Assembly: GCA_028871055.1 (NCBI GenBank) | Contig: JAGWON010000001.1 | Coordinates: 62,001-126,000, forward strand | Reading direction: 5' to 3' | Source of the DNA: Alphaproteobacteria bacterium | GTDB taxonomy: Bacteria; Pseudomonadota; Alphaproteobacteria; ATCC43930; CGMCC-115725 | Length of the DNA: 64,000 nucleotides | In this document: positions 1-64,000 of the stretch, in pieces | How the letters are laid out: each line of letters opens with the position of its first letter | How positions within the stretch are numbered: position 1 is the first letter of the stretch | Notes under the pieces: generated by a model | What the model was told of the DNA's origin: nothing | The model's input: the letters and a program-made list of their open reading frames with translations, nothing else | Database searches by the model: none | Program-made: the position numbers and the translations under genes

Positions 1-731
1 AATTGGCGCAGGCGGCCGCATCCGAGCCGGATTTCGCGCGCTGGATCGAGCGCAACACCCGACCGCACAAGCAGGCGGGCCACGCCAGCGTCGTCATTTC
101 GCTCAAGCCGGTCGGCCGGCCGACCGGCGATTGCAGCGCGAGCCAGATGCGCACCGTCGCCGATCTCGCCGACGAATTAAGCTTCGGCGAGGTGCGCGTG
201 ACGCACGACCAGAACCTGGTCCTGCCGCACGTGCGCAAGAGCGCGCTCTACGATCTGTGGCTGCGCCTCGGCGCGGGCGACCTGGCGACGCCCAATATCG
301 GCCTCGCCAGCGACATCATCGCCTGCCCGGGACTCGATTATTGCGGCCTCGCCACCGCGCGCTCGATTCCGGTCGCGCAGGCGCTGGCGGTCCATCTGGC
401 CGGGCGCGAGGCGGCGATCGGCCCGCTGCAGATCAAGATCTCGGGTTGCATCAACGCCTGCGGCCACCACCATGTCGGCCACATCGGCATTCTCGGCCTG
501 GAGAAGAACGGCGCCGAGTCCTATCAGATCACCGTCGGCGGCAGCGACGGCGAGCAGGCGGCGCTCGGCGGCATCATTGGCCCGGCGGTGGCGGCGCACG
601 AGATCACCGCGACGGTCGACCGGCTGATCGACGCCTATCTCCGCCTGCGGCGCGACGGCGAGCAGTTTCCCGACACCTATCGCCGCGTCGGCTTGGCGCC
701 GTTCAAGGAGGCCCTTTATGTTGCTCGATAG
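1..731 (+). CDS. cysI: Sulfite/nitrite reductase hemoprotein, C-terminal part (truncated by window edge)
   Basis: C-terminal 243 or so residues of a siroheme and [4Fe-4S] sulfite (or nitrite) reductase, a cytoplasmic enzyme making six-electron reductions. Counting from base 3, the four cluster-ligand cysteines are at about 108 and 114 (CPGLDYC, C-x5-C) and 149 and 153 (CINAC, C-x3-C), the arrangement that binds the 4Fe-4S centre bridged to siroheme. The reading frame is open at the left edge, so the true start lies outside; the TTG at base 3 is not a credible start. The next gene (DUF934) overlaps the last 14 bases, an arrangement typical of assimilatory sulfite reduction loci in alphaproteobacteria, which favours sulfite over nitrite as substrate, but the sequence alone does not decide. 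Confidence 0.9.
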   Translation, partial: LAQAAASEPDFARWIERNTRPHKQAGHASVVISLKPVGRPTGDCSASQMRTVADLADELSFGEVRVTHDQNLVLPHVRKSALYDLWLRLGAGDLATPNIGLASDIIACPGLDYCGLATARSIPVAQALAVHLAGREAAIGPLQIKISGCINACGHHHVGHIGILGLEKNGAESYQITVGGSDGEQAALGGIIGPAVAAHEITATVDRLIDAYLRLRRDGEQFPDTYRRVGLAPFKEALYVAR

Positions 732-1230
732 GGACGGCGCCTTCCGCGCCGATTCCTGGCGCCATCTCGCCGACGACGAAGCCGACGACGACGGCGAGTC
801 GGTCACGATCTCGCTCCGGCGCTGGCAGGCGGAACGCGAGCGCTGGCAGGACCGCAGCACACCGCTGGGCCTGCGGCTGCCCAACGACGTGCCGCCCGCG
901 GCGATCGGCGCCGCGGTCGACCGCTTTGCGCTGATCGTGCTGAATTTCCCCCGCTTCGTCGATGGCCGTGCCTATTCGCAGGCGCGGCTGTTGCGCGGCC
1001 GGCTCGGCTTCCGGGGCGAATTGCGCGCCGCCGGCAACGTGCTGCGCGACCAGCTCCTGTTCATGGCACGCTGCGGCTTCGACAGCTTCGCGGTCGACGC
1101 CGCGCGCGCGCGCGCTGAGGATTGGCCCCGCGCCTTCCGCGAGTTCGACTTGTTCTACCAGCCGGCCAACGACCGCCGGTTGCCCATCCTGAGCCAACGC
1201 CTGCGCGCCTGGCAGGGCGCCGCCGAATAG
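718..1230 (+). CDS. DUF934 family protein of the sulfite reductase operon
   Basis: A 170-residue soluble protein of the DUF934 family, annotated generally as a putative oxidoreductase accessory to sulfite reduction; its biochemical role is not established. The C-terminal half carries the family's recognisable block (LNFPRFVDGRAYSQARLLR and a later QLLFMARCGFD segment). The ATG lies inside the end of the upstream reductase gene with a GGAGG-like site (ggaggcc) just before it, so the two are translationally coupled. No cysH follows; the next 280 bases are non-coding and lead into a riboswitch, so the sulfur operon ends here on this side. Confidence 0.85.
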   Translation: MLLDRDGAFRADSWRHLADDEADDDGESVTISLRRWQAERERWQDRSTPLGLRLPNDVPPAAIGAAVDRFALIVLNFPRFVDGRAYSQARLLRGRLGFRGELRAAGNVLRDQLLFMARCGFDSFAVDAARARAEDWPRAFREFDLFYQPANDRRLPILSQRLRAWQGAAE

Positions 1231-1511
1231 GCGGCGATTTGCAGTATTCGGCAGCAGTTGCACAAGAGCCGGATTAACCCGGACATGCCGGAATTCTATT
1301 TTCTCGTCTTTTCCGGCGTTGTTGGCTTCATGGCGTGCGATTGCGCTCCAAGGCCGTTTGAATGGACTGACCAGGCGGCGAACTCACAAACGTCCGCAGC
1401 CGCCTTACCTGAGTTCGCTTCCGAACCGTAAGCATCCCCCCTCACGGGACCCGTTCAATACGCGAGAGGCCACCTTGCATAGGCTGATCGGGCCCCTGTA
1501 CTCTTTCTCAC

Positions 1512-1699
1512 GTGATGGTTCCCCGACGGATAGATTCCAGGGGATTAATAGGGAACACGGTGCGGACGACCCAAAAGGGGCCTAAGCCGTGGCTGCCCCC
1601 GCAACTGTGAGCGGTGAGCTTGTTGCCAATTCTGACCACTGGGAACCCGGGAAGGTCCGCAACAAGCAACGACCCGCAAGCCAGGAGACCTGCCATCAC
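1512..1699 (+). promoter_or_regulatory. Cobalamin (B12) riboswitch aptamer
   Basis: The P1 stem can be read directly: GTGATGG at 1512-1518 pairs perfectly with CCATCAC at 1693-1699. Inside are the conserved cores: TTAATAGGGAA near 1546-1556, the GCAACTGTGAGCGG segment near 1601-1614, and the B12 box AGCCAGGAGACCTGCC at 1679-1694. This is the adenosylcobalamin-type aptamer in the sense orientation about 115 bases ahead of the NiCoT permease start. Known aptamers of this kind repress cobalt and B12 transport genes when cobalamin is plentiful. No uridine-rich terminator is obvious between aptamer and gene, so control at translation initiation is more likely; that is inference. The 280 bases before it (1231-1511) hold no gene I can support. 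Confidence 0.93.
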
Positions 1700-1814
1700 A
1701 GGCGGTGACGCGATCTGCGGCGGGTTGGATCAATGAGACAGTCCCAGAGCCAAGCGATTGAGCCCTCGCGCGCGGTGACCGCTTCATGTCAATCACATGC
1801 GAGGGTCGTCAATC

Positions 1815-2870
1815 ATGTTTGGCATCATCTCGGGTATTTGCGACGACGGCGCCGAGAACTTACGCGGCCGGATCGTTAGCACCTATACGCTGCTCATCGC
1901 GGCAACCATTCTGGTGTGGGTTTGGGCGCTCGCGGCGCTCTACCATCATCCCGTTCTGCTCGGAACGGCGGTACTCGCATACACCTTCGGTCTGCGGCAC
2001 GCGGTGGATGCCGACCACATAGCCGCCATCGACAACGTCACTCGCAAGCTGATGCAGGAGGGCAAGCGTCCGGTAGCCGTCGGATTCTTCTTCTCTCTTG
2101 GGCATTCGGCGGTTGTCCTTGCAATGTCCGTAGCGATAACGCTCGCCACCGTGGTGGTGCAGTCTGAGTTCGATACGTTCAAGTCTATTGGGGGCATAGT
2201 CAGTACGTGCGTGTCGGCGTTCTTCCTGTTCGCGATAGCGATCATCAACATCCTCATATTCGCATCCGTCTACCGAACGTTCCGGTCGGTAAAGCGCGGC
2301 GAGCGCTTCGTTGAGGAACACCTGAACATCCTATTGAACGGCCGCGGTCTGCTGGCCCGTCTCTTCCGGCCGCTGTTCCGAATGGTCAATCGCAGCTGGC
2401 ACATGCTCCCAATCGGATTCTTGTTCGGCCTTGGGTTCGACACAGTAACCGAGGTTGGACTGTTCGGAATTTCGGCGGCTCAGGCTTCCGAGGGCCTGTC
2501 CTTCTGGGTCATCCTGGTGTTCCCGGCGCTTTTTACCGCAGGCATGTCGCTGGTCGATACCACGGACAGCATTCTGATGCTTGGTGCCTACGGCTGGGCT
2601 TTCATGAAGCCGGTTCGCAAGCTCTTTTACAACATGACCATCACCCTGGTTTCCGTGGTAGTGGCCGTCGTAATCGGCGGGATCGAAACTCTTGGGATGA
2701 TTGTTGACCAGTTCAATCCGCAAGGCGCGTTTTGGGATGTCATCGGCGACTTGAACGAGAACTGGGGCTTGCTCGGTTACGTCATCATCGGGGTATTCGT
2801 CGTCAGTTGGGTGGCGTCCGTCGCGATTTATCGCGTGAAGCGATATGACGAGATCGAGGTCCGCACTTAA
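1815..2870 (+). CDS. NiCoT family nickel/cobalt permease, probably cobalt
   Basis: Polytopic inner-membrane permease of the NiCoT (HoxN/NhlF/NixA) family, about 351 residues and eight predicted membrane segments. All four family signatures are visible: HAVDADH (the H-x4-D-H metal site), LGHSAVV, LGFDTVTEVG and GMSLVDTTDS. The B12 riboswitch directly upstream points to cobalt supply for cobalamin synthesis rather than nickel for urease or hydrogenase. The frame opens at ATG 1797, but only ATG 1815 has a Shine-Dalgarno-like GAGGG (1801-1805) at proper spacing, so I chose 1815. The gene is visibly poorer in GC (near 57% by eye) and uses more A/T-ending codons than its neighbours, suggesting lateral acquisition together with its riboswitch. 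Confidence 0.9.
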   Translation: MFGIISGICDDGAENLRGRIVSTYTLLIAATILVWVWALAALYHHPVLLGTAVLAYTFGLRHAVDADHIAAIDNVTRKLMQEGKRPVAVGFFFSLGHSAVVLAMSVAITLATVVVQSEFDTFKSIGGIVSTCVSAFFLFAIAIINILIFASVYRTFRSVKRGERFVEEHLNILLNGRGLLARLFRPLFRMVNRSWHMLPIGFLFGLGFDTVTEVGLFGISAAQASEGLSFWVILVFPALFTAGMSLVDTTDSILMLGAYGWAFMKPVRKLFYNMTITLVSVVVAVVIGGIETLGMIVDQFNPQGAFWDVIGDLNENWGLLGYVIIGVFVVSWVASVAIYRVKRYDEIEVRT

Positions 2871-3171
2871 TCGGTTCTCGGGACGGGGTGAGTCTCCGCG
2901 GCCTTTTGCGTGGTCCGGCTAGCGGTCCGGCGCCAGTTTGTTCAACACCGGCGATTTGCCTAAAATTGTCCGCGAGTTGGCCCCGATTATTGCCTCATTT
3001 CACGGTATTTCACGGTTGTTTAAGCGCTGGCGCCTAGTCTCGTACGGTCGGGATTCATCCGGCGCCGGCGAGCCTTGTCGCCGGCCGTGAATTTCAGCCT
3101 CGTTGGTTCTCGCGCGCGAAGGTCGCGGCCGGCGGCGATCCCCCCTCAGTCGCTCCGGCCGCGATCATTTT
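2871..3171. other. Intergenic stretch with one strong hairpin
   Basis: About 300 bases between the permease and convergent thpR. I find no gene here. A perfect 8-bp stem with a 6-base loop lies at 3064-3085 (GCCGGCGA / TCGCCGGC); it has no U-tract on either strand, so it could only be a weak or Rho-assisted terminator for the two convergent genes. The left part keeps the lower GC of the permease region, and the transition to high GC near 3060 may mark the edge of the imported segment. Confidence 0.4.
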
Positions 3172-3699
3172 TCACTCCTCGAGCGCGTATTCCGCCTGGT
3201 CCTCGTAGATCGCGCCGCTCTTGGTGAGATAGCTGGCGACGAGTTGGAACTGCGCCACGTCGAAGGGCGCGGCGCGGAACAGCGCGTGCGCGGCGAGAAA
3301 CTGGCCGAGCTTCGCATCGGGCTTGCCCTTGAGCCGCGCCAGCGTCACGTGCGGCGCAAAGCGGCGGCCTTCGGGCTCAATCCCGCTGCGCGCGAGAGCG
3401 CTTTCGGCCTTTTCCTGGAGGTGGACGAGATCGGGGTTGCGCTCGACGCCGACGAACAGGCTGCGCGCATTGAACGAGTCGATGCCGGCCAGCGTCAGCG
3501 CGAATCGCTTGGCGCGGACGCGGGTCAAGGCCGCGTCGATGTCGCTCGCCATGCCCTCGTCGACCTCGCCGATGAAGCGCAAGGTCAGGTGATAGTTGCC
3601 GGGATCGACCCAGCGCGCGCCGGGCAGGCCGATCGCGAGCCGCGACAGCGCCAGCTTGAGTTCGGGCGACAGGGCGATGCCGACGAAGAGCCGCAGCAT
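3172..3699 (-). CDS. thpR: RNA 2',3'-cyclic phosphodiesterase (2'-5' RNA ligase family)
   Basis: A 175-residue soluble protein of the 2H phosphoesterase superfamily. The two catalytic HxTx motifs are present: HLTL at about residues 37-40 and HVTL at about 116-119, at the spacing usual for ThpR/LigT. The enzyme hydrolyses 2',3'-cyclic phosphate ends of RNA and in vitro joins tRNA half-molecules by 2'-5' bonds; its physiological substrate is uncertain. It begins one base after the stop of the upstream tesA gene (TGA-C-ATG on the minus strand), so the two are translated from one message. Confidence 0.88.
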   Translation of the reverse strand: MLRLFVGIALSPELKLALSRLAIGLPGARWVDPGNYHLTLRFIGEVDEGMASDIDAALTRVRAKRFALTLAGIDSFNARSLFVGVERNPDLVHLQEKAESALARSGIEPEGRRFAPHVTLARLKGKPDAKLGQFLAAHALFRAAPFDVAQFQLVASYLTKSGAIYEDQAEYALEE

Positions 3700-3700
3700 G

Positions 3701-4384
3701 TCAGCGTCCGGTCGGGTGCGGGAGCAGGCGCTCGACCGCGGGCCCGATGCGGGCGACGATCACGTCGACGCCGCGGGCGTTGGGGTGCAGCCCGTCGCCT
3801 TGGTTGAGCGTCGGATCGAGCGCCACGCCGTCGAGGAAAAACGGATAGAGCGGCACGCCGTATTTCTGGGCGAGGCGCGGATAGATCGCGTCGAACCGGT
3901 ATTGATACAGAGCGCCCCAGTTGGCGGGCGCGCGCATGCCGGCGAGCAGCACCTTGACGTGGGCATCGCGAAACCGCGCTAGGATCTTGTCGAGGTTGGC
4001 TTCGGCAACCACCGGCGACATGCCACGCAGCGCATCGTTGGCGCCGAGCTCGACGATGGCGTATTGCGGCCTGTCCTGAAGCGACCACTTGATGCGTGAC
4101 AGCCCGCCGGCCGTGGTGTCGCCGGAAAATCCGCCGTTCAAGACGACCGCGTCATAACCGTCCGCCTTGAGCCGCGCCTGGAGTTTCACCGGAAAGACGT
4201 CCGCGGGCGCAAGGCCGTAGCCGGCGGTCAGGCTGTCGCCGAAGGCGAGGAGGCGGATCGGCGGATCAGCGCTGGCCCGCCCGGGGAAGGCGACGCATAG
4301 CAGAGTCGCGAGGATGGCGGCGCAATTGACAAGGCGGCGCGGGCGGACGCCATATCGCCGCGCGACGCGCGGTGCCATACGCAT
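3701..4384 (-). CDS. tesA: Arylesterase / lysophospholipase L1-type SGNH hydrolase, exported
   Basis: An SGNH/GDSL hydrolase of the TesA family (acyl-CoA thioesterase I / protease I / lysophospholipase L1), about 227 residues. An N-terminal signal peptide with an arginine-rich start, hydrophobic AAILATLLCVAF core and ASA|D cleavage site predicts a periplasmic enzyme. Blocks: FGDSLTAGYG (nucleophile Ser), GGFSGDTT (oxyanion Gly), GANDALRG (Asn) and GDGLHPNARG (catalytic Asp and His). The open frame runs on to 4666 but that part lies over the divergent ybbA; starts 4384 or 4378 place the signal peptide at the N-terminus. The start codon overlaps that of ybbA on the other strand. E. coli has the same divergent tesA / ybbA-ybbP layout. 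Confidence 0.9.
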   Translation of the reverse strand: MRMAPRVARRYGVRPRRLVNCAAILATLLCVAFPGRASADPPIRLLAFGDSLTAGYGLAPADVFPVKLQARLKADGYDAVVLNGGFSGDTTAGGLSRIKWSLQDRPQYAIVELGANDALRGMSPVVAEANLDKILARFRDAHVKVLLAGMRAPANWGALYQYRFDAIYPRLAQKYGVPLYPFFLDGVALDPTLNQGDGLHPNARGVDVIVARIGPAVERLLPHPTGR

Positions 4385-5114
4385 GAAGGACGATACCGGC
4401 CAGCCCATGATTCTGCTCGACGACGTGCGCCTGAATTTGGCGAGCGCGGCGGGCGAGGTCAACGTGCTCCGCGGCGTGTCGTTGCGCATCGCCGCCGGCG
4501 AGCGGGTGGCGCTGGTCGGGCCGTCGGGCTCGGGCAAGTCGACGCTGATGATGGTGATCGGCGGCCTGGAGCGGCCGAGCACCGGCCGCGTCGCCGTCGC
4601 CGGCACCGATCTCGCCGCGCTCGACGAGGATGCGCTCGCGGCGCTGCGCCGGCGGCGGATCGGCATCGTCTTCCAATCGTTCCACCTGCTGCCGGCGATG
4701 ACCGCGCTCGAGAACGTGGCGCTGCCGCTCGAGCTTGCCGGCCGCGACGACGCCTTCGCCGTGGCCGCCGCGCAGCTCGAGGCGGTGGGCCTCGTCGCGC
4801 GGCGCGCGCATTACCCGGCGCAGCTCTCGGGCGGCGAGCAGCAGCGCGTCGCCATCGCCCGCGCCTTTGCCGCCGGCCCGGCGCTGGTGCTCGCCGACGA
4901 GCCGACCGGCAATCTCGACGGCGCCACCGGCACGCGGGTCATCGACCTGCTCTTCCGCCTGGCGACGGAACGCAACACGACGCTGCTGCTGATCACCCAC
5001 GATCCGGATCTCGCGCGGCGCTGCAGCCGGATCCTGTCGCTGGCCGATGGCCGCATCGTCGCTGACGAGAGCGCGACCGCCGGCCTCCGGCGGCTCGACG
5101 GCGGACGGCGATGA
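4383..5114 (+). CDS. ybbA: ABC transporter ATP-binding protein, YbbA type
   Basis: A 243-residue ABC ATPase of the LolD/MacB/YbbA group. Walker A GPSGSGKS, Q-loop, signature LSGGEQQRV, Walker B LVLADEPTGNLD and switch histidine ITHD are all intact, so an active ATPase is expected on the cytoplasmic side of the membrane. It overlaps the FtsX-like permease gene by four bases (ATGA), so both subunits are probably made together. The frame opens at 4314, but that would run into the tesA coding region; ATG 4383 gives the family's usual N-terminus and ATG 4407 is an alternative. The substrate of YbbA-YbbP systems is unknown; a link to lipids or lysophospholipids is suggested only by the tesA neighbour. 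Confidence 0.9.
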   Translation: MKDDTGQPMILLDDVRLNLASAAGEVNVLRGVSLRIAAGERVALVGPSGSGKSTLMMVIGGLERPSTGRVAVAGTDLAALDEDALAALRRRRIGIVFQSFHLLPAMTALENVALPLELAGRDDAFAVAAAQLEAVGLVARRAHYPAQLSGGEQQRVAIARAFAAGPALVLADEPTGNLDGATGTRVIDLLFRLATERNTTLLLITHDPDLARRCSRILSLADGRIVADESATAGLRRLDGGRR

Positions 5115-7624
5115 GTCTCGCATTTCGCCTGGCGCGGCGCGAGCTGCGCGGCGGCCTCGGCGGCTTTCGCGTGTTCCTGGCGTGCCTGATCCTCGGCGTG
5201 ACGGCGATCGCCGGCATCGGCTCGCTGGCGGCGGCGGTCGACAGCGGCCTCCACGACGACGCGCGCGCGTTGCTCGGCGGCGATCTCGACTTCCACCTGT
5301 TCCACCGCACGGCCAGCGACGCCGAGCGCGTCGATCTGGCGCGGCGCGGGCCGGTGAGCGAGGTCGCGGACCTGCGCGCCATGGCGCGCGGCGCCGCCGG
5401 CGCCCAGCGCAGCCTGATCGAGCTCAAGGCGGTCGACGGCGCTTATCCGCTCTACGGCGCCGTGGCGCTGCAGGGTGCCGGTTCGCTCGCCGACGCCCTC
5501 GCGTTCCGCGACGGCCATTGGGGCGCGGTCGCCGAACCCGGCCTGTTCGCCCGGATCGGTGCCAAGCCGGGCGATCTCGTCCGCATCGGCGACGGCATCT
5601 TCCAGCTTCGCGCCGTGCTGACGCGCGAGCCCGACGCGCTCGGCGACGGCTTCATCGCCTTCGGCCCCAAGATGATGATTTCGCTGGCCGGCCTGCCGGC
5701 GACCGGCCTGATCCAGCCGGGAACGCTGGTCGGTTATTCCTATCGCCTGCGCCTACCGCCCGGAACCGACGCCGCGGCGGTCGCGGCGCAAGCGCGTGCC
5801 GCTTGGCCCGACGCCGGCTGGCGCATCCGCGTCTTCAGCGACGCCGCGCCGAGCCTGCAGCGGCTGCTCGATCGCCTCGCCGCGTTCATGACGCTGGTGG
5901 GCTTGACTGCGCTGCTGGTCGGCGGCATCGGCATCGGCAATGCGGTGAAGGCCTATCTCGACGGCAAGCTCGCCGCCATCGCCACGCTCAAGACGCTGGG
6001 CGCGACCCGACGCACGGTGTTCGCGGTTTATCTGCTGCAGATCCTGGCACTGGCGGTCCTCGGCATCGGCATTGGATTGCTGCTCGGCGCGGCGCTACCG
6101 TTTGCCGCCGCGCCCCTGCTGCCGGCCGCTCTGCCGGTCGCACCGCATTTGGCGATCTATGCCGACCCGCTTGCAGTGGCGGCGGCTTTTGGCGCGTTCG
6201 TTACGCTGACCTTCGCGCTGTGGCCCTTGGGCCAAGTGGTGGAGATCGCGCCGGCGAGCCTGTTCCGCAGCCTGATCGAGCCGCCGACGCGGCTGCCGCG
6301 GGCCGGCGTCGTCGGCGCCGTCGCGGCGGCGGGGCTGGCGCTGGCGGCACTCGCCGTCTTCAGCGCGACCGAGCGCGCGACCGCGCTGTGGTTCGTGCTC
6401 GGCGCGGCCGCGGCGCTGGCCGGCTTCCGGCTGCTCGCCGCCGGACTCACGCGCGCCGCGCGCCTCGTCCATCCGCGCCGGACGAGCTTGCGCCTGGCGC
6501 TCGCCAATCTGCACCGGCCGGGCGCGGCGACCGCGGGCGTCGTCGCCTCGCTCGGTCTCGGTCTCGCCGTGCTGGTGGCGGTGATCGTGGTCTACGGCGA
6601 CGTGGCATCCGAGATTGGCCAGAACCTGCCGCAGCGCGCGCCGTCGTTCTTCTTCATCGACATCCAGCCCGACCAGGCGGCGGATTTCGACCGGCTCCTC
6701 GCCGGCATGCTGGGCGTCGAGGAGATCGCGCGCGTGCCCATGCTGCGCGGCCGCATCGTCGCGCTCAACGGCGTACCGGTCGAGCGCGCCGCCGTGGCGC
6801 CCAACGCGCAATGGGCGGTGCGCAGCGAGCGCGGCCTGACTTACGCGCGCAATGTTCCCGCGGGCTCGCGCATCGTCGCCGGGCGCTGGTGGGCGGGGAA
6901 TTACGCCGGCGCGCCGCTCGCCTCGCTCGACGCCGGCCTGGCGCGCGGCATGGGCCTGAAGGTCGGCGACACCATCACGGTCAACGTGCTCGGCCGCGAC
7001 GTCACCGCCACCGTCGCCAGCCTGCGCGAGATCGACTGGACATCGCTCGGCCTCAATTTCGTCATCGTGCTGTCGCCGGGTGCGCTCGCAGGCGCGCCGC
7101 ATACTTTCGTCGCCACGGCGCGCACCGCGCCCGCCGATGAGCCAGCGCTGGTGGCGGCGGTCACCGACCGCTTTGCCAACGTCTCGGCGATCTCGGTGCG
7201 CGACGCGCTGGCGACGGTGGGCCGCGTCATCGACGCCATCGCCGCGGCGCTAGCCGCAGCCGCGGCCGTGACCCTCGGCGCCGGCGTGCTGGTGCTGGCC
7301 GGCGCGATCGCCGCCGGCCGCCGCCGCCGGCTTTATGAATCGGTGATGCTCAAGGTGCTGGGCGCGGGACGCGGCCGGATCCTCGCCACGTTCGCGGTCG
7401 AATACGGGCTCATGGGCCTGGCCAGCGCGGCGCTGGCCGCCGCCGTCGGCACCGCCGCCGGCTGGCTGGTGCTGACCCGGGTCATGCACGCCGACTGGGC
7501 CTTCCTGCCGGGCCGGATCGCGCTCACCCTCGGACTGGCTGTCCTGGCCGTCCTGGCGCTCGGCTATGCCGGCACCTGGCGGGCGCTGATGGCGCCGGCC
7601 GCGCCGTACCTCCGCGATCTATGA
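5111..7624 (+). CDS. ybbP: FtsX-like ABC permease, YbbP type
   Basis: An 837-residue inner-membrane protein with the long YbbP architecture: one N-terminal membrane helix (about 20-40), a large periplasmic domain, a first FtsX-type group of helices (about 260-380), a pair of middle helices (about 400-445), another helix near 475-495 with a second periplasmic domain, and a final FtsX group (about 715-825). Length matches E. coli YbbP (about 800). Translationally coupled to the upstream ATPase by ATGA overlap. Exporters of this class mechanically drive periplasmic or lipid substrates rather than channelling solutes; substrate here is unknown. Confidence 0.88.
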   Translation: MSLAFRLARRELRGGLGGFRVFLACLILGVTAIAGIGSLAAAVDSGLHDDARALLGGDLDFHLFHRTASDAERVDLARRGPVSEVADLRAMARGAAGAQRSLIELKAVDGAYPLYGAVALQGAGSLADALAFRDGHWGAVAEPGLFARIGAKPGDLVRIGDGIFQLRAVLTREPDALGDGFIAFGPKMMISLAGLPATGLIQPGTLVGYSYRLRLPPGTDAAAVAAQARAAWPDAGWRIRVFSDAAPSLQRLLDRLAAFMTLVGLTALLVGGIGIGNAVKAYLDGKLAAIATLKTLGATRRTVFAVYLLQILALAVLGIGIGLLLGAALPFAAAPLLPAALPVAPHLAIYADPLAVAAAFGAFVTLTFALWPLGQVVEIAPASLFRSLIEPPTRLPRAGVVGAVAAAGLALAALAVFSATERATALWFVLGAAAALAGFRLLAAGLTRAARLVHPRRTSLRLALANLHRPGAATAGVVASLGLGLAVLVAVIVVYGDVASEIGQNLPQRAPSFFFIDIQPDQAADFDRLLAGMLGVEEIARVPMLRGRIVALNGVPVERAAVAPNAQWAVRSERGLTYARNVPAGSRIVAGRWWAGNYAGAPLASLDAGLARGMGLKVGDTITVNVLGRDVTATVASLREIDWTSLGLNFVIVLSPGALAGAPHTFVATARTAPADEPALVAAVTDRFANVSAISVRDALATVGRVIDAIAAALAAAAAVTLGAGVLVLAGAIAAGRRRRLYESVMLKVLGAGRGRILATFAVEYGLMGLASAALAAAVGTAAGWLVLTRVMHADWAFLPGRIALTLGLAVLAVLALGYAGTWRALMAPAAPYLRDL

Positions 7625-7731
7625 CAGGAAATTTAGCCTCGGCGGCCAAGGGCTTACTCCGTCATTGAAATGCCCAAGGCCTGTGCCAATATCACGCCCG
7701 AAGCCAATCCGGCTTAGAGAGGTTCCTTACC

Positions 7732-8451
7732 ATGTCATTCGATACCGGCAACCGCTTTGCCGCGCGGACGGCCATACCGCAGGTCGGCATCGACCAGGGC
7801 CTGCGCAGCTACATGCTGCGGGTCTACAACTACATGGCCGGCGCGCTCGCCATCACCGGCGTGGTAGCTTACCTCGCCGCGGCCAGCGGGCTCTACGTGG
7901 CGCTGATGCAGACGCCGATCCTGTTCTGGATCGTCGTGTTCGCGCCGCTCGGCCTCGTGCTGCTGCTGAGTTTCCGTATTCAGAGCATGAGCCTTCCCGC
8001 CGCGCAGGCGACGTTCTGGGTCTATGCCGCGCTGGTCGGGCTGTCGCTCGCCGGGCTGTTCCTGGTCTATACCGGCGCCAGCATCGCGGAGGTGTTCTTC
8101 ATCACCGCCGCCATGTTCCTCGCGACCAGCCTCTACGGCTACACCACCAAGCGCGACTTGACCGGCCTCGGCCACTTCATGTTCATGGGCCTGATCGGCA
8201 TCATCATCGCGATGGTGGTGAACTTCTTCCTCAAGTCGCCCGCCCTCTACTTCGCCGTCTCGGTGATCGGCGTGCTGGTGTTCACCGGCCTCACCGCTTA
8301 CGACACCCAGAGCATCAAGGAGATGTACTGGGAAGGCGACGGCGACGTCGTCGCCGGCAAGAAGGCGGTCATGGGCGCGCTGCGACTCTACCTCGACTTC
8401 ATTAACCTGTTCGTGATGCTGATGCAGCTGATGGGCCAGCGCCGCAACTAG
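7732..8451 (+). CDS. Bax inhibitor-1 / YccA family membrane protein
   Basis: A 239-residue protein with seven predicted membrane helices and the BI-1 family pattern: N-terminal cytoplasmic stretch with GLRSYMLRVYNYMAGALA, later FTGLTAYDTQSIKEMY near the sixth helix, and a basic-neutral tail after LYLDFINLFVMLMQLM. Bacterial homologues (YccA, YetJ) interact with FtsH or act as pH-dependent calcium leak channels; the aspartates of the calcium gate are plausibly the D in TAYDTQ and the D in LYLDF, which is inference by family. It stands alone with its own leader (7625-7731) and ends at a strong terminator. Confidence 0.92.
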   Translation: MSFDTGNRFAARTAIPQVGIDQGLRSYMLRVYNYMAGALAITGVVAYLAAASGLYVALMQTPILFWIVVFAPLGLVLLLSFRIQSMSLPAAQATFWVYAALVGLSLAGLFLVYTGASIAEVFFITAAMFLATSLYGYTTKRDLTGLGHFMFMGLIGIIIAMVVNFFLKSPALYFAVSVIGVLVFTGLTAYDTQSIKEMYWEGDGDVVAGKKAVMGALRLYLDFINLFVMLMQLMGQRRN

Positions 8452-8473
8452 GGCGCACGCCGGAGCTAATACG

Positions 8474-8503
8474 AAAGGGGCCCGTTTTCGGGCCCCTTTT
8501 TCT
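8474..8503. terminator. Bidirectional Rho-independent terminator
   Basis: A stem of GGGGCCCG/CGGGCCCC around a TTTT loop, flanked by A's on the left (gaaa) and by TTTTTC on the right. It ends the BI-1 gene on the plus strand and sits just past the stop of the convergent membrane-protein gene, so it may serve both. Confidence 0.88.
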
Positions 8504-8517
8504 TCGGCGGCTTGGCG

Positions 8518-10152
8518 CTAGGACGCGGCGCGCTGCAGCACCTGCCACGCCTTCATGCCGGCGATCATGCCCAGCGACACGACCTTGTAGTGGCTGTCGA
8601 AGAAGGCGACGAACTTCGCCTTGGGCATGCCGTCGCGGGTCAGCAGCATCCACGGCGCGTTCCAATTCGTGGGATCGAGCGCTGCGAAGACGACCACGCG
8701 GCCGCCGCGCTTAAGCGCCGCGTCGACGTTCTGCGCAACCGCGCCGAAGAACACGTGCGGGTCCTTCGACTGCTCGTAGAGCTGGTCGAGGGCCAGATGC
8801 GGCGTGGGCAGGTCGAAGAAGCTCATGTTCGGCCCGCCGCCATAGGTGACGAAATAGAGGAACAGATCGTTGGCGCCATAGTCGCGCGCGAGCTGCGCCT
8901 GATAGCGGTCGAGCGGATAGCGCGCCTCGGGCACCGCCCAGAGCGCAAGATTGAGCGCGACGGTGACCGCGGCCCAGACGGGCAGGACCATGCGCACGGC
9001 GCGCGGCGGCGTCACCATCAGGAACAGGAACACGGTCGGCACCGTCAGGTGGAACCAGTGCTCCGGCTCGTTGATGTTGAAGAACAGGTTCCACGACAGC
9101 GCGCCGACGACGAAGGCGAGCGGCATCATCAGCGCCGCGCCCTTGAGCGAGAGCCACGCGCCGCGCAGATAGACCGCGGCGAGCAGCGCCAGCGTCGCGA
9201 ACCACGGCACCGCCTGGAGGAGGAGCCGGCCGGCATAGGGCGCGAGCGACGGGATCTGGTGCAGCAGCCAGGCGCGCATCACCGGGCCGAGCTCGGGCGC
9301 GGCGACGAAGTTGTTGACGGTGCCGAAGACCATGCGGCCGGCGAGGTCGCTCCACGAGAACCAGCCGGTCCTGAGCGCGTCCTTGGCGCCGACCGTCGCC
9401 GCAAAGGTATCGGGCGAGAGCCACTGGCCGAAGAACGCGAGTCGCGCGAGCTCGAGCAGCGCAAGGAACGGGAGCCCGACGGTCGCGCCGTAGAGCGCGG
9501 CGCGGCCGAGGCCCTTGGCCCAGCCGTCGCCCCGGCGCAGGCTCGACAGCAGGATCACGAGGCCGACGAAGGGCGGCGCGGCGAGAGAGCTCGAATGGAA
9601 CGCGGCGGCGAGCGCCAGGAACACGCCCGACCAGACCAGCGTCCGGTTGCGCGCGCCTCCGGCGGCAAGGTCGCGCTCCCACGCGGCCGCGAAATAGAAG
9701 GTTGCGGTCAGGAACGGCAGCGCCAGCAGCTTCATGTGGCCTGTCGGCGCCAACGTCAAAATATTGCAGCTCGCCGCCACCAGCGCTGCCGCGACGATGC
9801 GCTGCCACACGCCGACCTCGAATCGCATCAGCGCGAAATAGAAGACGCCGACGCCGGCGGCGGCGAAGACGGTGTTGATATGCTTCTGGCTTTGCTCGGC
9901 GCTTTCGCCGAAGCCCAGGTACCAGTGCCAGAGCAGCGTCACCGGCTGGAGCCAGACATGGCCCATGTCCCAGACGAACTTGTCGCTGTCGATCTCGGCG
10001 ACGAAGCGCAGGACGTCGTGATAGGGCAGCTGGCCGTAGAGCGAGACGTAGAACGCCGCCGCGGCCACGGCCGCCGCCGCCGGCTCCCACAGGAGCCGCG
10101 GCAGCGCGCCGGCGCGCCGGCCGGCGAAATGGGTTTGTTCGGCGGAAACCAT
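8518..10152 (-). CDS. Polytopic membrane protein, unknown, glycosyltransferase-C-like topology
   Basis: A 544-residue integral membrane protein with around ten hydrophobic segments spread over residues 20-420, then a soluble C-terminal region of about 120 residues. The N-terminal loop carries acidic residues (HDVLRFVAEIDSDKF) after the first helix and several conserved-looking aromatic stretches (EPEHWFHLTVPT), which recalls the GT-C fold of lipid-linked sugar transferases, where an acidic first loop is catalytic. I cannot assign a family with confidence. It is a single gene transcribed towards the shared terminator; its start ATG at 10152 is 156 bases from the divergent glutathione transferase gene. 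Confidence 0.7.
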   Translation of the reverse strand: MVSAEQTHFAGRRAGALPRLLWEPAAAAVAAAAFYVSLYGQLPYHDVLRFVAEIDSDKFVWDMGHVWLQPVTLLWHWYLGFGESAEQSQKHINTVFAAAGVGVFYFALMRFEVGVWQRIVAAALVAASCNILTLAPTGHMKLLALPFLTATFYFAAAWERDLAAGGARNRTLVWSGVFLALAAAFHSSSLAAPPFVGLVILLSSLRRGDGWAKGLGRAALYGATVGLPFLALLELARLAFFGQWLSPDTFAATVGAKDALRTGWFSWSDLAGRMVFGTVNNFVAAPELGPVMRAWLLHQIPSLAPYAGRLLLQAVPWFATLALLAAVYLRGAWLSLKGAALMMPLAFVVGALSWNLFFNINEPEHWFHLTVPTVFLFLMVTPPRAVRMVLPVWAAVTVALNLALWAVPEARYPLDRYQAQLARDYGANDLFLYFVTYGGGPNMSFFDLPTPHLALDQLYEQSKDPHVFFGAVAQNVDAALKRGGRVVVFAALDPTNWNAPWMLLTRDGMPKAKFVAFFDSHYKVVSLGMIAGMKAWQVLQRAAS

Positions 10153-10308
10153 GGCGGCGTCCGGCCGAGATATACGGTTTCTTAATTGAGGAAGCGTGAA
10201 TGGCTCCGCGCCGCGTGCGTCCGGCGCAAAGCGGGTTTGCCGTCAACGGGATAGCCAGGACCGCGCGCCCGGGTTAGCGTGCCGGCCGCAATCCACGGAG
10301 GGAATTCG

Positions 10309-10920
10309 ATGAAGCTCTATTATTCGCCCGGCGCGTGCTCGCTCGCACCGCATATCGCCTTGAACGAGGCGGGTTTCACTTACGAACTCGAGCGCGTCGA
10401 CATCATCACCAAGAAGACCGAGAAAGGCGCCGATTTCTTCGCCGTCAACGCGAAGGGTTATGTGCCGACGCTGGTCCTCGACGATGGCCAGGTTCTGACC
10501 GAGGTTCCGGTGATCCTGCAATATTTGGGCGACCAGAAGCCGGCGAGCGGCCTCGTCCCCAAGGCGGGCACGATGGAGCGCGTGCGCGCGCAGGAATGGC
10601 TCAACTTCATCACCAGCGAGCTGCACAAGACCTACGGGCCCCTGTTCCGGCCGACGACGCCCGAGGAATTCAAGAAGCTGTCGCGCGAGTACATCGCCCG
10701 CCGGCTTGCCATCCTCGAGAAGCATCTCGCCAGCCGGCCGTATATCATGGGCGACAAGTTCAGCGCGCCCGACCCCTATGCCTTCACCGTGCTGCGCTGG
10801 TCGAAGTTCACCGGCTTCGATCTCTCGCCCTTCACCGCCATCAACGCGTTCATGGATCGCGTGGCGGCGCGGCCCAAGGTGCAGGAGGCGCTGAAGCAGG
10901 AAGGCCTGGTCAAGGGCTGA
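10309..10920 (+). CDS. gst: Glutathione S-transferase, beta class
   Basis: A 203-residue cytosolic GST with an N-terminal thioredoxin-like domain (MKLYYSPGACSLAPHI) and helical C-terminal domain. Cys10 in PGACSL is the hallmark of bacterial beta-class GSTs, where it forms or breaks a mixed disulfide with glutathione; the EVPVILQYLGDQ segment supplies the gamma-glutamyl binding residues. The frame opens 30 bases earlier, but ATG 10309 has a clear GGAGGG site (10297-10302) and restores the family N-terminus. Monocistronic. Confidence 0.92.
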   Translation: MKLYYSPGACSLAPHIALNEAGFTYELERVDIITKKTEKGADFFAVNAKGYVPTLVLDDGQVLTEVPVILQYLGDQKPASGLVPKAGTMERVRAQEWLNFITSELHKTYGPLFRPTTPEEFKKLSREYIARRLAILEKHLASRPYIMGDKFSAPDPYAFTVLRWSKFTGFDLSPFTAINAFMDRVAARPKVQEALKQEGLVKG

Positions 10921-10931
10921 CGCGCTTTTGC

Positions 10932-11027
10932 CATTCCCGCGGAAGCGAATCCAGAGCCACAAATTGGATGGCCGCCCCCGGATCAAATCCGGGGCAGGCT
11001 CTGGACTCCCGCTTGCGCGGGGGTGAC
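10932..11027. repeat. Intergenic palindromic repeat element (REP-like)
   Basis: A nested, imperfect palindrome fills the gap between gst and the SDR gene. Outer arms: CCCGCGGAAGCGAATCCAGAGCC (10935-10958 region) against GGCTCTGGACTCCCGCTTGCGCGG (from 10997). Inner perfect hairpin: CCCCGGAT-caa-ATCCGGGG at 10976-10994. This core matches a family of short dispersed intergenic repeats common in alphaproteobacterial genomes, known from general knowledge. I found only this one copy in the window. It can fold in transcripts from either side and may act as terminator or mRNA stabiliser for the two convergent genes. Confidence 0.75.
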
Positions 11028-11039
11028 GCGAACGACGCG

Positions 11040-11738
11040 TCAGCTCTTGCCGTAGACCGGCACGATCGCGCCGCGCGTGACGCGGTTCGCGGGCGAGGCG
11101 AGGAACAGGATGGTCGCCGCGATCTCCTCGACCTTGGGCCATTGCTCGTGCTTGGCCCTGGGCATCGCGGCGCGGTTGGCCGGCGTGTCGATGATCGACG
11201 GCGCTACTGCGTTGACCAGGATGCCGTCGCCGGCGACCTCCTCGGCCAGCGCCTGGGTCAGCGCCGCGACCGCTGCCTTGCTAGCGCCGTAGGCGGCCAT
11301 GCCGGATGCCAGCCGCGGTTCGAGCGCCGGGCGCGCCGCGACATTGACGATGCGACCGCCCTGCCCGCTGCGGCGCAGCGCGCGCACCGCCGCGACGCAG
11401 CACAGATGGCAGGTGAAGAAATTCATTTCGACCATCTTGAGGATGTCGGCCTTCCTGGTTTCGCCGACCGCCGTCATGGCAAAGCCGCCGGCGAGATGGA
11501 TCGAGGCCCACAGCACGCCAGCATCGTCATAGAGGCGGGCAACGGCGCTCTCGTTCGCGAGATCGGCCGGCCCGACCAGCGCCACGCGGTCCTTGGCCGG
11601 AAATCGCGCGGCTTCGGCCGGATCAACGTAGGGCACGACGCAGGCGGCGCCGCGCGCCAGCAGCGCCTGGACCACCGCGCTGCCGAGCGCACCGGTGCCA
11701 CCCGTGACGACCACGACGCGGCCGTGATAATCGGTCAT
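11040..11738 (-). CDS. Short-chain dehydrogenase/reductase, dihydropteridine-reductase-like
   Basis: A 232-residue SDR. The cofactor motif TGGTGALG is at residues 12-19, AGGF replaces the usual NNAG, and the active-site YGASK is present. The usual catalytic serine position is occupied by NVAARPALE, without a serine. GALGS after the glycine motif, AGGF, GxxAYGASKAAV and the late DTPANRAAMP block resemble quinonoid dihydropteridine reductase, which also works with Tyr and Lys but no Ser; this placement is my inference by recall, not by search. It could instead be an uncharacterised SDR. Convergent with gst across the palindromic repeat, and divergent from rsmB with only 18 bases between start codons. 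Confidence 0.8.
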   Translation of the reverse strand: MTDYHGRVVVVTGGTGALGSAVVQALLARGAACVVPYVDPAEAARFPAKDRVALVGPADLANESAVARLYDDAGVLWASIHLAGGFAMTAVGETRKADILKMVEMNFFTCHLCCVAAVRALRRSGQGGRIVNVAARPALEPRLASGMAAYGASKAAVAALTQALAEEVAGDGILVNAVAPSIIDTPANRAAMPRAKHEQWPKVEEIAATILFLASPANRVTRGAIVPVYGKS

Positions 11739-11756
11739 CGGCCGCGAGTGTAACGG

Positions 11757-13058
11757 ATGGATCCCAACCCTGCCATGCGCGCAAAACCCGCCGACGCCCG
11801 CGCCGCCGCGCTCGAACTGCTCGACGCGGTGCTAGCGCGCCGGGTGCCGCTCGACCAGGCGCTCGAGGAATGCCGCGCGCTGGCCGCGCTGAGCTCCCGC
11901 GACCGTGCCTTCGCCCGACTGCTGGTCGCGACGGTGCTGCGGCGGCTCGGCCAGATCGACGATGCGCTGGCGCGCTTTCTCGCCAAGAAGCTGCGGCCCG
12001 GCGCGGTGCGCGACATCCTGCGGCTCGGCGCGGCGCAGCTGATCTTTCTCGAGACGCCGCCGCACGCCGCGGTCGCGACATCGGTCGCGCTCGCCGCCCA
12101 ACATCCGGCGATGAAGGGTCTGGTCAATGCGGTGCTCCGCCGTGTCGCCCGCGAGGGCGCGAGTGTGGTCGCGCAACAGGACGCAGCGCGGCTCGACACG
12201 CCCGACTGGCTGTGGCGGAGCTGGTGCGCGAGCTACGGCGAGGCGACAGCGCGCGCGATTGCCGCGGCGCATGGACGCGAGGCGCCGCTCGATCTTTCGG
12301 TCAAGGCCGATGCCGATGCCTGGGCAGCGCAGCTCGACGCCCGAGTTCTGCCGACCGGCACCCTGCGCCGCGCATCGGGCGGCTTGATCGAGAGCCTGCC
12401 CGGCTACGCCGAGGGCGCGTGGTGGGTGCAGGACGCCGCCGCCGCGCTGCCGGCGAAGCTGCTCGGCGACGTGCGCGACGCGACGGTCGCCGATCTCTGC
12501 GCCGCGCCCGGCGGCAAGACCGCGCAGCTTGCGACGCAAGGCGCCCGTGTGATTGCGCTCGATCTCTCCGAGCCGCGCCTCAAGCGCCTGCGCGCCAATC
12601 TCGCGCGGCTGAAGCTCGCCGCCGAATGCGTCGCGGCCGACGCCGCGGCCTGGCGGCCTGCCGAAAAGCTGCGCTTCGTCCTGCTCGACGCGCCGTGCAC
12701 GGCGACCGGCGCGATCCGCCGCAATCCCGACGTGCCGCACCTGAAATCGCCCGCCGACGTCGAGCGCCTGGCGGCGCAGCAGGACCGGCTGCTCGCCAAT
12801 GCCGTGGCGTGTCTCGCGCCGGGCGGCACGCTGGTCTATTGCGTCTGCTCGCTCGAGGCCGACGAAGGCCCGGCGCGCATCGCGCGGCTGCTTGCCTCCG
12901 GCGGCGCGGTCGCGCGCCGCCCGATCGCGCTGGCTGAGATTGGCGGCCTGGCCGAATGCATCACGCCCGAGGGCGACCTGCGCACGCTGCCGTGCCAGCT
13001 TGCCGACGACGGCGGGCTCGACGGCTTCTATGCCTGCCGACTCGCGCGCAAGCCTTGA
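11757..13058 (+). CDS. rsmB: 16S rRNA m5C methyltransferase, RsmB/NOP family
   Basis: A 433-residue protein with an N-terminal NusB-like RNA-binding domain (about 10-140) and a C-terminal SAM methyltransferase domain. Motifs: CAAPGGKTAQLA (SAM site), LDAPCTATGAIRRNPD (motif IV with one catalytic cysteine) and VYCVCSLEADEG (motif VI with the second cysteine). RsmB methylates C967 of 16S rRNA. ATG 11757 was used; ATG 11775 is an alternative. The rsmB, heparinase-like and purH set is a familiar alphaproteobacterial run of genes. Confidence 0.9.
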   Translation: MDPNPAMRAKPADARAAALELLDAVLARRVPLDQALEECRALAALSSRDRAFARLLVATVLRRLGQIDDALARFLAKKLRPGAVRDILRLGAAQLIFLETPPHAAVATSVALAAQHPAMKGLVNAVLRRVAREGASVVAQQDAARLDTPDWLWRSWCASYGEATARAIAAAHGREAPLDLSVKADADAWAAQLDARVLPTGTLRRASGGLIESLPGYAEGAWWVQDAAAALPAKLLGDVRDATVADLCAAPGGKTAQLATQGARVIALDLSEPRLKRLRANLARLKLAAECVAADAAAWRPAEKLRFVLLDAPCTATGAIRRNPDVPHLKSPADVERLAAQQDRLLANAVACLAPGGTLVYCVCSLEADEGPARIARLLASGGAVARRPIALAEIGGLAECITPEGDLRTLPCQLADDGGLDGFYACRLARKP

Positions 13059-13089
13059 AGCCGCGCGGTATCCCTGTTAGTCAGGCCGC

Positions 13090-13758
13090 ATGCGGCAACC
13101 GACCCGAATCGCGCCCTCGATCCTGTCGGCGGATTTCGCGCGACTCGGCGCGGAGGTCGAGGCCGTCACCGCCGCCGGGGCCGACTATATCCATGTCGAC
13201 GTGATGGACGGTCACTTCGTGCCCAACCTGACCGTCGGGCCGGCGGTGGTGAAGGCGCTGCGGCCGCACACGAAATTGACCTTCGACGTCCACCTGATGA
13301 TCGCGCCGGTCGATCCCTATATCGAGGACTTCGTCAAGGCCGGCGCCGACATCATCACCGTCCATCCCGAGGCCGGACCGCATCTCCACCGCTCCGTCCA
13401 GCTGATCAAGTCGCTCGGCAAGAAGGCGGGCGTCGCGCTCAATCCGGCGACGCCGGTCGACGCGATCGACTACGTGATCGGCGACCTCGACCTGGTCCTG
13501 GTGATGAGCGTCGATCCGGGTTTCGGCGGCCAAGGCTTCATTCCGGCGGCACTCGACAAGATCCGCGTCGTGCGCCAGCGCATCGACCGGACCAAGCGCC
13601 CGATCGATCTCGAGGTCGACGGCGGCATCAATTTCGAGACCGCGCGCGAGGCGGTCGCTGCCGGCGCCGACGTGCTGGTCGCCGGCACCGCGACCTTCGG
13701 CGACGGCACCGGCGCCTATGCCCGCAACATCGCGAGGTTGCGCGGCGGAGAGCGGTGA
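13090..13758 (+). CDS. rpe: Ribulose-phosphate 3-epimerase
   Basis: A 222-residue TIM-barrel enzyme interconverting ribulose 5-phosphate and xylulose 5-phosphate in the pentose phosphate and Calvin cycles. Recognisable blocks are [28 protein letters not shown] (metal-binding His and catalytic Asp), [17 protein letters not shown] and EVDGGIN. Length is standard. Its stop overlaps the next start by one base (TGATG), so it is coupled to the heparinase-like gene. Confidence 0.95.
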
Positions 13759-15320
13759 TGGCGCTCCGCGACTGGGTCTACCGTTCGGCGCTCTACAATC
13801 TCGCGCTCTGGGGCCCGGCACCGAGCGAACTGCGCCTGCGCCTCGCCGAAACCTGGCCGGGCGACCCGCAGCGGGGCGAGGCGCTGCTCGGCCAGCCGCT
13901 GCAATGGACGGCGGAGAACCACTGCTTCGGCTTTCTCGCCGATTTCGCCGCGCTCGGCACCGAGCCGGCGGTGCGCGCCGCCCGCGCGGCCGCATCCGAC
14001 TGGCTCAAGCGCTGCGACGCGATCGAGCCGGTGTCGTGGAGCGCCGAGATCCTGGGCGAGCGCCTGTTCGCCTGGATCGCGCATTACGACCTGCTCGCGG
14101 CGGCGCCCCAGGACCCCGAATTTCGCCGCGCTCTGCTGATGAGTCTGGCGCGGCAGGCGCGGTATCTGCACGGCGTCTGGCGCCAGGCGGCGGGCGTCGC
14201 GCGGCTGCGGGCGCTGCGCGGCCTGGTCGCGGCGCTGGCCGCGCTCGACGACGGACGGCGGCTCCGGTCGGCGTGCGCCCGTCTGGCGGCCGAGGCGCAG
14301 GCTCAGATTCTGCCCGACGGCGGGCATGTCTCGCGCGGTCCGCATCGCCAGCTCGCGGCGCTGATGGCGCTGATCGACGCGCGCGACGCGTTGAGCGCGG
14401 TCAGCGCCGAAATTTCCAAGGCCGTGATGGACGCGATCGACCGCGCCGCGCCAATGCTGCGCTTCTTCCGCCACGGCGACGGCGGGCTGGCGCTGTTCAA
14501 CGGCGCGGCCGCCGGCGACGTCGCGCTGATCGAGCTGGCGTTGCTGCGCTCAGTCGCCAAGGGACGGCCGCCGGCGCGCGCGCCGCGAACCGGCTACGAG
14601 CGGCTCCAGGCCGGACGCAGCCTGGCGCTGTTCGACTGCGGCGCGCCACCACCGCCGCCGTTCGACGGCGACGCCCATGCCGGCGCGCTCGCCTTCGAGC
14701 TGAGCCACGGCCGCGAGCGGCTGGTCGTCAATTGCGGCGCCTATCTCGGCGGCGATTCCGGCTGGCGCGCCGCGATGCGCGCGACCGCGGCGCATTCGAC
14801 CCTGATCGTCGCCGATACCGCTTCGGCGACGATCGGTCGTGACGGGCATTTCGCCGCCCGCCCCGAGGTCAAGGCGCAGCGCAACGAGCAGGACGGCAAC
14901 GTCTGGGTCGGCGCGAGCCACACCGGATACGTCCGCAGCTTCGGCCTCCGACACGAGCGCGAGCTCTACCTCGCCGCCGATGGTGAGGATCTGCGTGGCG
15001 AGGACCGGTTGGTCGTGGTCGGCGACGGTCCGCCGTGCGGTCACGGCTTCGCCATCCGCTTCCACCTCCATCCCGACATCCAGGCCTCGACCACGCAGGA
15101 CGGCAACGCCGTGCTGCTGAAATCGCCGAGCGGCGTGTTCTGGCGGCTGAAGGCGGCGGGCGCGGTGATGAACCTGGCCGAGAGCGTCTATCTCGGCGAC
15201 GGCACCGTCCGCAAGACGCAGCAGGTGGTGCTCGACGGCCACGCCGGCTCGACCGGCGCGGTGGTCAAATGGGCGCTCAAGCGCGAAGCCAAGAAGGGCG
15301 AGAAGCCGGCCGGGGAATAG
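13758..15320 (+). CDS. Heparinase II/III family protein
   Basis: A 520-residue protein with the two-part arrangement of polysaccharide lyase-type heparinase II/III proteins: N-terminal helical toroid (about 1-290) and C-terminal beta-sheet region containing AHSTLIVADTASA and later HGFAIRFHLHPDI. In alphaproteobacteria such a gene regularly sits between rsmB and purH; its substrate is not known and there is no signal peptide visible, which argues against an exported lyase of host polysaccharides. Start GTG 13755 is possible, but ATG 13758, overlapping the rpe stop, is simpler. Confidence 0.82.
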   Translation: MALRDWVYRSALYNLALWGPAPSELRLRLAETWPGDPQRGEALLGQPLQWTAENHCFGFLADFAALGTEPAVRAARAAASDWLKRCDAIEPVSWSAEILGERLFAWIAHYDLLAAAPQDPEFRRALLMSLARQARYLHGVWRQAAGVARLRALRGLVAALAALDDGRRLRSACARLAAEAQAQILPDGGHVSRGPHRQLAALMALIDARDALSAVSAEISKAVMDAIDRAAPMLRFFRHGDGGLALFNGAAAGDVALIELALLRSVAKGRPPARAPRTGYERLQAGRSLALFDCGAPPPPPFDGDAHAGALAFELSHGRERLVVNCGAYLGGDSGWRAAMRATAAHSTLIVADTASATIGRDGHFAARPEVKAQRNEQDGNVWVGASHTGYVRSFGLRHERELYLAADGEDLRGEDRLVVVGDGPPCGHGFAIRFHLHPDIQASTTQDGNAVLLKSPSGVFWRLKAAGAVMNLAESVYLGDGTVRKTQQVVLDGHAGSTGAVVKWALKREAKKGEKPAGE

Positions 15321-15326
15321 GGCGCC

Positions 15327-15926
15327 GTGAGCGATCTTCCAGGTTTCTTCCCGGGCACGGAGATGCCGACCGCGGGCTGGTGGCCGGCGCTGTGGCCCGA
15401 TCCGGCGGCCGTGCTCGCCGCCATCGGCGTCGTCCGCGGCATGGACGTCGTCGATTTATGCTGCGGCGACGGCTGGTTCACCGCGCCGCTGGCGGCGATT
15501 GCCCGGCGAGTCACCGCCGTCGATCTCGATCCCAAATTCCTCGACGCGGCCCGCGCGCGGGTTGGCGCCATCGGAGCCGAGAATTGCACTTTCGTCGCCG
15601 GCGACGCCTATGACATCGCGACGCTGGCGCCGCGTCCGGTCGATTACGTGCTGATGGCCAACGCTTTCCACGGCGTGCCCGATGCGGCGCGGCTGGCGCG
15701 CGCGGTGACGCGCATCCTGAAGCCCGGTGGACGGTTCGGCGTGATCAATTGGCACAAGCGGCCGCGCACAGAGACGCCGGCGATGGGGGAGCCGCGCGGC
15801 CCCGCCACCGAGCTTCGGCTGTCGCCGGACGAAACCGCGGCAAAGGTGGCGCCGGCCGGCCTCGCGCTCGCGCGGCTGGTCGAGCTGCCGCCTTATCATT
15901 ATGGCGCGATCTTCGCCGCCGGGTGA
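15327..15926 (+). CDS. Class I SAM-dependent methyltransferase
   Basis: A 199-residue Rossmann-fold methyltransferase starting at GTG 15327, six bases after the heparinase-like stop. SAM motif [13 protein letters not shown] replaces the common E/DxGxGxG, motif II is VDLDPKF, and a [13 protein letters not shown] segment marks the end of the core. The target is unknown. It lies inside the operon leading to purH. Confidence 0.82.
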
Positions 15927-15982
15927 CCTTGCGCGGCGCGCGGCGCCGCCTTATGGTCGCGCTGCCTTTTTCCGGAAGTCTC

Positions 15983-17539
15983 ATGTCCGATTCTCGCCTT
16001 CGCCCGGTCCAGCGGGCGCTGATCTCGGTTTCCGACAAGAGCGGCCTCATCCCCTTCGCCCAGGCGCTGGTGCGCCACGGCGTCACGCTGATCTCAACCG
16101 GCGGTACCGCCCGGACGCTGAGCGATGCCGGGCTCGCGGTCGAGGAAGTGGCCGCGGTCACCCGATTTCCCGAGATGCTCGACGGCCGCGTCAAGACGCT
16201 GCACCCGGCGATCCACGGCGGCATCCTGGCCAAGCGCAGCGAGCGCGCGCACATGGACGCGATCGCCAAGCACGGCATCGCGCCGATCGACCTCGTCGTG
16301 GTCAACCTCTATCCCTTCGCGGCGACGGTCACCGCGGGCGCGCCGTTCGAGACCTGCGTCGAGAACATCGACATCGGCGGGCCGTCGCTGATCCGGGCCG
16401 CGGCCAAGAACCACGCCGACGTCGCCGTGGCGACCGATCCGGCCGATTACGACGCCATCGCGACGGAGCTCGAGACGCATCGGGGTTCGACCACGCTGGC
16501 GTTGCGTCGCGCCCTGGCCCAGCGCGCCTTCGCCCGCAGCGCGGCCTACGACGCCGAGATCGCGCGCTGGTTCGCCCGCCAGTCCGACGAGGAATTCCCC
16601 GAGGCGCTGATTTTCGCGGCGGCGCGCAAGCAGCTGCTGCGCTACGGCGAGAATCCGCACCAGCAAGCGGCCTTCTACGTGGGCGGCGGCGCGCGCAAGG
16701 GCGTCGCCACGGCACACCAGCTCCAGGGCAAGGAGCTCAGCTACAACAACCTCAACGACACCGACGCCGCCTTCGAGCTGGCTGCCGAGTTCGCCGAGCC
16801 GGCGGTGGTGATCGTCAAGCACGCCAATCCCTGCGGCGTCGCGGTGGCCGACACGCTCCGCGCGGCGTGGGACAAGGCGCTCGCTTGCGACCCTATGAGC
16901 GCCTTTGGCGGCATCGTCGCCGTCAACCGGCCGCTCGATCCGGCGACCGCCGAGGCGATCGGCAAGCTGTTCATGGAAGTCGTGATCGCGCCGGCGGTCG
17001 ACGACGCGGCGCGCGCCGTCCTCAAGAAGAAGACCGCGCTGCGCGTGCTGGCGGCGGGCGGCATGCCCGATCCGGCCGAGGCCGGCCTTACGCTCAAATC
17101 GCTGGCCGGCGGCTATCTGCTGCAATCGCGCGACGCCAGCCGCGTTTCCGAGAACCAGCTCAAGACGGTAACCAAGCGCGCGCCGGACCGCCGGGAAATT
17201 CGCGATCTCATTTTCGCCTTCCGTGTCTGCAAGCACGTTAAATCCAACGCCATCGTCTTCGCCAAGGGCGGCGCCACCGTCGGCATCGGCGCCGGACAGA
17301 TGAGCCGCGTCGACAGCGTGCGCATTGCGGCGCAGAAGGGTGGCGAGGCGATCAAGGGCTCGGCGGTGGCGAGCGACGCGTTCTTCCCCTTCGCCGACGG
17401 GCTCGAAGCGGCCATTGCCGCCGGCGCCACCGCAGCGATCCAGCCCGGCGGCTCGGTGCGCGACGCCGAGGTGATCGCGGCCGCCGACAAGGCCGGAATC
17501 GCCATGGTGTTCACCGGAATGCGGCACTTCCGGCACTGA
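15983..17539 (+). CDS. purH: Bifunctional AICAR transformylase / IMP cyclohydrolase
   Basis: A 518-residue enzyme for the last two steps of IMP synthesis. The N-terminal MGS-like IMP cyclohydrolase domain shows ISVSDKSGL and STGGTARTL; the C-terminal AICAR formyltransferase domain shows [17 protein letters not shown] and [11 protein letters not shown]. Size is normal. The open frame begins in the preceding methyltransferase gene, but ATG 15983 with GGAAG upstream restores the family start. Confidence 0.95.
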
Positions 17540-17573
17540 CTTGGCCAAGCACCGGCACCGACCCGCCGCGGTC

Positions 17574-18452
17574 ATGCGCGGCCGCGACATGGCATTGGCC
17601 GCCGCGACCTCGGTCATCTGGGGCTTCGCCTTTCCGGCGATCAAGATCGCGATCGCCGATTTCTCCGCGCCGCAGCTGACCGTGCTGCGTTTCGTCGTCG
17701 CCGCGTTGCCGGTGTTCTTTCTGCCGAAGCCGCGCGCCGCGTGGACGTCGATCGTGCTGATCGGCCTGTTCCTGTTCACCGTCCAGTTCCTGCTGATGTT
17801 CAGCGCCTATGCGCTCGGCCTGCCGCCCGGCCTCGCCTCGGTGACGCAGCAGATCCAGGTGTTCTTCACCGTCGGCCTGGCGGCGCTCTTCCTCGGCGAC
17901 CATCCGACCGGGCGCCAGATCGCCGGCATGGCGGTGGCCTTCGTCGGGCTGGCGCTGATCGCGTTCACCGTGGGCGGCGACCTGAAGCCGGCGGCGCTCG
18001 GCCTCGCGCTCGCGGCGGCATTCAGCTGGTCGATCGGCAACCTGCTGGTGACGCGTGCCAAGGGCGCGCCGATCTTCGCCCTCCTAGTGTGGTGCAGCCT
18101 GGTGCCGCCGCTGCCGTCGCTGGCGTTCTCGGCGGCGGTCGACCGCGTTCCGATCTGGACCGCGCTGGCGCAGGCCTCGTGGCCCAGCCTTCTCGCCGTG
18201 ATCTATCTCGGCACGATCGTGACCAATGTCGGCTACGCCGCCTGGGGCTGGCTGCTGCAGCGCTACAAGGCGGGCTCGGTCGCGCCGTTCGCGCTCTTGT
18301 CGCCGTGCACCGGAATCCTCGCCTCGGCGGCGATGTTCGGCGAGGTCTTTCCGCCGGTGCGCTACGCCGGCATGGCGCTGATCCTCGCCGGCCTCGCCGT
18401 CATCCTGCTGCCGGGCGCCAAACCGCCGCCCCAGACCGAGCCTTTCGCGTGA
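17574..18452 (+). CDS. EamA/DMT family permease
   Basis: About 292 residues with ten predicted membrane helices arranged as two EamA repeats, typical of drug/metabolite transporters. The start ATSVIWGFAFPAIK and the second repeat AAAFSWSIGNLLVTR resemble the EamA branch that exports O-acetylserine and cysteine; this is family similarity only. The frame can start at TTG 17541, two bases after purH, but ATG 17574 is more likely. Probably read through from purH. Confidence 0.83.
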   Translation: MRGRDMALAAATSVIWGFAFPAIKIAIADFSAPQLTVLRFVVAALPVFFLPKPRAAWTSIVLIGLFLFTVQFLLMFSAYALGLPPGLASVTQQIQVFFTVGLAALFLGDHPTGRQIAGMAVAFVGLALIAFTVGGDLKPAALGLALAAAFSWSIGNLLVTRAKGAPIFALLVWCSLVPPLPSLAFSAAVDRVPIWTALAQASWPSLLAVIYLGTIVTNVGYAAWGWLLQRYKAGSVAPFALLSPCTGILASAAMFGEVFPPVRYAGMALILAGLAVILLPGAKPPPQTEPFA

Positions 18453-18528
18453 CCCCCCAAGGCGCGCTTGTTCCCGCCGCAAGGGGCCAATAAACTCAAG
18501 CCAAACAAGCAATTCCCGGGAGGATGCC

Positions 18529-20643
18529 GTGCCGAGAACCAGCAAAACCAAAGCGAAGGAATTCACCGAGATCAGCGAAGCGCAGATTGCGGTGCATTGG
18601 AAGGAAGAGGAGTATTTTCAGCCCCCGCGGAAATTCGTCGAACAGGCGAACATGAAGGATCCGAATGTTCGCAAGCGGTTCGGCCCAGAGAATTTTCCCG
18701 ACTGCTTCAAGGAATACGCGGATATGTTGAGCTGGTTCGAGCCGTATCACACGGTGCTCGACACGAGCAACCCGCCCTTCTGGAAATGGTTCGTCGGCGG
18801 CAAGCTCAACGCGAGCTACAACTGTGTGGACCGCCACCTCGAGCAGTATCGCAACAAAGCGGCGATCATCTTCGTCTCCGAATCCGAAGACGAGCCCCCG
18901 ATCGCGCTGACCTATCAGGAACTCCATGTCCAGGTGAATGAGATGGCGGCGCTGCTCCGCGACTTTTGCGGACTCAAAGCGGGCGACCGCGTGACCCTCC
19001 ATCTACCGATGACGCTGGAACTACCCATCACGATGCTCGCCTGTGCGCGCATCGGGGTGATCCATTCGGTGGTGTTCGGCGGATTCTCCGGTCAGGCGTG
19101 CGGCGCGCGCATCCAGGACTCGGGCAGTCACATCCTCATCTCAATGGATGCCTACTGGCGCGGCGGCAAGCTTATCGACCACAAGGCGAATGCCGACATC
19201 GCGGTGCAAACCGCAAAAGAGACGGGGCAACCCGTCGACAAGGTCCTCGTCTGGCAGCGTTACCCCGGCAAGTCCAGTTCGCCGACGGCGATGGTCAAGG
19301 GGCGCGATTTCATCGTCAACGAAGTCTTGAAAAATTACCACGGCAAGCGCGTCGATCCGGTGCCGATGGACGCGGACGCGCCGTTGTTCTTGATGTACAG
19401 CAGCGGCAGCACCGGCAAGCCGAAGGGATGCCAACACCGCACCGGCGGCTATCTCGCTTACGTCACCGGCACCTCCAAGTACATCCAGGATATTCATCCG
19501 ACCGACACGTACTGGTGCATGGCGGACATCGGCTGGATCACGGGGCATTCATACATCGTCTACGGTCCGCTCGCCCTCGCGGCGACGAGCGTCGTGTACG
19601 AAGGCGTTCCCACGCATCCCGATGCGGGGCGTCCGTGGCGAATCGCCGAACGGCTGGGCGTCAATATTTTCCACACCTCGCCGACCGCGATTCGCGGCCT
19701 GCGGAAACTGGGGCCCGAGGAACCAAGAAAGTACAACTACCACTTCAAGCACATGACGACCGTCGGCGAACCCATCGAGCCGGAAGCGTGGCGCTGGTAC
19801 TACCATGAGGTCGGCAAAGGCGAAGCCGTCATCGTGGATACGTGGTGGCAGACCGAAAACGGCGGATTCCTCTGCAGCACGGTGCCCGCCCTCGATCCGA
19901 TGAAACCCGGCAGCGCAGGGCCCGGCGTACCAGGCATCTATCCGATCATCTACGACGAAAACGGCGACGAAGTGCCGGCGGGCTCAGGTCGCGCGGGGAA
20001 TATCTGCATCCGCAATCCGTGGCCCGGGATCATGCAGACGATCTGGGGCGAGGACGACCGGTTTGTGAACACGTACTACGCGCGCTACTGCAAGAATCGC
20101 CGGAGCAAGGACTGGCGCGATTGGCCCTATCTTGCGGGCGACGGCGCGATGAAGGCAGCGGAGGGATACTTCCGCATCCTGGGCCGCATCGACGATGTCA
20201 TCAATGTCGCCGGCCATCGCCTCGGCACGAAAGAGATCGAATCCGCGTGCCTGACGGTGACCGAAGTCGCCGAAGCCGCGGTCGTGCCGGTCGCGGACGA
20301 AGTCAAGGGGCGCATGCCCGAGATTTATATCGCGCTCAAGCCTGGCCACAAAAACACGCCCGATGTCGTCAACCGCGTCACAAGAGCGACCGAGACCATC
20401 ATCGGCAAGTTCGCGCGGCCGAAGCACGTCTATGTCGTGCCCGACATGCCCAAGACGCGGTCGGGCAAGATCATGCGCCGCATCCTCGCCTCCATCTCCA
20501 ACCGGCGCGAGGTCGGCGACGTGACGACGCTGGCAAACCCGACCGTCGTCGAGGAGATCCGCGAGATCGTACAAGGCAAGGAGGCGATTGTCACGACCGA
20601 GGCGGTACCCGAAGATATCGCCGGGTTCGGACAGAACGAGTGA
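18529..20643 (+). CDS. acs: Acetyl-CoA synthetase-like AMP-forming ligase
   Basis: A 704-residue acyl-adenylate-forming enzyme, close to acetyl-CoA synthetase. Motifs: YSSGSTGKPKG (phosphate loop), TVGEPIEPEAWRWYY, DTWWQTENGG (the tryptophan that limits the acyl pocket to acetate or propionate), the RIDDVINVAGHRLG hinge region, and PKTRSGKIMRR with the catalytic, acetylatable lysine. The GTG start has GGGAGG at 18518-18523. At 704 residues it is slightly longer than typical Acs (about 650). GC content is clearly lower (55-60% by eye) than in flanking genes, suggesting transfer from another lineage. Propionate or another short acid remains possible. Confidence 0.85.
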   Translation: MPRTSKTKAKEFTEISEAQIAVHWKEEEYFQPPRKFVEQANMKDPNVRKRFGPENFPDCFKEYADMLSWFEPYHTVLDTSNPPFWKWFVGGKLNASYNCVDRHLEQYRNKAAIIFVSESEDEPPIALTYQELHVQVNEMAALLRDFCGLKAGDRVTLHLPMTLELPITMLACARIGVIHSVVFGGFSGQACGARIQDSGSHILISMDAYWRGGKLIDHKANADIAVQTAKETGQPVDKVLVWQRYPGKSSSPTAMVKGRDFIVNEVLKNYHGKRVDPVPMDADAPLFLMYSSGSTGKPKGCQHRTGGYLAYVTGTSKYIQDIHPTDTYWCMADIGWITGHSYIVYGPLALAATSVVYEGVPTHPDAGRPWRIAERLGVNIFHTSPTAIRGLRKLGPEEPRKYNYHFKHMTTVGEPIEPEAWRWYYHEVGKGEAVIVDTWWQTENGGFLCSTVPALDPMKPGSAGPGVPGIYPIIYDENGDEVPAGSGRAGNICIRNPWPGIMQTIWGEDDRFVNTYYARYCKNRRSKDWRDWPYLAGDGAMKAAEGYFRILGRIDDVINVAGHRLGTKEIESACLTVTEVAEAAVVPVADEVKGRMPEIYIALKPGHKNTPDVVNRVTRATETIIGKFARPKHVYVVPDMPKTRSGKIMRRILASISNRREVGDVTTLANPTVVEEIREIVQGKEAIVTTEAVPEDIAGFGQNE

Positions 20644-20677
20644 TCCTGGTCACGAAAGAACCCACGCCTCTTTCGCG

Positions 20678-21316
20678 TCAAGGATTCCGCGCGAAGGCGA
20701 TGCCGATCATGGCGTCGCGGCTGACGAGCGCGGCGAGCCGCTCGGCGCTCAAGCTTTCGGTGCCGCCGGGCCGCAGCGGCAGCACGAGATAGCGCATGTC
20801 GGCGGTCGAGTCGTGAACGCGGACCTCCACGTCGTCCGGCACCGATAGTCCGAACTCGCGCAGCACGCCGCGCGGCTCGCGCACCGCGCGGCTGCGGTAG
20901 TTGCGGCTCTTGTACCAGTCCGGCGGCAGGCCCAGTACCATGCGCGGATAGCACGAGCACAGGGTGCAGACGATCATGTTGTGGACCGCCGGCGTGTTCT
21001 CGACGACGAACAGCCGCGTCGTGCCCATGTCGACGCCGAAGTCGCGCACCGCCTCCGTACCGTCGGCCATGAGCCGCGCCTTGAAGACGGGATCGGTCCA
21101 GGCCCGCGCCACGATGCGGGCGCCCAGCGCCTCGCCGCGCGCATCCATCGCCTCGATCGCGCGCTGGATCTCGGCCGGCGTGACGATGCCTTTCTCGATC
21201 AGCAGCTCGCGTATCGCGATTTCCATGATCTGGTAATGGCCGAGCGTGTCGTCGGTGTCGGGCCGCGGCGGGTGACGATGGGGATGGGCGTGCGCCGCGG
21301 AGAGCGGATCGGTCAT
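20678..21316 (-). CDS. Nitrile hydratase alpha / thiocyanate hydrolase gamma-type subunit, cobalt type
   Basis: A 212-residue metal-binding subunit of the nitrile hydratase superfamily. The claw-setting motif VCTLCSCYP holds Cys117, Cys120 and Cys122, of which the last two are expected to be oxidised to sulfinate and sulfenate; Thr rather than Ser between the first two cysteines marks the Co(III) type. The N-terminus is histidine-rich (HAHPHRHPP). It is third in a coupled operon after two genes that together make up a beta chain, the same order as scnB-scnA-scnC of thiocyanate hydrolase. Substrate could be a nitrile, cyanide-derived compound or thiocyanate; no activator gene is nearby. Confidence 0.88.
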   Translation of the reverse strand: MTDPLSAAHAHPHRHPPRPDTDDTLGHYQIMEIAIRELLIEKGIVTPAEIQRAIEAMDARGEALGARIVARAWTDPVFKARLMADGTEAVRDFGVDMGTTRLFVVENTPAVHNMIVCTLCSCYPRMVLGLPPDWYKSRNYRSRAVREPRGVLREFGLSVPDDVEVRVHDSTADMRYLVLPLRPGGTESLSAERLAALVSRDAMIGIAFARNP

Positions 21317-21639
21317 CGGGCGTCACCGGCGGGTTCGAGCCAGTGCTGGTAAATCTCGATGTCGACGGTGTCCCGGCGATTGCCGGCGTAATCCGGCCAG
21401 ATTTCGGTCTGGCGGAAGCGGACGCGATAGAGCGGCTGCGCCGGCAGGCCGGACCGGTTGTAGGAGAGCTCCTCCGGATTGGGGAAGGGGCCGAGCGCGT
21501 GCACCACCGTGCCGCATCGGCCGCGGACATACCACGGCGTACGGATATGGCCGGGCGGATAGGCCTGGCGCACGGCGACCGGGTCACCCGGCTTGAACCG
21601 GGACGGCACTGCGGCGGTCGCGGCGGCCGGCGCGCTCAC
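21313..21639 (-). CDS. Split beta chain, C-terminal SH3-like subunit (nitrile hydratase/ScnA-like)
   Basis: A 108-residue protein equal to the C-terminal SH3-like half of nitrile hydratase beta. Recognisable blocks: FKPGDPVAVR, the GHIRTPWYVRGRCGTVV loop (which carries an arginine expected to contact the oxidised cysteines), PLYRVRF and the terminal DIEIYQHWLEP. The frame extends upstream over the next gene, but GTG 21639 overlaps the preceding stop as GTGA and gives a complete domain; ATGA overlap joins it to the alpha gene. Proline and alanine-rich first ten residues look like a linker. Confidence 0.83.
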   Translation of the reverse strand: MSAPAAATAAVPSRFKPGDPVAVRQAYPPGHIRTPWYVRGRCGTVVHALGPFPNPEELSYNRSGLPAQPLYRVRFRQTEIWPDYAGNRRDTVDIEIYQHWLEPAGDAR

Positions 21640-21956
21640 CGCGGGACGCCCTCGCGCTGCGCAATCGCCTCCATCTTGCGACCCAACTCGTCGGCGGTGA
21701 GGACACCGCGCTGCAGCAGCGTGGCGGCGATCGCCGAGATCCAGCGCTCGTAATAGCTCATGCGATCGTAGGCATCGGGCGGCAGCGCCTCGATGTTCCG
21801 GCGCATCTCGTCGACCCGCAGGTGCCCCTTGGACGCCAGCAGGACGTTCATTGCGTCCACCCGCTTTTCCCAAAAAGCATAGTCGTGCTCGGTCTTCTCG
21901 ACCCGGCCGGCCGGCAGTCCGCCCATGTCGTGGTGGCCGCGGAAGGGTTCGCGCAT
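21636..21956 (-). CDS. Split beta chain, N-terminal subunit (nitrile hydratase beta / ScnB-like)
   Basis: A 106-residue helical protein matching the N-terminal half of nitrile hydratase beta: HHDMGGLP near the start, WEKRVDAM, VDEMRRNIEAL (its first Arg, residue 52, aligns by eye with the active-site beta-Arg of known enzymes), and SYYERWISAIAATLLQRGVLT. First gene of a three-gene operon with four-base overlaps throughout. An alternative reading is a nitrile hydratase accessory protein, which shares this fold, but the separate C-terminal half next door makes a true split subunit more likely. Confidence 0.83.
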   Translation of the reverse strand: MREPFRGHHDMGGLPAGRVEKTEHDYAFWEKRVDAMNVLLASKGHLRVDEMRRNIEALPPDAYDRMSYYERWISAIAATLLQRGVLTADELGRKMEAIAQREGVPR

Positions 21957-21997
21957 GGCCCGATTATTGCCCGCGTTCTCGCGGTGGGCAAGCTAAC

Positions 21998-22022
21998 GGC
22001 AAGATTTGCCACATTCTTGGCA
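21998..22022. promoter_or_regulatory. Overlapping operator-like dyads between divergent genes
   Basis: Two dyads share one half-site: GGCAA-gat-TTGCC (21998-22010, perfect) and TGCCA-cattct-TGGCA (22007-22022, perfect 5-bp arms). They lie 42-66 bases upstream of the first hydratase subunit and 39-63 bases before the divergent 440-residue gene. The layout suits a repressor or activator acting on one or both directions; no regulator gene is adjacent. Confidence 0.4.
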
Positions 22023-22060
22023 CAAATGGATAAACCCGGCATTTACCATTTTCCGCCAGG

Positions 22061-23383
22061 ATGAATGCCAAATCGTTCCACGGGCGAACCGCCGCCCGAG
22101 CAGAGAGCGCTGTGCCCGCCGACAACACCGATTCGAATCCCTCGCGAGCGACGCCGCCACGGCCGAACGGGCCGCGCGTTCCGACCCTTTGCCGCCTGGT
22201 GTGCCAAGCGTTTGAGGCGTTCCTCGCCGATCGCGCCGACGATCCGCGCATGCCGGGTGCCATTCCACGCGCCATGATCGGGCCGTGGTGGAACGCGATC
22301 ACCGCGCTCTGCGCCAACGAGCTTGCGCGGTTCGAGGTGCGGCTCAAGACGATCATCGGCACCGGCGACTTCGAGGAGGCCGACCAGCTTGCGGCCGAGT
22401 TGCAGAAGGCTGCGGTCGGCTGGAACCTGAGCGTGCTCGCGGCGCTCGAACAGCCGCCGGCCAATCCCGCTATCGCCGCCGTCGCCGCCGACCCACTGCT
22501 CGTCGCCGACATTCGCGAGCTCGCGCGCATCCTGCCGATGGCTGCGCTGCTGCGGTCGCAATTGGCCCTCACCTTCTCGCTGCTGGCCGAGGATGGCCAG
22601 ATGGAAGGCCGCCGCATCTACGATTTCTCGAACGACACGGTCACCATGCTGCGGCAGCAATATCAGACCTTTGCCGACGCGGTCGGCGCCGACGCGGCCT
22701 ATTTCGCGCTCGCGCTGGTCAACCGCATGATGCGGCCGTGGCAGATTTTGCTGGTCGCGCGGGCGCTGGCATGGCGGCCGCACGATCCGCGCTCGCGCTA
22801 CGCCGAGTTTGACGTCGTGGCGCAGCGCCTGATGCTCGAATTGAAGCGCATGGCGCACGAGATCGCCGCCCTCACGCGCAAGGACGACCTTGCCGGCTTC
22901 GTGCCGGTGATCAAGTCGATGACGGCACGCTATTTCGACGACGTCGACGGCATGGTCGGCAGCTTCGGCCTGGCCTTCACCGCGCGCAGCGACGCACCGT
23001 GGAATGCCTTGAGCGAAACGCACGCCATGCTGGCGGCGGCGTTCGACCGCACCTTCATGGATCGCGTCGCGGCGTTGGTTACCCAGGCTGACGAGGCCGC
23101 CGCCGAATCGGCGATCCCGGCGGCGGAATTTCTCGCGATCATCGTCGAGAACGGTCCGCGCTATGGCTTTGCCAACGAGGCGCGCGAGTGCAGTGGCCGG
23201 CTCGCGCGCGAGATCGAAGCCAAGGCGGGCGAACTCATCGCCGGCATCCAGGCGGCGCCGGGCGCCGGTGCACAGAGCCGGATCCACGGCATGCTGCGCG
23301 TCACCGAGATCATGTTCAAGGACGCCCGGGGCGCCCAGCTCGCCCGCAATCTGCGCATGGCGCGCGAGGTCTCCGCCGCCTGA
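22061..23383 (+). CDS. Uncharacterised soluble protein
   Basis: A 440-residue, mostly alpha-helical, alanine-rich protein that I do not recognise. No membrane segment or signal peptide is visible; the first 40 residues are basic and proline-rich and look disordered. Repeated tryptophan and proline positions (IGPWWNAITAL, RMMRPWQILL, DAPWNALSE) and long amphipathic helices suggest a helical scaffold rather than a known enzyme. ATG 22061 has no clear Shine-Dalgarno, so the start could be further in (GTG near 22109). It diverges from the hydratase operon with 104 bases and an operator-like dyad between them. Confidence 0.7.
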   Translation: MNAKSFHGRTAARAESAVPADNTDSNPSRATPPRPNGPRVPTLCRLVCQAFEAFLADRADDPRMPGAIPRAMIGPWWNAITALCANELARFEVRLKTIIGTGDFEEADQLAAELQKAAVGWNLSVLAALEQPPANPAIAAVAADPLLVADIRELARILPMAALLRSQLALTFSLLAEDGQMEGRRIYDFSNDTVTMLRQQYQTFADAVGADAAYFALALVNRMMRPWQILLVARALAWRPHDPRSRYAEFDVVAQRLMLELKRMAHEIAALTRKDDLAGFVPVIKSMTARYFDDVDGMVGSFGLAFTARSDAPWNALSETHAMLAAAFDRTFMDRVAALVTQADEAAAESAIPAAEFLAIIVENGPRYGFANEARECSGRLAREIEAKAGELIAGIQAAPGAGAQSRIHGMLRVTEIMFKDARGAQLARNLRMAREVSAA

Positions 23384-23469
23384 ACGCGGCCTGCGAACGT
23401 TGTCCCACCCGCGCTTGACCGTCGCGCCCGATGCCATTAGGCAAGGCGCGATCAACCGGGAGGACCAGC

Positions 23470-24366
23470 ATGCAAATCGGATTTTGCGGCCTCGGCCGCA
23501 TGGGCACGGCGATGGTCGCGCGCCTGCTCGACCAGGGGCAGAAGCCGCTCGTCTGGAACCGCAATCCCGACAAGGCCAAGCCGCTCGCCGACAAGGGCGC
23601 GCGGGTGGCGCCGACGCCGGCGGAGGTGGCGGCGCAGTCCGATATCGTGCTCTCCATCCTGCTCGACGAGCCCGCGGTGCGCGCGGTCTATGACGGCAAG
23701 GACGGGCTGTTTTCCGGCGACGTGAAGGGCAAGCTGTTCGTCGAGATGAGCACGGTGGCGCCGACCCTGCCGCAGGAGCTGGCGCGGCGCGCCCGGGCCA
23801 AGGGCGCCGGTTTCCTCGAATGCCCGGTCGGCGGCACGGTCGGTCCGGCGCGCGAAGGCCGGCTCATCGGCATGGTCGGCGGCGAGGCCGCCGATTTCGC
23901 GCGCGCCAAGCCGGTGCTCGACCGGCTCTGCCGCAAGGTCGAGCACGTCGGTCCCAACGGCGCCGGCGCGGCGATGAAGCTCGCGATCAACCTGCCGCTG
24001 TGCATCTATTGGGAGGCGCTCGGCGAGGCCATCGCGCTCACCCGCGATTTCAAGATCCCGCCCGCCAAGATGATGGAGATTTTCGCCGAGAGCTCGGGCG
24101 GCATCAACGGCCTCAAGGTGCGCGGGCCGGCGGTGGTCAAGGCGCTCGAGACCGGCGAACGGCCGCCGGTCGGCTTCACTATCGACGGCGTGATCAAGGA
24201 CATGAACATCATGACCGGCTGGGCGAAGCATCTCGGCATCGAGCTGCCGGCGCTCGAGCGCGTGCTCGCCTCGTACCAAGCAGCCTCGCGCGCCGGTTGG
24301 GACCAGGCCGACAACTGCAGCGTCCTGTTCTATCGCCTGGATGAGGCGCAGAAGGTCGCGCGCTAG
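23470..24366 (+). CDS. NAD(P)-dependent beta-hydroxyacid dehydrogenase family oxidoreductase
   Basis: A 298-residue member of the 3-hydroxyisobutyrate dehydrogenase / tartronate semialdehyde reductase / GLYR family. N-terminal Rossmann domain with GFCGLGRMGTAM, substrate motif ECPVGGTVGPAREGRL, and NGAGAAMKLAIN with the catalytic lysine. WNRNPDK after the second beta strand (Arg present) suggests NADPH preference. The AGGAcc site precedes ATG 23470. The exact substrate cannot be told. Convergent with livM, with only four bases between stops. Confidence 0.86.
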   Translation: MQIGFCGLGRMGTAMVARLLDQGQKPLVWNRNPDKAKPLADKGARVAPTPAEVAAQSDIVLSILLDEPAVRAVYDGKDGLFSGDVKGKLFVEMSTVAPTLPQELARRARAKGAGFLECPVGGTVGPAREGRLIGMVGGEAADFARAKPVLDRLCRKVEHVGPNGAGAAMKLAINLPLCIYWEALGEAIALTRDFKIPPAKMMEIFAESSGGINGLKVRGPAVVKALETGERPPVGFTIDGVIKDMNIMTGWAKHLGIELPALERVLASYQAASRAGWDQADNCSVLFYRLDEAQKVAR

Positions 24367-24370
24367 TCGT

Positions 24371-25369
24371 TCATTCGGCGGGTTCCGGCGCCGCCGGCGC
24401 CGGTGGCACGCGGGGCCGGGCGAGAATCCGTTCCGCCAACCCGACGATCCCGCGCGGCATGAAGATGATGAAGATCACCAGCAGCGCGCCGTAGATCGTG
24501 TTGGCGGCACCGACGAAATGGGTGCCGAACAGGACGCGCAGCCCCTCGGTCAGCAAGATGGTGAAGGCGGCGCCGATCGTCGGCCCCAGCATGTTGTACA
24601 TGCCGCCGGCGATCGCCGCGAAGACGATTTGCAGCGAGATGCCGACACCCGACATCGCGTCGGGGCTGAGATACATCAGGTATTGAGCGTACAGCGCGCC
24701 GCCGAGAGCAGTCAGGCCGCTCGATACCGCGGTGATCTTGAGCTTCTCGCGCAGCACGTCGACGCCGGCCGACTCGGCAGCGTCCTCATCCTCCGCGATC
24801 GACTCCAGGGCAAGGCGAATCATGCCGCGTTCGACGTAGCGCCACGCCACGAGGCCGGCAAGCCACGCGACCAGCGCCACAGCGTAGAACTCGGCCTTGT
24901 TCGGCAGCTGCAACGCGTACCACGAATGGCCGACGGTATGCGGCGTCATGCCGAGCGAGCCGCCGGTGACGTCGCGCATCGCGACGATCACCAACAACAC
25001 CACCTGGCCCAGGGCGAGCGTCACCAGCGCGAAATAATGTCCGACCACCTTCTGGCGCGAGGAGGGATAGCCGACGATCAGCGCCAGCGCGATCGCGAGC
25101 GCCATCGCCAACGGGATACCGAGCCACGGCGTCACGCCGTAGTTGTTCCACAGCAATGTAGGCACATAGGCGCCGACGCCGAGAAACGCGCCGTGCCCGA
25201 GCGAGGTCAGGCGGAAGCGCCCCATCAGCGCCCACGCCGTGTAGACGAGGCTCCAGATCGCGATCTGCACCGCCATGTGCTGGAAGTAATCGGACAGGAA
25301 GAACGGCGCCGCCGCCGCCGCCGCGAGCGGCAGATAGAGTAGAAGCCGCGTGTCGCGCCCGCCCCTCAT
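24371..25369 (-). CDS. livM: Branched-chain-type ABC transporter permease, LivM family
   Basis: A 332-residue inner-membrane permease with about nine helices. Family blocks GRFRLTSLGHGAFLGVGAY and DEDAAESAGVDVLREKLKITAVSSGLTALGGALYAQ (the coupling region; quoted here as two separate landmarks, DEDAAESAGVD and KLKITAVSS) identify LivM. The frame extends far upstream over other genes, but ATG 25369 overlaps the LivH stop as ATGA. Last gene of the importer operon; the tail is proline and alanine-rich. Confidence 0.9.
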   Translation of the reverse strand: MRGGRDTRLLLYLPLAAAAAAPFFLSDYFQHMAVQIAIWSLVYTAWALMGRFRLTSLGHGAFLGVGAYVPTLLWNNYGVTPWLGIPLAMALAIALALIVGYPSSRQKVVGHYFALVTLALGQVVLLVIVAMRDVTGGSLGMTPHTVGHSWYALQLPNKAEFYAVALVAWLAGLVAWRYVERGMIRLALESIAEDEDAAESAGVDVLREKLKITAVSSGLTALGGALYAQYLMYLSPDAMSGVGISLQIVFAAIAGGMYNMLGPTIGAAFTILLTEGLRVLFGTHFVGAANTIYGALLVIFIIFMPRGIVGLAERILARPRVPPAPAAPEPAE

Positions 25370-26220
25370 TTGCCGAGAATGCCCTGCGGGCGAATCAGGA
25401 TCAGCACGATGAAGAAGACGAAGGCGAGAACTTCGGCGGCCTCGATCGGGAAATAATATCCGCCGACGGCGATGATCTGGCTGATGATGAAGGCGGCGAT
25501 GAAGCCGCCGATCATGTTGCCGAGCCCGCCCAGGACGCAGACCATGAAGGTAATCGGGCCGAAGGTGAGCCCGATGAAGGGATGGACGTCGTATTGCAGC
25601 ACCAGCAGGCACGCCGCGAGGCCAGCGAGTCCGCTGCCGATCGCCGAGGTAAGGACGTAGATGCGCCGTTCGTTGACGCCCATCAGCCCCATGACCTCGC
25701 GGTCTTGGGCGATGGCGCGAACGGCGGTGCCAAGATAGGTGCGCGACAGGAACAGGAAGAGTCCGACGGCGCCGACCAGCGCGATGCCGAAGGCGATGAG
25801 CCGCGAGAAGCTGATGAAGATGCCGCCGAGCTCGAGCACCGGCAACCGGATGCCGAGATTGCGGAAGTCGGTGCCGAAGAGCAGCGTCGCCAGGCTCTGA
25901 AGGAAGAAAAGCACGCCGCCGGTTGCGAGCAGCTGGTTGATCGGCGCCGAGCCAAGGATCGGCTCGATCACCACGATGTGCACCAGGAGACCGAGCACCG
26001 TGGCGAAGACGATCGCGGCGGCGCAGGCAAGCAGCAGCGGCCAGCCGTAGAAGGTGTAGAGCCAAAAGACCGCGTACATCGCGGCCATCACGACCTCGGC
26101 GTAGCAAATCCACACCACGTCGATGACGCCGAAGATGAGGTTGAGACCGAGCGACAGCAGCGCAAGCACGCCGCCGAGCAGCAGTCCGTTGATGATCGCC
26201 TCGAGCAGATAGATGTCCAT
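25366..26220 (-). CDS. livH: Branched-chain-type ABC transporter permease, LivH family
   Basis: A 284-residue inner-membrane permease with about eight helices. LivH features: AIINGLLLGGVLALLSLGLN at the N-terminus, RAIAQDREVMGLMGVNERRIY (EAA-like coupling loop) and VLGGLGNMIGGFIAA. It follows livF by six bases and overlaps livM by four, so the permease pair is made together. Confidence 0.9.
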   Translation of the reverse strand: MDIYLLEAIINGLLLGGVLALLSLGLNLIFGVIDVVWICYAEVVMAAMYAVFWLYTFYGWPLLLACAAAIVFATVLGLLVHIVVIEPILGSAPINQLLATGGVLFFLQSLATLLFGTDFRNLGIRLPVLELGGIFISFSRLIAFGIALVGAVGLFLFLSRTYLGTAVRAIAQDREVMGLMGVNERRIYVLTSAIGSGLAGLAACLLVLQYDVHPFIGLTFGPITFMVCVLGGLGNMIGGFIAAFIISQIIAVGGYYFPIEAAEVLAFVFFIVLILIRPQGILGK

Positions 26221-26226
26221 CGCGAT

Positions 26227-26940
26227 TCAGAGGCCGAGATAGGATTGCTGGACGAACGGATTCTGCTTGAGCGCCGTCGCCGTGCCGGCGAGCTTGACGC
26301 GCCCGGTTTCGAGCAGATAGGCGCGGTCGACGACGTCGAGCACCTGGCGCACGTTCTGCTCGACGAGCAGAACGGTGAATCCCTCGGCGCGGATGCGCCT
26401 GACCAGCGCGAAGACCTGCTCGACGACGAGCGGCGCGAGGCCAGCCGAAGGCTCGTCCATGAGCAGGAGCTTGGGCTTCGTCATCAGCGCGCGACCGATC
26501 GCCACCATCTGCTGCTCGCCGCCCGAAAGCGTGCCGGCGAGCTGGCGTCGTCGCGCCTGCAGCTGCGGGAAGAGCTCGTACACCCATGCGGCGCGCTCGG
26601 CGAAGGCCTTCCGCGCCGCGGGCAGATACGCCCCCATGCGCAGATTCTCTTCGACCGTGAGGCGCGGGAACAGCCGCCGATTCTCGGGAACGTGCGCGAT
26701 TCCCGCCGCGACGACGCGATAGGCCGGCGCGCCGGCCAGGGATTCACCGTCGAAATCGATGCGGCCGCTTCGCGGCGGCAACAGACCGGAGATGACGCGC
26801 AGCAGCGTGGTCTTGCCGGCACCGTTGGCGCCGACGACGCCGACCGTCTCGCCGTTTTTGACGTCGAGCGAGACGTTGAACAGCGCGGCGAACGAGCCAT
26901 AGCCCGCCGAAACCCTTTCAAGGTTCAGCAGTATCGTCAT
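26227..26940 (-). CDS. livF: Branched-chain-type ABC transporter ATPase, LivF family
   Basis: A 237-residue ABC ATPase. Walker A GANGAGKTT, signature LSGGEQQMVAIG, Walker B LLLMDEPSAGLAP and LVEQNV switch region fit LivF. The frame can begin at TTG 26943, but ATG 26940, sharing one base with the livG stop, is preferred. Intact catalytic residues. Confidence 0.9.
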   Translation of the reverse strand: MTILLNLERVSAGYGSFAALFNVSLDVKNGETVGVVGANGAGKTTLLRVISGLLPPRSGRIDFDGESLAGAPAYRVVAAGIAHVPENRRLFPRLTVEENLRMGAYLPAARKAFAERAAWVYELFPQLQARRRQLAGTLSGGEQQMVAIGRALMTKPKLLLMDEPSAGLAPLVVEQVFALVRRIRAEGFTVLLVEQNVRQVLDVVDRAYLLETGRVKLAGTATALKQNPFVQQSYLGL

Positions 26941-27662
26941 CAATGCGACCGGCCAAGATAGACCTCGGCGACGCGCGCGTCGTTGGCCGCGTCCCGAGGT
27001 ACACCTTGGAAGATCGTCTCGCCATGATCGAGGACGATCACGCGGTCGACCACCCGCATCAGCACGCCCATGATGTGTTCGACCCAGACGATCGTGATGC
27101 CGAGATCGCGCCGGATGCGGCCGAGCATGTCGGCGGCGCGCTCCATCTCGGCATGGTCGAGCCCGCCAAGGCTTTCATCCGCCAGAAGCAGCCTGGGCCG
27201 CGTCGCGAGCGCGCGCGCCAGCTCGAGCTTCTTGAGTTGCGCCGCGCCCAAGCCGTCGATCATCGTGTGCGGATCATTCGGCAGTCCGACCAGATCGAGC
27301 GCGGCGACGGCGTGCGCCTCGGCCTCGGCGCGCGAGCCAACGTCACGACCGCCGTAGAACGCGGCGAGCGTCACGTTCTCGCGCAAGGCGAGGCGGCGAA
27401 ACGGACGCGGAATCTGGAACGTGCGCGCCAGGCCCATGCGGCAGATGCGATGGGCCGGCAGACCGGCGATCTCTCGGCCCTCGAAAGCGATCGAGCCCCC
27501 GCTCGGCCGTAGCGTGCCGGCGATCAGGTTGAAGATCGTGCTCTTGCCCGAGCCGTTCGGCCCGATCAGCCCCAGGATCTCGCCGGAAGCGACGTCGAAC
27601 GACACTCGGTTGACCGCCAGGAATCCGTCGAAGCTCTTGCTGACGCCCTTAACGGAGAGCAC
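26940..27662 (-). CDS. livG: Branched-chain-type ABC transporter ATPase, LivG family
   Basis: A 240-residue ABC ATPase starting at GTG 27660-27662. Walker A GPNGSGKST, a LivG-type GLARTFQIPRPF Q-loop, Walker B LLLADESLGGLD and the VEHIM switch region are present. The signature is divergent (LGAAQLKKLELARAL in place of LSxGQQ), while otherwise standard; ATPases with this LGAAxxKKLE form occur in transporters for non-amino-acid carboxylates, so the cargo may not be leucine-type amino acids. Confidence 0.88.
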   Translation of the reverse strand: MLSVKGVSKSFDGFLAVNRVSFDVASGEILGLIGPNGSGKSTIFNLIAGTLRPSGGSIAFEGREIAGLPAHRICRMGLARTFQIPRPFRRLALRENVTLAAFYGGRDVGSRAEAEAHAVAALDLVGLPNDPHTMIDGLGAAQLKKLELARALATRPRLLLADESLGGLDHAEMERAADMLGRIRRDLGITIVWVEHIMGVLMRVVDRVIVLDHGETIFQGVPRDAANDARVAEVYLGRSH

Positions 27663-27731
27663 GTCGGTAACCTTGGCTGCGACGTCGCGCTGCCGCCTTC
27701 CTGCGCGAGGAAGAGCGGCGGGAACGAGGCT

Positions 27732-29060
27732 TCAAGCTGCGTAGGGGTTCGATTTCGGCAGCGGCATCACCGCGTTGGCAGTCTTCAGCTTGTCGGGCCA
27801 GACAATCGCCTCGACGTCGCCATGGGCCTGCGTCACGCAGGCGGCGGCGCGTAGGTTCTGACCCGCCTGTTCGCTGCCAGGCGGCTCAAATTTCACGCCG
27901 TAGCCCTGGATGGTGCCGCCCTCGGGGATATCGACATCGAGCGCCGCTTTGCGGATCGCCTCGGCGTCGGTACCGCCGTATTTGGTGATGGCCTTGGGCA
28001 GCACGTTCTGCAGGAATACCCAAGTCTGGTTGAACCCCATGGAGACATGCGGTGGCACCGATTCGTTGCCGCTCACTTTCTTGTAGCGTTCGACCATGAC
28101 TTTGACCAATTGCTCGAGCTCGGGCTTGAGCGTTCCGGGCTTCAGGTTCTGCGCCGCGACCGGATCGACGTTGAGGAAGTAGTCGAGATCGGTGCCGAAG
28201 GCCTGCTTGAGCTTGTCGCGCTGGCCGTAGCCGGCGCCATGACCGATCAGCATCTTGAACTTGAGCCCGGCCTCGCGCGCCTGCCGCAGGAACAGCGTGA
28301 TATCGGGGTTATAGCCGGTGTGCAGGATCACGTCGGCGTTGGCGCGCTTCAACTTGGTGACAAGGGACGACAGGTCCGAGGTGGTGGCCGAATAGGCCTC
28401 GTCAAGCACGATCGGAATGCCGACCTCCTTGGCATGGAGCGCGTCGGCGGCGCCGGTGTCGGACCCGTAGGGTCCATCCTCGTGGATGATTGCGCATTTG
28501 AGCTTCTTGAGATCGATCTTCAGCTGCGCCTTCGCATGATCTTTCAAGAAGCCGATCGCAGCGGCACCGTAGAGATCGGCCGTGACGCCGGGACGAAACG
28601 TATAGTGCAGGTTCTTGCCCTTCAGCACCTTGGTGGCAACGGCGATGGTGATCCACAGGATCTTCTTCGCCTGCTCCATCTTCTCCGAGAGCGGTATCGC
28701 CTCGGGACTGGCGTAGATGCCGAGGATGACGTCGAGCTTCTCCTGGCTCATCAGCCGTTCGGCCTCGTTCAGGGCGACGTCAGCCTTGCTCTGCGCGTCG
28801 CCCTTGATCGGCTCGATCTTGTGCTTGCCGAGGATGCCGCCGCGCTCGTTGATGAGGTCGATGGCGATCTGCGTCCCGATCGAGCCCGGCACCGAGCCGG
28901 CGCCGGTGAACGGCCCCGTCAGGTCGTAGAGGACGCCGATGCGGATGGGTGACGACGCAGCCTGCGCCCACGCGCGGGTTCCGGCCAGGGGCCCGGCTGC
29001 GGCCAGCGCTGCGGTCGCCGCCGAATACTTCAACACCGAACGCCGCGTGGTCTTGCCCAT
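27732..29060 (-). CDS. ABC transporter substrate-binding protein, Leu/Ile/Val-binding fold, Tat-type signal
   Basis: A 442-residue periplasmic binding protein, the first gene of the importer operon. The N-terminus TTRRSVLKYSAATAALAA is a twin-arginine signal (RRSVLK) with AWA|Q-type cleavage, so it is probably exported folded. The mature part (IRIGVLYDLTGPFTGAG, DLINERGGILG, DVILGIYASPEAIPL) is a type I periplasmic binding fold of the LivK group. GGGGAGG precedes the start. The bound ligand is unknown; neighbouring gentisate-dioxygenase-like and decarboxylase-like genes make an aromatic acid plausible. Confidence 0.88.
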   Translation of the reverse strand: MGKTTRRSVLKYSAATAALAAAGPLAGTRAWAQAASSPIRIGVLYDLTGPFTGAGSVPGSIGTQIAIDLINERGGILGKHKIEPIKGDAQSKADVALNEAERLMSQEKLDVILGIYASPEAIPLSEKMEQAKKILWITIAVATKVLKGKNLHYTFRPGVTADLYGAAAIGFLKDHAKAQLKIDLKKLKCAIIHEDGPYGSDTGAADALHAKEVGIPIVLDEAYSATTSDLSSLVTKLKRANADVILHTGYNPDITLFLRQAREAGLKFKMLIGHGAGYGQRDKLKQAFGTDLDYFLNVDPVAAQNLKPGTLKPELEQLVKVMVERYKKVSGNESVPPHVSMGFNQTWVFLQNVLPKAITKYGGTDAEAIRKAALDVDIPEGGTIQGYGVKFEPPGSEQAGQNLRAAACVTQAHGDVEAIVWPDKLKTANAVMPLPKSNPYAA

Positions 29061-29392
29061 GGTGCCTCCCCGAAAGCGACCGTTGCGGCCGCAATTTGAT
29101 CGGCCGCGTGCGCACGGCCTGTTGGAGGCAGTGTTGGGCAAGTTGCGGGGCCTGTCAACGCGTGGGCGCCGGCGTCCCGTTTGTCTCTATCGCGAACGCC
29201 GGGATTCACGGGGTACAACCCCCGCCGACACCGAGCTGCGGCTGACCGATGCCGCGCCGCTAGCGGCGTTCTAACATCGACTGGAAGTCCCGGTATTTCA
29301 GGCGTTTATCCGTCCCGATGCTTGACACACCGTGCCTGCCGTCCAATATGGCAACCGTCGATGCCACTTGCGGCAGCACGAGGATTTCGGCC
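29061..29392. other. Divergent promoter region between importer operon and cupin gene
   Basis: About 330 bases with no credible gene. It must hold the promoters for the minus-strand importer operon and for the plus-strand cupin dioxygenase. A perfect 14-bp palindrome CGCCGCTAGCGGCG lies at 29255-29268, extended by GAACGCCG (29194-29201) facing CGGCGTTC (29264-29271). These could be operator halves of a shared regulator; no regulator gene is encoded nearby. Confidence 0.4.
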
Positions 29393-30460
29393 ATGGACAG
29401 CACGAGCGCCCTGGCGCACACGGTCAATCCGGCGAACGAGCGAAGCCGCGAGGGCTTCTATCAGCGCGCCGGCACGCAGAACCTGGCGCCACTGTGGCGC
29501 GTGCTCGGTGCATTGGTCACCGACGAGCCAGTCACGCCAGCCAAGGCGGCGATCTGGAAATACCAGGACGTGCGCCCATACTTGATGGAGGCGTGCAAGC
29601 TCATTACCGCCGCCGAGGCCGAACGGCGTGTGATGATTCTCGAGAACCCTGGTCTCGCCGGCCAATCGCGCGTCACGCACAGCCTGTTCGCCGGATTGCA
29701 GATCATCCTGCCCGGCGAGATCGCGCCGGCCCACCGTCACGCCGCCTCGGCGCTCCGCTTCATCATCGAAGGCAAGGACGCTTACACCGCCGTCGCCGGC
29801 GAGAAGACCTACATGCGGCCGGGCGACTTCGTGATCACGCCGTCGATGACGTGGCACGACCACGGCAACGAGGGCGGCGGACCGATGGTGTGGCTCGACG
29901 GCCTGGACGTGCCGATCGTCAATCTGATGGATGCGAGCTTCCGCGACGGCTATCCCGACGCGAGCCACCCGGTGACCCGGCCCGAAGGCGCCGCCGAAGT
30001 CGAGTTCGGCTACAACATGCTGCCGATCGACCAGGAATTCGGCGGTCCGACATCGCCGATTTTCAACTACCCTTACGGCCGCACGCGCGAAGGCCTCGAG
30101 AAGCTGCGCCGCTTCCGCAAGCCCGACCCATATGCCGGCTTCAAGATGAAATTCATCAATCCGGTCACCGGCAGCTGGGCGATGCCGACGATCTCGACCT
30201 GGATGCAGCTGCTGCCCGCCGGCTTCAAGACCCAGCCCTATCGCGCGACCGACAGCACGGTGTTTACCGTGGTCGAAGGCAGCGGCAGCAGCACCATCGG
30301 CGGCCAGCGCTTCGATTGGGAGCCGCACGACATCTTCGTCGCGCCGAGCTGGCATTTCCAGGAGCACCAGGCGTCGGACGACACGGTGCTGTTCGGCTTC
30401 TCCGATCGGGTATGCCAGGAGAAGCTCGGCTTCTTCCGCGAGCAGCGCGGCAACGGCTGA
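29393..30460 (+). CDS. Gentisate 1,2-dioxygenase-like bicupin
   Basis: A 355-residue protein with two cupin domains, the size and layout of gentisate 1,2-dioxygenase, which opens the ring of 2,5-dihydroxybenzoate with Fe(II) and O2 to maleylpyruvate. The first cupin has PAHRHAASALRFIIEG (metal His residues) and TPSMTWHDHGNEG; the second has TVFTVVEGSGSSTIGG and PSWHFQEHQ. The ATG at 29393 is preceded by GAGGA. Related bicupins act on salicylate or 1-hydroxy-2-naphthoate, so the exact substrate is open. Adjacent to the ABC importer operon on the other strand. Confidence 0.85.
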   Translation: MDSTSALAHTVNPANERSREGFYQRAGTQNLAPLWRVLGALVTDEPVTPAKAAIWKYQDVRPYLMEACKLITAAEAERRVMILENPGLAGQSRVTHSLFAGLQIILPGEIAPAHRHAASALRFIIEGKDAYTAVAGEKTYMRPGDFVITPSMTWHDHGNEGGGPMVWLDGLDVPIVNLMDASFRDGYPDASHPVTRPEGAAEVEFGYNMLPIDQEFGGPTSPIFNYPYGRTREGLEKLRRFRKPDPYAGFKMKFINPVTGSWAMPTISTWMQLLPAGFKTQPYRATDSTVFTVVEGSGSSTIGGQRFDWEPHDIFVAPSWHFQEHQASDDTVLFGFSDRVCQEKLGFFREQRGNG

Positions 30461-30537
30461 ACGAACCGCACGGGCGCGGTGCGCGAAAAAGGCCGCGCCC
30501 GGCGGGGATGCGGCTTTGGTTCCGGCGATCTTCGAGA

Positions 30538-30729
30538 TTACTCGTTCGGCAACGGCATCAGGCAGGGCAGGTCCGCCGGGCAGCTGCCCTGCTCGGTCTG
30601 CGCCTGATTCCAGTTCGCCGCGATTTCGCTCTCGAGGCGTTCGGCGACGACCGGCTTGATCGGATGGCTCATCAGCATCACCGTGGCGATGAGCAAGGCA
30701 CCCAAAACGTTCCACAACTCGTTCGGCAC
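30538..30729 (-). CDS. Small putative membrane protein
   Basis: A 63-residue open frame with a hydrophobic N-terminal segment (LWNVLGALLIATVMLM) followed by a charged stretch and a cysteine-containing, proline-rich tail. It starts at GTG with a GGAG seven bases upstream. Coding status is plausible because of the spacing and the membrane-helix pattern, but I do not recognise a family. Confidence 0.4.
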   Translation of the reverse strand: MPNELWNVLGALLIATVMLMSHPIKPVVAERLESEIAANWNQAQTEQGSCPADLPCLMPLPNE

Positions 30730-30748
30730 GTTCGACTCCGGCGAAACT

Positions 30749-30841
30749 CCGGCCGGCGTTCTGCCGGCCGGCGCATGGTTCTCTCCAGGATTAACCGATT
30801 TCGGTTAACCCTCGGTTGAAGCATGATTAAGAGGTGCTTAA
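30749..30841. repeat. Cluster of three perfect dyads
   Basis: Three perfect inverted repeats in 93 bases: CCGGCCGGC-gttct-GCCGGCCGG (30749-30771), TTAACCGA-tt-TCGGTTAA (30791-30808) and TTAAG-aggtg-CTTAA (30827-30841). They lie upstream of the small minus-strand gene and of the plus-strand decarboxylase-like gene. The first could be a transcript hairpin; the second and third are AT-rich and look like protein-binding sites. The 140 bases after them (to 30981) hold no gene. Confidence 0.5.
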
Positions 30842-30981
30842 GCGCGAAACGCGCGGCCGGTGAACGTTGTTCCTTGATCGGCAGCGCGCGCGGCGCGGCC
30901 AAGCGCCGCAGCACGCCGGTTCCGCGGCGACGGCGCCGCTCGCCTTGCCCGGTTCCCGGCCCGCCCGTTAGTGTGCATGGC

Positions 30982-32031
30982 ATGAACGGAGCCGACAGCG
31001 ATTCGGGGCAAGCGGCTGGCTGGCGGCCGAGTTTCACGGCCGGCGGCAAGTTGTCGCTGACGCTGGCGATCAGCCGCTACGACCACGTCCGGGACCTGAC
31101 CGCGAGCGAGGTCGCGGCCGATGGCATCGCTCTCACCGCGCTCGAATTGCCGGTCGAGGAGATCTTTCACCGGTTTCTCAAATACCAGGAGTGGGAGGTC
31201 TCCGAGCTGTCGCTGGCGAAATACGCCGCGCTCGCCTCGCAGGCGGGATCGCCGTTCACCGCCATTCCGGTGTTTCCGTCGCGTTTCTTCCGCCAGAGTT
31301 CAATCTACGTGCGCGCCGGCGGACCGGTGAAGACGCCCAGCGACCTCAAGGGACGGCGCGTTGGCATTCCCGAATGGGCGCAGACCGCCGCCGTCTACAG
31401 CCGCGGTATCCTGGTCGAGGATTACGGCCTCGACCTGGCCGAGATCGAATGGCTCCAGGCTGGCGTCAACGAGCCCGGACGGCGCGAAAAAGTCGCGATC
31501 AAGCTGCCACCGGGCGTCCGGCTGACGCCACAGCCGGAGAAATCGCTCGACGTCATGCTGCTGGCGGGCGAGGTCGACGCGGTGATGAGCGCCCATGCGC
31601 CGGCCGCGGCCGAGGCGGGCGATCCGCGCGTCAGCCGCCTGTTCGAGAATTACCGCGAGGTCGAAGAGGACTATTGGAAGCGGACGCGCATCTTTCCGAT
31701 CATGCACGTCATCGCCATCCGCCGCGCGGTGGTCGAGCGCTTCCCCTGGGTCCCGATGAACCTGATGAAGGCGTTCGAGGAGGCGAAGCGGCGGAGCGTC
31801 AGGCGTCTCGTCGAATTTACCGCCAGCCGCTATCCGATTCCGTGGCTGGCCGATATCGCCGCGCGCACCTATGCGCTCTTCGGCGGCGATCCCTTCCCCT
31901 ACGGCATCGAGGCGAACCGCACCACGCTCGACACCTTCCTGCGCTGGTGCTTCGAGCAGGGCGTGTGCCAACGCCGGCTGGCACCCGAGGATTTGTTCGT
32001 ACCCGGCATCGAGCAGCGCTTCAAAATCTGA
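30982..32031 (+). CDS. 4,5-dihydroxyphthalate decarboxylase-like / NMT1-fold protein
   Basis: A 349-residue protein with the periplasmic-binding-protein-type fold used by 4,5-dihydroxyphthalate decarboxylase (Pht5) and relatives. Landmarks: LAISRYDHVRDL, EIFHRFLKYQEWEVSELSLAKY, IPVFPSRFFRQSSIYV, DLKGRRVGIPEWAQTAAVY, and YPIPWLADI. No signal peptide is visible, which fits a cytoplasmic enzyme rather than a solute-binding protein. Homologues decarboxylate aromatic dicarboxylates without a cofactor or are annotated as ABC substrate-binding proteins; this one is unassigned. ATG 30982 was chosen; the upstream frame is implausibly basic. Confidence 0.75.
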   Translation: MNGADSDSGQAAGWRPSFTAGGKLSLTLAISRYDHVRDLTASEVAADGIALTALELPVEEIFHRFLKYQEWEVSELSLAKYAALASQAGSPFTAIPVFPSRFFRQSSIYVRAGGPVKTPSDLKGRRVGIPEWAQTAAVYSRGILVEDYGLDLAEIEWLQAGVNEPGRREKVAIKLPPGVRLTPQPEKSLDVMLLAGEVDAVMSAHAPAAAEAGDPRVSRLFENYREVEEDYWKRTRIFPIMHVIAIRRAVVERFPWVPMNLMKAFEEAKRRSVRRLVEFTASRYPIPWLADIAARTYALFGGDPFPYGIEANRTTLDTFLRWCFEQGVCQRRLAPEDLFVPGIEQRFKI

Positions 32032-32041
32032 ACGGCGCACT

Positions 32042-33058
32042 TCACGACACCGGCCGGAAGACCCAGATTGCGGCCGGTGCGCCGCCCGCAGCGCGCGCCG
32101 CGACAAACAGGCGGTCGAGGGCGGGAACCCAAAGCGACGTGCGGGCGCCGCGCGCCGTCGGTACCTGGCCGACGGGGCCGAGCCGTGCGCCGTCGGTGGC
32201 GAAGACGGCGACCATTCCCTCGCCGCAGCTCACGTAAACGCGGCTGCGCTTGGCGTCAACGAACGCGTCGTCGGCGTCGCCGCAAAGCGGAGCGGTCGCG
32301 GCGACCGCACCACTAGGGGCGAGCGCGATCAGCCGCGGCGGCCGCCACGTTCCGATCAGGATCCAGCCATGAGCGCGATCGAGCGCCATCGGGAAGTTGG
32401 CACGCACATTGTGCAGCGGCCAAGTGGCGATCAGCTTCGATGCGCCGGGATCGACGATGCCGATCTGCGCCGCGTCGGGCAGGTTGATGTCGATTCGGCG
32501 CGAGGCGGCATCGACCTGAAAACTTTCGGGATGGACCGGAAGCTTGATGTCGCCGATGAGCCGGCCCGCGAAGCCGATGACCGCGATGCCTCCGCCGCCA
32601 CCGCCGATAAGAGCGCCGACCCCGCCGCCGCCATGGCCGACATAGACCCGCGCCTGCGCTTCGTCGGTGCGAACGTTATCGGCGTCGTGATCGAGGGCGA
32701 TCCGACCGGTGGGCGCGAAATCGCGCCCCGCGAACAGGCGGACCGAGCCATCGCCGCCATTGGCGACGTAGATCGTGTCGGTCGCAGCGAGATAGCCGAC
32801 GCCTTGCGGTTTGCTCAGGCCGCCAATGGTGTGTATCACAGCACGCCTCTCGAGATCGACGACGGCGAGGCTATCGTTGCCAAGCTCGGCGATGAACAGG
32901 CGCTTGCGCGCGAGGTCGATTGCCATATGGTCGACGCGACCTGTGACCGCGCCGAGCGGGATTTTCGCTTCGAGCGCGAGCGGCGGCATCGGCTTCGCTT
33001 GCGGAGCAGCGCCCCACAACGCAAGAACTGCCGTGGCGATGACGATGTGTCGCGTCAT
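32042..33058 (-). CDS. Exported YncE-like beta-propeller protein
   Basis: A 338-residue protein with a signal peptide (IVIATAVLALWGAAPQA) and repeated blade-like motifs such as RVDHMAIDLARKRLFIAELGN, GYLAATDTIYVANGGDGSV and DAFVDAKRSRVYVSCGEG, each ending in a short YV or FI strand. This is the pattern of seven-bladed YVTN/YncE propellers of the periplasm. A glycine run (GGGGVGALIGGGGGG near residue 150) interrupts one blade and is unusual. Its start overlaps the chromate transporter stop as ATGA, so it is made from the same message. Function unknown. Confidence 0.75.
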   Translation of the reverse strand: MTRHIVIATAVLALWGAAPQAKPMPPLALEAKIPLGAVTGRVDHMAIDLARKRLFIAELGNDSLAVVDLERRAVIHTIGGLSKPQGVGYLAATDTIYVANGGDGSVRLFAGRDFAPTGRIALDHDADNVRTDEAQARVYVGHGGGGVGALIGGGGGGIAVIGFAGRLIGDIKLPVHPESFQVDAASRRIDINLPDAAQIGIVDPGASKLIATWPLHNVRANFPMALDRAHGWILIGTWRPPRLIALAPSGAVAATAPLCGDADDAFVDAKRSRVYVSCGEGMVAVFATDGARLGPVGQVPTARGARTSLWVPALDRLFVAARAAGGAPAAIWVFRPVS

Positions 33059-34251
33059 TTCACGAAGACCCAGGCCGGCTGCAGCAGCGGAAAGGCGACC
33101 AAGCCGACGACCGCCGTGGCGGCGATCAACAGCGGATTGGAAATCCGCCAGCGGAACAGCGCGACGAGGCTAGCGACGCCCACCGCCGCCGTCAGCCAGT
33201 CGCCGATGGCGATGCGGCCGAGCAGCACCGCGGCGCCCAGGATCGTGCCGATCGCGGCCGCGTAGGCGCCTTTGACGAAGCCCTGCACGTAGCGATTGCC
33301 GCGATGGCGCATGAGGATCGGCGCCACGAACAAGATCAGCAGGAAGGATGGTAGGAAGATGCCGAGCGTGGCGACGACCGCACCCCAGAAGCCGGCGACC
33401 ACGTAGCCGACGAAGGTGGCGGTAATCACCACCGGGCCCGGGCTCACCATGCCGATCGCAACCGCGACCAGGAACTGGTGAGGGTCGAGCCAGCCCGTCT
33501 CCTGAACCAAGCCCTTTTCCAGGAACGGCACGATGACGAGGCCGCTGCCGAAGGTCAGGCTGCCCGCCTTGAGGAAGAAGGCGAACAGCTTACCGAGCAG
33601 GCTTGGCGTTGCGACCGGCGGCATGGCGGCCTTGGCGAGGGGCAGCAGCGCGAGCGCGGTGCCGGCCGCGGGCGGCGCCTTGCGGAACAGCGTGCCGTAA
33701 TAGCCGAGCCCGACCAGGCCGGCGGCGATGAACAGGATCGCGACTTCGGCCTGGAGTGCAATGGTGACGACAAAGCACGCCGCGGCGATCGCCCATTGCA
33801 GCCAGTCATCCATGCCGAGCTTGGCCAGCCGCCAACACGAATGGAGGATCAACGCGATCACCGCCGGGCTGACGCCGTAGAACAGCGCCGCCATCCAGCT
33901 CAGGCCGCCGAAGCGCACATAGAGCGCGCCGAGCGCGGCCACGATCAGGAAATTGGGCAGGATGAAGGCCCAGCCGCCCACCCAGGCGCCCCAGAAACCG
34001 GCGCGCAGATAGGAGACGAATATCCCGACCTGGATGGCAAGCGGGCCGGGGAGCGACTGCGCCACGGCGATGACGTCGCGCATCTCCTCCTTGGAGAGCC
34101 AACGGCGCTCCTGGACAAGCTCCTTCTCCATCAGCCCGACCAGCGCGACCGGCCCACCGAAGCCGAGCGCGCCCAGACGCAGGAAATACGCGGTGACCTC
34201 GCGCAGTCGGCTGGCCGATGCGCGAAAATGAAAACGGCCCGGATTGTCCAT
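33055..34251 (-). CDS. chrA: Chromate transporter, long (two-domain) CHR family
   Basis: A 398-residue membrane protein with the duplicated CHR domain. First copy: FLRLGALGFGGPVALVGLMEKELV (two landmarks, LGFGGP and MEKELV) and AQSLPGPLAIQVGIFVSY; second copy: AGSLTFGSGLVIVPFLEKGLV and GMVSPGPVVITATFVGY. The paired F/S-GGP/GSG and PGP motifs are typical of chromate efflux proteins. Some CHR proteins move other oxyanions or are of unknown role. GAGGGG precedes ATG 34251. It leads a two-gene operon with the beta-propeller protein. Confidence 0.88.
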   Translation of the reverse strand: MDNPGRFHFRASASRLREVTAYFLRLGALGFGGPVALVGLMEKELVQERRWLSKEEMRDVIAVAQSLPGPLAIQVGIFVSYLRAGFWGAWVGGWAFILPNFLIVAALGALYVRFGGLSWMAALFYGVSPAVIALILHSCWRLAKLGMDDWLQWAIAAACFVVTIALQAEVAILFIAAGLVGLGYYGTLFRKAPPAAGTALALLPLAKAAMPPVATPSLLGKLFAFFLKAGSLTFGSGLVIVPFLEKGLVQETGWLDPHQFLVAVAIGMVSPGPVVITATFVGYVVAGFWGAVVATLGIFLPSFLLILFVAPILMRHRGNRYVQGFVKGAYAAAIGTILGAAVLLGRIAIGDWLTAAVGVASLVALFRWRISNPLLIAATAVVGLVAFPLLQPAWVFVK

Positions 34252-34365
34252 GCGTGTGCGCCCCTCGCCAAGCGAGTGTTGCGCAGAGCTTGGACGGCCG
34301 AGCCGTCTGACGGGGAGCCTGCTCGATCCCCAGGCCAAAATTATAGCAAACGCCGGCGGATCAGA

Positions 34366-34590
34366 TCAAGGCGGCGGCATGCCGATGATGCGTTCGACCA
34401 GCCAGACCATCACGGCGAGCGCCACGCCGGCGGCAATGAATTCGACGCCGAGCAGGCGCAGGCCGAAGCCGATCCAGAACGTGGCCAGGATGCGCATGCC
34501 GAAACCCGTGGCGATCGCCGCCGCGGTGAGCAGCCACATCGCCACGATGACCGGATGCCGCTTGCGGCTGGCGCCTTGTGCTCTTGCCAT
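34366..34590 (-). CDS. Small two-helix membrane protein
   Basis: A 74-residue protein with a basic N-terminus and two hydrophobic helices (VIVAMWLLTAAAIATGF and LGVEFIAAGVALAVMVWLVE). The start at 34590 has an AGAGG site four or five bases away. It lies 50 bases downstream of gyrB in the same direction. No family recognised. A second frame (34361-34672) covers the same bases and is a shadow. Confidence 0.5.
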   Translation of the reverse strand: MARAQGASRKRHPVIVAMWLLTAAAIATGFGMRILATFWIGFGLRLLGVEFIAAGVALAVMVWLVERIIGMPPP

Positions 34591-34640
34591 CCGACCTCTT
34601 CTCCCGGAGACGTCTCCGGCCAGGACGGGCAATTCTAGCG

Positions 34641-37106
<2,466 letters not shown>

Positions 37107-37132
37107 TCATCCATGACGTTACGAATTCGCTT

Positions 37133-38311
37133 TCATGCGGGCGACAGCGCGGCATCGGCGACCGCGAAGAACTGGGCGTGGCCCCTGAACTCGGCGAACA
37201 GCGCGGCGTCGGTGCCGGCGAGCCAGGATTGTGCGCCGAGCGCCAGCAGCGCCTGGAACAGCGCGCTCCGGCGCGCGGCATCGAGATGCGCGGTGATTTC
37301 ATCGAGCAGCAGGACCGGGCAAGCGCCGCGCCGCAGCGCCATCAACCGGGCATAGGCCAGGACGATGGCGATCAGCAGCGCCTTCTGCTCGCCGGTCGAG
37401 CAGAAGGCCGCCGCCTCGCCGGTATCGAAATGGCGCGCCAGCAGGTCCGAGCGGTGCGGGCCGGTTTGCGTGACGCCGCTGTCGCGGTCGAGTGCGCGCG
37501 ACTCGCGGAGCGCGCGGCGGAACTCCTCCTCGGCGGCGAGCGCCGGCACCGCGGCGAGCGCGGCCTCGACCGTGCCCTCGACCGCAAGGCCGGCGCGCGG
37601 GAACGGGCCGGGCGCCTCGGCGCAGGCAGCGGCGAGCCGCGCCACCGCCTCGAGCCGCGCGGCGGCAAGCGCCACGCCGGTCTCGGCCATGATCTCCTCG
37701 AGCGCCTTGAGCCAGCTTGGATCGGCCGCGCCCTCGCGCAACAGCCGCCCGCGCTCGCGCATGGCACGCTCGTAGGCCAGCAACCGCGACCAGTGATCGG
37801 GATCGAAGCCGGCGACCAGGCGATCGAGGAAGCGGCGGCGGCCAGCGGCGGCATCGGCGAAGAGCCGGTCCATCTGCGGCGTCAGCCAGACGACGGCGAG
37901 CCGCTCCGACAAGTCCTGCTGGCTCTTGGCCGGCGCGCCGTCGATGCGCAGATGCCGACGTTCGCCGCTCTCGCTCGCAGCGTCGCGGCCGGTGCCGATG
38001 TCGAATTCGCCCGCCGGCGTCGTCACGGTCGCCGCCAGCGCCCAGGCACCGCCGCCGCGCCGGTCGACCGTGCTGAGCCGGGCGCGACGCAGGCCCCTGC
38101 CCGGCGCCAGGAACGAGATCGCCTCGAGCAGGTTGGTCTTGCCGGAACCGTTCGCGCCGACCAGCACCACCGGGCCGGGCTCGACCGCGAGCCGGACGCG
38201 GTCGTAGCCGCGGAAATCGGTCAGCACCAGGCGGGCGACCGCGGCCGCCGGCGCGGCCTCGGCCGGCCGCGGCAAAGGCTTCGCGAAGGGAACCACCCGA
38301 TCCGGCGCCAT
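37133..38311 (-). CDS. recF: DNA replication and repair protein RecF
   Basis: A 392-residue SMC-like ATPase that loads RecA at gaps with RecOR. Walker A VGANGSGKTNLLEAI, signature TGEQKALLIAI and Walker B VLLLDEITAHLD are present. The open frame runs far upstream but the ATG at 38311 places LVLTDFRGYDRV near the N-terminus as expected. Eight bases separate it from the dnaN stop, so the two are cotranscribed. Confidence 0.95.
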   Translation of the reverse strand: MAPDRVVPFAKPLPRPAEAAPAAAVARLVLTDFRGYDRVRLAVEPGPVVLVGANGSGKTNLLEAISFLAPGRGLRRARLSTVDRRGGGAWALAATVTTPAGEFDIGTGRDAASESGERRHLRIDGAPAKSQQDLSERLAVVWLTPQMDRLFADAAAGRRRFLDRLVAGFDPDHWSRLLAYERAMRERGRLLREGAADPSWLKALEEIMAETGVALAAARLEAVARLAAACAEAPGPFPRAGLAVEGTVEAALAAVPALAAEEEFRRALRESRALDRDSGVTQTGPHRSDLLARHFDTGEAAAFCSTGEQKALLIAIVLAYARLMALRRGACPVLLLDEITAHLDAARRSALFQALLALGAQSWLAGTDAALFAEFRGHAQFFAVADAALSPA

Positions 38312-38319
38312 ACCCGCGC

Positions 38320-39441
38320 CTAGACGCGCATCGGCATGAGGACGTAGAGCGCGCTGCCATCGGTGGCATCGCGCACCAGGGTGGGCGAGGCGGCGTCGGC
38401 CATGACGAACTTGGCACCTTCGCCCTCGATCTGCTCGGTGATGTCGAGAAGATAGCGCGAATTGAATCCGATCTCGATCGGCGAGGCGCTGTAGCGCACC
38501 TCGATCTCCTCGGACGCGGTGCCGTTCTCCGGGCTGGTGGCCGACAGCGTGAGGCTGTTGCGCTCGATCGCCAGCTTCACCGCCCGGCTCTTCTCGCTCG
38601 AGATGGTCGAGACCCGGTCGACCGCGGCAGCAAACGACTTGCATTCGACCTCGAGGACCTTGTCGTTGCCGGTCGGGATGACACGGTCGTAATCGGGGAA
38701 CGTGCCATCGATCAGTTTCGAGGTGAGCACCGTGCTGTCGCCGAAGGCGAAGCGGATCTTGGTATCGGACAGCGACACGGCGACATCCTGGTCGAACTCG
38801 TCGAGGAGCTTGCGCAACTCGCCCACCGCCTTGCGCGGTACGATCACGCCCGGCATGCCGGCGGCGCCGTCGGGCAGCGGCAGCTCCATCCGCGCCAAGC
38901 GGTGGCCGTCGGTGGCGACTGCGCGCAGCATGTTGACGTCGTTGCTCTTGGCGGCATGGAGATAGATGCCGTTCAGGTAATAGCGCGTCTCCTCGGTCGA
39001 GATGGCGAACCGGGTGCGATCGATCAGCCGCTTCAGATCGGCCGCCGAGATGGTGAAATTGTGCGCCAAGTCGCTGCCCGACATGACCGGATAGTCCTCG
39101 GCCGGCAAGCAGGCGAGGGTGAAGGTGGAGCGGCCCGAGCGCAGCGTCATCTGCCCCTTGTCGGAGCCGAGCTCGAGCAGAACCTGGGCGCCCTCGGGCA
39201 GTTTGCGGGTGATGTCGTAGAGCGTGTGCGCCGGAACGGTGGTGCCGCCCGTCTTTGCGCCCTGCGCCGGCACGGCCGAGATCATCTCGATGTCCATGTC
39301 GGTGGCGGACAGCGCCAGCTTGCCGTCGGCACCGCGCAGCAGCACGTTCGACAAGATGGGAATGGTGTTGCGCCGCTCGACCACACTCTGCACGTGGCCC
39401 AATGCCTTGAGCAGAGCGGCGCGTTCGATCGTTAGTTTCAT
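38320..39441 (-). CDS. dnaN: DNA polymerase III beta subunit (sliding clamp)
   Basis: A 373-residue clamp with the three repeated domains, starting MKLTIERAALLKALGHVQSVVERRNT and ending with the canonical YVLMPMRV. Blocks IPILSNVLLRG, SGRSTFTLACLPAEDYP and FNSRYLLDITEQIEG are typical. About 250 bases separate it from dnaA; that gap holds no gene and probably the dnaN promoter. ATG 39441 is family-consistent. Confidence 0.97.
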   Translation of the reverse strand: MKLTIERAALLKALGHVQSVVERRNTIPILSNVLLRGADGKLALSATDMDIEMISAVPAQGAKTGGTTVPAHTLYDITRKLPEGAQVLLELGSDKGQMTLRSGRSTFTLACLPAEDYPVMSGSDLAHNFTISAADLKRLIDRTRFAISTEETRYYLNGIYLHAAKSNDVNMLRAVATDGHRLARMELPLPDGAAGMPGVIVPRKAVGELRKLLDEFDQDVAVSLSDTKIRFAFGDSTVLTSKLIDGTFPDYDRVIPTGNDKVLEVECKSFAAAVDRVSTISSEKSRAVKLAIERNSLTLSATSPENGTASEEIEVRYSASPIEIGFNSRYLLDITEQIEGEGAKFVMADAASPTLVRDATDGSALYVLMPMRV

Positions 39442-39693
39442 GGGTGGTTGGCGTTCTTTTGGTTGTGCCGGCTTTTCCCTCGCGTCGGGCCGTCATTCCG
39501 GCCCGACACCCCGCCGCGCCGGACCGCTTCGCGCCTCGCAATGCGCGCCGAAAGCGGCCCCCGTACGGGAAAAAACTATAGCACAGGGAGCGTCGAGGGT
39601 ATACCGCGGCGGGCCGCGGAATCGCCGCGCCGAGTCGCAATTTTTCGTTTTTGGATCAGCAGCTTATCGGGAGCGCGCGGCGCCGGCTGCGGC

Positions 39694-41100
39694 TCAGGAT
39701 TCGAGCATGCGGCGCAGCAGCTCGATGTCCTCGGCGAGCGTCGTATCGGCGGCCTTCAGCTCCTCGATCTTGCGCACCGCGTGCATCACCGTGGTGTGGT
39801 CGCGGCCGCCGAACTTGCGCCCGATCTCGGGCAGCGAGCGCGGCGTGAGCTGCTTGCAGAGATACATTGCGACCTGGCGCGGCCGCGCCACGGCGCGGGC
39901 ACGACGGGCCGAATGCATATCAGCGAGCCGGATGTTGAAGTGCTCGGCGACGCGCTTCTGGATCTCGTCGATGGTGACGCGGCGGTCGTTGGCGCGCAGC
40001 AGATCGTGCAAAACGTCCTGCGCGCCCTCGAGCGTCACCATGCCGCCGGTGAGCTGGGTGTGGGCGCTGATCCGGTGCAGCGCGCCCTCGAGCTCGCGCA
40101 CATTGGAGGTGATCTTGTGGGCGAGGAATTCCAGCACCTTGGGCGGCACCGACAAGTGGGTGGTTTCGGCCTTCGCCTGCAGAATGCCGAGGCGGAGCTC
40201 ATAGGTCGTCGGATGGATGTCCGCCACCAGACCCCAGCCGAGCCGCGACTTGACCCGTTCCTCGATGCCCTCGAGATCCGAGGGCGACTTGTCGGCGGAG
40301 ATCACAATCTGCCGGTTCTGGTCGACCAAGGCATTGAAAGTATGGAAGAATTCCTCCTGCGTCGCGTCGCGTCCGCCGATGAACTGGACGTCGTCGATCA
40401 TCAGCACGTCGACCGAGCGGAACTGCTCCTTGAATGCCATGGTGTCCTTGAAGCGGATCGCGCGGACGAACTGGAACATGAACTTTTCGGCCGAGAGGTA
40501 GATCACCTTGCGGTGCGGCGCGCGGGTGCGAATGTGCCATGCGATCGCATGCATCAGATGGGTCTTGCCCAGGCCGACGCCGCCATAGAGGAAGAGCGGA
40601 TTGAACGGCAATTGCGGGTTGGTGCCGTGCCGCGCGCCCATCTGCGCCTCGGCGACGCGGCGCGCCGCCGCATGGGCGAGCTCGTTGGGCTTACCGACGA
40701 CGAAATTCTCGAAGGTGAAGCGCGGATCGAGCGGCGCACTGATGTCCTTTTCCTCAGCCGCGACCGCGGCGATCTCGTTGCCGTCGCGCCCCGGCGCGAC
40801 CGGCTCGGCCTCGATCGGCTGTGCCGCCATGCGGCCGGTGACCAGGATCTCGACCGCAGCGATCGCCTCGTTCTCGTCGTTCCACAGCGCGCGGATGCGA
40901 TCTGAATAATGCTGACTGACCCAGTCGCGCAGGAAGCGCGTCGGCACGCCGATCCTCACCCGGCCGTCGTCGACGCCGTAGAGCGTCATCGACTTGAGCC
41001 AGGCGCGATACGCCGCGTCGCCGCACTCCTCGCGCAAGCGTCCGCGTACGCGGGCCCACTGCGATTGGAGATCGCCGCTGCGGCCAGCTGGCTCCGTCAT
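39694..41100 (-). CDS. dnaA: Chromosomal replication initiator DnaA
   Basis: A 468-residue initiator with all four domains: N-terminal interaction domain ([24 protein letters not shown]), variable linker with [14 protein letters not shown]+ domain ([14 protein letters not shown] Walker [15 protein letters not shown] Walker B, sensor NVRELEGAL) and C-terminal DNA-binding domain with [14 protein letters not shown]. The frame continues to 41229, but ATG 41100 puts the conserved N-terminus in place. Sits between rpsT and dnaN as in many alphaproteobacteria. Confidence 0.97.
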
Positions 41101-41516
41101 ACCCGCCCCCGGAGAGCAGGGGTGTCGGATGCCGATGCCTTCACATCCTCTTGCGTCGAAGCTGCCGCTGCCGGCGCCGACGCCTCCGCTTGATCCGTCA
41201 CCACGCCCCCCAAGGAACCCCGAACGCACAAACGGGTGCCCTTTGTCGGAAGAGATCGCCTTTCTCTCTTCCGGCGCTACCCTTTAGACGCAAACTTGAA
41301 TTCGAGATGCGAAGCCGACGCCCTGCCTGCCGCGATGTCGCCCGGAATTTTCCGGTTCTCGTGAAGCGCTACGCCCGACATCATGGTGCTATGGTCTCCA
41401 AGACACCTTTCGTTTCGACGGCGCAACGAACTCTACCGAAGGCCGACACATAAAGGCAATACGGCCGACACGCGAACGCAAAAAATTTATTCGCGTGCGG
41501 CAGAACGGTCACGTGA
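41101..41516. other. dnaA-rpsT intergenic region
   Basis: 416 bases with no credible gene; it should contain the dnaA promoter and the rpsT terminator. A small hairpin CGCGAA / TTCGCG with an A/T-rich loop (aaaaaattta) lies near 41473-41497, about 20 bases after the rpsT stop, and is the best terminator candidate. I looked for DnaA boxes of the TTATCCACA type and saw no cluster, so there is no case for oriC here. Confidence 0.5.
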
Positions 41517-41783
41517 TCAGCCCTTCAGTGCTTTGATGCGAGCCGAAAGGCGCGAAATCTTGCGCGCGGCCGCGTGCGGCGTGATCACGCCGCACGTGGC
41601 GCCGCGCTGCAGCTCCGGCTGCGCACGTGCGAACGCTTCGCGCGCCGCTTTCTTGTCGCCCGCCGCGAGTGCGGCTTCGACCTCCTTCACGGCACCGCGC
41701 ATGCGACTGGCGCGGACGCGATTAACGGCGGTGCGACGCGTGGTTTGCCGGATTCTTTTTTCCGCGGATTTATGCGTCGCCAT
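41517..41783 (-). CDS. rpsT: 30S ribosomal protein S20
   Basis: An 88-residue, strongly basic protein with the S20 pattern: [29 protein letters not shown] at the N-terminus (landmarks NHKSA-like and RTAVNRVR), then [19 protein letters not shown] and a [20 protein letters not shown]-type end. Length is normal. It precedes dnaA in the same direction, the usual alphaproteobacterial order. Confidence 0.97.
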
Positions 41784-41873
41784 CGCTGACCTGTGCCTTG
41801 AATTGAATTGTAGAGAGCTGTGCTATCTAGCCGTCGCAAGGGCGATGCGTCAAGGCACGCGCGCGGCGGGTGC

Positions 41874-42647
41874 TCACCGGTTCCGAAAATTTGGCTTGCG
41901 TTTTTCGACGAAGGCGGACATGCCCTCCTTCTGATCCGCCGTCCCGAACAGAGCGTGGAAGAGCCGGCGCTCGAAACGCACGCCCTCGGCGAGCGTCGTC
42001 TCGTAGGCGCGGTTGATCATCTCCTTGGCCATCAGCACCGCCGGCCGCGACAGGGATGCGATCTGTGCCGCCATCTTCAGCGCCTCGTCGACGAGCTGGG
42101 CGGCCGGCACGACGCGCGAAACCAGGCCCGAACGCTCGGCCTCGGCGGCATCCATCAACCGCCCCGTGAGGATCATATCCATGGCTTTCGCCTTGCCGAC
42201 GAAGCGCGTCAGGCGCTGGGTGCCGCCCGCGCCGGGCGTGACGCCGAGATTGATCTCGGGCTGGCCGAACCGGGCGGAATCGGCGCAAATGATGGTGTCG
42301 CACATCATCGCGAGCTCGCAGCCGCCGCCCAGGGCGAAGCCCGCGACCGCGGCGATCACCGGCTTGCGACAGAGCGTGACGCGTTCCCAGCTTTTGACGA
42401 AGTCGCCGAGATACACGTCCATGAACGTGCGGTCCTGCATTTCCTTGATGTCGGCGCCGGCGGCAAAGGCCTTTTCGTTGCCGGTGAGCACGATGGCGCC
42501 GACCGCGTCGTCGGCTTCGAAGGCGTCGAGCGCCTGGCCGAGCTCGCGGATCAGGGCGTCGCACAAGGCATTCAAGGCCTTGGGACGGTTGAGGGTAATG
42601 AGCCCGACGGCGCCGCGGGTTTCGACCAGGATGTTCTCGTAGCTCAT
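41874..42647 (-). CDS. Enoyl-CoA hydratase
   Basis: A 257-residue crotonase-family enzyme. Oxyanion-hole and catalytic blocks: [29 protein letters not shown] (first catalytic Glu in GGGCELA) and [20 protein letters not shown] (second Glu in QPEIN). Both glutamates are present, so it should be an active hydratase of beta-oxidation. ATG 42647 begins MSYENILV; an earlier ATG 42668 is less likely. Lying between mutM and rpsT is a conserved alphaproteobacterial arrangement. Confidence 0.93.
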
Positions 42648-42664
42648 GGTGGGGACTCCGTTTC

Positions 42665-43015
42665 TCATTGCGGCGCGATCGTGAAGCCGACCGTCAGATC
42701 GCCGTCGGGACCGCGGAAATCAAGATGCAGCCGCTCGCCGGTGCGCGTCCAGGCGGCGGCCGTGCCCGCAACATGCCGCCAGCCGAGCTGGGGCAAGGTC
42801 TGGGCGTAGAAGCGCGTCACGTCGTAGCGCGTGAGCCGGCCGCGCGCCGAAGCTTCGACGATGCGGCCCTCGGGCTTGTCGAACACGACGGCGGAATTCG
42901 CAACCGGCGCGAGTCCCGGCATCAGCGGCAGGTCTTCGGTGCCCGGCACGAATCCGTCGGCGTGCGCCGCGAGCGGCGCGGCGATCAGCGCAAGCACGAG
43001 GAGAAGCCGCCGCAT
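42665..43015 (-). CDS. Small exported protein of unknown function
   Basis: A 116-residue protein with a clear signal peptide ([17 protein letters not shown]) and a single alpha/beta domain containing [21 protein letters not shown] and [18 protein letters not shown], which ends the protein. This pattern (domain after [13 protein letters not shown]) is seen in short proteins next to mutM in alphaproteobacteria, by recollection only. It lies between mutM and the hydratase gene with 16 and 17 base gaps. Confidence 0.7.
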
Positions 43016-43031
43016 CGCGCGCAGGGTAGAC

Positions 43032-43865
43032 TCAACGCTGGCGCTTGGCACAGTAAAATGTCGAGCGGCCCGATTGCACGATCCGCTTGATCCTTGCGCG
43101 GCAGTCGCAGCCGGGGCAGCGCTCGCCTTCGCGATCGTAGACGGCGAAGTGGCGCTGGAAGTTGCCGAGCTCGCCGGATGCATTGACGTAATCGCGCAGG
43201 CTCGAGCCGCCGACCGCGATCGCGCGCTCGAGCACGTGCCTGATCGCCCGCGCCAGGCGGTCGGCGCGTTCGCCCTGCACGGTGCGCGCCAAGCGCGTGG
43301 GCGAAAGCCGCGCCCAGTAGAGACTCTCGCAGGCATAGATATTGCCGAGACCGGCGACGACGCGCTGGTCGAGCAGTGCCGCCTTGATCGGCGTCTTCTT
43401 GCCCTTGAGCATGCGCGCGAGCAGCGGGCCGTCGAAGTCGGGTGCCAGCGGCTCGGGTCCGAGATGGACCAGCAGCTTGTGCCGCGACAACGCGTCCTCG
43501 CGCGCGTAATCGATCAGGCCAAAGCGTCGCGGATCGTTGAAGCGGAGCGCGCTGCCGTCCTCGAACACCATCACCGCGTGATCGTGCGGCCGCGGCGGCG
43601 CCGGATGCGCCGCGTCGCCGAAGGTGAGCCGCCCCGACATGCCGAGATGCGCGATCAGCACGCCGCCGTCGGCGAAATGCATCAGGATGTACTTGGCGCG
43701 CCGGTCGATGCGCGCGACGCGACGGCCCTCGACCTTGGCGGCGATGCCGGCGGGGACCGCCTGACGCAGATCGGCGCGGTTGAGCGTGAACCGCAACAGA
43801 CGCGTGCCGGTGATGCGCGTCTGGAGGCCGCGCACCACGGTCTCGACTTCCGGCAGTTCGGGCAT
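43032..43865 (-). CDS. mutM: Formamidopyrimidine-DNA glycosylase
   Basis: A 277-residue glycosylase/AP-lyase that removes 8-oxoguanine and formamidopyrimidines. The catalytic PELPEVET follows Met1 (Pro2 nucleophile, Glu3), the helix-two-turn-helix segment is VAGLGNIYACESLYWA, and a C-terminal zinc-finger region follows (CPGCDCRARIKRIVQSGRSTFYCAKRQR; landmarks CPGC and FYCAKR). The last expected cysteine is replaced: the usual YCPxCQ reads YCAKRQ, leaving Arg at the fourth zinc-ligand position. An extra cysteine in CPGCDC might compensate. Divergent from ubiE with 39 bases between starts. Confidence 0.93.
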   Translation of the reverse strand: MPELPEVETVVRGLQTRITGTRLLRFTLNRADLRQAVPAGIAAKVEGRRVARIDRRAKYILMHFADGGVLIAHLGMSGRLTFGDAAHPAPPRPHDHAVMVFEDGSALRFNDPRRFGLIDYAREDALSRHKLLVHLGPEPLAPDFDGPLLARMLKGKKTPIKAALLDQRVVAGLGNIYACESLYWARLSPTRLARTVQGERADRLARAIRHVLERAIAVGGSSLRDYVNASGELGNFQRHFAVYDREGERCPGCDCRARIKRIVQSGRSTFYCAKRQR

Positions 43866-43904
43866 GGGCTGGTCTCGTCGGAGGGCGGCCGCTATGGTGC
43901 CAAG

Positions 43905-44654
43905 ATGGAGACCAAAGAGACAGCGGATTTCGGTTATCGCCGGGTGCCTGCCGCCGAGCACACCCGCCTGGTCCACGGCGTGTTCGATCGCGTGGCGCGA
44001 CGCTATGATCTGATGAACGACCTGATGTCGGGCGGCATCCATCGGCTGTGGAAGGCGCAATTGATCGAGCGGCTCGGTCCGCGACCGGGCCAGCTCCTGC
44101 TCGATGTCGCCGGCGGCACCGGCGACATCGCGCGGCGCTTCGTGGCGCGCGCCGGCGGCGGCGCCCGAGTGATCGTCTGCGACATCAATCACCGCATGCT
44201 CGAGGTGGGCCGGGCGCGGGGCCTCGACGCCGGCGACAGCAAGGCAATCCGCTGGCTCTGCGGCGATGCCGAGGCGCTGCCGGTCGCGGACGCCAGCGTC
44301 GACGTCTATACTATCGCCTTCGGCCTGCGGAACGTCACCCGCATCCCCGCCGCGCTCGCCGAGGCGTGGCGCGTGCTGAAGCCGGGCGGACGGTTCCTCT
44401 GTCTCGAGTTCAGCAACGTCGAGATGCCGCTGCTGCGGCGCGTCTACGACCTCTATTCGTTCGCAGTGGTGCCGCGGCTGGGCGCGGCGGTGGCGCAGGA
44501 CCGCGACGCTTATCAATATCTGGTGGAAAGCATCCGCCGCTTCCCCCGCCGCGGGCGGCTTGCCGCGCTCATGCGCCAAGCCGGCTTCGACCAGATCACG
44601 GCGCGACCGCTCAGCGGCGGCATTGCCGCTATCCATTCCGGCTGGCGGCTTTGA
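43905..44654 (+). CDS. ubiE: Ubiquinone/menaquinone biosynthesis C-methyltransferase
   Basis: A 249-residue SAM methyltransferase that methylates the quinone ring precursor. UbiE blocks: VFDRVARRYDLMNDLMSGGIHRLWK, LDVAGGTGDIA (SAM site), FGLRNVTRI, RFLCLEFSNVEMP and YQYLVESIRRFP. ATG 43905 was chosen; the upstream frame reads across the mutM start. The next gene is coaBC; the ubiB kinase usually placed between ubiE and coaBC in alphaproteobacteria is absent here. Confidence 0.94.
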   Translation: METKETADFGYRRVPAAEHTRLVHGVFDRVARRYDLMNDLMSGGIHRLWKAQLIERLGPRPGQLLLDVAGGTGDIARRFVARAGGGARVIVCDINHRMLEVGRARGLDAGDSKAIRWLCGDAEALPVADASVDVYTIAFGLRNVTRIPAALAEAWRVLKPGGRFLCLEFSNVEMPLLRRVYDLYSFAVVPRLGAAVAQDRDAYQYLVESIRRFPRRGRLAALMRQAGFDQITARPLSGGIAAIHSGWRL

Positions 44655-44721
44655 GCTTTGAAATCACACTACCGATGGAGTAGATTTTTCCGTTATCCCG
44701 CACGCCACCGCTGGAAAGCCG

Positions 44722-45927
44722 ATGCTGCACGGACGCCGCATCCTTTTGGTGATCGCCGGCGGCATTGCCGCCTATAAGAGCCTCGAGCTCATCCGCCGCC
44801 TGCGCGAGCGCGGCGCCGCCGTGCGCTGCGTCATGACCGCGGCGGCGCAGCGCTTCGTCACGCCGCTGGCGGCCCAGACCTTGTCCGCCGACCGGGTCTA
44901 TACCGACCTGTTCTCGCTCACCGAGGAAAACGAGATGGGCCACCTGCGGCTGTCGCAAGAGGCCGACTTGATCGTGGTGGCGCCGGCGACCGCCGACCTG
45001 ATCGCCAAGCTGGTGGCGGGCCTCGCCGATGACCTCGCCTCGACCGTCCTGATCGCCAGTGACAAGCCGATCCTGCTGGCGCCGGCGATGAACACCCGGA
45101 TGTGGGCGAACGCCGCGACGCAGGCGAACGTCGCGCTGCTCGAGAAGCGCGGCGTCACGCGCATCGGGCCCGAGGCCGGACCGCTGGCCGAAGCCGAAAG
45201 CGGCGTTGGCCGCATGGCCGAGCCCGATGCAATCGCCAATGCGGTCGAGGCCCATTTCGTCGCCCATGCCGCGCTCCGCGGCCGCAAGGCGCTGGTCACC
45301 AGCGGCCCGACCGAGGAGGCGATCGACCCGGTGCGCTATATCGCCAACCGCTCGTCGGGCAAGCAGGGCCATGCGATTGCCGCGGCGCTGGCGCGGCTCG
45401 GCGCCGACACCGTGCTGGTCTCGGGCCCGACGCGCGAAGCCGACCCGCCGGGCGTGCGCGTCATCCACGTGCGCTCGGCGCGCGAGATGCTTGCCGCGTG
45501 CGAGGCGCAGCTGCCGGCCGACGTGGCGGTATGCGCCGCCGCGGTCGCCGACTGGCGCGTCGAGACGGCAGCGCAGAAGCTGAAGAAGAAGGGCGCGCCG
45601 CCGGCGCTCAAACTGGTCGAGAATCCCGACATCCTGGCGACGGTGGCGCGCGCCGGCAACCGGCGGCCGCGCCTGGTCGTGGGTTTCGCCGCCGAGACCG
45701 AGAATCTCGTCGCGGCGGCGCAGGAGAAGCGCGTCAAGAAGGGCTGCGACTGGATTCTGGCCAACGACGTTTCGGCGGCGAGCGGCGTCTTCGGCGGCGG
45801 CAGCAACGACGTTCGTCTGGTCGACGGACGCAGCGTGGAGGCGTGGGGCCGGCTCAGCAAGCGCGACGTGGGCGAGCGCCTCGCGGCCCGCATTGCCCAG
45901 TTCTTCGACCGCAAGGCGGCGGAATAG
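44722..45927 (+). CDS. coaBC: Phosphopantothenoylcysteine decarboxylase / phosphopantothenate-cysteine ligase
   Basis: A 401-residue bifunctional enzyme for two steps of coenzyme A synthesis. The N-terminal flavin-dependent CoaC domain has VIAGGIAAYKSLELIR and APAMNTRMW (PxMNxxMW active site); the C-terminal CoaB ligase has SGPTEEAIDPVRYIANRSSGKQG and the KLKKKGAPPALKLVENPDIL region. Length is normal. Sits just upstream of the Rrf2-cysK pair. Confidence 0.95.
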   Translation: MLHGRRILLVIAGGIAAYKSLELIRRLRERGAAVRCVMTAAAQRFVTPLAAQTLSADRVYTDLFSLTEENEMGHLRLSQEADLIVVAPATADLIAKLVAGLADDLASTVLIASDKPILLAPAMNTRMWANAATQANVALLEKRGVTRIGPEAGPLAEAESGVGRMAEPDAIANAVEAHFVAHAALRGRKALVTSGPTEEAIDPVRYIANRSSGKQGHAIAAALARLGADTVLVSGPTREADPPGVRVIHVRSAREMLAACEAQLPADVAVCAAAVADWRVETAAQKLKKKGAPPALKLVENPDILATVARAGNRRPRLVVGFAAETENLVAAAQEKRVKKGCDWILANDVSAASGVFGGGSNDVRLVDGRSVEAWGRLSKRDVGERLAARIAQFFDRKAAE

Positions 45928-45935
45928 GGCAGGCG

Positions 45936-46391
45936 ATGGTCCGGCTCACCAAGAAGCTGCTGTTCGCGATCGAAGCGGTGCTCGACATCGCCTACAACGC
46001 GGGCACGCTGCCGGTGCAATCGGGCGAGATCACCCGGCGCCAGGGCATTCCGCGCCGCTATCTCGAGCAGGTGCTGCAACAACTGGTGCGCGCCGGCATC
46101 CTCGGCGGCGTGCGCGGGCCGCGCGGCGGCTATCGCCTGGCGCGCGAGCGCCGGCGCATCAGCCTGGGCGAGATCGTGCGCGTGGTGCGCGCGCTCGACG
46201 GCGGCGAGGATCCGCTGGCCGAAAGCGGCGGCGCCGAGCTTGGCCACCGCGTGGTGCGGCCGCTGTGGCAGGAGCTCAACGCCGAGGTGATAAGCCGGCT
46301 CGACGGCATCACCATCGAAGATCTTTGCCTGCGCGCCCATAAGATGGGCGTGCCGGGCGAATACGGCGCTCGCCTCGATTTCTCTATCTGA
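45936..46391 (+). CDS. Rrf2 family transcriptional regulator
   Basis: A 151-residue winged-helix regulator: [17 protein letters not shown] start, [25 protein letters not shown] recognition helix region and [15 protein letters not shown] wing. The Fe-S ligand cysteines of IscR/NsrR are absent; only one cysteine (EDLCL) is present, so it does not sense via a cluster. Its place eleven bases before cysK recalls CymR and related Rrf2 regulators of cysteine metabolism, which act through interaction with CysK; that function is inferred here from context. Confidence 0.87.
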
Positions 46392-46402
46392 AGGAGCCCG
46401 CC

Positions 46403-47397
<995 letters not shown>

Positions 47398-47398
<1 letters not shown>

Positions 47399-48174
47399 TG
47401 GTCGAGACGCTGGCGCATCCGCTGAGCGAGGAGCAGTTTCGCCGTTACGCGCGGCACCTGATCCTCGACGAGGTCGGCGAGGAGGGCCAGGCCAAGCTGC
47501 TCAAGTCGCGCGTCCTGGTGGTCGGCGCCGGCGGATTGGGTTCGCCGCTGCTGATGTACCTGGCCGCCGCGGGTGTCGGCACGCTCGGCATCGTCGACGA
47601 CGACGAGGTCGATCTGCCCAATCTGCAGCGCCAGATCGTTCACGCGACGTCCAGTATCGGCCGGCCCAAGACCGCGAGCGCGCGGGCGACGCTCGCCGCG
47701 CTCAATCCCGACATCCGCGTCGAAACCCACGCCATCCAGCTCGACGAGCGCAACGCCCGCGACATCGTCGCCGGCTACGACCTGGTCGCCGACGGCAGCG
47801 ACAATTTCGCGACGCGCTATCTGCTGAACGATCTGTGCTACCAGCTTCGCAAGACGCTCGTCGGCGCGGCGCTGTCGCCGTTCGATGGCCAGCTTTCGAC
47901 CTTCAAGGCCTATCTCGGTCCGCCGCATCCCTGCTACCGCTGCCTGTTCCGCGAGGCGCCGCCGCCCGACAGCGTGCCGCGCTGCGAGACCGCCGGCATC
48001 CTGGGCGCGATCGCCGGCGTGATGGGCACGCTGCAGGCGGTGGAGGTGCTGAAGGAGATTCTCGGCATCGGCTCCAGCCTGAGCGGCACGCTGCTGTTGT
48101 ACGATTCGCTCGCCACCGATTTCCACAAAATCGAGATTCCGCGCGATCCCGACTGCCCGACCTGCGGCGGCTGA
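47398..48174 (+). CDS. moeB: MoeB/ThiF-type adenylyltransferase
   Basis: A 258-residue E1-like enzyme that adenylates the C-terminus of a small sulfur-carrier protein (MoaD or ThiS). ATP site VVGAGGLGSPLLMYLAAAGVG, DDDEVDLPNLQRQIVH, DGSDNFATRYLLND and two zinc-binding CxxC pairs (CYRC and CPTC) are present. No rhodanese domain is attached. Neighbours cysK and a ModE-like regulator with modA suggest work in molybdopterin synthesis, so MoeB is favoured over ThiF. Confidence 0.88.
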
Positions 48175-48182
48175 GGCGGCGC

Positions 48183-48521
48183 TTGGCGAGGCTCACGCTG
48201 CGCGTCGACCTCGGCCCCGGCAAAGCCATCGGACCGGGCAAGATCCGGCTGCTGGAAGCGGTCCGCGACAGCGGCTCGATCTCGCGCGGCGGCCGCGCGC
48301 TGGGCATGTCCTATCGCCGCGCCTGGCTGCTGATCGACAGCCTCAACCGTACGTTCCGGCACAAGGTGGTGACGGCCCGGCCCGGCGGCGAGAGTGGCGG
48401 CGGTGCGCGGCTGACGCCATTCGGCCTGGCGCTCATCGCCCGTTACCGCGCGATCGAGCGCCGCGCGCAGACCGCCGCGACGCGCGATCTCGCCACGCTC
48501 CAGCGCGCGCTGCGGCGCTAG
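48183..48521 (+). CDS. modE: Short ModE-type (molybdate-responsive) winged-helix regulator
   Basis: A 112-residue LysR-like/ModE N-terminal DNA-binding domain only: GKIRLLEAVRDSGSISRGGRALGMSYRRAWLLIDSLNR (helix-turn-helix landmarks GSISRGGRAL and MSYRRAW) and GGGARLTPFGLALIARYR wing/dimer region. It lacks the C-terminal Mop/TOBE molybdate-binding domains of E. coli ModE, so metal sensing must occur otherwise, or the protein acts constitutively. TTG 48183 has GAGG six bases upstream. Its stop codon overlaps that of the convergent modA (CTAG shared). A ModE operator lies just upstream of modA. Confidence 0.87.
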   Translation: MARLTLRVDLGPGKAIGPGKIRLLEAVRDSGSISRGGRALGMSYRRAWLLIDSLNRTFRHKVVTARPGGESGGGARLTPFGLALIARYRAIERRAQTAATRDLATLQRALRR

Positions 48522-49276
48522 AACAGCACTTTGAAGCCCTGCTTTTCGAAGAACGGGCGCGCCGGCGGCGACGCCAGGAAATCCAAGAGCTGCGCAGCGC
48601 CGGGCTTGGCGCCGACGGTGAGCGCGGCGGGATAGATCACCGGCGGATAGCTGCCGGCCGGAAAGACGCCGGCGACCTCGACATCGGGCTCGGCGATGGC
48701 ATCGGTCCGATAGACGACGCCAAGCTGTGCCTCGCTGCGCGCCACCAGCCGCAACGCCGCCCGCACGTCGGCCGCGCGCGCGATCCTGGCCTTGACTGAG
48801 TCCCAGATGCCGAGCTTGGTGAGCGCGGCCTTACCATACATGCCCGCCGGCACGGCATTGGGATCGGCCATCGCCAGCGGTCCGTTCTTGAGGCGTGAGG
48901 CGAGATCGGCGCCGGGCGCCAAATCGATCTTGGTGCCGCTCGATGCCGGCGCCACCAGCACCAGTTCGTTGCCGAGCAGGTTGCGCCGCGTCGCCGGCTG
49001 GATGAGCTTGCGGGTTTCTACGTAATTCATCCAGGCGAGATCCGCCGAAATGAACAGGTCGGCCGGCGCACCGGCTTCGATCTGCCGGGCGAGCGCGGAA
49101 CTCGCCGCATAGGAGATCCGCACCGTGTCGCCGCTTTTCGCCTGGTAGGCGGTGGCAGCGGCGTCGAGCGCGTTCTTCAGGCTGGCCGCGGCGAAGACGG
49201 TGAGGGTCTCGGCGCGTGCGGGCTGGATCGCCAGTGCCGCCGCCAAGACCGCCGCCAGAAACCGCCTGCGCCGCAT
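48518..49276 (-). CDS. modA: Molybdate ABC transporter substrate-binding protein
   Basis: A 252-residue periplasmic binding protein for molybdate and tungstate. Signal peptide LAAVLAAALAIQPARA|E, then TLTVFAAASLKNAL (the first ligand-binding serine in AASL) and SSALARQIEAGAPADLFISAD, NELVLVAP, DPNAVPAG and YRTDA, all typical of ModA. No modB or modC is near; neighbouring genes are modE-like on one side and a hydroxyacid dehydrogenase on the other, so the membrane parts must be elsewhere. GAGGAGAC precedes ATG 49276, inside the ModE operator region. Confidence 0.93.
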   Translation of the reverse strand: MRRRRFLAAVLAAALAIQPARAETLTVFAAASLKNALDAAATAYQAKSGDTVRISYAASSALARQIEAGAPADLFISADLAWMNYVETRKLIQPATRRNLLGNELVLVAPASSGTKIDLAPGADLASRLKNGPLAMADPNAVPAGMYGKAALTKLGIWDSVKARIARAADVRAALRLVARSEAQLGVVYRTDAIAEPDVEVAGVFPAGSYPPVIYPAALTVGAKPGAAQLLDFLASPPARPFFEKQGFKVLF

Positions 49277-49287
49277 GCTCGTCTCCT

Positions 49288-49311
49288 CGTTATATTTTAT
49301 AGAATATAACG
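49288..49311. promoter_or_regulatory. ModE operator (Mop box) of modA
   Basis: A perfect inverted repeat CGTTATATT-ttatag-AATATAACG: 9-bp arms with a 6-bp spacer, the same half-site and spacing known for ModE sites (CGTTATAT core). It lies 12-35 bases upstream of the modA start and overlaps the region just ahead of the Shine-Dalgarno, so binding should block modA expression when molybdate is plentiful. It stands in a very AT-rich island in a 70% GC region. Confidence 0.88.
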
Positions 49312-49363
49312 AAGAAGCATGCATCAAAAAAGGGCGAGACGGCCCAGCGCGATGGACCGGACG

Positions 49364-50350
49364 CTAAAGCAGCGTATCGAGCACGCGATCCGGCGGGCGG
49401 TGGCCGTCGGCGAAGGTCTTGATGTTGAGAATGACGCGCTGGCCGGTGTCAATGCGGCCCTCGAGCGTCGCCGAACCCATATGCGGCAGCAGCACGACCC
49501 GATCGAGCGCCAGCAGCTGGGCATTGACCAGCGGCTCGCGCTCGAACACGTCGAGTCCGGCGCCGGCGATGGTGTGCTCGACCAGGAGACGCGTCAGCGC
49601 TTCCTCGTCGATCACCTCGCCGCGCGACGTGTTGACCAGGATCGCCGTCGGCCGCAGGAGCTTGAGCCGACGCGCCGACAGCAGGTGAAAGGTCGCCGGC
49701 GTGCGCGGGCAGTTGATCGAGAGGATGTCCATGCGCGCCAGCATCGCATCGAGGCTTTCCCAGTACGTTGCCTCGAGCTCCTGCTCGATATCGGGATCGA
49801 CGCGGTGGCGATTGTGGTAGTGGATCGACAGGCCGAAGCCCCGGGCGCGGCGCGCCACCGCCTGGCCGATGCGGCCCATGCCGACGATGCCGAGCCGCTT
49901 GCCCCAGAGGCGGCTGCCCAGCATGAAGGTCGGGCTCCAGCCCAGCCAATGGCCGTCGCGCAGTAGCCGCTCGCCCTCGCTGACGCGGCGCGCCACGGCC
50001 AGGATCAGCGCCATCGTCATGTCGGCGGTGTCCTCGGTCAGCACGCCGGGTGTGTTGGTGACGATGATGCCTTTGGCCTTGGCGGCGGCGAGATCGATAT
50101 GGTCGACGCCGTTGCTGAACGACGCGATGAGCTTCAGCCGTGCGCCCGCGGCTTCGACGATTTCGGCATCGATCCGGTCGGTGACCGTCGGCACCAGCAC
50201 GTCCGCCTCGCCCATTGCCGATTTGAGCTGCTTCGGCGTCAGCGGCTCGTCGCTTTCGTTGAGCCGGGCGTCGAACAGCTCCATCATCCGCGTCTCGATC
50301 ACGTCCGGCAGCTTGCGCGTGACGACGACCAGCGGCTTTTTCGCCGGCAT
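49364..50350 (-). CDS. D-2-hydroxyacid dehydrogenase (glyoxylate/hydroxypyruvate reductase type)
   Basis: A 328-residue NAD(P)-dependent oxidoreductase. NAD-binding GMGRIGQAVARRARGFG with a NRHRVDP loop (Arg suggests NADPH), catalytic Arg in LVNTSRGEVIDE, Glu in GLDVFEREP and His in LLPHMGSAT. The family reduces glyoxylate and hydroxypyruvate or oxidises D-glycerate. ATG 50350 begins MPAKKPLVVVTRKLP; the earlier start at 50374 has no better site. Divergent from the EamA gene with 108 bases between. Confidence 0.9.
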   Translation of the reverse strand: MPAKKPLVVVTRKLPDVIETRMMELFDARLNESDEPLTPKQLKSAMGEADVLVPTVTDRIDAEIVEAAGARLKLIASFSNGVDHIDLAAAKAKGIIVTNTPGVLTEDTADMTMALILAVARRVSEGERLLRDGHWLGWSPTFMLGSRLWGKRLGIVGMGRIGQAVARRARGFGLSIHYHNRHRVDPDIEQELEATYWESLDAMLARMDILSINCPRTPATFHLLSARRLKLLRPTAILVNTSRGEVIDEEALTRLLVEHTIAGAGLDVFEREPLVNAQLLALDRVVLLPHMGSATLEGRIDTGQRVILNIKTFADGHRPPDRVLDTLL

Positions 50351-50458
50351 GAATGCGGTCTCCTCCGGCCGCAAGGCCTAGCAAGCGGATCGGCGGGTGT
50401 CCAGCCATGCGCTTTCGCTGCTTGACCCGACGCGGCGGTGGCGGCGACAAGAAGCGCA

Positions 50459-51373
50459 ATGGAGCAAAAGGGGGAGCGTCCGGCGGCGGTGTTCGCGGCA
50501 GCAATGGTTGCCGTCGTGCTCTTCGCCGTGAGTGGACCGCTGACCCGCGCGATCACCGGCGACATCGATCCGCTGCTTCTGGGCATGCGGCCGGCGGCGG
50601 CGGCCCTGGCGGCGATTCCCATCGTCGTGGCGCTACGGCTGCCCGGTCCACGCAATCGCCATGAATGGATGCTCTTGGTGGTCTCGGCCTTGGGCAGCTT
50701 CCTTGCCTTTCCGCTGCTGTTCACGCTCGGCCAGGCACGGACGTCGGCGACCCACGGCGCCCTCATCCAGGCGGCGATGCCGATCTTCACCGGGCTGGCG
50801 GCGGCGGTCGTCGAGCGTCGGCGTCCTGGGGTCTTCTGGTGGCTGGGCGCGGCGTTGGCCTTTCTCGGCGAAGGCGTCCTGTTCGCGCTGCGCGGCGGCG
50901 CCAGCGGCGGGCACGAAGCGAGCCCCGCCGGCGATCTGCTGGTTCTGGCGGCGTGCGCGCTGTCGGCCAGCGCCTACGTTGCCGGCGCGCGGCTTGCCGC
51001 ACACATCAACGCGCTGGCGGCGACACTGTGGGGCGTCGGCTTCGCCGGACTCATCCTCCTGCCTTTTGCCGTGGCACGGATTCCCGCAGTCGATTGGAGC
51101 CGTTTCGGCTCCGGCGACCTGATCGCCGTCGCGATCTTGGCCTATGGCCCCAATTTGAGCGCCTTCATCGCCTGGTACTGGGCGCTGCACATGGGCGGGG
51201 TGCAGCGCGTCGCGGTATTCCAGTTCGCGGTGCCGCCGTTGTCAGTGCTGATCGCCATCGCCTTCCTGGGCGAGCGGCTGACGCCGTCGCTGATCCTGGC
51301 ACTCGCGTTGGTGCTCGGCGGCATCGCGCTGGCGCGCCGCCGAGACTTGACCCGGCCGCGCGCCGCGGGTTAG
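50459..51373 (+). CDS. EamA/DMT family permease
   Basis: A 304-residue membrane protein with about ten helices in two EamA repeats; first-repeat start FAAAMVAVVLFAVSGPLTRA, second-repeat end FQFAVPPLSVLIAIAFLGERLT. Substrate unknown. It shares no close similarity by eye with the other EamA gene at 17574. The SH3 protein follows after eight bases and may be cotranscribed. Confidence 0.82.
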   Translation: MEQKGERPAAVFAAAMVAVVLFAVSGPLTRAITGDIDPLLLGMRPAAAALAAIPIVVALRLPGPRNRHEWMLLVVSALGSFLAFPLLFTLGQARTSATHGALIQAAMPIFTGLAAAVVERRRPGVFWWLGAALAFLGEGVLFALRGGASGGHEASPAGDLLVLAACALSASAYVAGARLAAHINALAATLWGVGFAGLILLPFAVARIPAVDWSRFGSGDLIAVAILAYGPNLSAFIAWYWALHMGGVQRVAVFQFAVPPLSVLIAIAFLGERLTPSLILALALVLGGIALARRRDLTRPRAAG

Positions 51374-51381
51374 ACCGCGCC

Positions 51382-51867
51382 ATGGCTCGCGTCATTGCCG
51401 CTCTGCTGCTGGCTTGTGCGCTTGCGTTGCCGGCAGCAGCCGCCGACAAGCCCGGCTATCCGCGGTTCATGAGTCTGCGCGCGAACGAGGTCAATCTGCG
51501 CGCCGGCCCAGGCGAGCGGTATCCCATCCAATGGGTTTATCGGCGCAAGGGGCTGCCGGTCGAAGTGATCGACAGCTACGACGTGTGGCGCCGGGTGCGC
51601 GACTGGCAGGGCACCGAAGGCTGGATCCACATTCGGCTTTTGAGCCCGATGCGCACCGTGATCATCAAGGCCGATACGCGCACGATCTATCAGCAGCCGG
51701 CGCGGGATTCGCCGGCGCTGGCCAAGCTCGAGCCCGGAGTGATCGCCAACCTGCTCGAATGCCGCAACGCCTGGTGCCGTATCGAAACCAAGGGCCGCCG
51801 CGTCGTTCGCGGCTGGCTCCTCCGCAGCGAGATCTGGGGCGTCACGCCCGACGAAACGGTCGATTAA
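51382..51867 (+). CDS. Exported SH3 domain protein
   Basis: A 161-residue protein with a signal peptide (VIAALLLACALALPAAAA|D) and two bacterial SH3-like repeats, the first with RANEVNLRAGPGERYPIQW and the second with WCRIETKGRRVVRGWLLR. Such proteins bind cell-wall peptides or act as periplasmic anchors. In alphaproteobacteria one lies regularly next to a 2-hydroxyacid dehydrogenase gene, as here, with the EamA gene in between. Confidence 0.85.
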   Translation: MARVIAALLLACALALPAAAADKPGYPRFMSLRANEVNLRAGPGERYPIQWVYRRKGLPVEVIDSYDVWRRVRDWQGTEGWIHIRLLSPMRTVIIKADTRTIYQQPARDSPALAKLEPGVIANLLECRNAWCRIETKGRRVVRGWLLRSEIWGVTPDETVD

Positions 51868-51944
51868 CGCCGCGCGGCCGCTCCCGTCAGATCGCCGCCC
51901 CGGTTTAACCTTCACGCCAACGGCACCGAAGCGAGGAGATCGGT

Positions 51945-52097
51945 ATGTATTATTACGTTCATTATGGCGTCACGTTCGGCAACGCGCTCGCCATCGCCAT
52001 GTCCTGGACCACCCACAAAAGCGTGATCTGGGCGGTGATCGACGGATTTCTGAGCTGGATCTATGTGATCTATTACGTGCTGTCGCACGTGAGTTGA
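51945..52097 (+). CDS. 50-residue putative membrane protein
   Basis: A complete small frame starting MYYYVHYGVTFGNALAIAMS and ending VIYYVLSHVS, with two hydrophobic segments rich in tyrosine and tryptophan and a polar turn (SWTTHKSV) between. An excellent GAGGAG site at 51932-51937 is eight bases before the ATG, and codon third positions are G/C-rich as in neighbouring genes. I recall short proteins of the same form (YxHYGxTFGNALAIA) in other alphaproteobacteria, with no known function. It is below the usual length threshold for gene prediction. Confidence 0.75.
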   Translation: MYYYVHYGVTFGNALAIAMSWTTHKSVIWAVIDGFLSWIYVIYYVLSHVS

Positions 52098-52239
52098 TCC
52101 GTGCCGACAAAAAACAGCGCGCACAACCGCGCGACCGCCGCCGCGCGGTATCCACACACTGCCGCTTCGGCGCATGCTCGTGCCGCCCGGATGGCGGGGC
52201 GTGCCGCCTGCCGGAACCGGACGGCCCGAGCCTGTGGCG

Positions 52240-52611
52240 TCAGATGGCCGCCGCGCCTTCGAAGCGCCGGGCCGCTTTTTCGAGCAATCCGGTGACGGTC
52301 ACGTCGAGTCCGGTCGGGAGCATCTGCAGCGAAACCGTCGCCCCGTTCCGGAAGCGCACGCCGTCGCGCCACGCACCCTGCTCCAGATGTACGAAAGTTG
52401 CGTCCTCGACGGCCCGCAGGCCGTGCCGGTCCCGCAGCTCGGCCGGTATGCCCTCAAGCCGCAACGCGGTGTCACAGGGCACGCACACCGGGATCGACGC
52501 GTCGCCCGGTGACGCCAGCCCCATCGAGCCGCTGCCGAAGCGGGTCGTCACGTAGCGCTCGCCTTCGCGCGCTGGCCGGGTCCTGTACGCTTCGAGGGAA
52601 TAGTCGCACAT
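52240..52611 (-). CDS. Conserved hypothetical protein (MCDYSLE-type)
   Basis: A 123-residue soluble protein starting MCDYSLEAYRTRPAREGE, with VCVPCDTAL (a CxxC pair) in the middle and FEGAAAI at the end. GGAGG stands seven bases before the ATG. The MCDYSLE start recurs in alphaproteobacterial hypothetical proteins, from memory. The CxxC and an early cysteine could bind a metal. Function unknown. Confidence 0.6.
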   Translation of the reverse strand: MCDYSLEAYRTRPAREGERYVTTRFGSGSMGLASPGDASIPVCVPCDTALRLEGIPAELRDRHGLRAVEDATFVHLEQGAWRDGVRFRNGATVSLQMLPTGLDVTVTGLLEKAARRFEGAAAI

Positions 52612-52742
52612 CGGTTACCTCCTACCCACAAGGCCGGCAACGACGCCGGTCCTCTTGACGATCTGATAGCGCCCGAGGCGGCGGTCAAGATCGCACGGAA
52701 AAAGAGTGGTGGAGGTCGCGAGCGGCGAGACTGCCCGACTCC

Positions 52743-53333
52743 TCAGGCCAGGTCGCCGGCCAGCGTCTGGCGCACCGCCTCGCTCAGCACGGCGATGTGG
52801 TGGTAGTTCGGGTGCTCGATGCCGACTTCGACCCGCGCCCCAGGCACGCGGAATTTGGCTTTCTGCGCCGGAGTGAAGGGAAAGCGCATGAACTGGACCG
52901 ACGAGGCCTTACCCTCGGGCGAGGTATTCTCGCGCGTCGGATCGGCCTCGCCCACGATCTTCTCGCCGCCCAAGGCCAGGTACATCTTGTCTTCGACGCC
53001 GCCGATCTGGCCCAGAACGCGCGCGCGCTGGACCGGATCGTCGATCTCGAACATCACCGTCGCGATCAGTTCGTCGCCCTTCGGGATGAGCGGGTTATAG
53101 GCGGCGAGCTCGTCCGCGATCTGGGCCTCGCCGCCGCGCTCGACCGCGAGCATCTCGTGCACCTGGTGCCACATGGTGTCGAAATTCTCGAAATAGAACG
53201 TCGCCAGCGGGCCGACCTCGACCCGGCGGTTCTTCTTGATCGCGGTGATGCGCTGGCGATGGGCGCGCCGGTCGCGTTGGTATTGCTCGATCGGCAGGAT
53301 GTCGGTGCGGGTGAGTTCGCGGAATTGGGTCAT
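52743..53333 (-). CDS. DUF3501 family protein
   Basis: A 196-residue soluble protein with DUF3501 landmarks: TRTDILPIEQYQRDR near the start, the middle EMLAVERGGEAQIADELAAYNPLIPKGDEL (landmarks EMLAVERGG and AYNPLIP) and VEVGIEHPNYHH near the end. Its function is unknown, but the gene regularly follows a rubrerythrin and a heterodisulfide-reductase-like Fe-S protein, as here. The start overlaps the Fe-S gene stop as ATGA, so the two proteins are made in step and may form a complex. Confidence 0.85.
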   Translation of the reverse strand: MTQFRELTRTDILPIEQYQRDRRAHRQRITAIKKNRRVEVGPLATFYFENFDTMWHQVHEMLAVERGGEAQIADELAAYNPLIPKGDELIATVMFEIDDPVQRARVLGQIGGVEDKMYLALGGEKIVGEADPTRENTSPEGKASSVQFMRFPFTPAQKAKFRVPGARVEVGIEHPNYHHIAVLSEAVRQTLAGDLA

Positions 53334-54685
53334 GGACGTTTCTCCTCGGGCAGAACGCCATAGGCCAGCGCCATCAGCTCGATCGGATGATAGGTCTCGG
53401 CCGGCGCCTTGCCGTCCGCACCTAGCATCGCCATGCCCTGGCGCACGTGCATCGCGGCGAGCGGGCACTCCGAGGCGAGATAGGCCCTGCCCGCCTGGGT
53501 GGCGGTGCGCGCGACCGGCTTGCCGACCTTGATCGCGGTGTCGAAATTCGCCTTCATCACGCCCCACGAGCCACCGTGGCCCGAGCAACGCTCGATCACG
53601 GTGAGTTCGGTCGACGGCAGCAGCCGCAGCAGTTCGGCAGCCTTCTGACCCATGTTCTGCGCCCGCGCGTGGCACGCGATATGGATTGTGACGCCGCCGG
53701 CAAGCGGCGATACACCGCCGGCGAGGCCTTCCTTCTTGGCGATCGCCACCAGATATTCGCTGGCGTCGAAGGTCGCACGCGCGAGACGCGCCACGTCTTC
53801 GTCGTCCGGCAGCAGCAGCGGCCATTCGAACTTGAGCATCAGCGCGCAGGACGGCACCGCCGCCACCACGTCGTAGCCTTCGTCGATCTTGGGCCTGAGC
53901 GCCTGAGCGACGCGCTTGGCCATCGCCGCAACCCGGGCGACGTCGCCGCGCTCAAGCTGAGGCATACCGCAGCAGCCGGGATAGGCGACTTCGGTCGCGA
54001 CGCCATTCTTGGCCAGGATCGCGCGCAGCGCCTCGCCGATGCGCGGATGGTTGTAGTTGACGAAGCAGGTCGCATAGATCAGCGCCTTGCGGCCGTAAGC
54101 CGGCGCGTCCTTGTCCACCGTCGGTACGCCGTCTTTCGCGCGTATGACGAACGTGCGGCCATGGAATTTCGGCAGGTCGGCGCGGCGGTCGACGCCGGCG
54201 ACCCTTTCCATGACCGGCCGGGTCACGGCGTTGCCGGTTTTGGTCGCCCAGTTGGCGAGCGGCGCCACCGCGCCGGCCAGCCGGCCGTTGCGATCGGTCT
54301 CGGCGAGCTGGCGCTGGGCGAACTCGCCGCCGTTCTGCTTCAGCTGCGACGCGCGGTAGCGCAGCATGGTATGCGGGAAATCGAGATCGAACCGGTGCGG
54401 CGGCACGTAAGGGCATTTCGTCATGAAGCACATGTCGCAGAGCGTGCAAGCGTCGGCGACGCGCGCGTAATCCTTGCGGTCGACGCCTTCCAGTTCGTTG
54501 GGGCTCGCGTCGATCAAATCGAAGAGGCGCGGAAAGCTGTCACACAGGTTGAAGCAGCGCCGGCAGCCGTGGCAGATCTCGAAGATGCGGTGCATCTCGG
54601 CTTCGACCTTCGCCGGTTCGTAATAGTCGGCGTCCTGCCACGGAATCGGGTGCCGCGTCGGCGCGTCGAGGCTGCCTTCCCGCAT
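53330..54685 (-). CDS. Heterodisulfide-reductase/GlpC-like Fe-S oxidoreductase
   Basis: A 451-residue protein. Two 4Fe-4S ferredoxin motifs near the N-terminus: [11 protein letters not shown] (with the following P in FPRLF) and [13 protein letters not shown]; then two CCG-type domains, with YPGCCGMPQ in the first and an IACHARAQN / CSGHGGSWG region in the second. Such proteins pass electrons to disulfides or to a partner flavoprotein; the partner here is likely rubrerythrin or DUF3501. ATG 54685 is preferred over the frame start at 54742, which adds an improbable stretch. Confidence 0.88.
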
Positions 54686-54760
54686 CGAAGGTTCCCAAGG
54701 CTGAAAAAAAGAGGTGAGGAGCGCCTCGCGCGCTCCCCGCATGACGAATTCGGGCCGCGC

Positions 54761-55177
54761 TCAGGCCATGCTGTCGAGCGCCTTCTGGAAGCGCCCGGCG
54801 TGAGATTTCTCGGCCTTGGCGAGCGTCTCGAACCAGTCGGCGATCTCCTCGAAGCCTTCCTGGCGCGCGGTCTTCGCCATGCCCGGATACATGTCGGTGT
54901 ATTCGTGGGTCTCGCCCGCGATCGCCGCCTTGAGGTTGTCCGAGGTCTTGCCGATCGGCTTGCCGGTCGCCGGGTCGCCGACCACTTCGAGGAACTCGAG
55001 ATGGCCGTGGGCATGGCCCGTCTCGCCTTCCGCCGTGGAGCGGAAGACGGCCGAGACATCGTTGTAGCCTTCGACGTCGGCCTTCTGGGCGAAATAGAGA
55101 TAGCGGCGATTCGCCTGGCTCTCGCCGGAGAATGCGTCTTTCAGGTTTTGCTCGGTCTTCGAGCCTTTGAGTGCCAT
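54761..55177 (-). CDS. Rubrerythrin without rubredoxin domain
   Basis: A 138-residue ferritin-like four-helix protein with diiron ligands in [12 protein letters not shown] (Glu), [10 protein letters not shown] (Glu, His), [10 protein letters not shown] (Glu) and KSHAGRF (His). The rubredoxin domain with its CxxC pairs, present in classical rubrerythrins of about 190 residues, is missing, so electrons must come from a separate carrier; the adjacent Fe-S oxidoreductase is the obvious candidate. Likely an NAD(P)H-linked peroxide reductase. GGAGGACC leads the ATG at 55177. An Irr-box-like dyad lies 96 to 112 bases upstream. Confidence 0.9.
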
Positions 55178-55272
55178 ATGCGGTCCTCCTCGCGGTTGGA
55201 ATTGGGCCGGCGGGACGGCTTTCGCGCCCGCCATTTGCCCTATATGAACCCGCCGGATGGCCGTGTCAATAG

Positions 55273-55289
55273 TTTAGAATGGTTTTAAA
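55273..55289. promoter_or_regulatory. Irr-box-like (ICE) operator ahead of rubrerythrin
   Basis: TTTAGAA-tgg-TTTTAAA, a 7-3-7 dyad differing at one base from the known iron control element TTTAGAA-N3-TTCTAAA bound by Irr. It lies in a distinct AT-rich stretch, 96 bases upstream of the rubrerythrin start and 42 bases downstream of the irr coding region. Irr acting here on rubrerythrin is inference; Fur/PerR-like binding would need the 7-1-7 spacing and is less likely. Confidence 0.78.
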
Positions 55290-55330
55290 TTCTGACCTAA
55301 TAGGATGCCAGACATGGGGAAACGGTTAGA

Positions 55331-55756
55331 TTACCGGCCCTTATGAGCGGCCTTTTCGACCCGGACAACGACGTCGACACGGCGGATCGAGCCGCCCTCG
55401 GGCGGCGACGGCACGTTGCTGACCGCGATGCTGTCGCCCGGAATATCGCGGAGCTGGCTGTCGTCCTCATAGAAGAAATGGTGGTGGTCGCTGACGTTGG
55501 TATCGAAGTAGGACCGGCCCGGATTGATCACGATCTCGCGCAACAGCCCCGCGCCGACGAACTGGTGCAGCGTGTTGTAGACCGTCGCCAGCGAGACCGG
55601 CATCTGCGCCGCCAGCGCCTCGCCGTGCAACTCCTCGGCCGCCACGTGGCGATCACCCTTTTCGAACAGCAGCCGCGCCAGAGCAAGGCGCTGGCGCGTC
55701 GGCCGCAGCCGCGCAGCGCGGAGCAATTCGAGAGCGTTGGCGAAGGGGCGGGTCAT
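55331..55756 (-). CDS. irr: Fur family iron response regulator Irr
   Basis: A 141-residue Fur-family protein. HTH region: LRPTRQRLALARLLF and VSLATVYNTLHQFVGAGLLREI; dimerisation domain with GRSYFDTNVSDHHHFFYEDD. The HHH at residues 91-93 followed by FF is the haem-sensing histidine motif of Irr; C-terminal CxxC zinc motifs of Fur are absent. Irr is stable in low haem and iron and represses or activates iron and haem genes in alphaproteobacteria. It precedes rubrerythrin in the same direction with a strong Irr-box-like site between, and an imperfect dyad stands before its own start. Confidence 0.9.
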   Translation of the reverse strand: MTRPFANALELLRAARLRPTRQRLALARLLFEKGDRHVAAEELHGEALAAQMPVSLATVYNTLHQFVGAGLLREIVINPGRSYFDTNVSDHHHFFYEDDSQLRDIPGDSIAVSNVPSPPEGGSIRRVDVVVRVEKAAHKGR

Positions 55757-55788
55757 CGGTCGGGATATGGGTACGGCAGTACCGAAAT

Positions 55789-55805
55789 GGTAGAGGTGCT
55801 CTAAA
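55789..55805. promoter_or_regulatory. Imperfect 7-3-7 dyad upstream of irr
   Basis: GGTAGAG-gtg-CTCTAAA, matching the second half-site of the iron control element well (CTCTAAA against TTCTAAA) and the first half poorly. It lies 33 to 49 bases upstream of the irr start, and next to a GCCCA-gaa-TGGGC hairpin (55809-55821) that may end the upstream gene. It may be an autoregulatory site for Irr, weaker than the one before rubrerythrin. Confidence 0.45.
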
Positions 55806-55849
55806 CTAGCCCAGAATGGGCCAGAAGCAAAGACCGGAATCTCGCCCGG

Positions 55850-57247
55850 TTAATCCCCGGTCTGCAGACGCTCAACCAGCTCGCGAACGGTCGGGACGAA
55901 GCCATTGGCGTAGAACGGATCGGTGGCGAAGCGGTAGGCGTTGTGGCCGGAGAACATGAGCTGGAACTCGACGTCCTCGCTGTGGGCGATGTTCTGCAGC
56001 GTCTTCTGGATGCAGAAGCTGCGCGGGTCGGCCTTCTTGCCGGTCGTGCCTTCCTCGTTCTGTGCCCAGTTCGAGAACAGGCACGCGGAAAGGCAGCCCA
56101 TGCAGTTGATCTGGTCGTTGCGAATCTCAAGCGCCTTGCGCGGCGTCACGAAAACCAGCGTCGAATCCGGCGTCCGCAGCGCCTCGGTGAAGCCCTGCGC
56201 CACCCAGATGAGCGCGCGCTCGCGATCGTGCGGCGTGACATAGACGATGCGCTTGCGCGCGCCGACCTCGAGCGTCGCCAAGTGGTCGCCAACTGCCTCG
56301 ATCGAATAGGCGATCTGGCGCTCGGAACGCTGCTCGAGCTCGTCGAGAAAGTTGTTGCGCACCGCCGAGGAATAGAATCCGGTCGGGCTAAAGCGCTGCA
56401 GCAGGATGTCGCCGTCCCTGAGCGCCAAGAGCTTGCGCTTCCACGCGTCCGAGATCGGGCTTTCCTTGGTGAGCAGCGCGCGGGTCCCGAACTGGAAGGC
56501 GATCGGGCCGAGATCGGGATTGTCGATCCAGTCCTCCCATTCGCGCAGGCACCACACCCCGCCGGCCATGACGATCGGCGTCTCGCCCAAACCGAACTCG
56601 CGCATCATCTGGCGCAGCTCGTAGACGCGCGGGAAGGGCGCCTCGGGATGTTCCGGATCCTCCCGGTTGGTGATGCCGTTGTGGCCGCCGGCAAGCCAGG
56701 GATCCTCGTAGACCACAGCACCGAGCCAGTCGCGGAACTTGTGGTAGGCGCGCTTCCACAACGCGCGAAAGGCCCGTGCCGACGAGACGATCGGATAGTA
56801 GTGGACGCCGTAGCGGGTGCAGATTTCGGCGATGTGATAGGGCATACCGGCGCCGCAGGTGACGCCGCTGACCAGCCCGCGCGCGCCTTCGAGCACGCCG
56901 TGCAGGATGCGCTCGGCCGCCGCCATCTCCCACAGAATGTTCATGTGCAGGCGGCCTTGGCCCGAGGCGCGCTCGTAGGCAACCCTGGCCTGGTGGATGC
57001 CACCGGCGATGGCGTAACGGACCAGCTCCTCGTGCCGCTCGCGCCGGGTCTTGCCGCGATAGACCTGCGGAATGGTGCGGCCGAACGCGTCCTTGGAATC
57101 GGCATTGACGCCCGAGAATGTGCCGACGCCGCCCGACGCCGCCCAGGCGCCAGAGCTCTCGCCGTTCGAGATCGAGATGCCCTTGCCGCCCTCAACCAGC
57201 GGCAGAACCTCGCGACCCGAAATCACCAGCGCATTGAGCGCCTTCAC
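55850..57247 (-). CDS. Nitronate monooxygenase/2-nitropropane dioxygenase-like flavoprotein with extra cysteine motif
   Basis: A 465-residue TIM-barrel flavoenzyme. Start GTG 57247. FMN-site landmarks are LVSGVTCGAGMPYHIAE, GHNGITNREDPEHPEAPFP, IVMAGGVW and GPIAFQFGTRALLT. The usual nitronate monooxygenase is about 320-350 residues; this one has a C-terminal extension with NCMGCLSACLFSNW and RSFCIQK, giving C-x2-C-x3-C-x22-C, which could hold a 4Fe-4S cluster as in 2,4-dienoyl-CoA reductases. Function not known. It lies between pnp and irr in the same direction. Confidence 0.78.
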   Translation of the reverse strand: MKALNALVISGREVLPLVEGGKGISISNGESSGAWAASGGVGTFSGVNADSKDAFGRTIPQVYRGKTRRERHEELVRYAIAGGIHQARVAYERASGQGRLHMNILWEMAAAERILHGVLEGARGLVSGVTCGAGMPYHIAEICTRYGVHYYPIVSSARAFRALWKRAYHKFRDWLGAVVYEDPWLAGGHNGITNREDPEHPEAPFPRVYELRQMMREFGLGETPIVMAGGVWCLREWEDWIDNPDLGPIAFQFGTRALLTKESPISDAWKRKLLALRDGDILLQRFSPTGFYSSAVRNNFLDELEQRSERQIAYSIEAVGDHLATLEVGARKRIVYVTPHDRERALIWVAQGFTEALRTPDSTLVFVTPRKALEIRNDQINCMGCLSACLFSNWAQNEEGTTGKKADPRSFCIQKTLQNIAHSEDVEFQLMFSGHNAYRFATDPFYANGFVPTVRELVERLQTGD

Positions 57248-57318
57248 TCCGTTATCCTCTCTGCCGCGTCCATCCCTGCCTATCTGGGTCAGGACTGCGC
57301 GACGGTCAACCCGGGAGA

Positions 57319-59475
<2,157 letters not shown>

Positions 59476-59581
59476 CGTCTGCTTCTCTCTCTCTTCTCTC
59501 TCTGGTGAAATGGCGGGCGACGGACGACGCGCGATGGGGTTCCATCGCCGCGGCATCGCCCGTGCGGTGTTGCGTTGTCAT

Positions 59582-59599
59582 GGCCGGCGCGCGCCGGCC
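59582..59599. terminator. Perfect 18-bp palindrome between rpsO and pnp
   Basis: GGCCGGCGCGCGCCGGCC at 59582-59599, 14 bases after the rpsO stop. As RNA it folds into a GC-only hairpin with a very short loop and no U-tract. It corresponds in position to the rpsO-pnp intercistronic hairpin, where partial termination or RNase III cleavage controls pnp in other bacteria. It is a hairpin for sure; the terminator role is inference. Confidence 0.55.
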
Positions 59600-59613
59600 G
59601 GAGGACCGCGGTC

Positions 59614-59883
59614 TCAGCGGCGCAGTCCCAAGCGGTCGATCAACGCCTCGTAACGCGCGGCATCGACGCGCTTCAGATAGTCGAGCAGGCTGCGGCGCTG
59701 GCCGACCATGACCAGCAGGCCGCGGCGCGAATGGAAGTCCTTGGTGTGGGTCGCAAGATGCTCGCTGAGCTTCTGGATGCGTTCGCTGAGGATGGCGACC
59801 TGGACCTCGGGCGAGCCGGTGTCGCCCTCTTTGCGCGCGTATTCGGAGATGATCTCGTGCTTGCGCGCGACGCTAATCGACAT
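59614..59883 (-). CDS. rpsO: 30S ribosomal protein S15
   Basis: An 89-residue basic protein with the S15 pattern: [39 protein letters not shown], and [20 protein letters not shown] near the end, reading as RxLLxYL. ATG at 59883. It follows truB by 20 bases and precedes pnp, the widespread order. Confidence 0.97.
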
Positions 59884-59903
59884 CGGGATTGTCTCCTTCG
59901 AAC

Positions 59904-60830
59904 TCAGGTGTTCAGCACGCGCAGGGGGCGAATTCCCCCGGCCGCGACTTCGGCGAGCGCCACCAGCTTGCCACCCAGCGTTGCACAGATCGTCGCGCCG
60001 TTGCCGATTTGTGAGAGGCACGCCCAATCCTGTGGGCGCAACGGCGTCACGGCCTGGCCGCAACGCAGGGCTTTTGCCTGGTCCTCCGTCAGGGCGAGCG
60101 CCGGGATGTCGTCCAGCGCCGTCTCGAGCGGAAGCAAATGCCCGGAAGCGGCCGGACTATGCCCGAGGGCGGCCAATTTATCCAGGGAAATCGCCTGCTT
60201 CAGGGTGAACCGGCCGACCGCCAGACGCCGCAATTCGGCAACAAAACCGCGGGTTTCGAGCGCCTCGCCGAGATCGCGGGCGAGGCTGCGGACATAGGTG
60301 CCGGGGCCGACCTCGGCCTCGAAGACGGCCTGGTCCAAGCTTGGCGCGGCGGCCAATTCCAGGCGGAGCACCTCGACGGGCCGCGGCGCGAGGCCGGTGA
60401 TCGCACCTTGCCGCGCGAGCGCGTACGCCCGGCGGCCAGCGACCTTGATGGCGGAGAAATCGGGCGGTCGCTGGCTGATCGCGCCGACGAAGCGCGGCAG
60501 TGCCGTACGGATTTCTGCTTCGGTCGGACGGCGGTCGCTGGTCGCGATGACCTCGCCTTCGGCATCGTCGGTCGCGCGCGCCTCGCCCCATTGCACCGTG
60601 AAACGGTAGAGCTTGGCGCCGGCGGCCACGAACGGAACGGTTTTGGTCGCCTCGCCCAGCGCGATCGGCAGCACACCCGTCGCCAGCGGATCGAGCGTGC
60701 CGGCATGGCCGGCCTTGGCGGCGTTGAATGCGCGCTTCACCGCCGCGACCGCGCGCGCCGAGCTGAGCCCCGCCGGCTTGTCGAGCACGACCCAGCCGTG
60801 GACCGGCGCGGCGCCCGGCTTAGCGCGCAT
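59904..60830 (-). CDS. truB: tRNA pseudouridine-55 synthase
   Basis: A 308-residue enzyme that makes pseudouridine 55 of t[16 protein letters not shown] at the N-terminus, [15 protein letters not shown] with the catalytic Asp, [25 protein letters not shown] and the [12 protein letters not shown] motif are all standard. ATG 60830 overlaps the last 11 bases of rbfA, so it is translationally coupled. Confidence 0.95.
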
Positions 60831-61230
60831 CGCGTGTTTTGTTGCGCGGCGGCCGGGGTGGCCCCAGGTCGCGCGCAACCTCGGGCCGACGCAGCAGGGC
60901 GTCGATCTGGCTCGCATGCTCGAACGAGGTATCGAGTGCGAAATGCAGCGCCGGCGCATAGCGCAGCTTCATCGCCTGCGCGACCTCGCGGCGCAGATAG
61001 CCCTCCGCGCGCTTGAGGCCGGCGATCACTTCCGGCATGTGCGCGCCGGCCAGCGGCATGACGAACGCGGTGGCGTTCTTGAGATCGGGCGTGACGCGAA
61101 CCTCGGTGACGGTCACCGTCACGTCCATCAAGGCCGGATCATGCAAACCGTGCTCGAAGATGCGCGCCAGCGCGTGGCGCATCTCCTCGCCGATCCGCAA
61201 CGCACGCGGGCTCTGCTCGTGTTTCGGCAT
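60820..61230 (-). CDS. rbfA: Ribosome-binding factor A
   Basis: A 136-residue protein for 30S maturation. KH-like fold with RIGEEMRHALARIF, VTVTEVRVTPDLKNATAFV and LRYAPALHFALDTSFEHASQID, which is the family core. ATG 61230 has GAGGAA six bases upstream; the frame continues to 61248. It lies between infB and truB in the usual operon. Confidence 0.94.
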   Translation of the reverse strand: MPKHEQSPRALRIGEEMRHALARIFEHGLHDPALMDVTVTVTEVRVTPDLKNATAFVMPLAGAHMPEVIAGLKRAEGYLRREVAQAMKLRYAPALHFALDTSFEHASQIDALLRRPEVARDLGPPRPPRNKTRDAR

Positions 61231-61259
61231 CGCAATTCCTCGCGGCAACCGGGTCGCCT

Positions 61260-63842
61260 TTAGAGGGCGCGGGCGACCTCTTCAACCTCGAAGCACTCGA
61301 TGACGTCACCCTTCTCGATGTTCTCGTAATTCTCGAAGGCCATGCCGCATTCGGTGCCCTCGCGCACCTCGCGGACTTCGTCCTTGAAGCGCTTCAGGGT
61401 CTTGAGACTGCCTTCGTGGATGACGACGTTGTCGCGCAGCAACCGCACCTTGGCCCCGCGCCGCACCATGCCCTCGGTGACCATGCAGCCCGCCACCTTG
61501 CCGACTTTGCTGATGTTGAACACCTCGCGGATCTCGGCATTGCCGAGGAAGCGCTCGCGCCGCGTCGGCGCCAGCAAGCCCGACAGCGCCGCCTTCATCT
61601 CCTCGATCACCTCGTAGATGATCGAGTAGTAGCGGATCTCGACACCATCGCGCCGCGCCAAGTCGCGCGCCTGCGGATTGGCGCGGACGTTGAAGCCGAT
61701 GATCACGGCGTTCGACGCCTTCGCCAGGATCACGTCGCTTTCGTTGATGCCGCCGACCGCGGCATGCAGCACGCGTACCGCGACCTCTTGCGTGCCCAGC
61801 CCCTTGAGCGAAGCGTTGATCGCCTCGAGCGAGCCCTGCACGTCGGACTTGACCACGACCGCAAACTCCTTGGCGGTGCCGGCGGCGATCTGGGAGAACA
61901 TCTGCTCGAGCGTGCCGCGCCCGGCCGCAGCGGTGGCCTTCTGGCGCCGCAGGCGCTGACGGTATTCCGCGATGTCGCGCGCCTTGGCCTCGCTCTCGGC
62001 GACCACGAAATCGTCGCCGGCGAGCGGCGTGCCGTTCAATCCCAACACCTCGACCGGCATCGCCGGCCCGGCCGACGGCACGGTCTGGCCGTGGTCGTCG
62101 TTCAGTGCGCGTACCCGGCCCCACTCGCTACCGGCGACGAAGATGTCGCCGGTCTTGAGCGTGCCGCGCTTGATCAGCACGGTGGCAACCGAGCCGCGGC
62201 CGCGCTCGAGCTTGGCCTCGATCACCGTGCCCTCGGCCGGACGATCCGGATTGGCCTTGAGGTCGAGCACTTCGGCCTGCAGGAGGATCGCTTCCTCGAG
62301 CTTGTCGAGGTTGATCTTCTTGGTCGCCGAGACCTCGACGTCGAGCACGTCGCCGCCCAGGTGCTCGAGCACGATCTCGTGCTGCAGCAGGTCCTGGCGC
62401 ACGCGCTCGGGCTTGGCGTCCGGTTTGTCGATCTTGTTGATGGCGACGATCATCGGCACCTTCGCCTCGCGGGCGTGACGGATGGCCTCGACCGTCTGCT
62501 CCTTGATGCCGTCGTCGGCGGCAACCACCAGCACGACGATGTCGGTGATCTGCGCGCCGCGCGCCCGCATCGCGGTGAAGGCCTGGTGGCCCGGCGTATC
62601 GATGAAGGTGATGCGCTGGCCGCCCTTGAGCGTCACCTGATAGGCGCCGATGTGCTGGGTGATGCCGCCGGCCTCGCCCGAGACGACGTCGGTCTCGCGC
62701 AGCGCGTCGAGTAGCGAGGTCTTGCCGTGGTCGACGTGGCCCATGACGGTGACCACGGGCGGCCGCGGCCTCAGGCTCTCAAGCGTATCGGGCTCGCCGG
62801 CGAGGCCGACCTCGACGTCGGCCTCGGAAACGCGGCGCACCTTGTGCCCGAATTCGGTCGCGATGAGCTCGGCGGTATCGGCGTCGACGGTCTGGTTGAT
62901 GGTCGCCATCACGCCCATGTCGAAGAGCTTCTTGACCACCTTGCCGCCCTGCTCGGCCATGCGGCTGGCGAGGTCCTGCACGGTGATGGTCTCGGGGATC
63001 ACCACCTCGCGCGCCTGTTTGACCTGGGCATCGTTTTGCTGCGCCTGCTGTAGGCGCTGCTTCTCGCGCTCGCGCTGGCGGCGGAACTGCGAGACGCTGC
63101 GCGTCTTCTCGTCCTCCTCGCTGAGTGCGCGGGTGACGGTGAGCTTCGCGTGGCGCTGGCGCGGCTGGTCACGGCGCGGTGCGATCGCCGGCCGCTTCGG
63201 GCCAGCGCCGGGGCGACGCGCGCGGTCGTCCTCGTCCTCCTCGACGATTTTGACCTTGCCCGCGGCCGTCAGCGCCGCGACCTTGGCGGCGGCAGCCGCG
63301 CCGGCACGCGCGGCGACGGCGATGCGCGAATCCTCGGCGGCCTTGTCGGCCTTGCGCTGCTCGGCGCGACGTTCGTCCTCGGTGCGCGCCTCGACCTTGG
63401 GCGCCTCGACCGGGCGCGGCTGGGGTTCGACGCGGGTCTTGGCCAGCTCCCGCTCGCGTTCGGCCGCGGCGTGCGCCTCGGCAACGGCCTGTTCCTCGGC
63501 CTTGATGGCGCCCTTGAGCGCGCGGGCGCGCCGCGCCGCTTCTTCGGGCGTGAGGCCGTGGGGCAGCACCACGCCACGGCGTGTCGGCGTGGCCGGCGAC
63601 GCCGGTGCAGCGGACTTCGCCGCTTCCTTGAAGACCGCCGGCGTCGCTTCCGCTTTTTCGGCGAAGCCGCCCGTTGCGGGCGTGGCGCGCTTGCGGCGGA
63701 CCTCGACCTGCACGGTCTTCGAGCGGCCATGCGGAAAGCTCTGCCGCACCGAGCCGGTTTCGATCGGTTTGCGCAGTTCGAGCTTGCCGGCGGTGCGTCC
63801 GCCCAGAGTCAACGGGCGTTTTTCGTCGCTGTTGTCAGCCAT
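61260..63842 (-). CDS. infB: Translation initiation factor IF-2
   Basis: An 860-residue GTPase that brings initiator tRNA to the 30S subunit. The N-terminus is a long charged, alanine and arginine-rich region (about 1-320), then IF2_N-type [24 protein letters not shown], and the G domain with [22 protein letters not shown] and NKIDKPDA, followed by the beta-barrel domains and the C-terminal [19 protein letters not shown] and [12 protein letters not shown] block. Length is as expected. Its start overlaps the ylxR stop by eight bases. Confidence 0.97.
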
Positions 63843-64000
63843 TGCGCTCCAAAACCTTAACCTTCGTATCGTCTTTCACGCCATTGCGGAAGCCGGCGAG
63901 CCGCGTCTGCTCCGCGATGAAGCTCTCGGCCAGCCGTCCCTTGAGCAGCGCTGCATGCACCACATGCTCGCGCGTGAACGCCTGACCCAGTTCGGCGGCG
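63835..64000 (-). CDS. ylxR: YlxR family RNA-binding protein, C-terminal part (cut by window edge)
   Basis: The reverse strand keeps an open frame to the right edge, translating to a C-terminus with [20 protein letters not shown] and [15 protein letters not shown], matching the YlxR/DUF448 proteins that precede infB. The stop TGA is 63835-63837, inside the start of infB. About 55 residues are visible; nusA would be expected beyond the edge. Confidence 0.85.

Follow-up and report, generated by a model that had tools for sequence, protein, structure and literature searches.

Molybdate-uptake genes at two loci: evidence for a split regulon, probably under one short ModE likely to read the molybdenum cofactor

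In the stretch of alphaproteobacterial DNA analysed here (64,000 nucleotides, hereafter the window), a gene for a metal regulator without a sensor faces a gene for a transporter part without its partners. What does such a regulator control, with what does the orphan component work and how is the metal sensed? The sequence-only reading had described the locus as a minimal modE-modA pair. The apparent paradox is cleared once the locus is considered as one part of a split regulon, controlled by a known type of short ModE. It is highly probable that molybdate uptake depends here on genes at two separate loci that form one regulon; a single short ModE probably governs both and likely reads the molybdenum cofactor.

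The modE gene (48183..48521, plus strand, TTG start) encodes a short form of 112 aa consisting of the winged-helix DNA-binding domain only: HTH_1 is its sole Pfam domain and TOBE/Mop (PF03459) is absent. The description of a bare DNA-binding domain is thus confirmed. Moreover, the stop codon which leaves the protein without a molybdate-binding Mop domain is kept in the congeners G001 and G003. Among solved structures its closest relative is 2ijl (phmmer E 3.1e-30, nearly the whole protein being aligned), which we take to be the short ModE of Agrobacterium tumefaciens, locus Atu2564. ModE-S is presumably the name given to that Agrobacterium protein by Hoffmann et al. 2016. The alignment with E. 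coli ModE (1o7l, 1b9m; E 8e-13) is confined to the DNA-binding domain. A ModE-type winged-helix domain is present by the match to 2ijl, while the TIGR00637 score (E 4.8e-24, 84.3 bits) is below the cut-off of 98.5; it must be noted that this cut-off is reached by no ModE match in any of the 61 genomes searched. The alignment of 15 short ModE proteins contains 29 invariant columns. ModE described here belongs to the known class of short, stand-alone ModE DNA-binding domains.

According to the profile search the genome contains one ModE, i.e., this short form. A full-length ModE elsewhere, for which the sequence-only reading had left room, was looked for and none was found in the genome. The three TOBE hits of the genome (a 68-aa Mop protein, modC and a wtpC-like ATPase) are not fused to a ModE domain, and the two C-terminal Mop domains of a full-length ModE are found neither in the protein nor among these hits.

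The modA gene (48518..49276, minus strand) encodes a molybdate-binding periplasmic protein of 252 aa, with a TIGR01256 score of 183.4 bits for a cut-off of 62.5 and a best E of 6.2e-67 against solved ModA proteins. It is the only modA over the family cut-off in the whole genome. The two genes are convergent and, as had been remarked, their stop codons have the bases CTAG in common (48518..48521). The same overlap is seen in G001 and G003, the two congeners for which the locus could be located.

A predicted ModE operator is localized at 49287..49312, 11 bp ahead of the start of modA. The palindrome CGTTATATT-N6-AATATAACG was first described with perfect 9-bp arms (49288-49311); it is indeed present, but its arms are really 10 bp long. 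Perfect 9-bp inverted repeats are not rare, since 26 registers occur in the window. Among them the modA palindrome alone is A+T-rich (about 20% GC vs. at least 56% GC in all others, the window having 68% GC). It is distinguished by this composition, by its position before modA and by its match to the E. coli consensus. The latter is quoted as ATCGNTATATA-N6-TATATANCGAT in PMC545781, and 16 of its 20 defined positions agree with the modA operator by our own count. The 9-bp-arm pattern (up to three mismatches) gives one match in the window and none in 100 shuffles; no second copy was found in the 3.07-Mb genome.

Using 8-bp arms for scoring, the modA boxes of this genome, G001 and G003 reach 16/16 and lie 11-12 bp before modA. 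The arms are invariant in the three leaders (3/3), whereas variation is seen in the 8-bp centre and in the flanks, as would be expected of a selected protein-binding site. The association of a near-ideal ModE box with a short ModE, proposed from the window, is thus well supported. A search around the modA box gave no consensus sigma-70 promoter, and an overlap of the box with a promoter is putative.

The view that modBC is missing does not hold for the genome. Contig C17 contains modB (233.8 bits for a TIGR02141 cut-off of 182.6), followed by modC (TIGR02142, 430.9 bits for a cut-off of 285.05). In this neighbourhood a cystathionine-lyase-like gene (named by eye) is found upstream, and modA is absent. 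It is therefore true that modA stands at its locus without permease and ATPase partners, but false at the level of the genome, where the three ModABC components (TIGR01256, TIGR02141, TIGR02142) are present over their cut-offs. There is one modB over cut-off. A second modB-like hit and a weak second modA hit are accounted for by a WtpABC-like transporter on contig C5; its WtpBC has its own WtpA, and ModBC has no other ModA in the genome.

The search of the genome for further ModE boxes gave a matching box before modB on C17, CGTTGTATATGATTGGATATAATA, placed as at modA. This box is degenerate (3/16 positions off), i.e., 13/16 arm positions agree. Mo-boxes thus precede molybdate transport genes at both loci. 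All four genomes of the genus (4/4) have modBC without an adjoining modA and a box before modB: the scores for this genome, G001, G002 and G003 are 13, 15, 14 and 14 of 16, respectively, and the boxes lie 10-13 bp before modB. For comparison, 12 of 2000 random 220-bp stretches score at least 13, the pool itself containing real boxes. In the whole genome the 8-bp-arm pattern with up to three mismatches gives 4 sites, those of modA and modB included, and the reversed pattern gives none. A 13/16 site at C19:59300-59323 (positions 1501-1524 of L133), in the A+T-rich leader of a cysG-like gene, was rejected as a member of the regulon because the equivalent region in three congeners scores at best 10-11/16. 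A box-like site at C24:317, shortly before a secE-like gene, is taken as chance.

The counts (a single modA and a single modB over cut-off, one ModE) point to a single ModABC transporter whose genes lie at two places. Taken with the matching boxes, this is the simplest reading and would imply a shared control. With molybdenum in sufficient supply, the modA palindrome and the modBC box would each be occupied by a dimer of ModE, and transcription would be stopped; when molybdenum is short, ModE would be released, ModA and ModBC would be produced and they would assemble into one high-affinity transporter. It must be noted that no ModE was found in the congener G002 (an assembly 85% complete), though the modB box is present there.

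The absence of tandem molybdate-binding domains from this ModE implies another way of sensing the metal. Hoffmann et al. 2016 are said to have reported that the Agrobacterium short ModE represses modABC according to the molybdenum cofactor and not to molybdate; in an Agrobacterium transposon screen, cofactor genes were reportedly hit and mop was not. By analogy, the short ModE described here most likely senses the molybdenum cofactor, i.e., without a metal-binding domain it would read molybdenum status indirectly. The genome contains a MoaA-type protein, 13 xanthine-oxidase-family places and 9 PF00384 places (some of which may be complex I subunits), hence a demand for the cofactor. A formate-dehydrogenase-like molybdoenzyme (L130, C29:60043-61503) has one in-frame TGA, in NQARV*HGPTVASL, which is likely a selenocysteine site.

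The gene directly upstream of modE is moeB (47398..48174, plus strand), encoding a ThiF/MoeB family adenylyltransferase of 258 aa (PF00899; NF004281 MoeB 293.3 bits for a cut-off of 266). It is preceded in the same gene string by cysK (46403..47398, plus strand; TIGR01139 437.8 bits for a cut-off of 350.95) and, at the head, by an Rrf2-family regulator (45936..46391, plus strand; TIGR00738 101.1 bits for a cut-off of 73.3), whose position is conserved in G001 and G003. The order rrf2-cysK-moeB then modE is found in this genome, G001 and G003, i.e., in every genome of the genus where the locus was found. Cofactor synthesis, many molybdoenzymes and a moeB adjoining modE fit cofactor sensing.

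Does this gene string say more about the signal? MoeB, or an intermediate of its step, could tell the short ModE the cofactor status, e.g., by a MoeB-ModE contact. If true, this tie would let cofactor synthesis switch molybdate uptake directly; we regard it as a long shot. Outside the genus the linkage is not general: in the Agrobacterium-type locus L207, modE is preceded by a gene for an S58 peptidase. Of the 80 named loci, L136 (the G003 locus itself) is the only one with moeB next to modE, and among 40 fetched loci of relatives a MoeB match beside modE is found only in L060 and L062, in a scan with an out-of-frame query by which a diverged moeB could be missed. The moeB-modE string of the genus is a concrete lead on the signal of the short ModE. 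Moreover, as its predicted targets are few (modA and modBC), the system is a small model for finding which molecule signals cofactor status to it.

The search for a Mop-domain protein was successful: a stand-alone Mop protein of 68 aa is encoded on contig C13. The missing sensor could thus act in trans, the short ModE and this Mop forming a two-piece ModE that senses molybdate directly, and mop genes are found near modE or modA in several relatives, some of them carrying boxes. The mop of this genome has no box (9/16) and is on a different contig from modE, and mop was reportedly not hit in the transposon screen. G003 (100% complete) and four f2/g12 genomes have a short ModE without a Mop match (E 1e-8), though a diverged Mop could escape such a search. 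These relatives make a trans-acting Mop partner unlikely; as an essential partner it is not supported, and we consider a split sensor very improbable. We give just as little weight to a short ModE blind to molybdenum (constitutive or decayed), with modA serving another transporter, e.g., the WtpABC-like set on C5. Such a view would agree with the lack of a sensor domain and with a modA alone at its locus. It is opposed by the conservation of modE, its stop codon and the box in the genus and by the 29 invariant columns of the short ModE alignment; moreover, the WtpBC proteins have their own WtpA while ModBC would be left without a ModA.

The palindrome could also be taken for an RNA hairpin or a riboswitch in the modA leader instead of an operator, since its long self-complementary arms stand immediately before the ribosome-binding region. 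This is extremely unlikely. No Rfam match was found at the modA and modB loci and, for a Moco riboswitch, neither L001 nor L002 gave a covariance hit at the gathering score; no terminator-like site was found at the modA box, which rejects a terminator in the leader. The arms never vary, hence no compensatory change is seen; they match the ModE consensus quoted in PMC545781, and the box recurs before modB. The split regulon under one short ModE is thus retained as the preferred reading.

How widespread are these features? ModE places scoring at least 56 bits number 42, in 36 of 61 related genomes (this one included). Besides the window, 40 of the remaining 41 places were read (G035 being left out), and 40 of the 41 proteins read end at most 152 aa from the start of the match, which leaves no room for two Mop domains. 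At L045 (G015 C396, a contig end), ModE is followed by a Mop-like sequence, recognized by eye, up to the end of the contig. The ModE of G015 is likely full-length; the family shared with G015 probably has long as well as short forms of ModE. At L084 (G001 C41:1-11000), a second short ModE is found beside wtpABC-like genes, mop and another modA (leader box 15/16). The stand-alone mop genes of several relatives (L054, L070, L071, L077 and L083) have ModE-like boxes of 12-14/16, vs. 9/16 for the mop of this genome.

In other species, 80 named loci were chosen by similarity to the short ModE described here. In 33 of them all three genes, modA, modB and modC, are found no more than 4.5 kb from modE, and in 16 modA is found without modB or modC near modE, contig ends not being allowed for. 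A short modE convergent with modCBA, with a box before modA, is found in many named alphaproteobacteria and at many rhizobial loci, Agrobacterium included. The layout described here can be read as this arrangement with modBC moved away, the direction of change being presumed. Scores of at least 13/16 are obtained for 32 of 49 modA leaders of named loci, the low scores being partly due to starts estimated from alignments. Among 20 modA starts in relatives (counting this genome but not the incomplete modA at the edge of L063), 14 score at least 12/16 and 9 at least 13/16. No modA occurs in the approximately 1.5 kb upstream of modB at 16 of 30 modB loci (a set including three low-identity ModB), and one more is cut off; split modBC is therefore not confined to the genus. 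Several split modBC loci outside the genus have no box before modB.

Among the closest known systems are the Agrobacterium-type loci. The Agrobacterium short ModE (2ijl) is likewise a DNA-binding domain only, encoded convergently with mod genes, and these loci have a Mo-box (14/16) before modA as well. They differ in that modE faces a complete modCBA (L206, L207 and L210), whereas the modE described here faces modA alone and modBC is elsewhere; the upstream gene also differs, i.e., moeB here and the peptidase gene in L207. The full-length ModE of E. coli has a homologous DNA-binding domain, and the box found here is near the E. coli consensus as given in PMC545781; the tandem molybdate-binding domains of E. 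coli ModE are absent from the present protein. Stand-alone ModE DNA-binding domains were described in Desulfovibrio in 2004 (PMC545781). These single-domain proteins also have no molybdate-binding domains, but their predicted site is there a different repeat, CGGTCACG-N14-CGTGACCG, while the present site is of the E. coli type. Compared with the usual ModABC transporter, ModA, ModB and ModC are all present over the TIGR cut-offs, but their genes are divided between two loci, both of which have a ModE-like box. The split layout and the moeB linkage are thus modest local features of a tidy and largely ordinary system.
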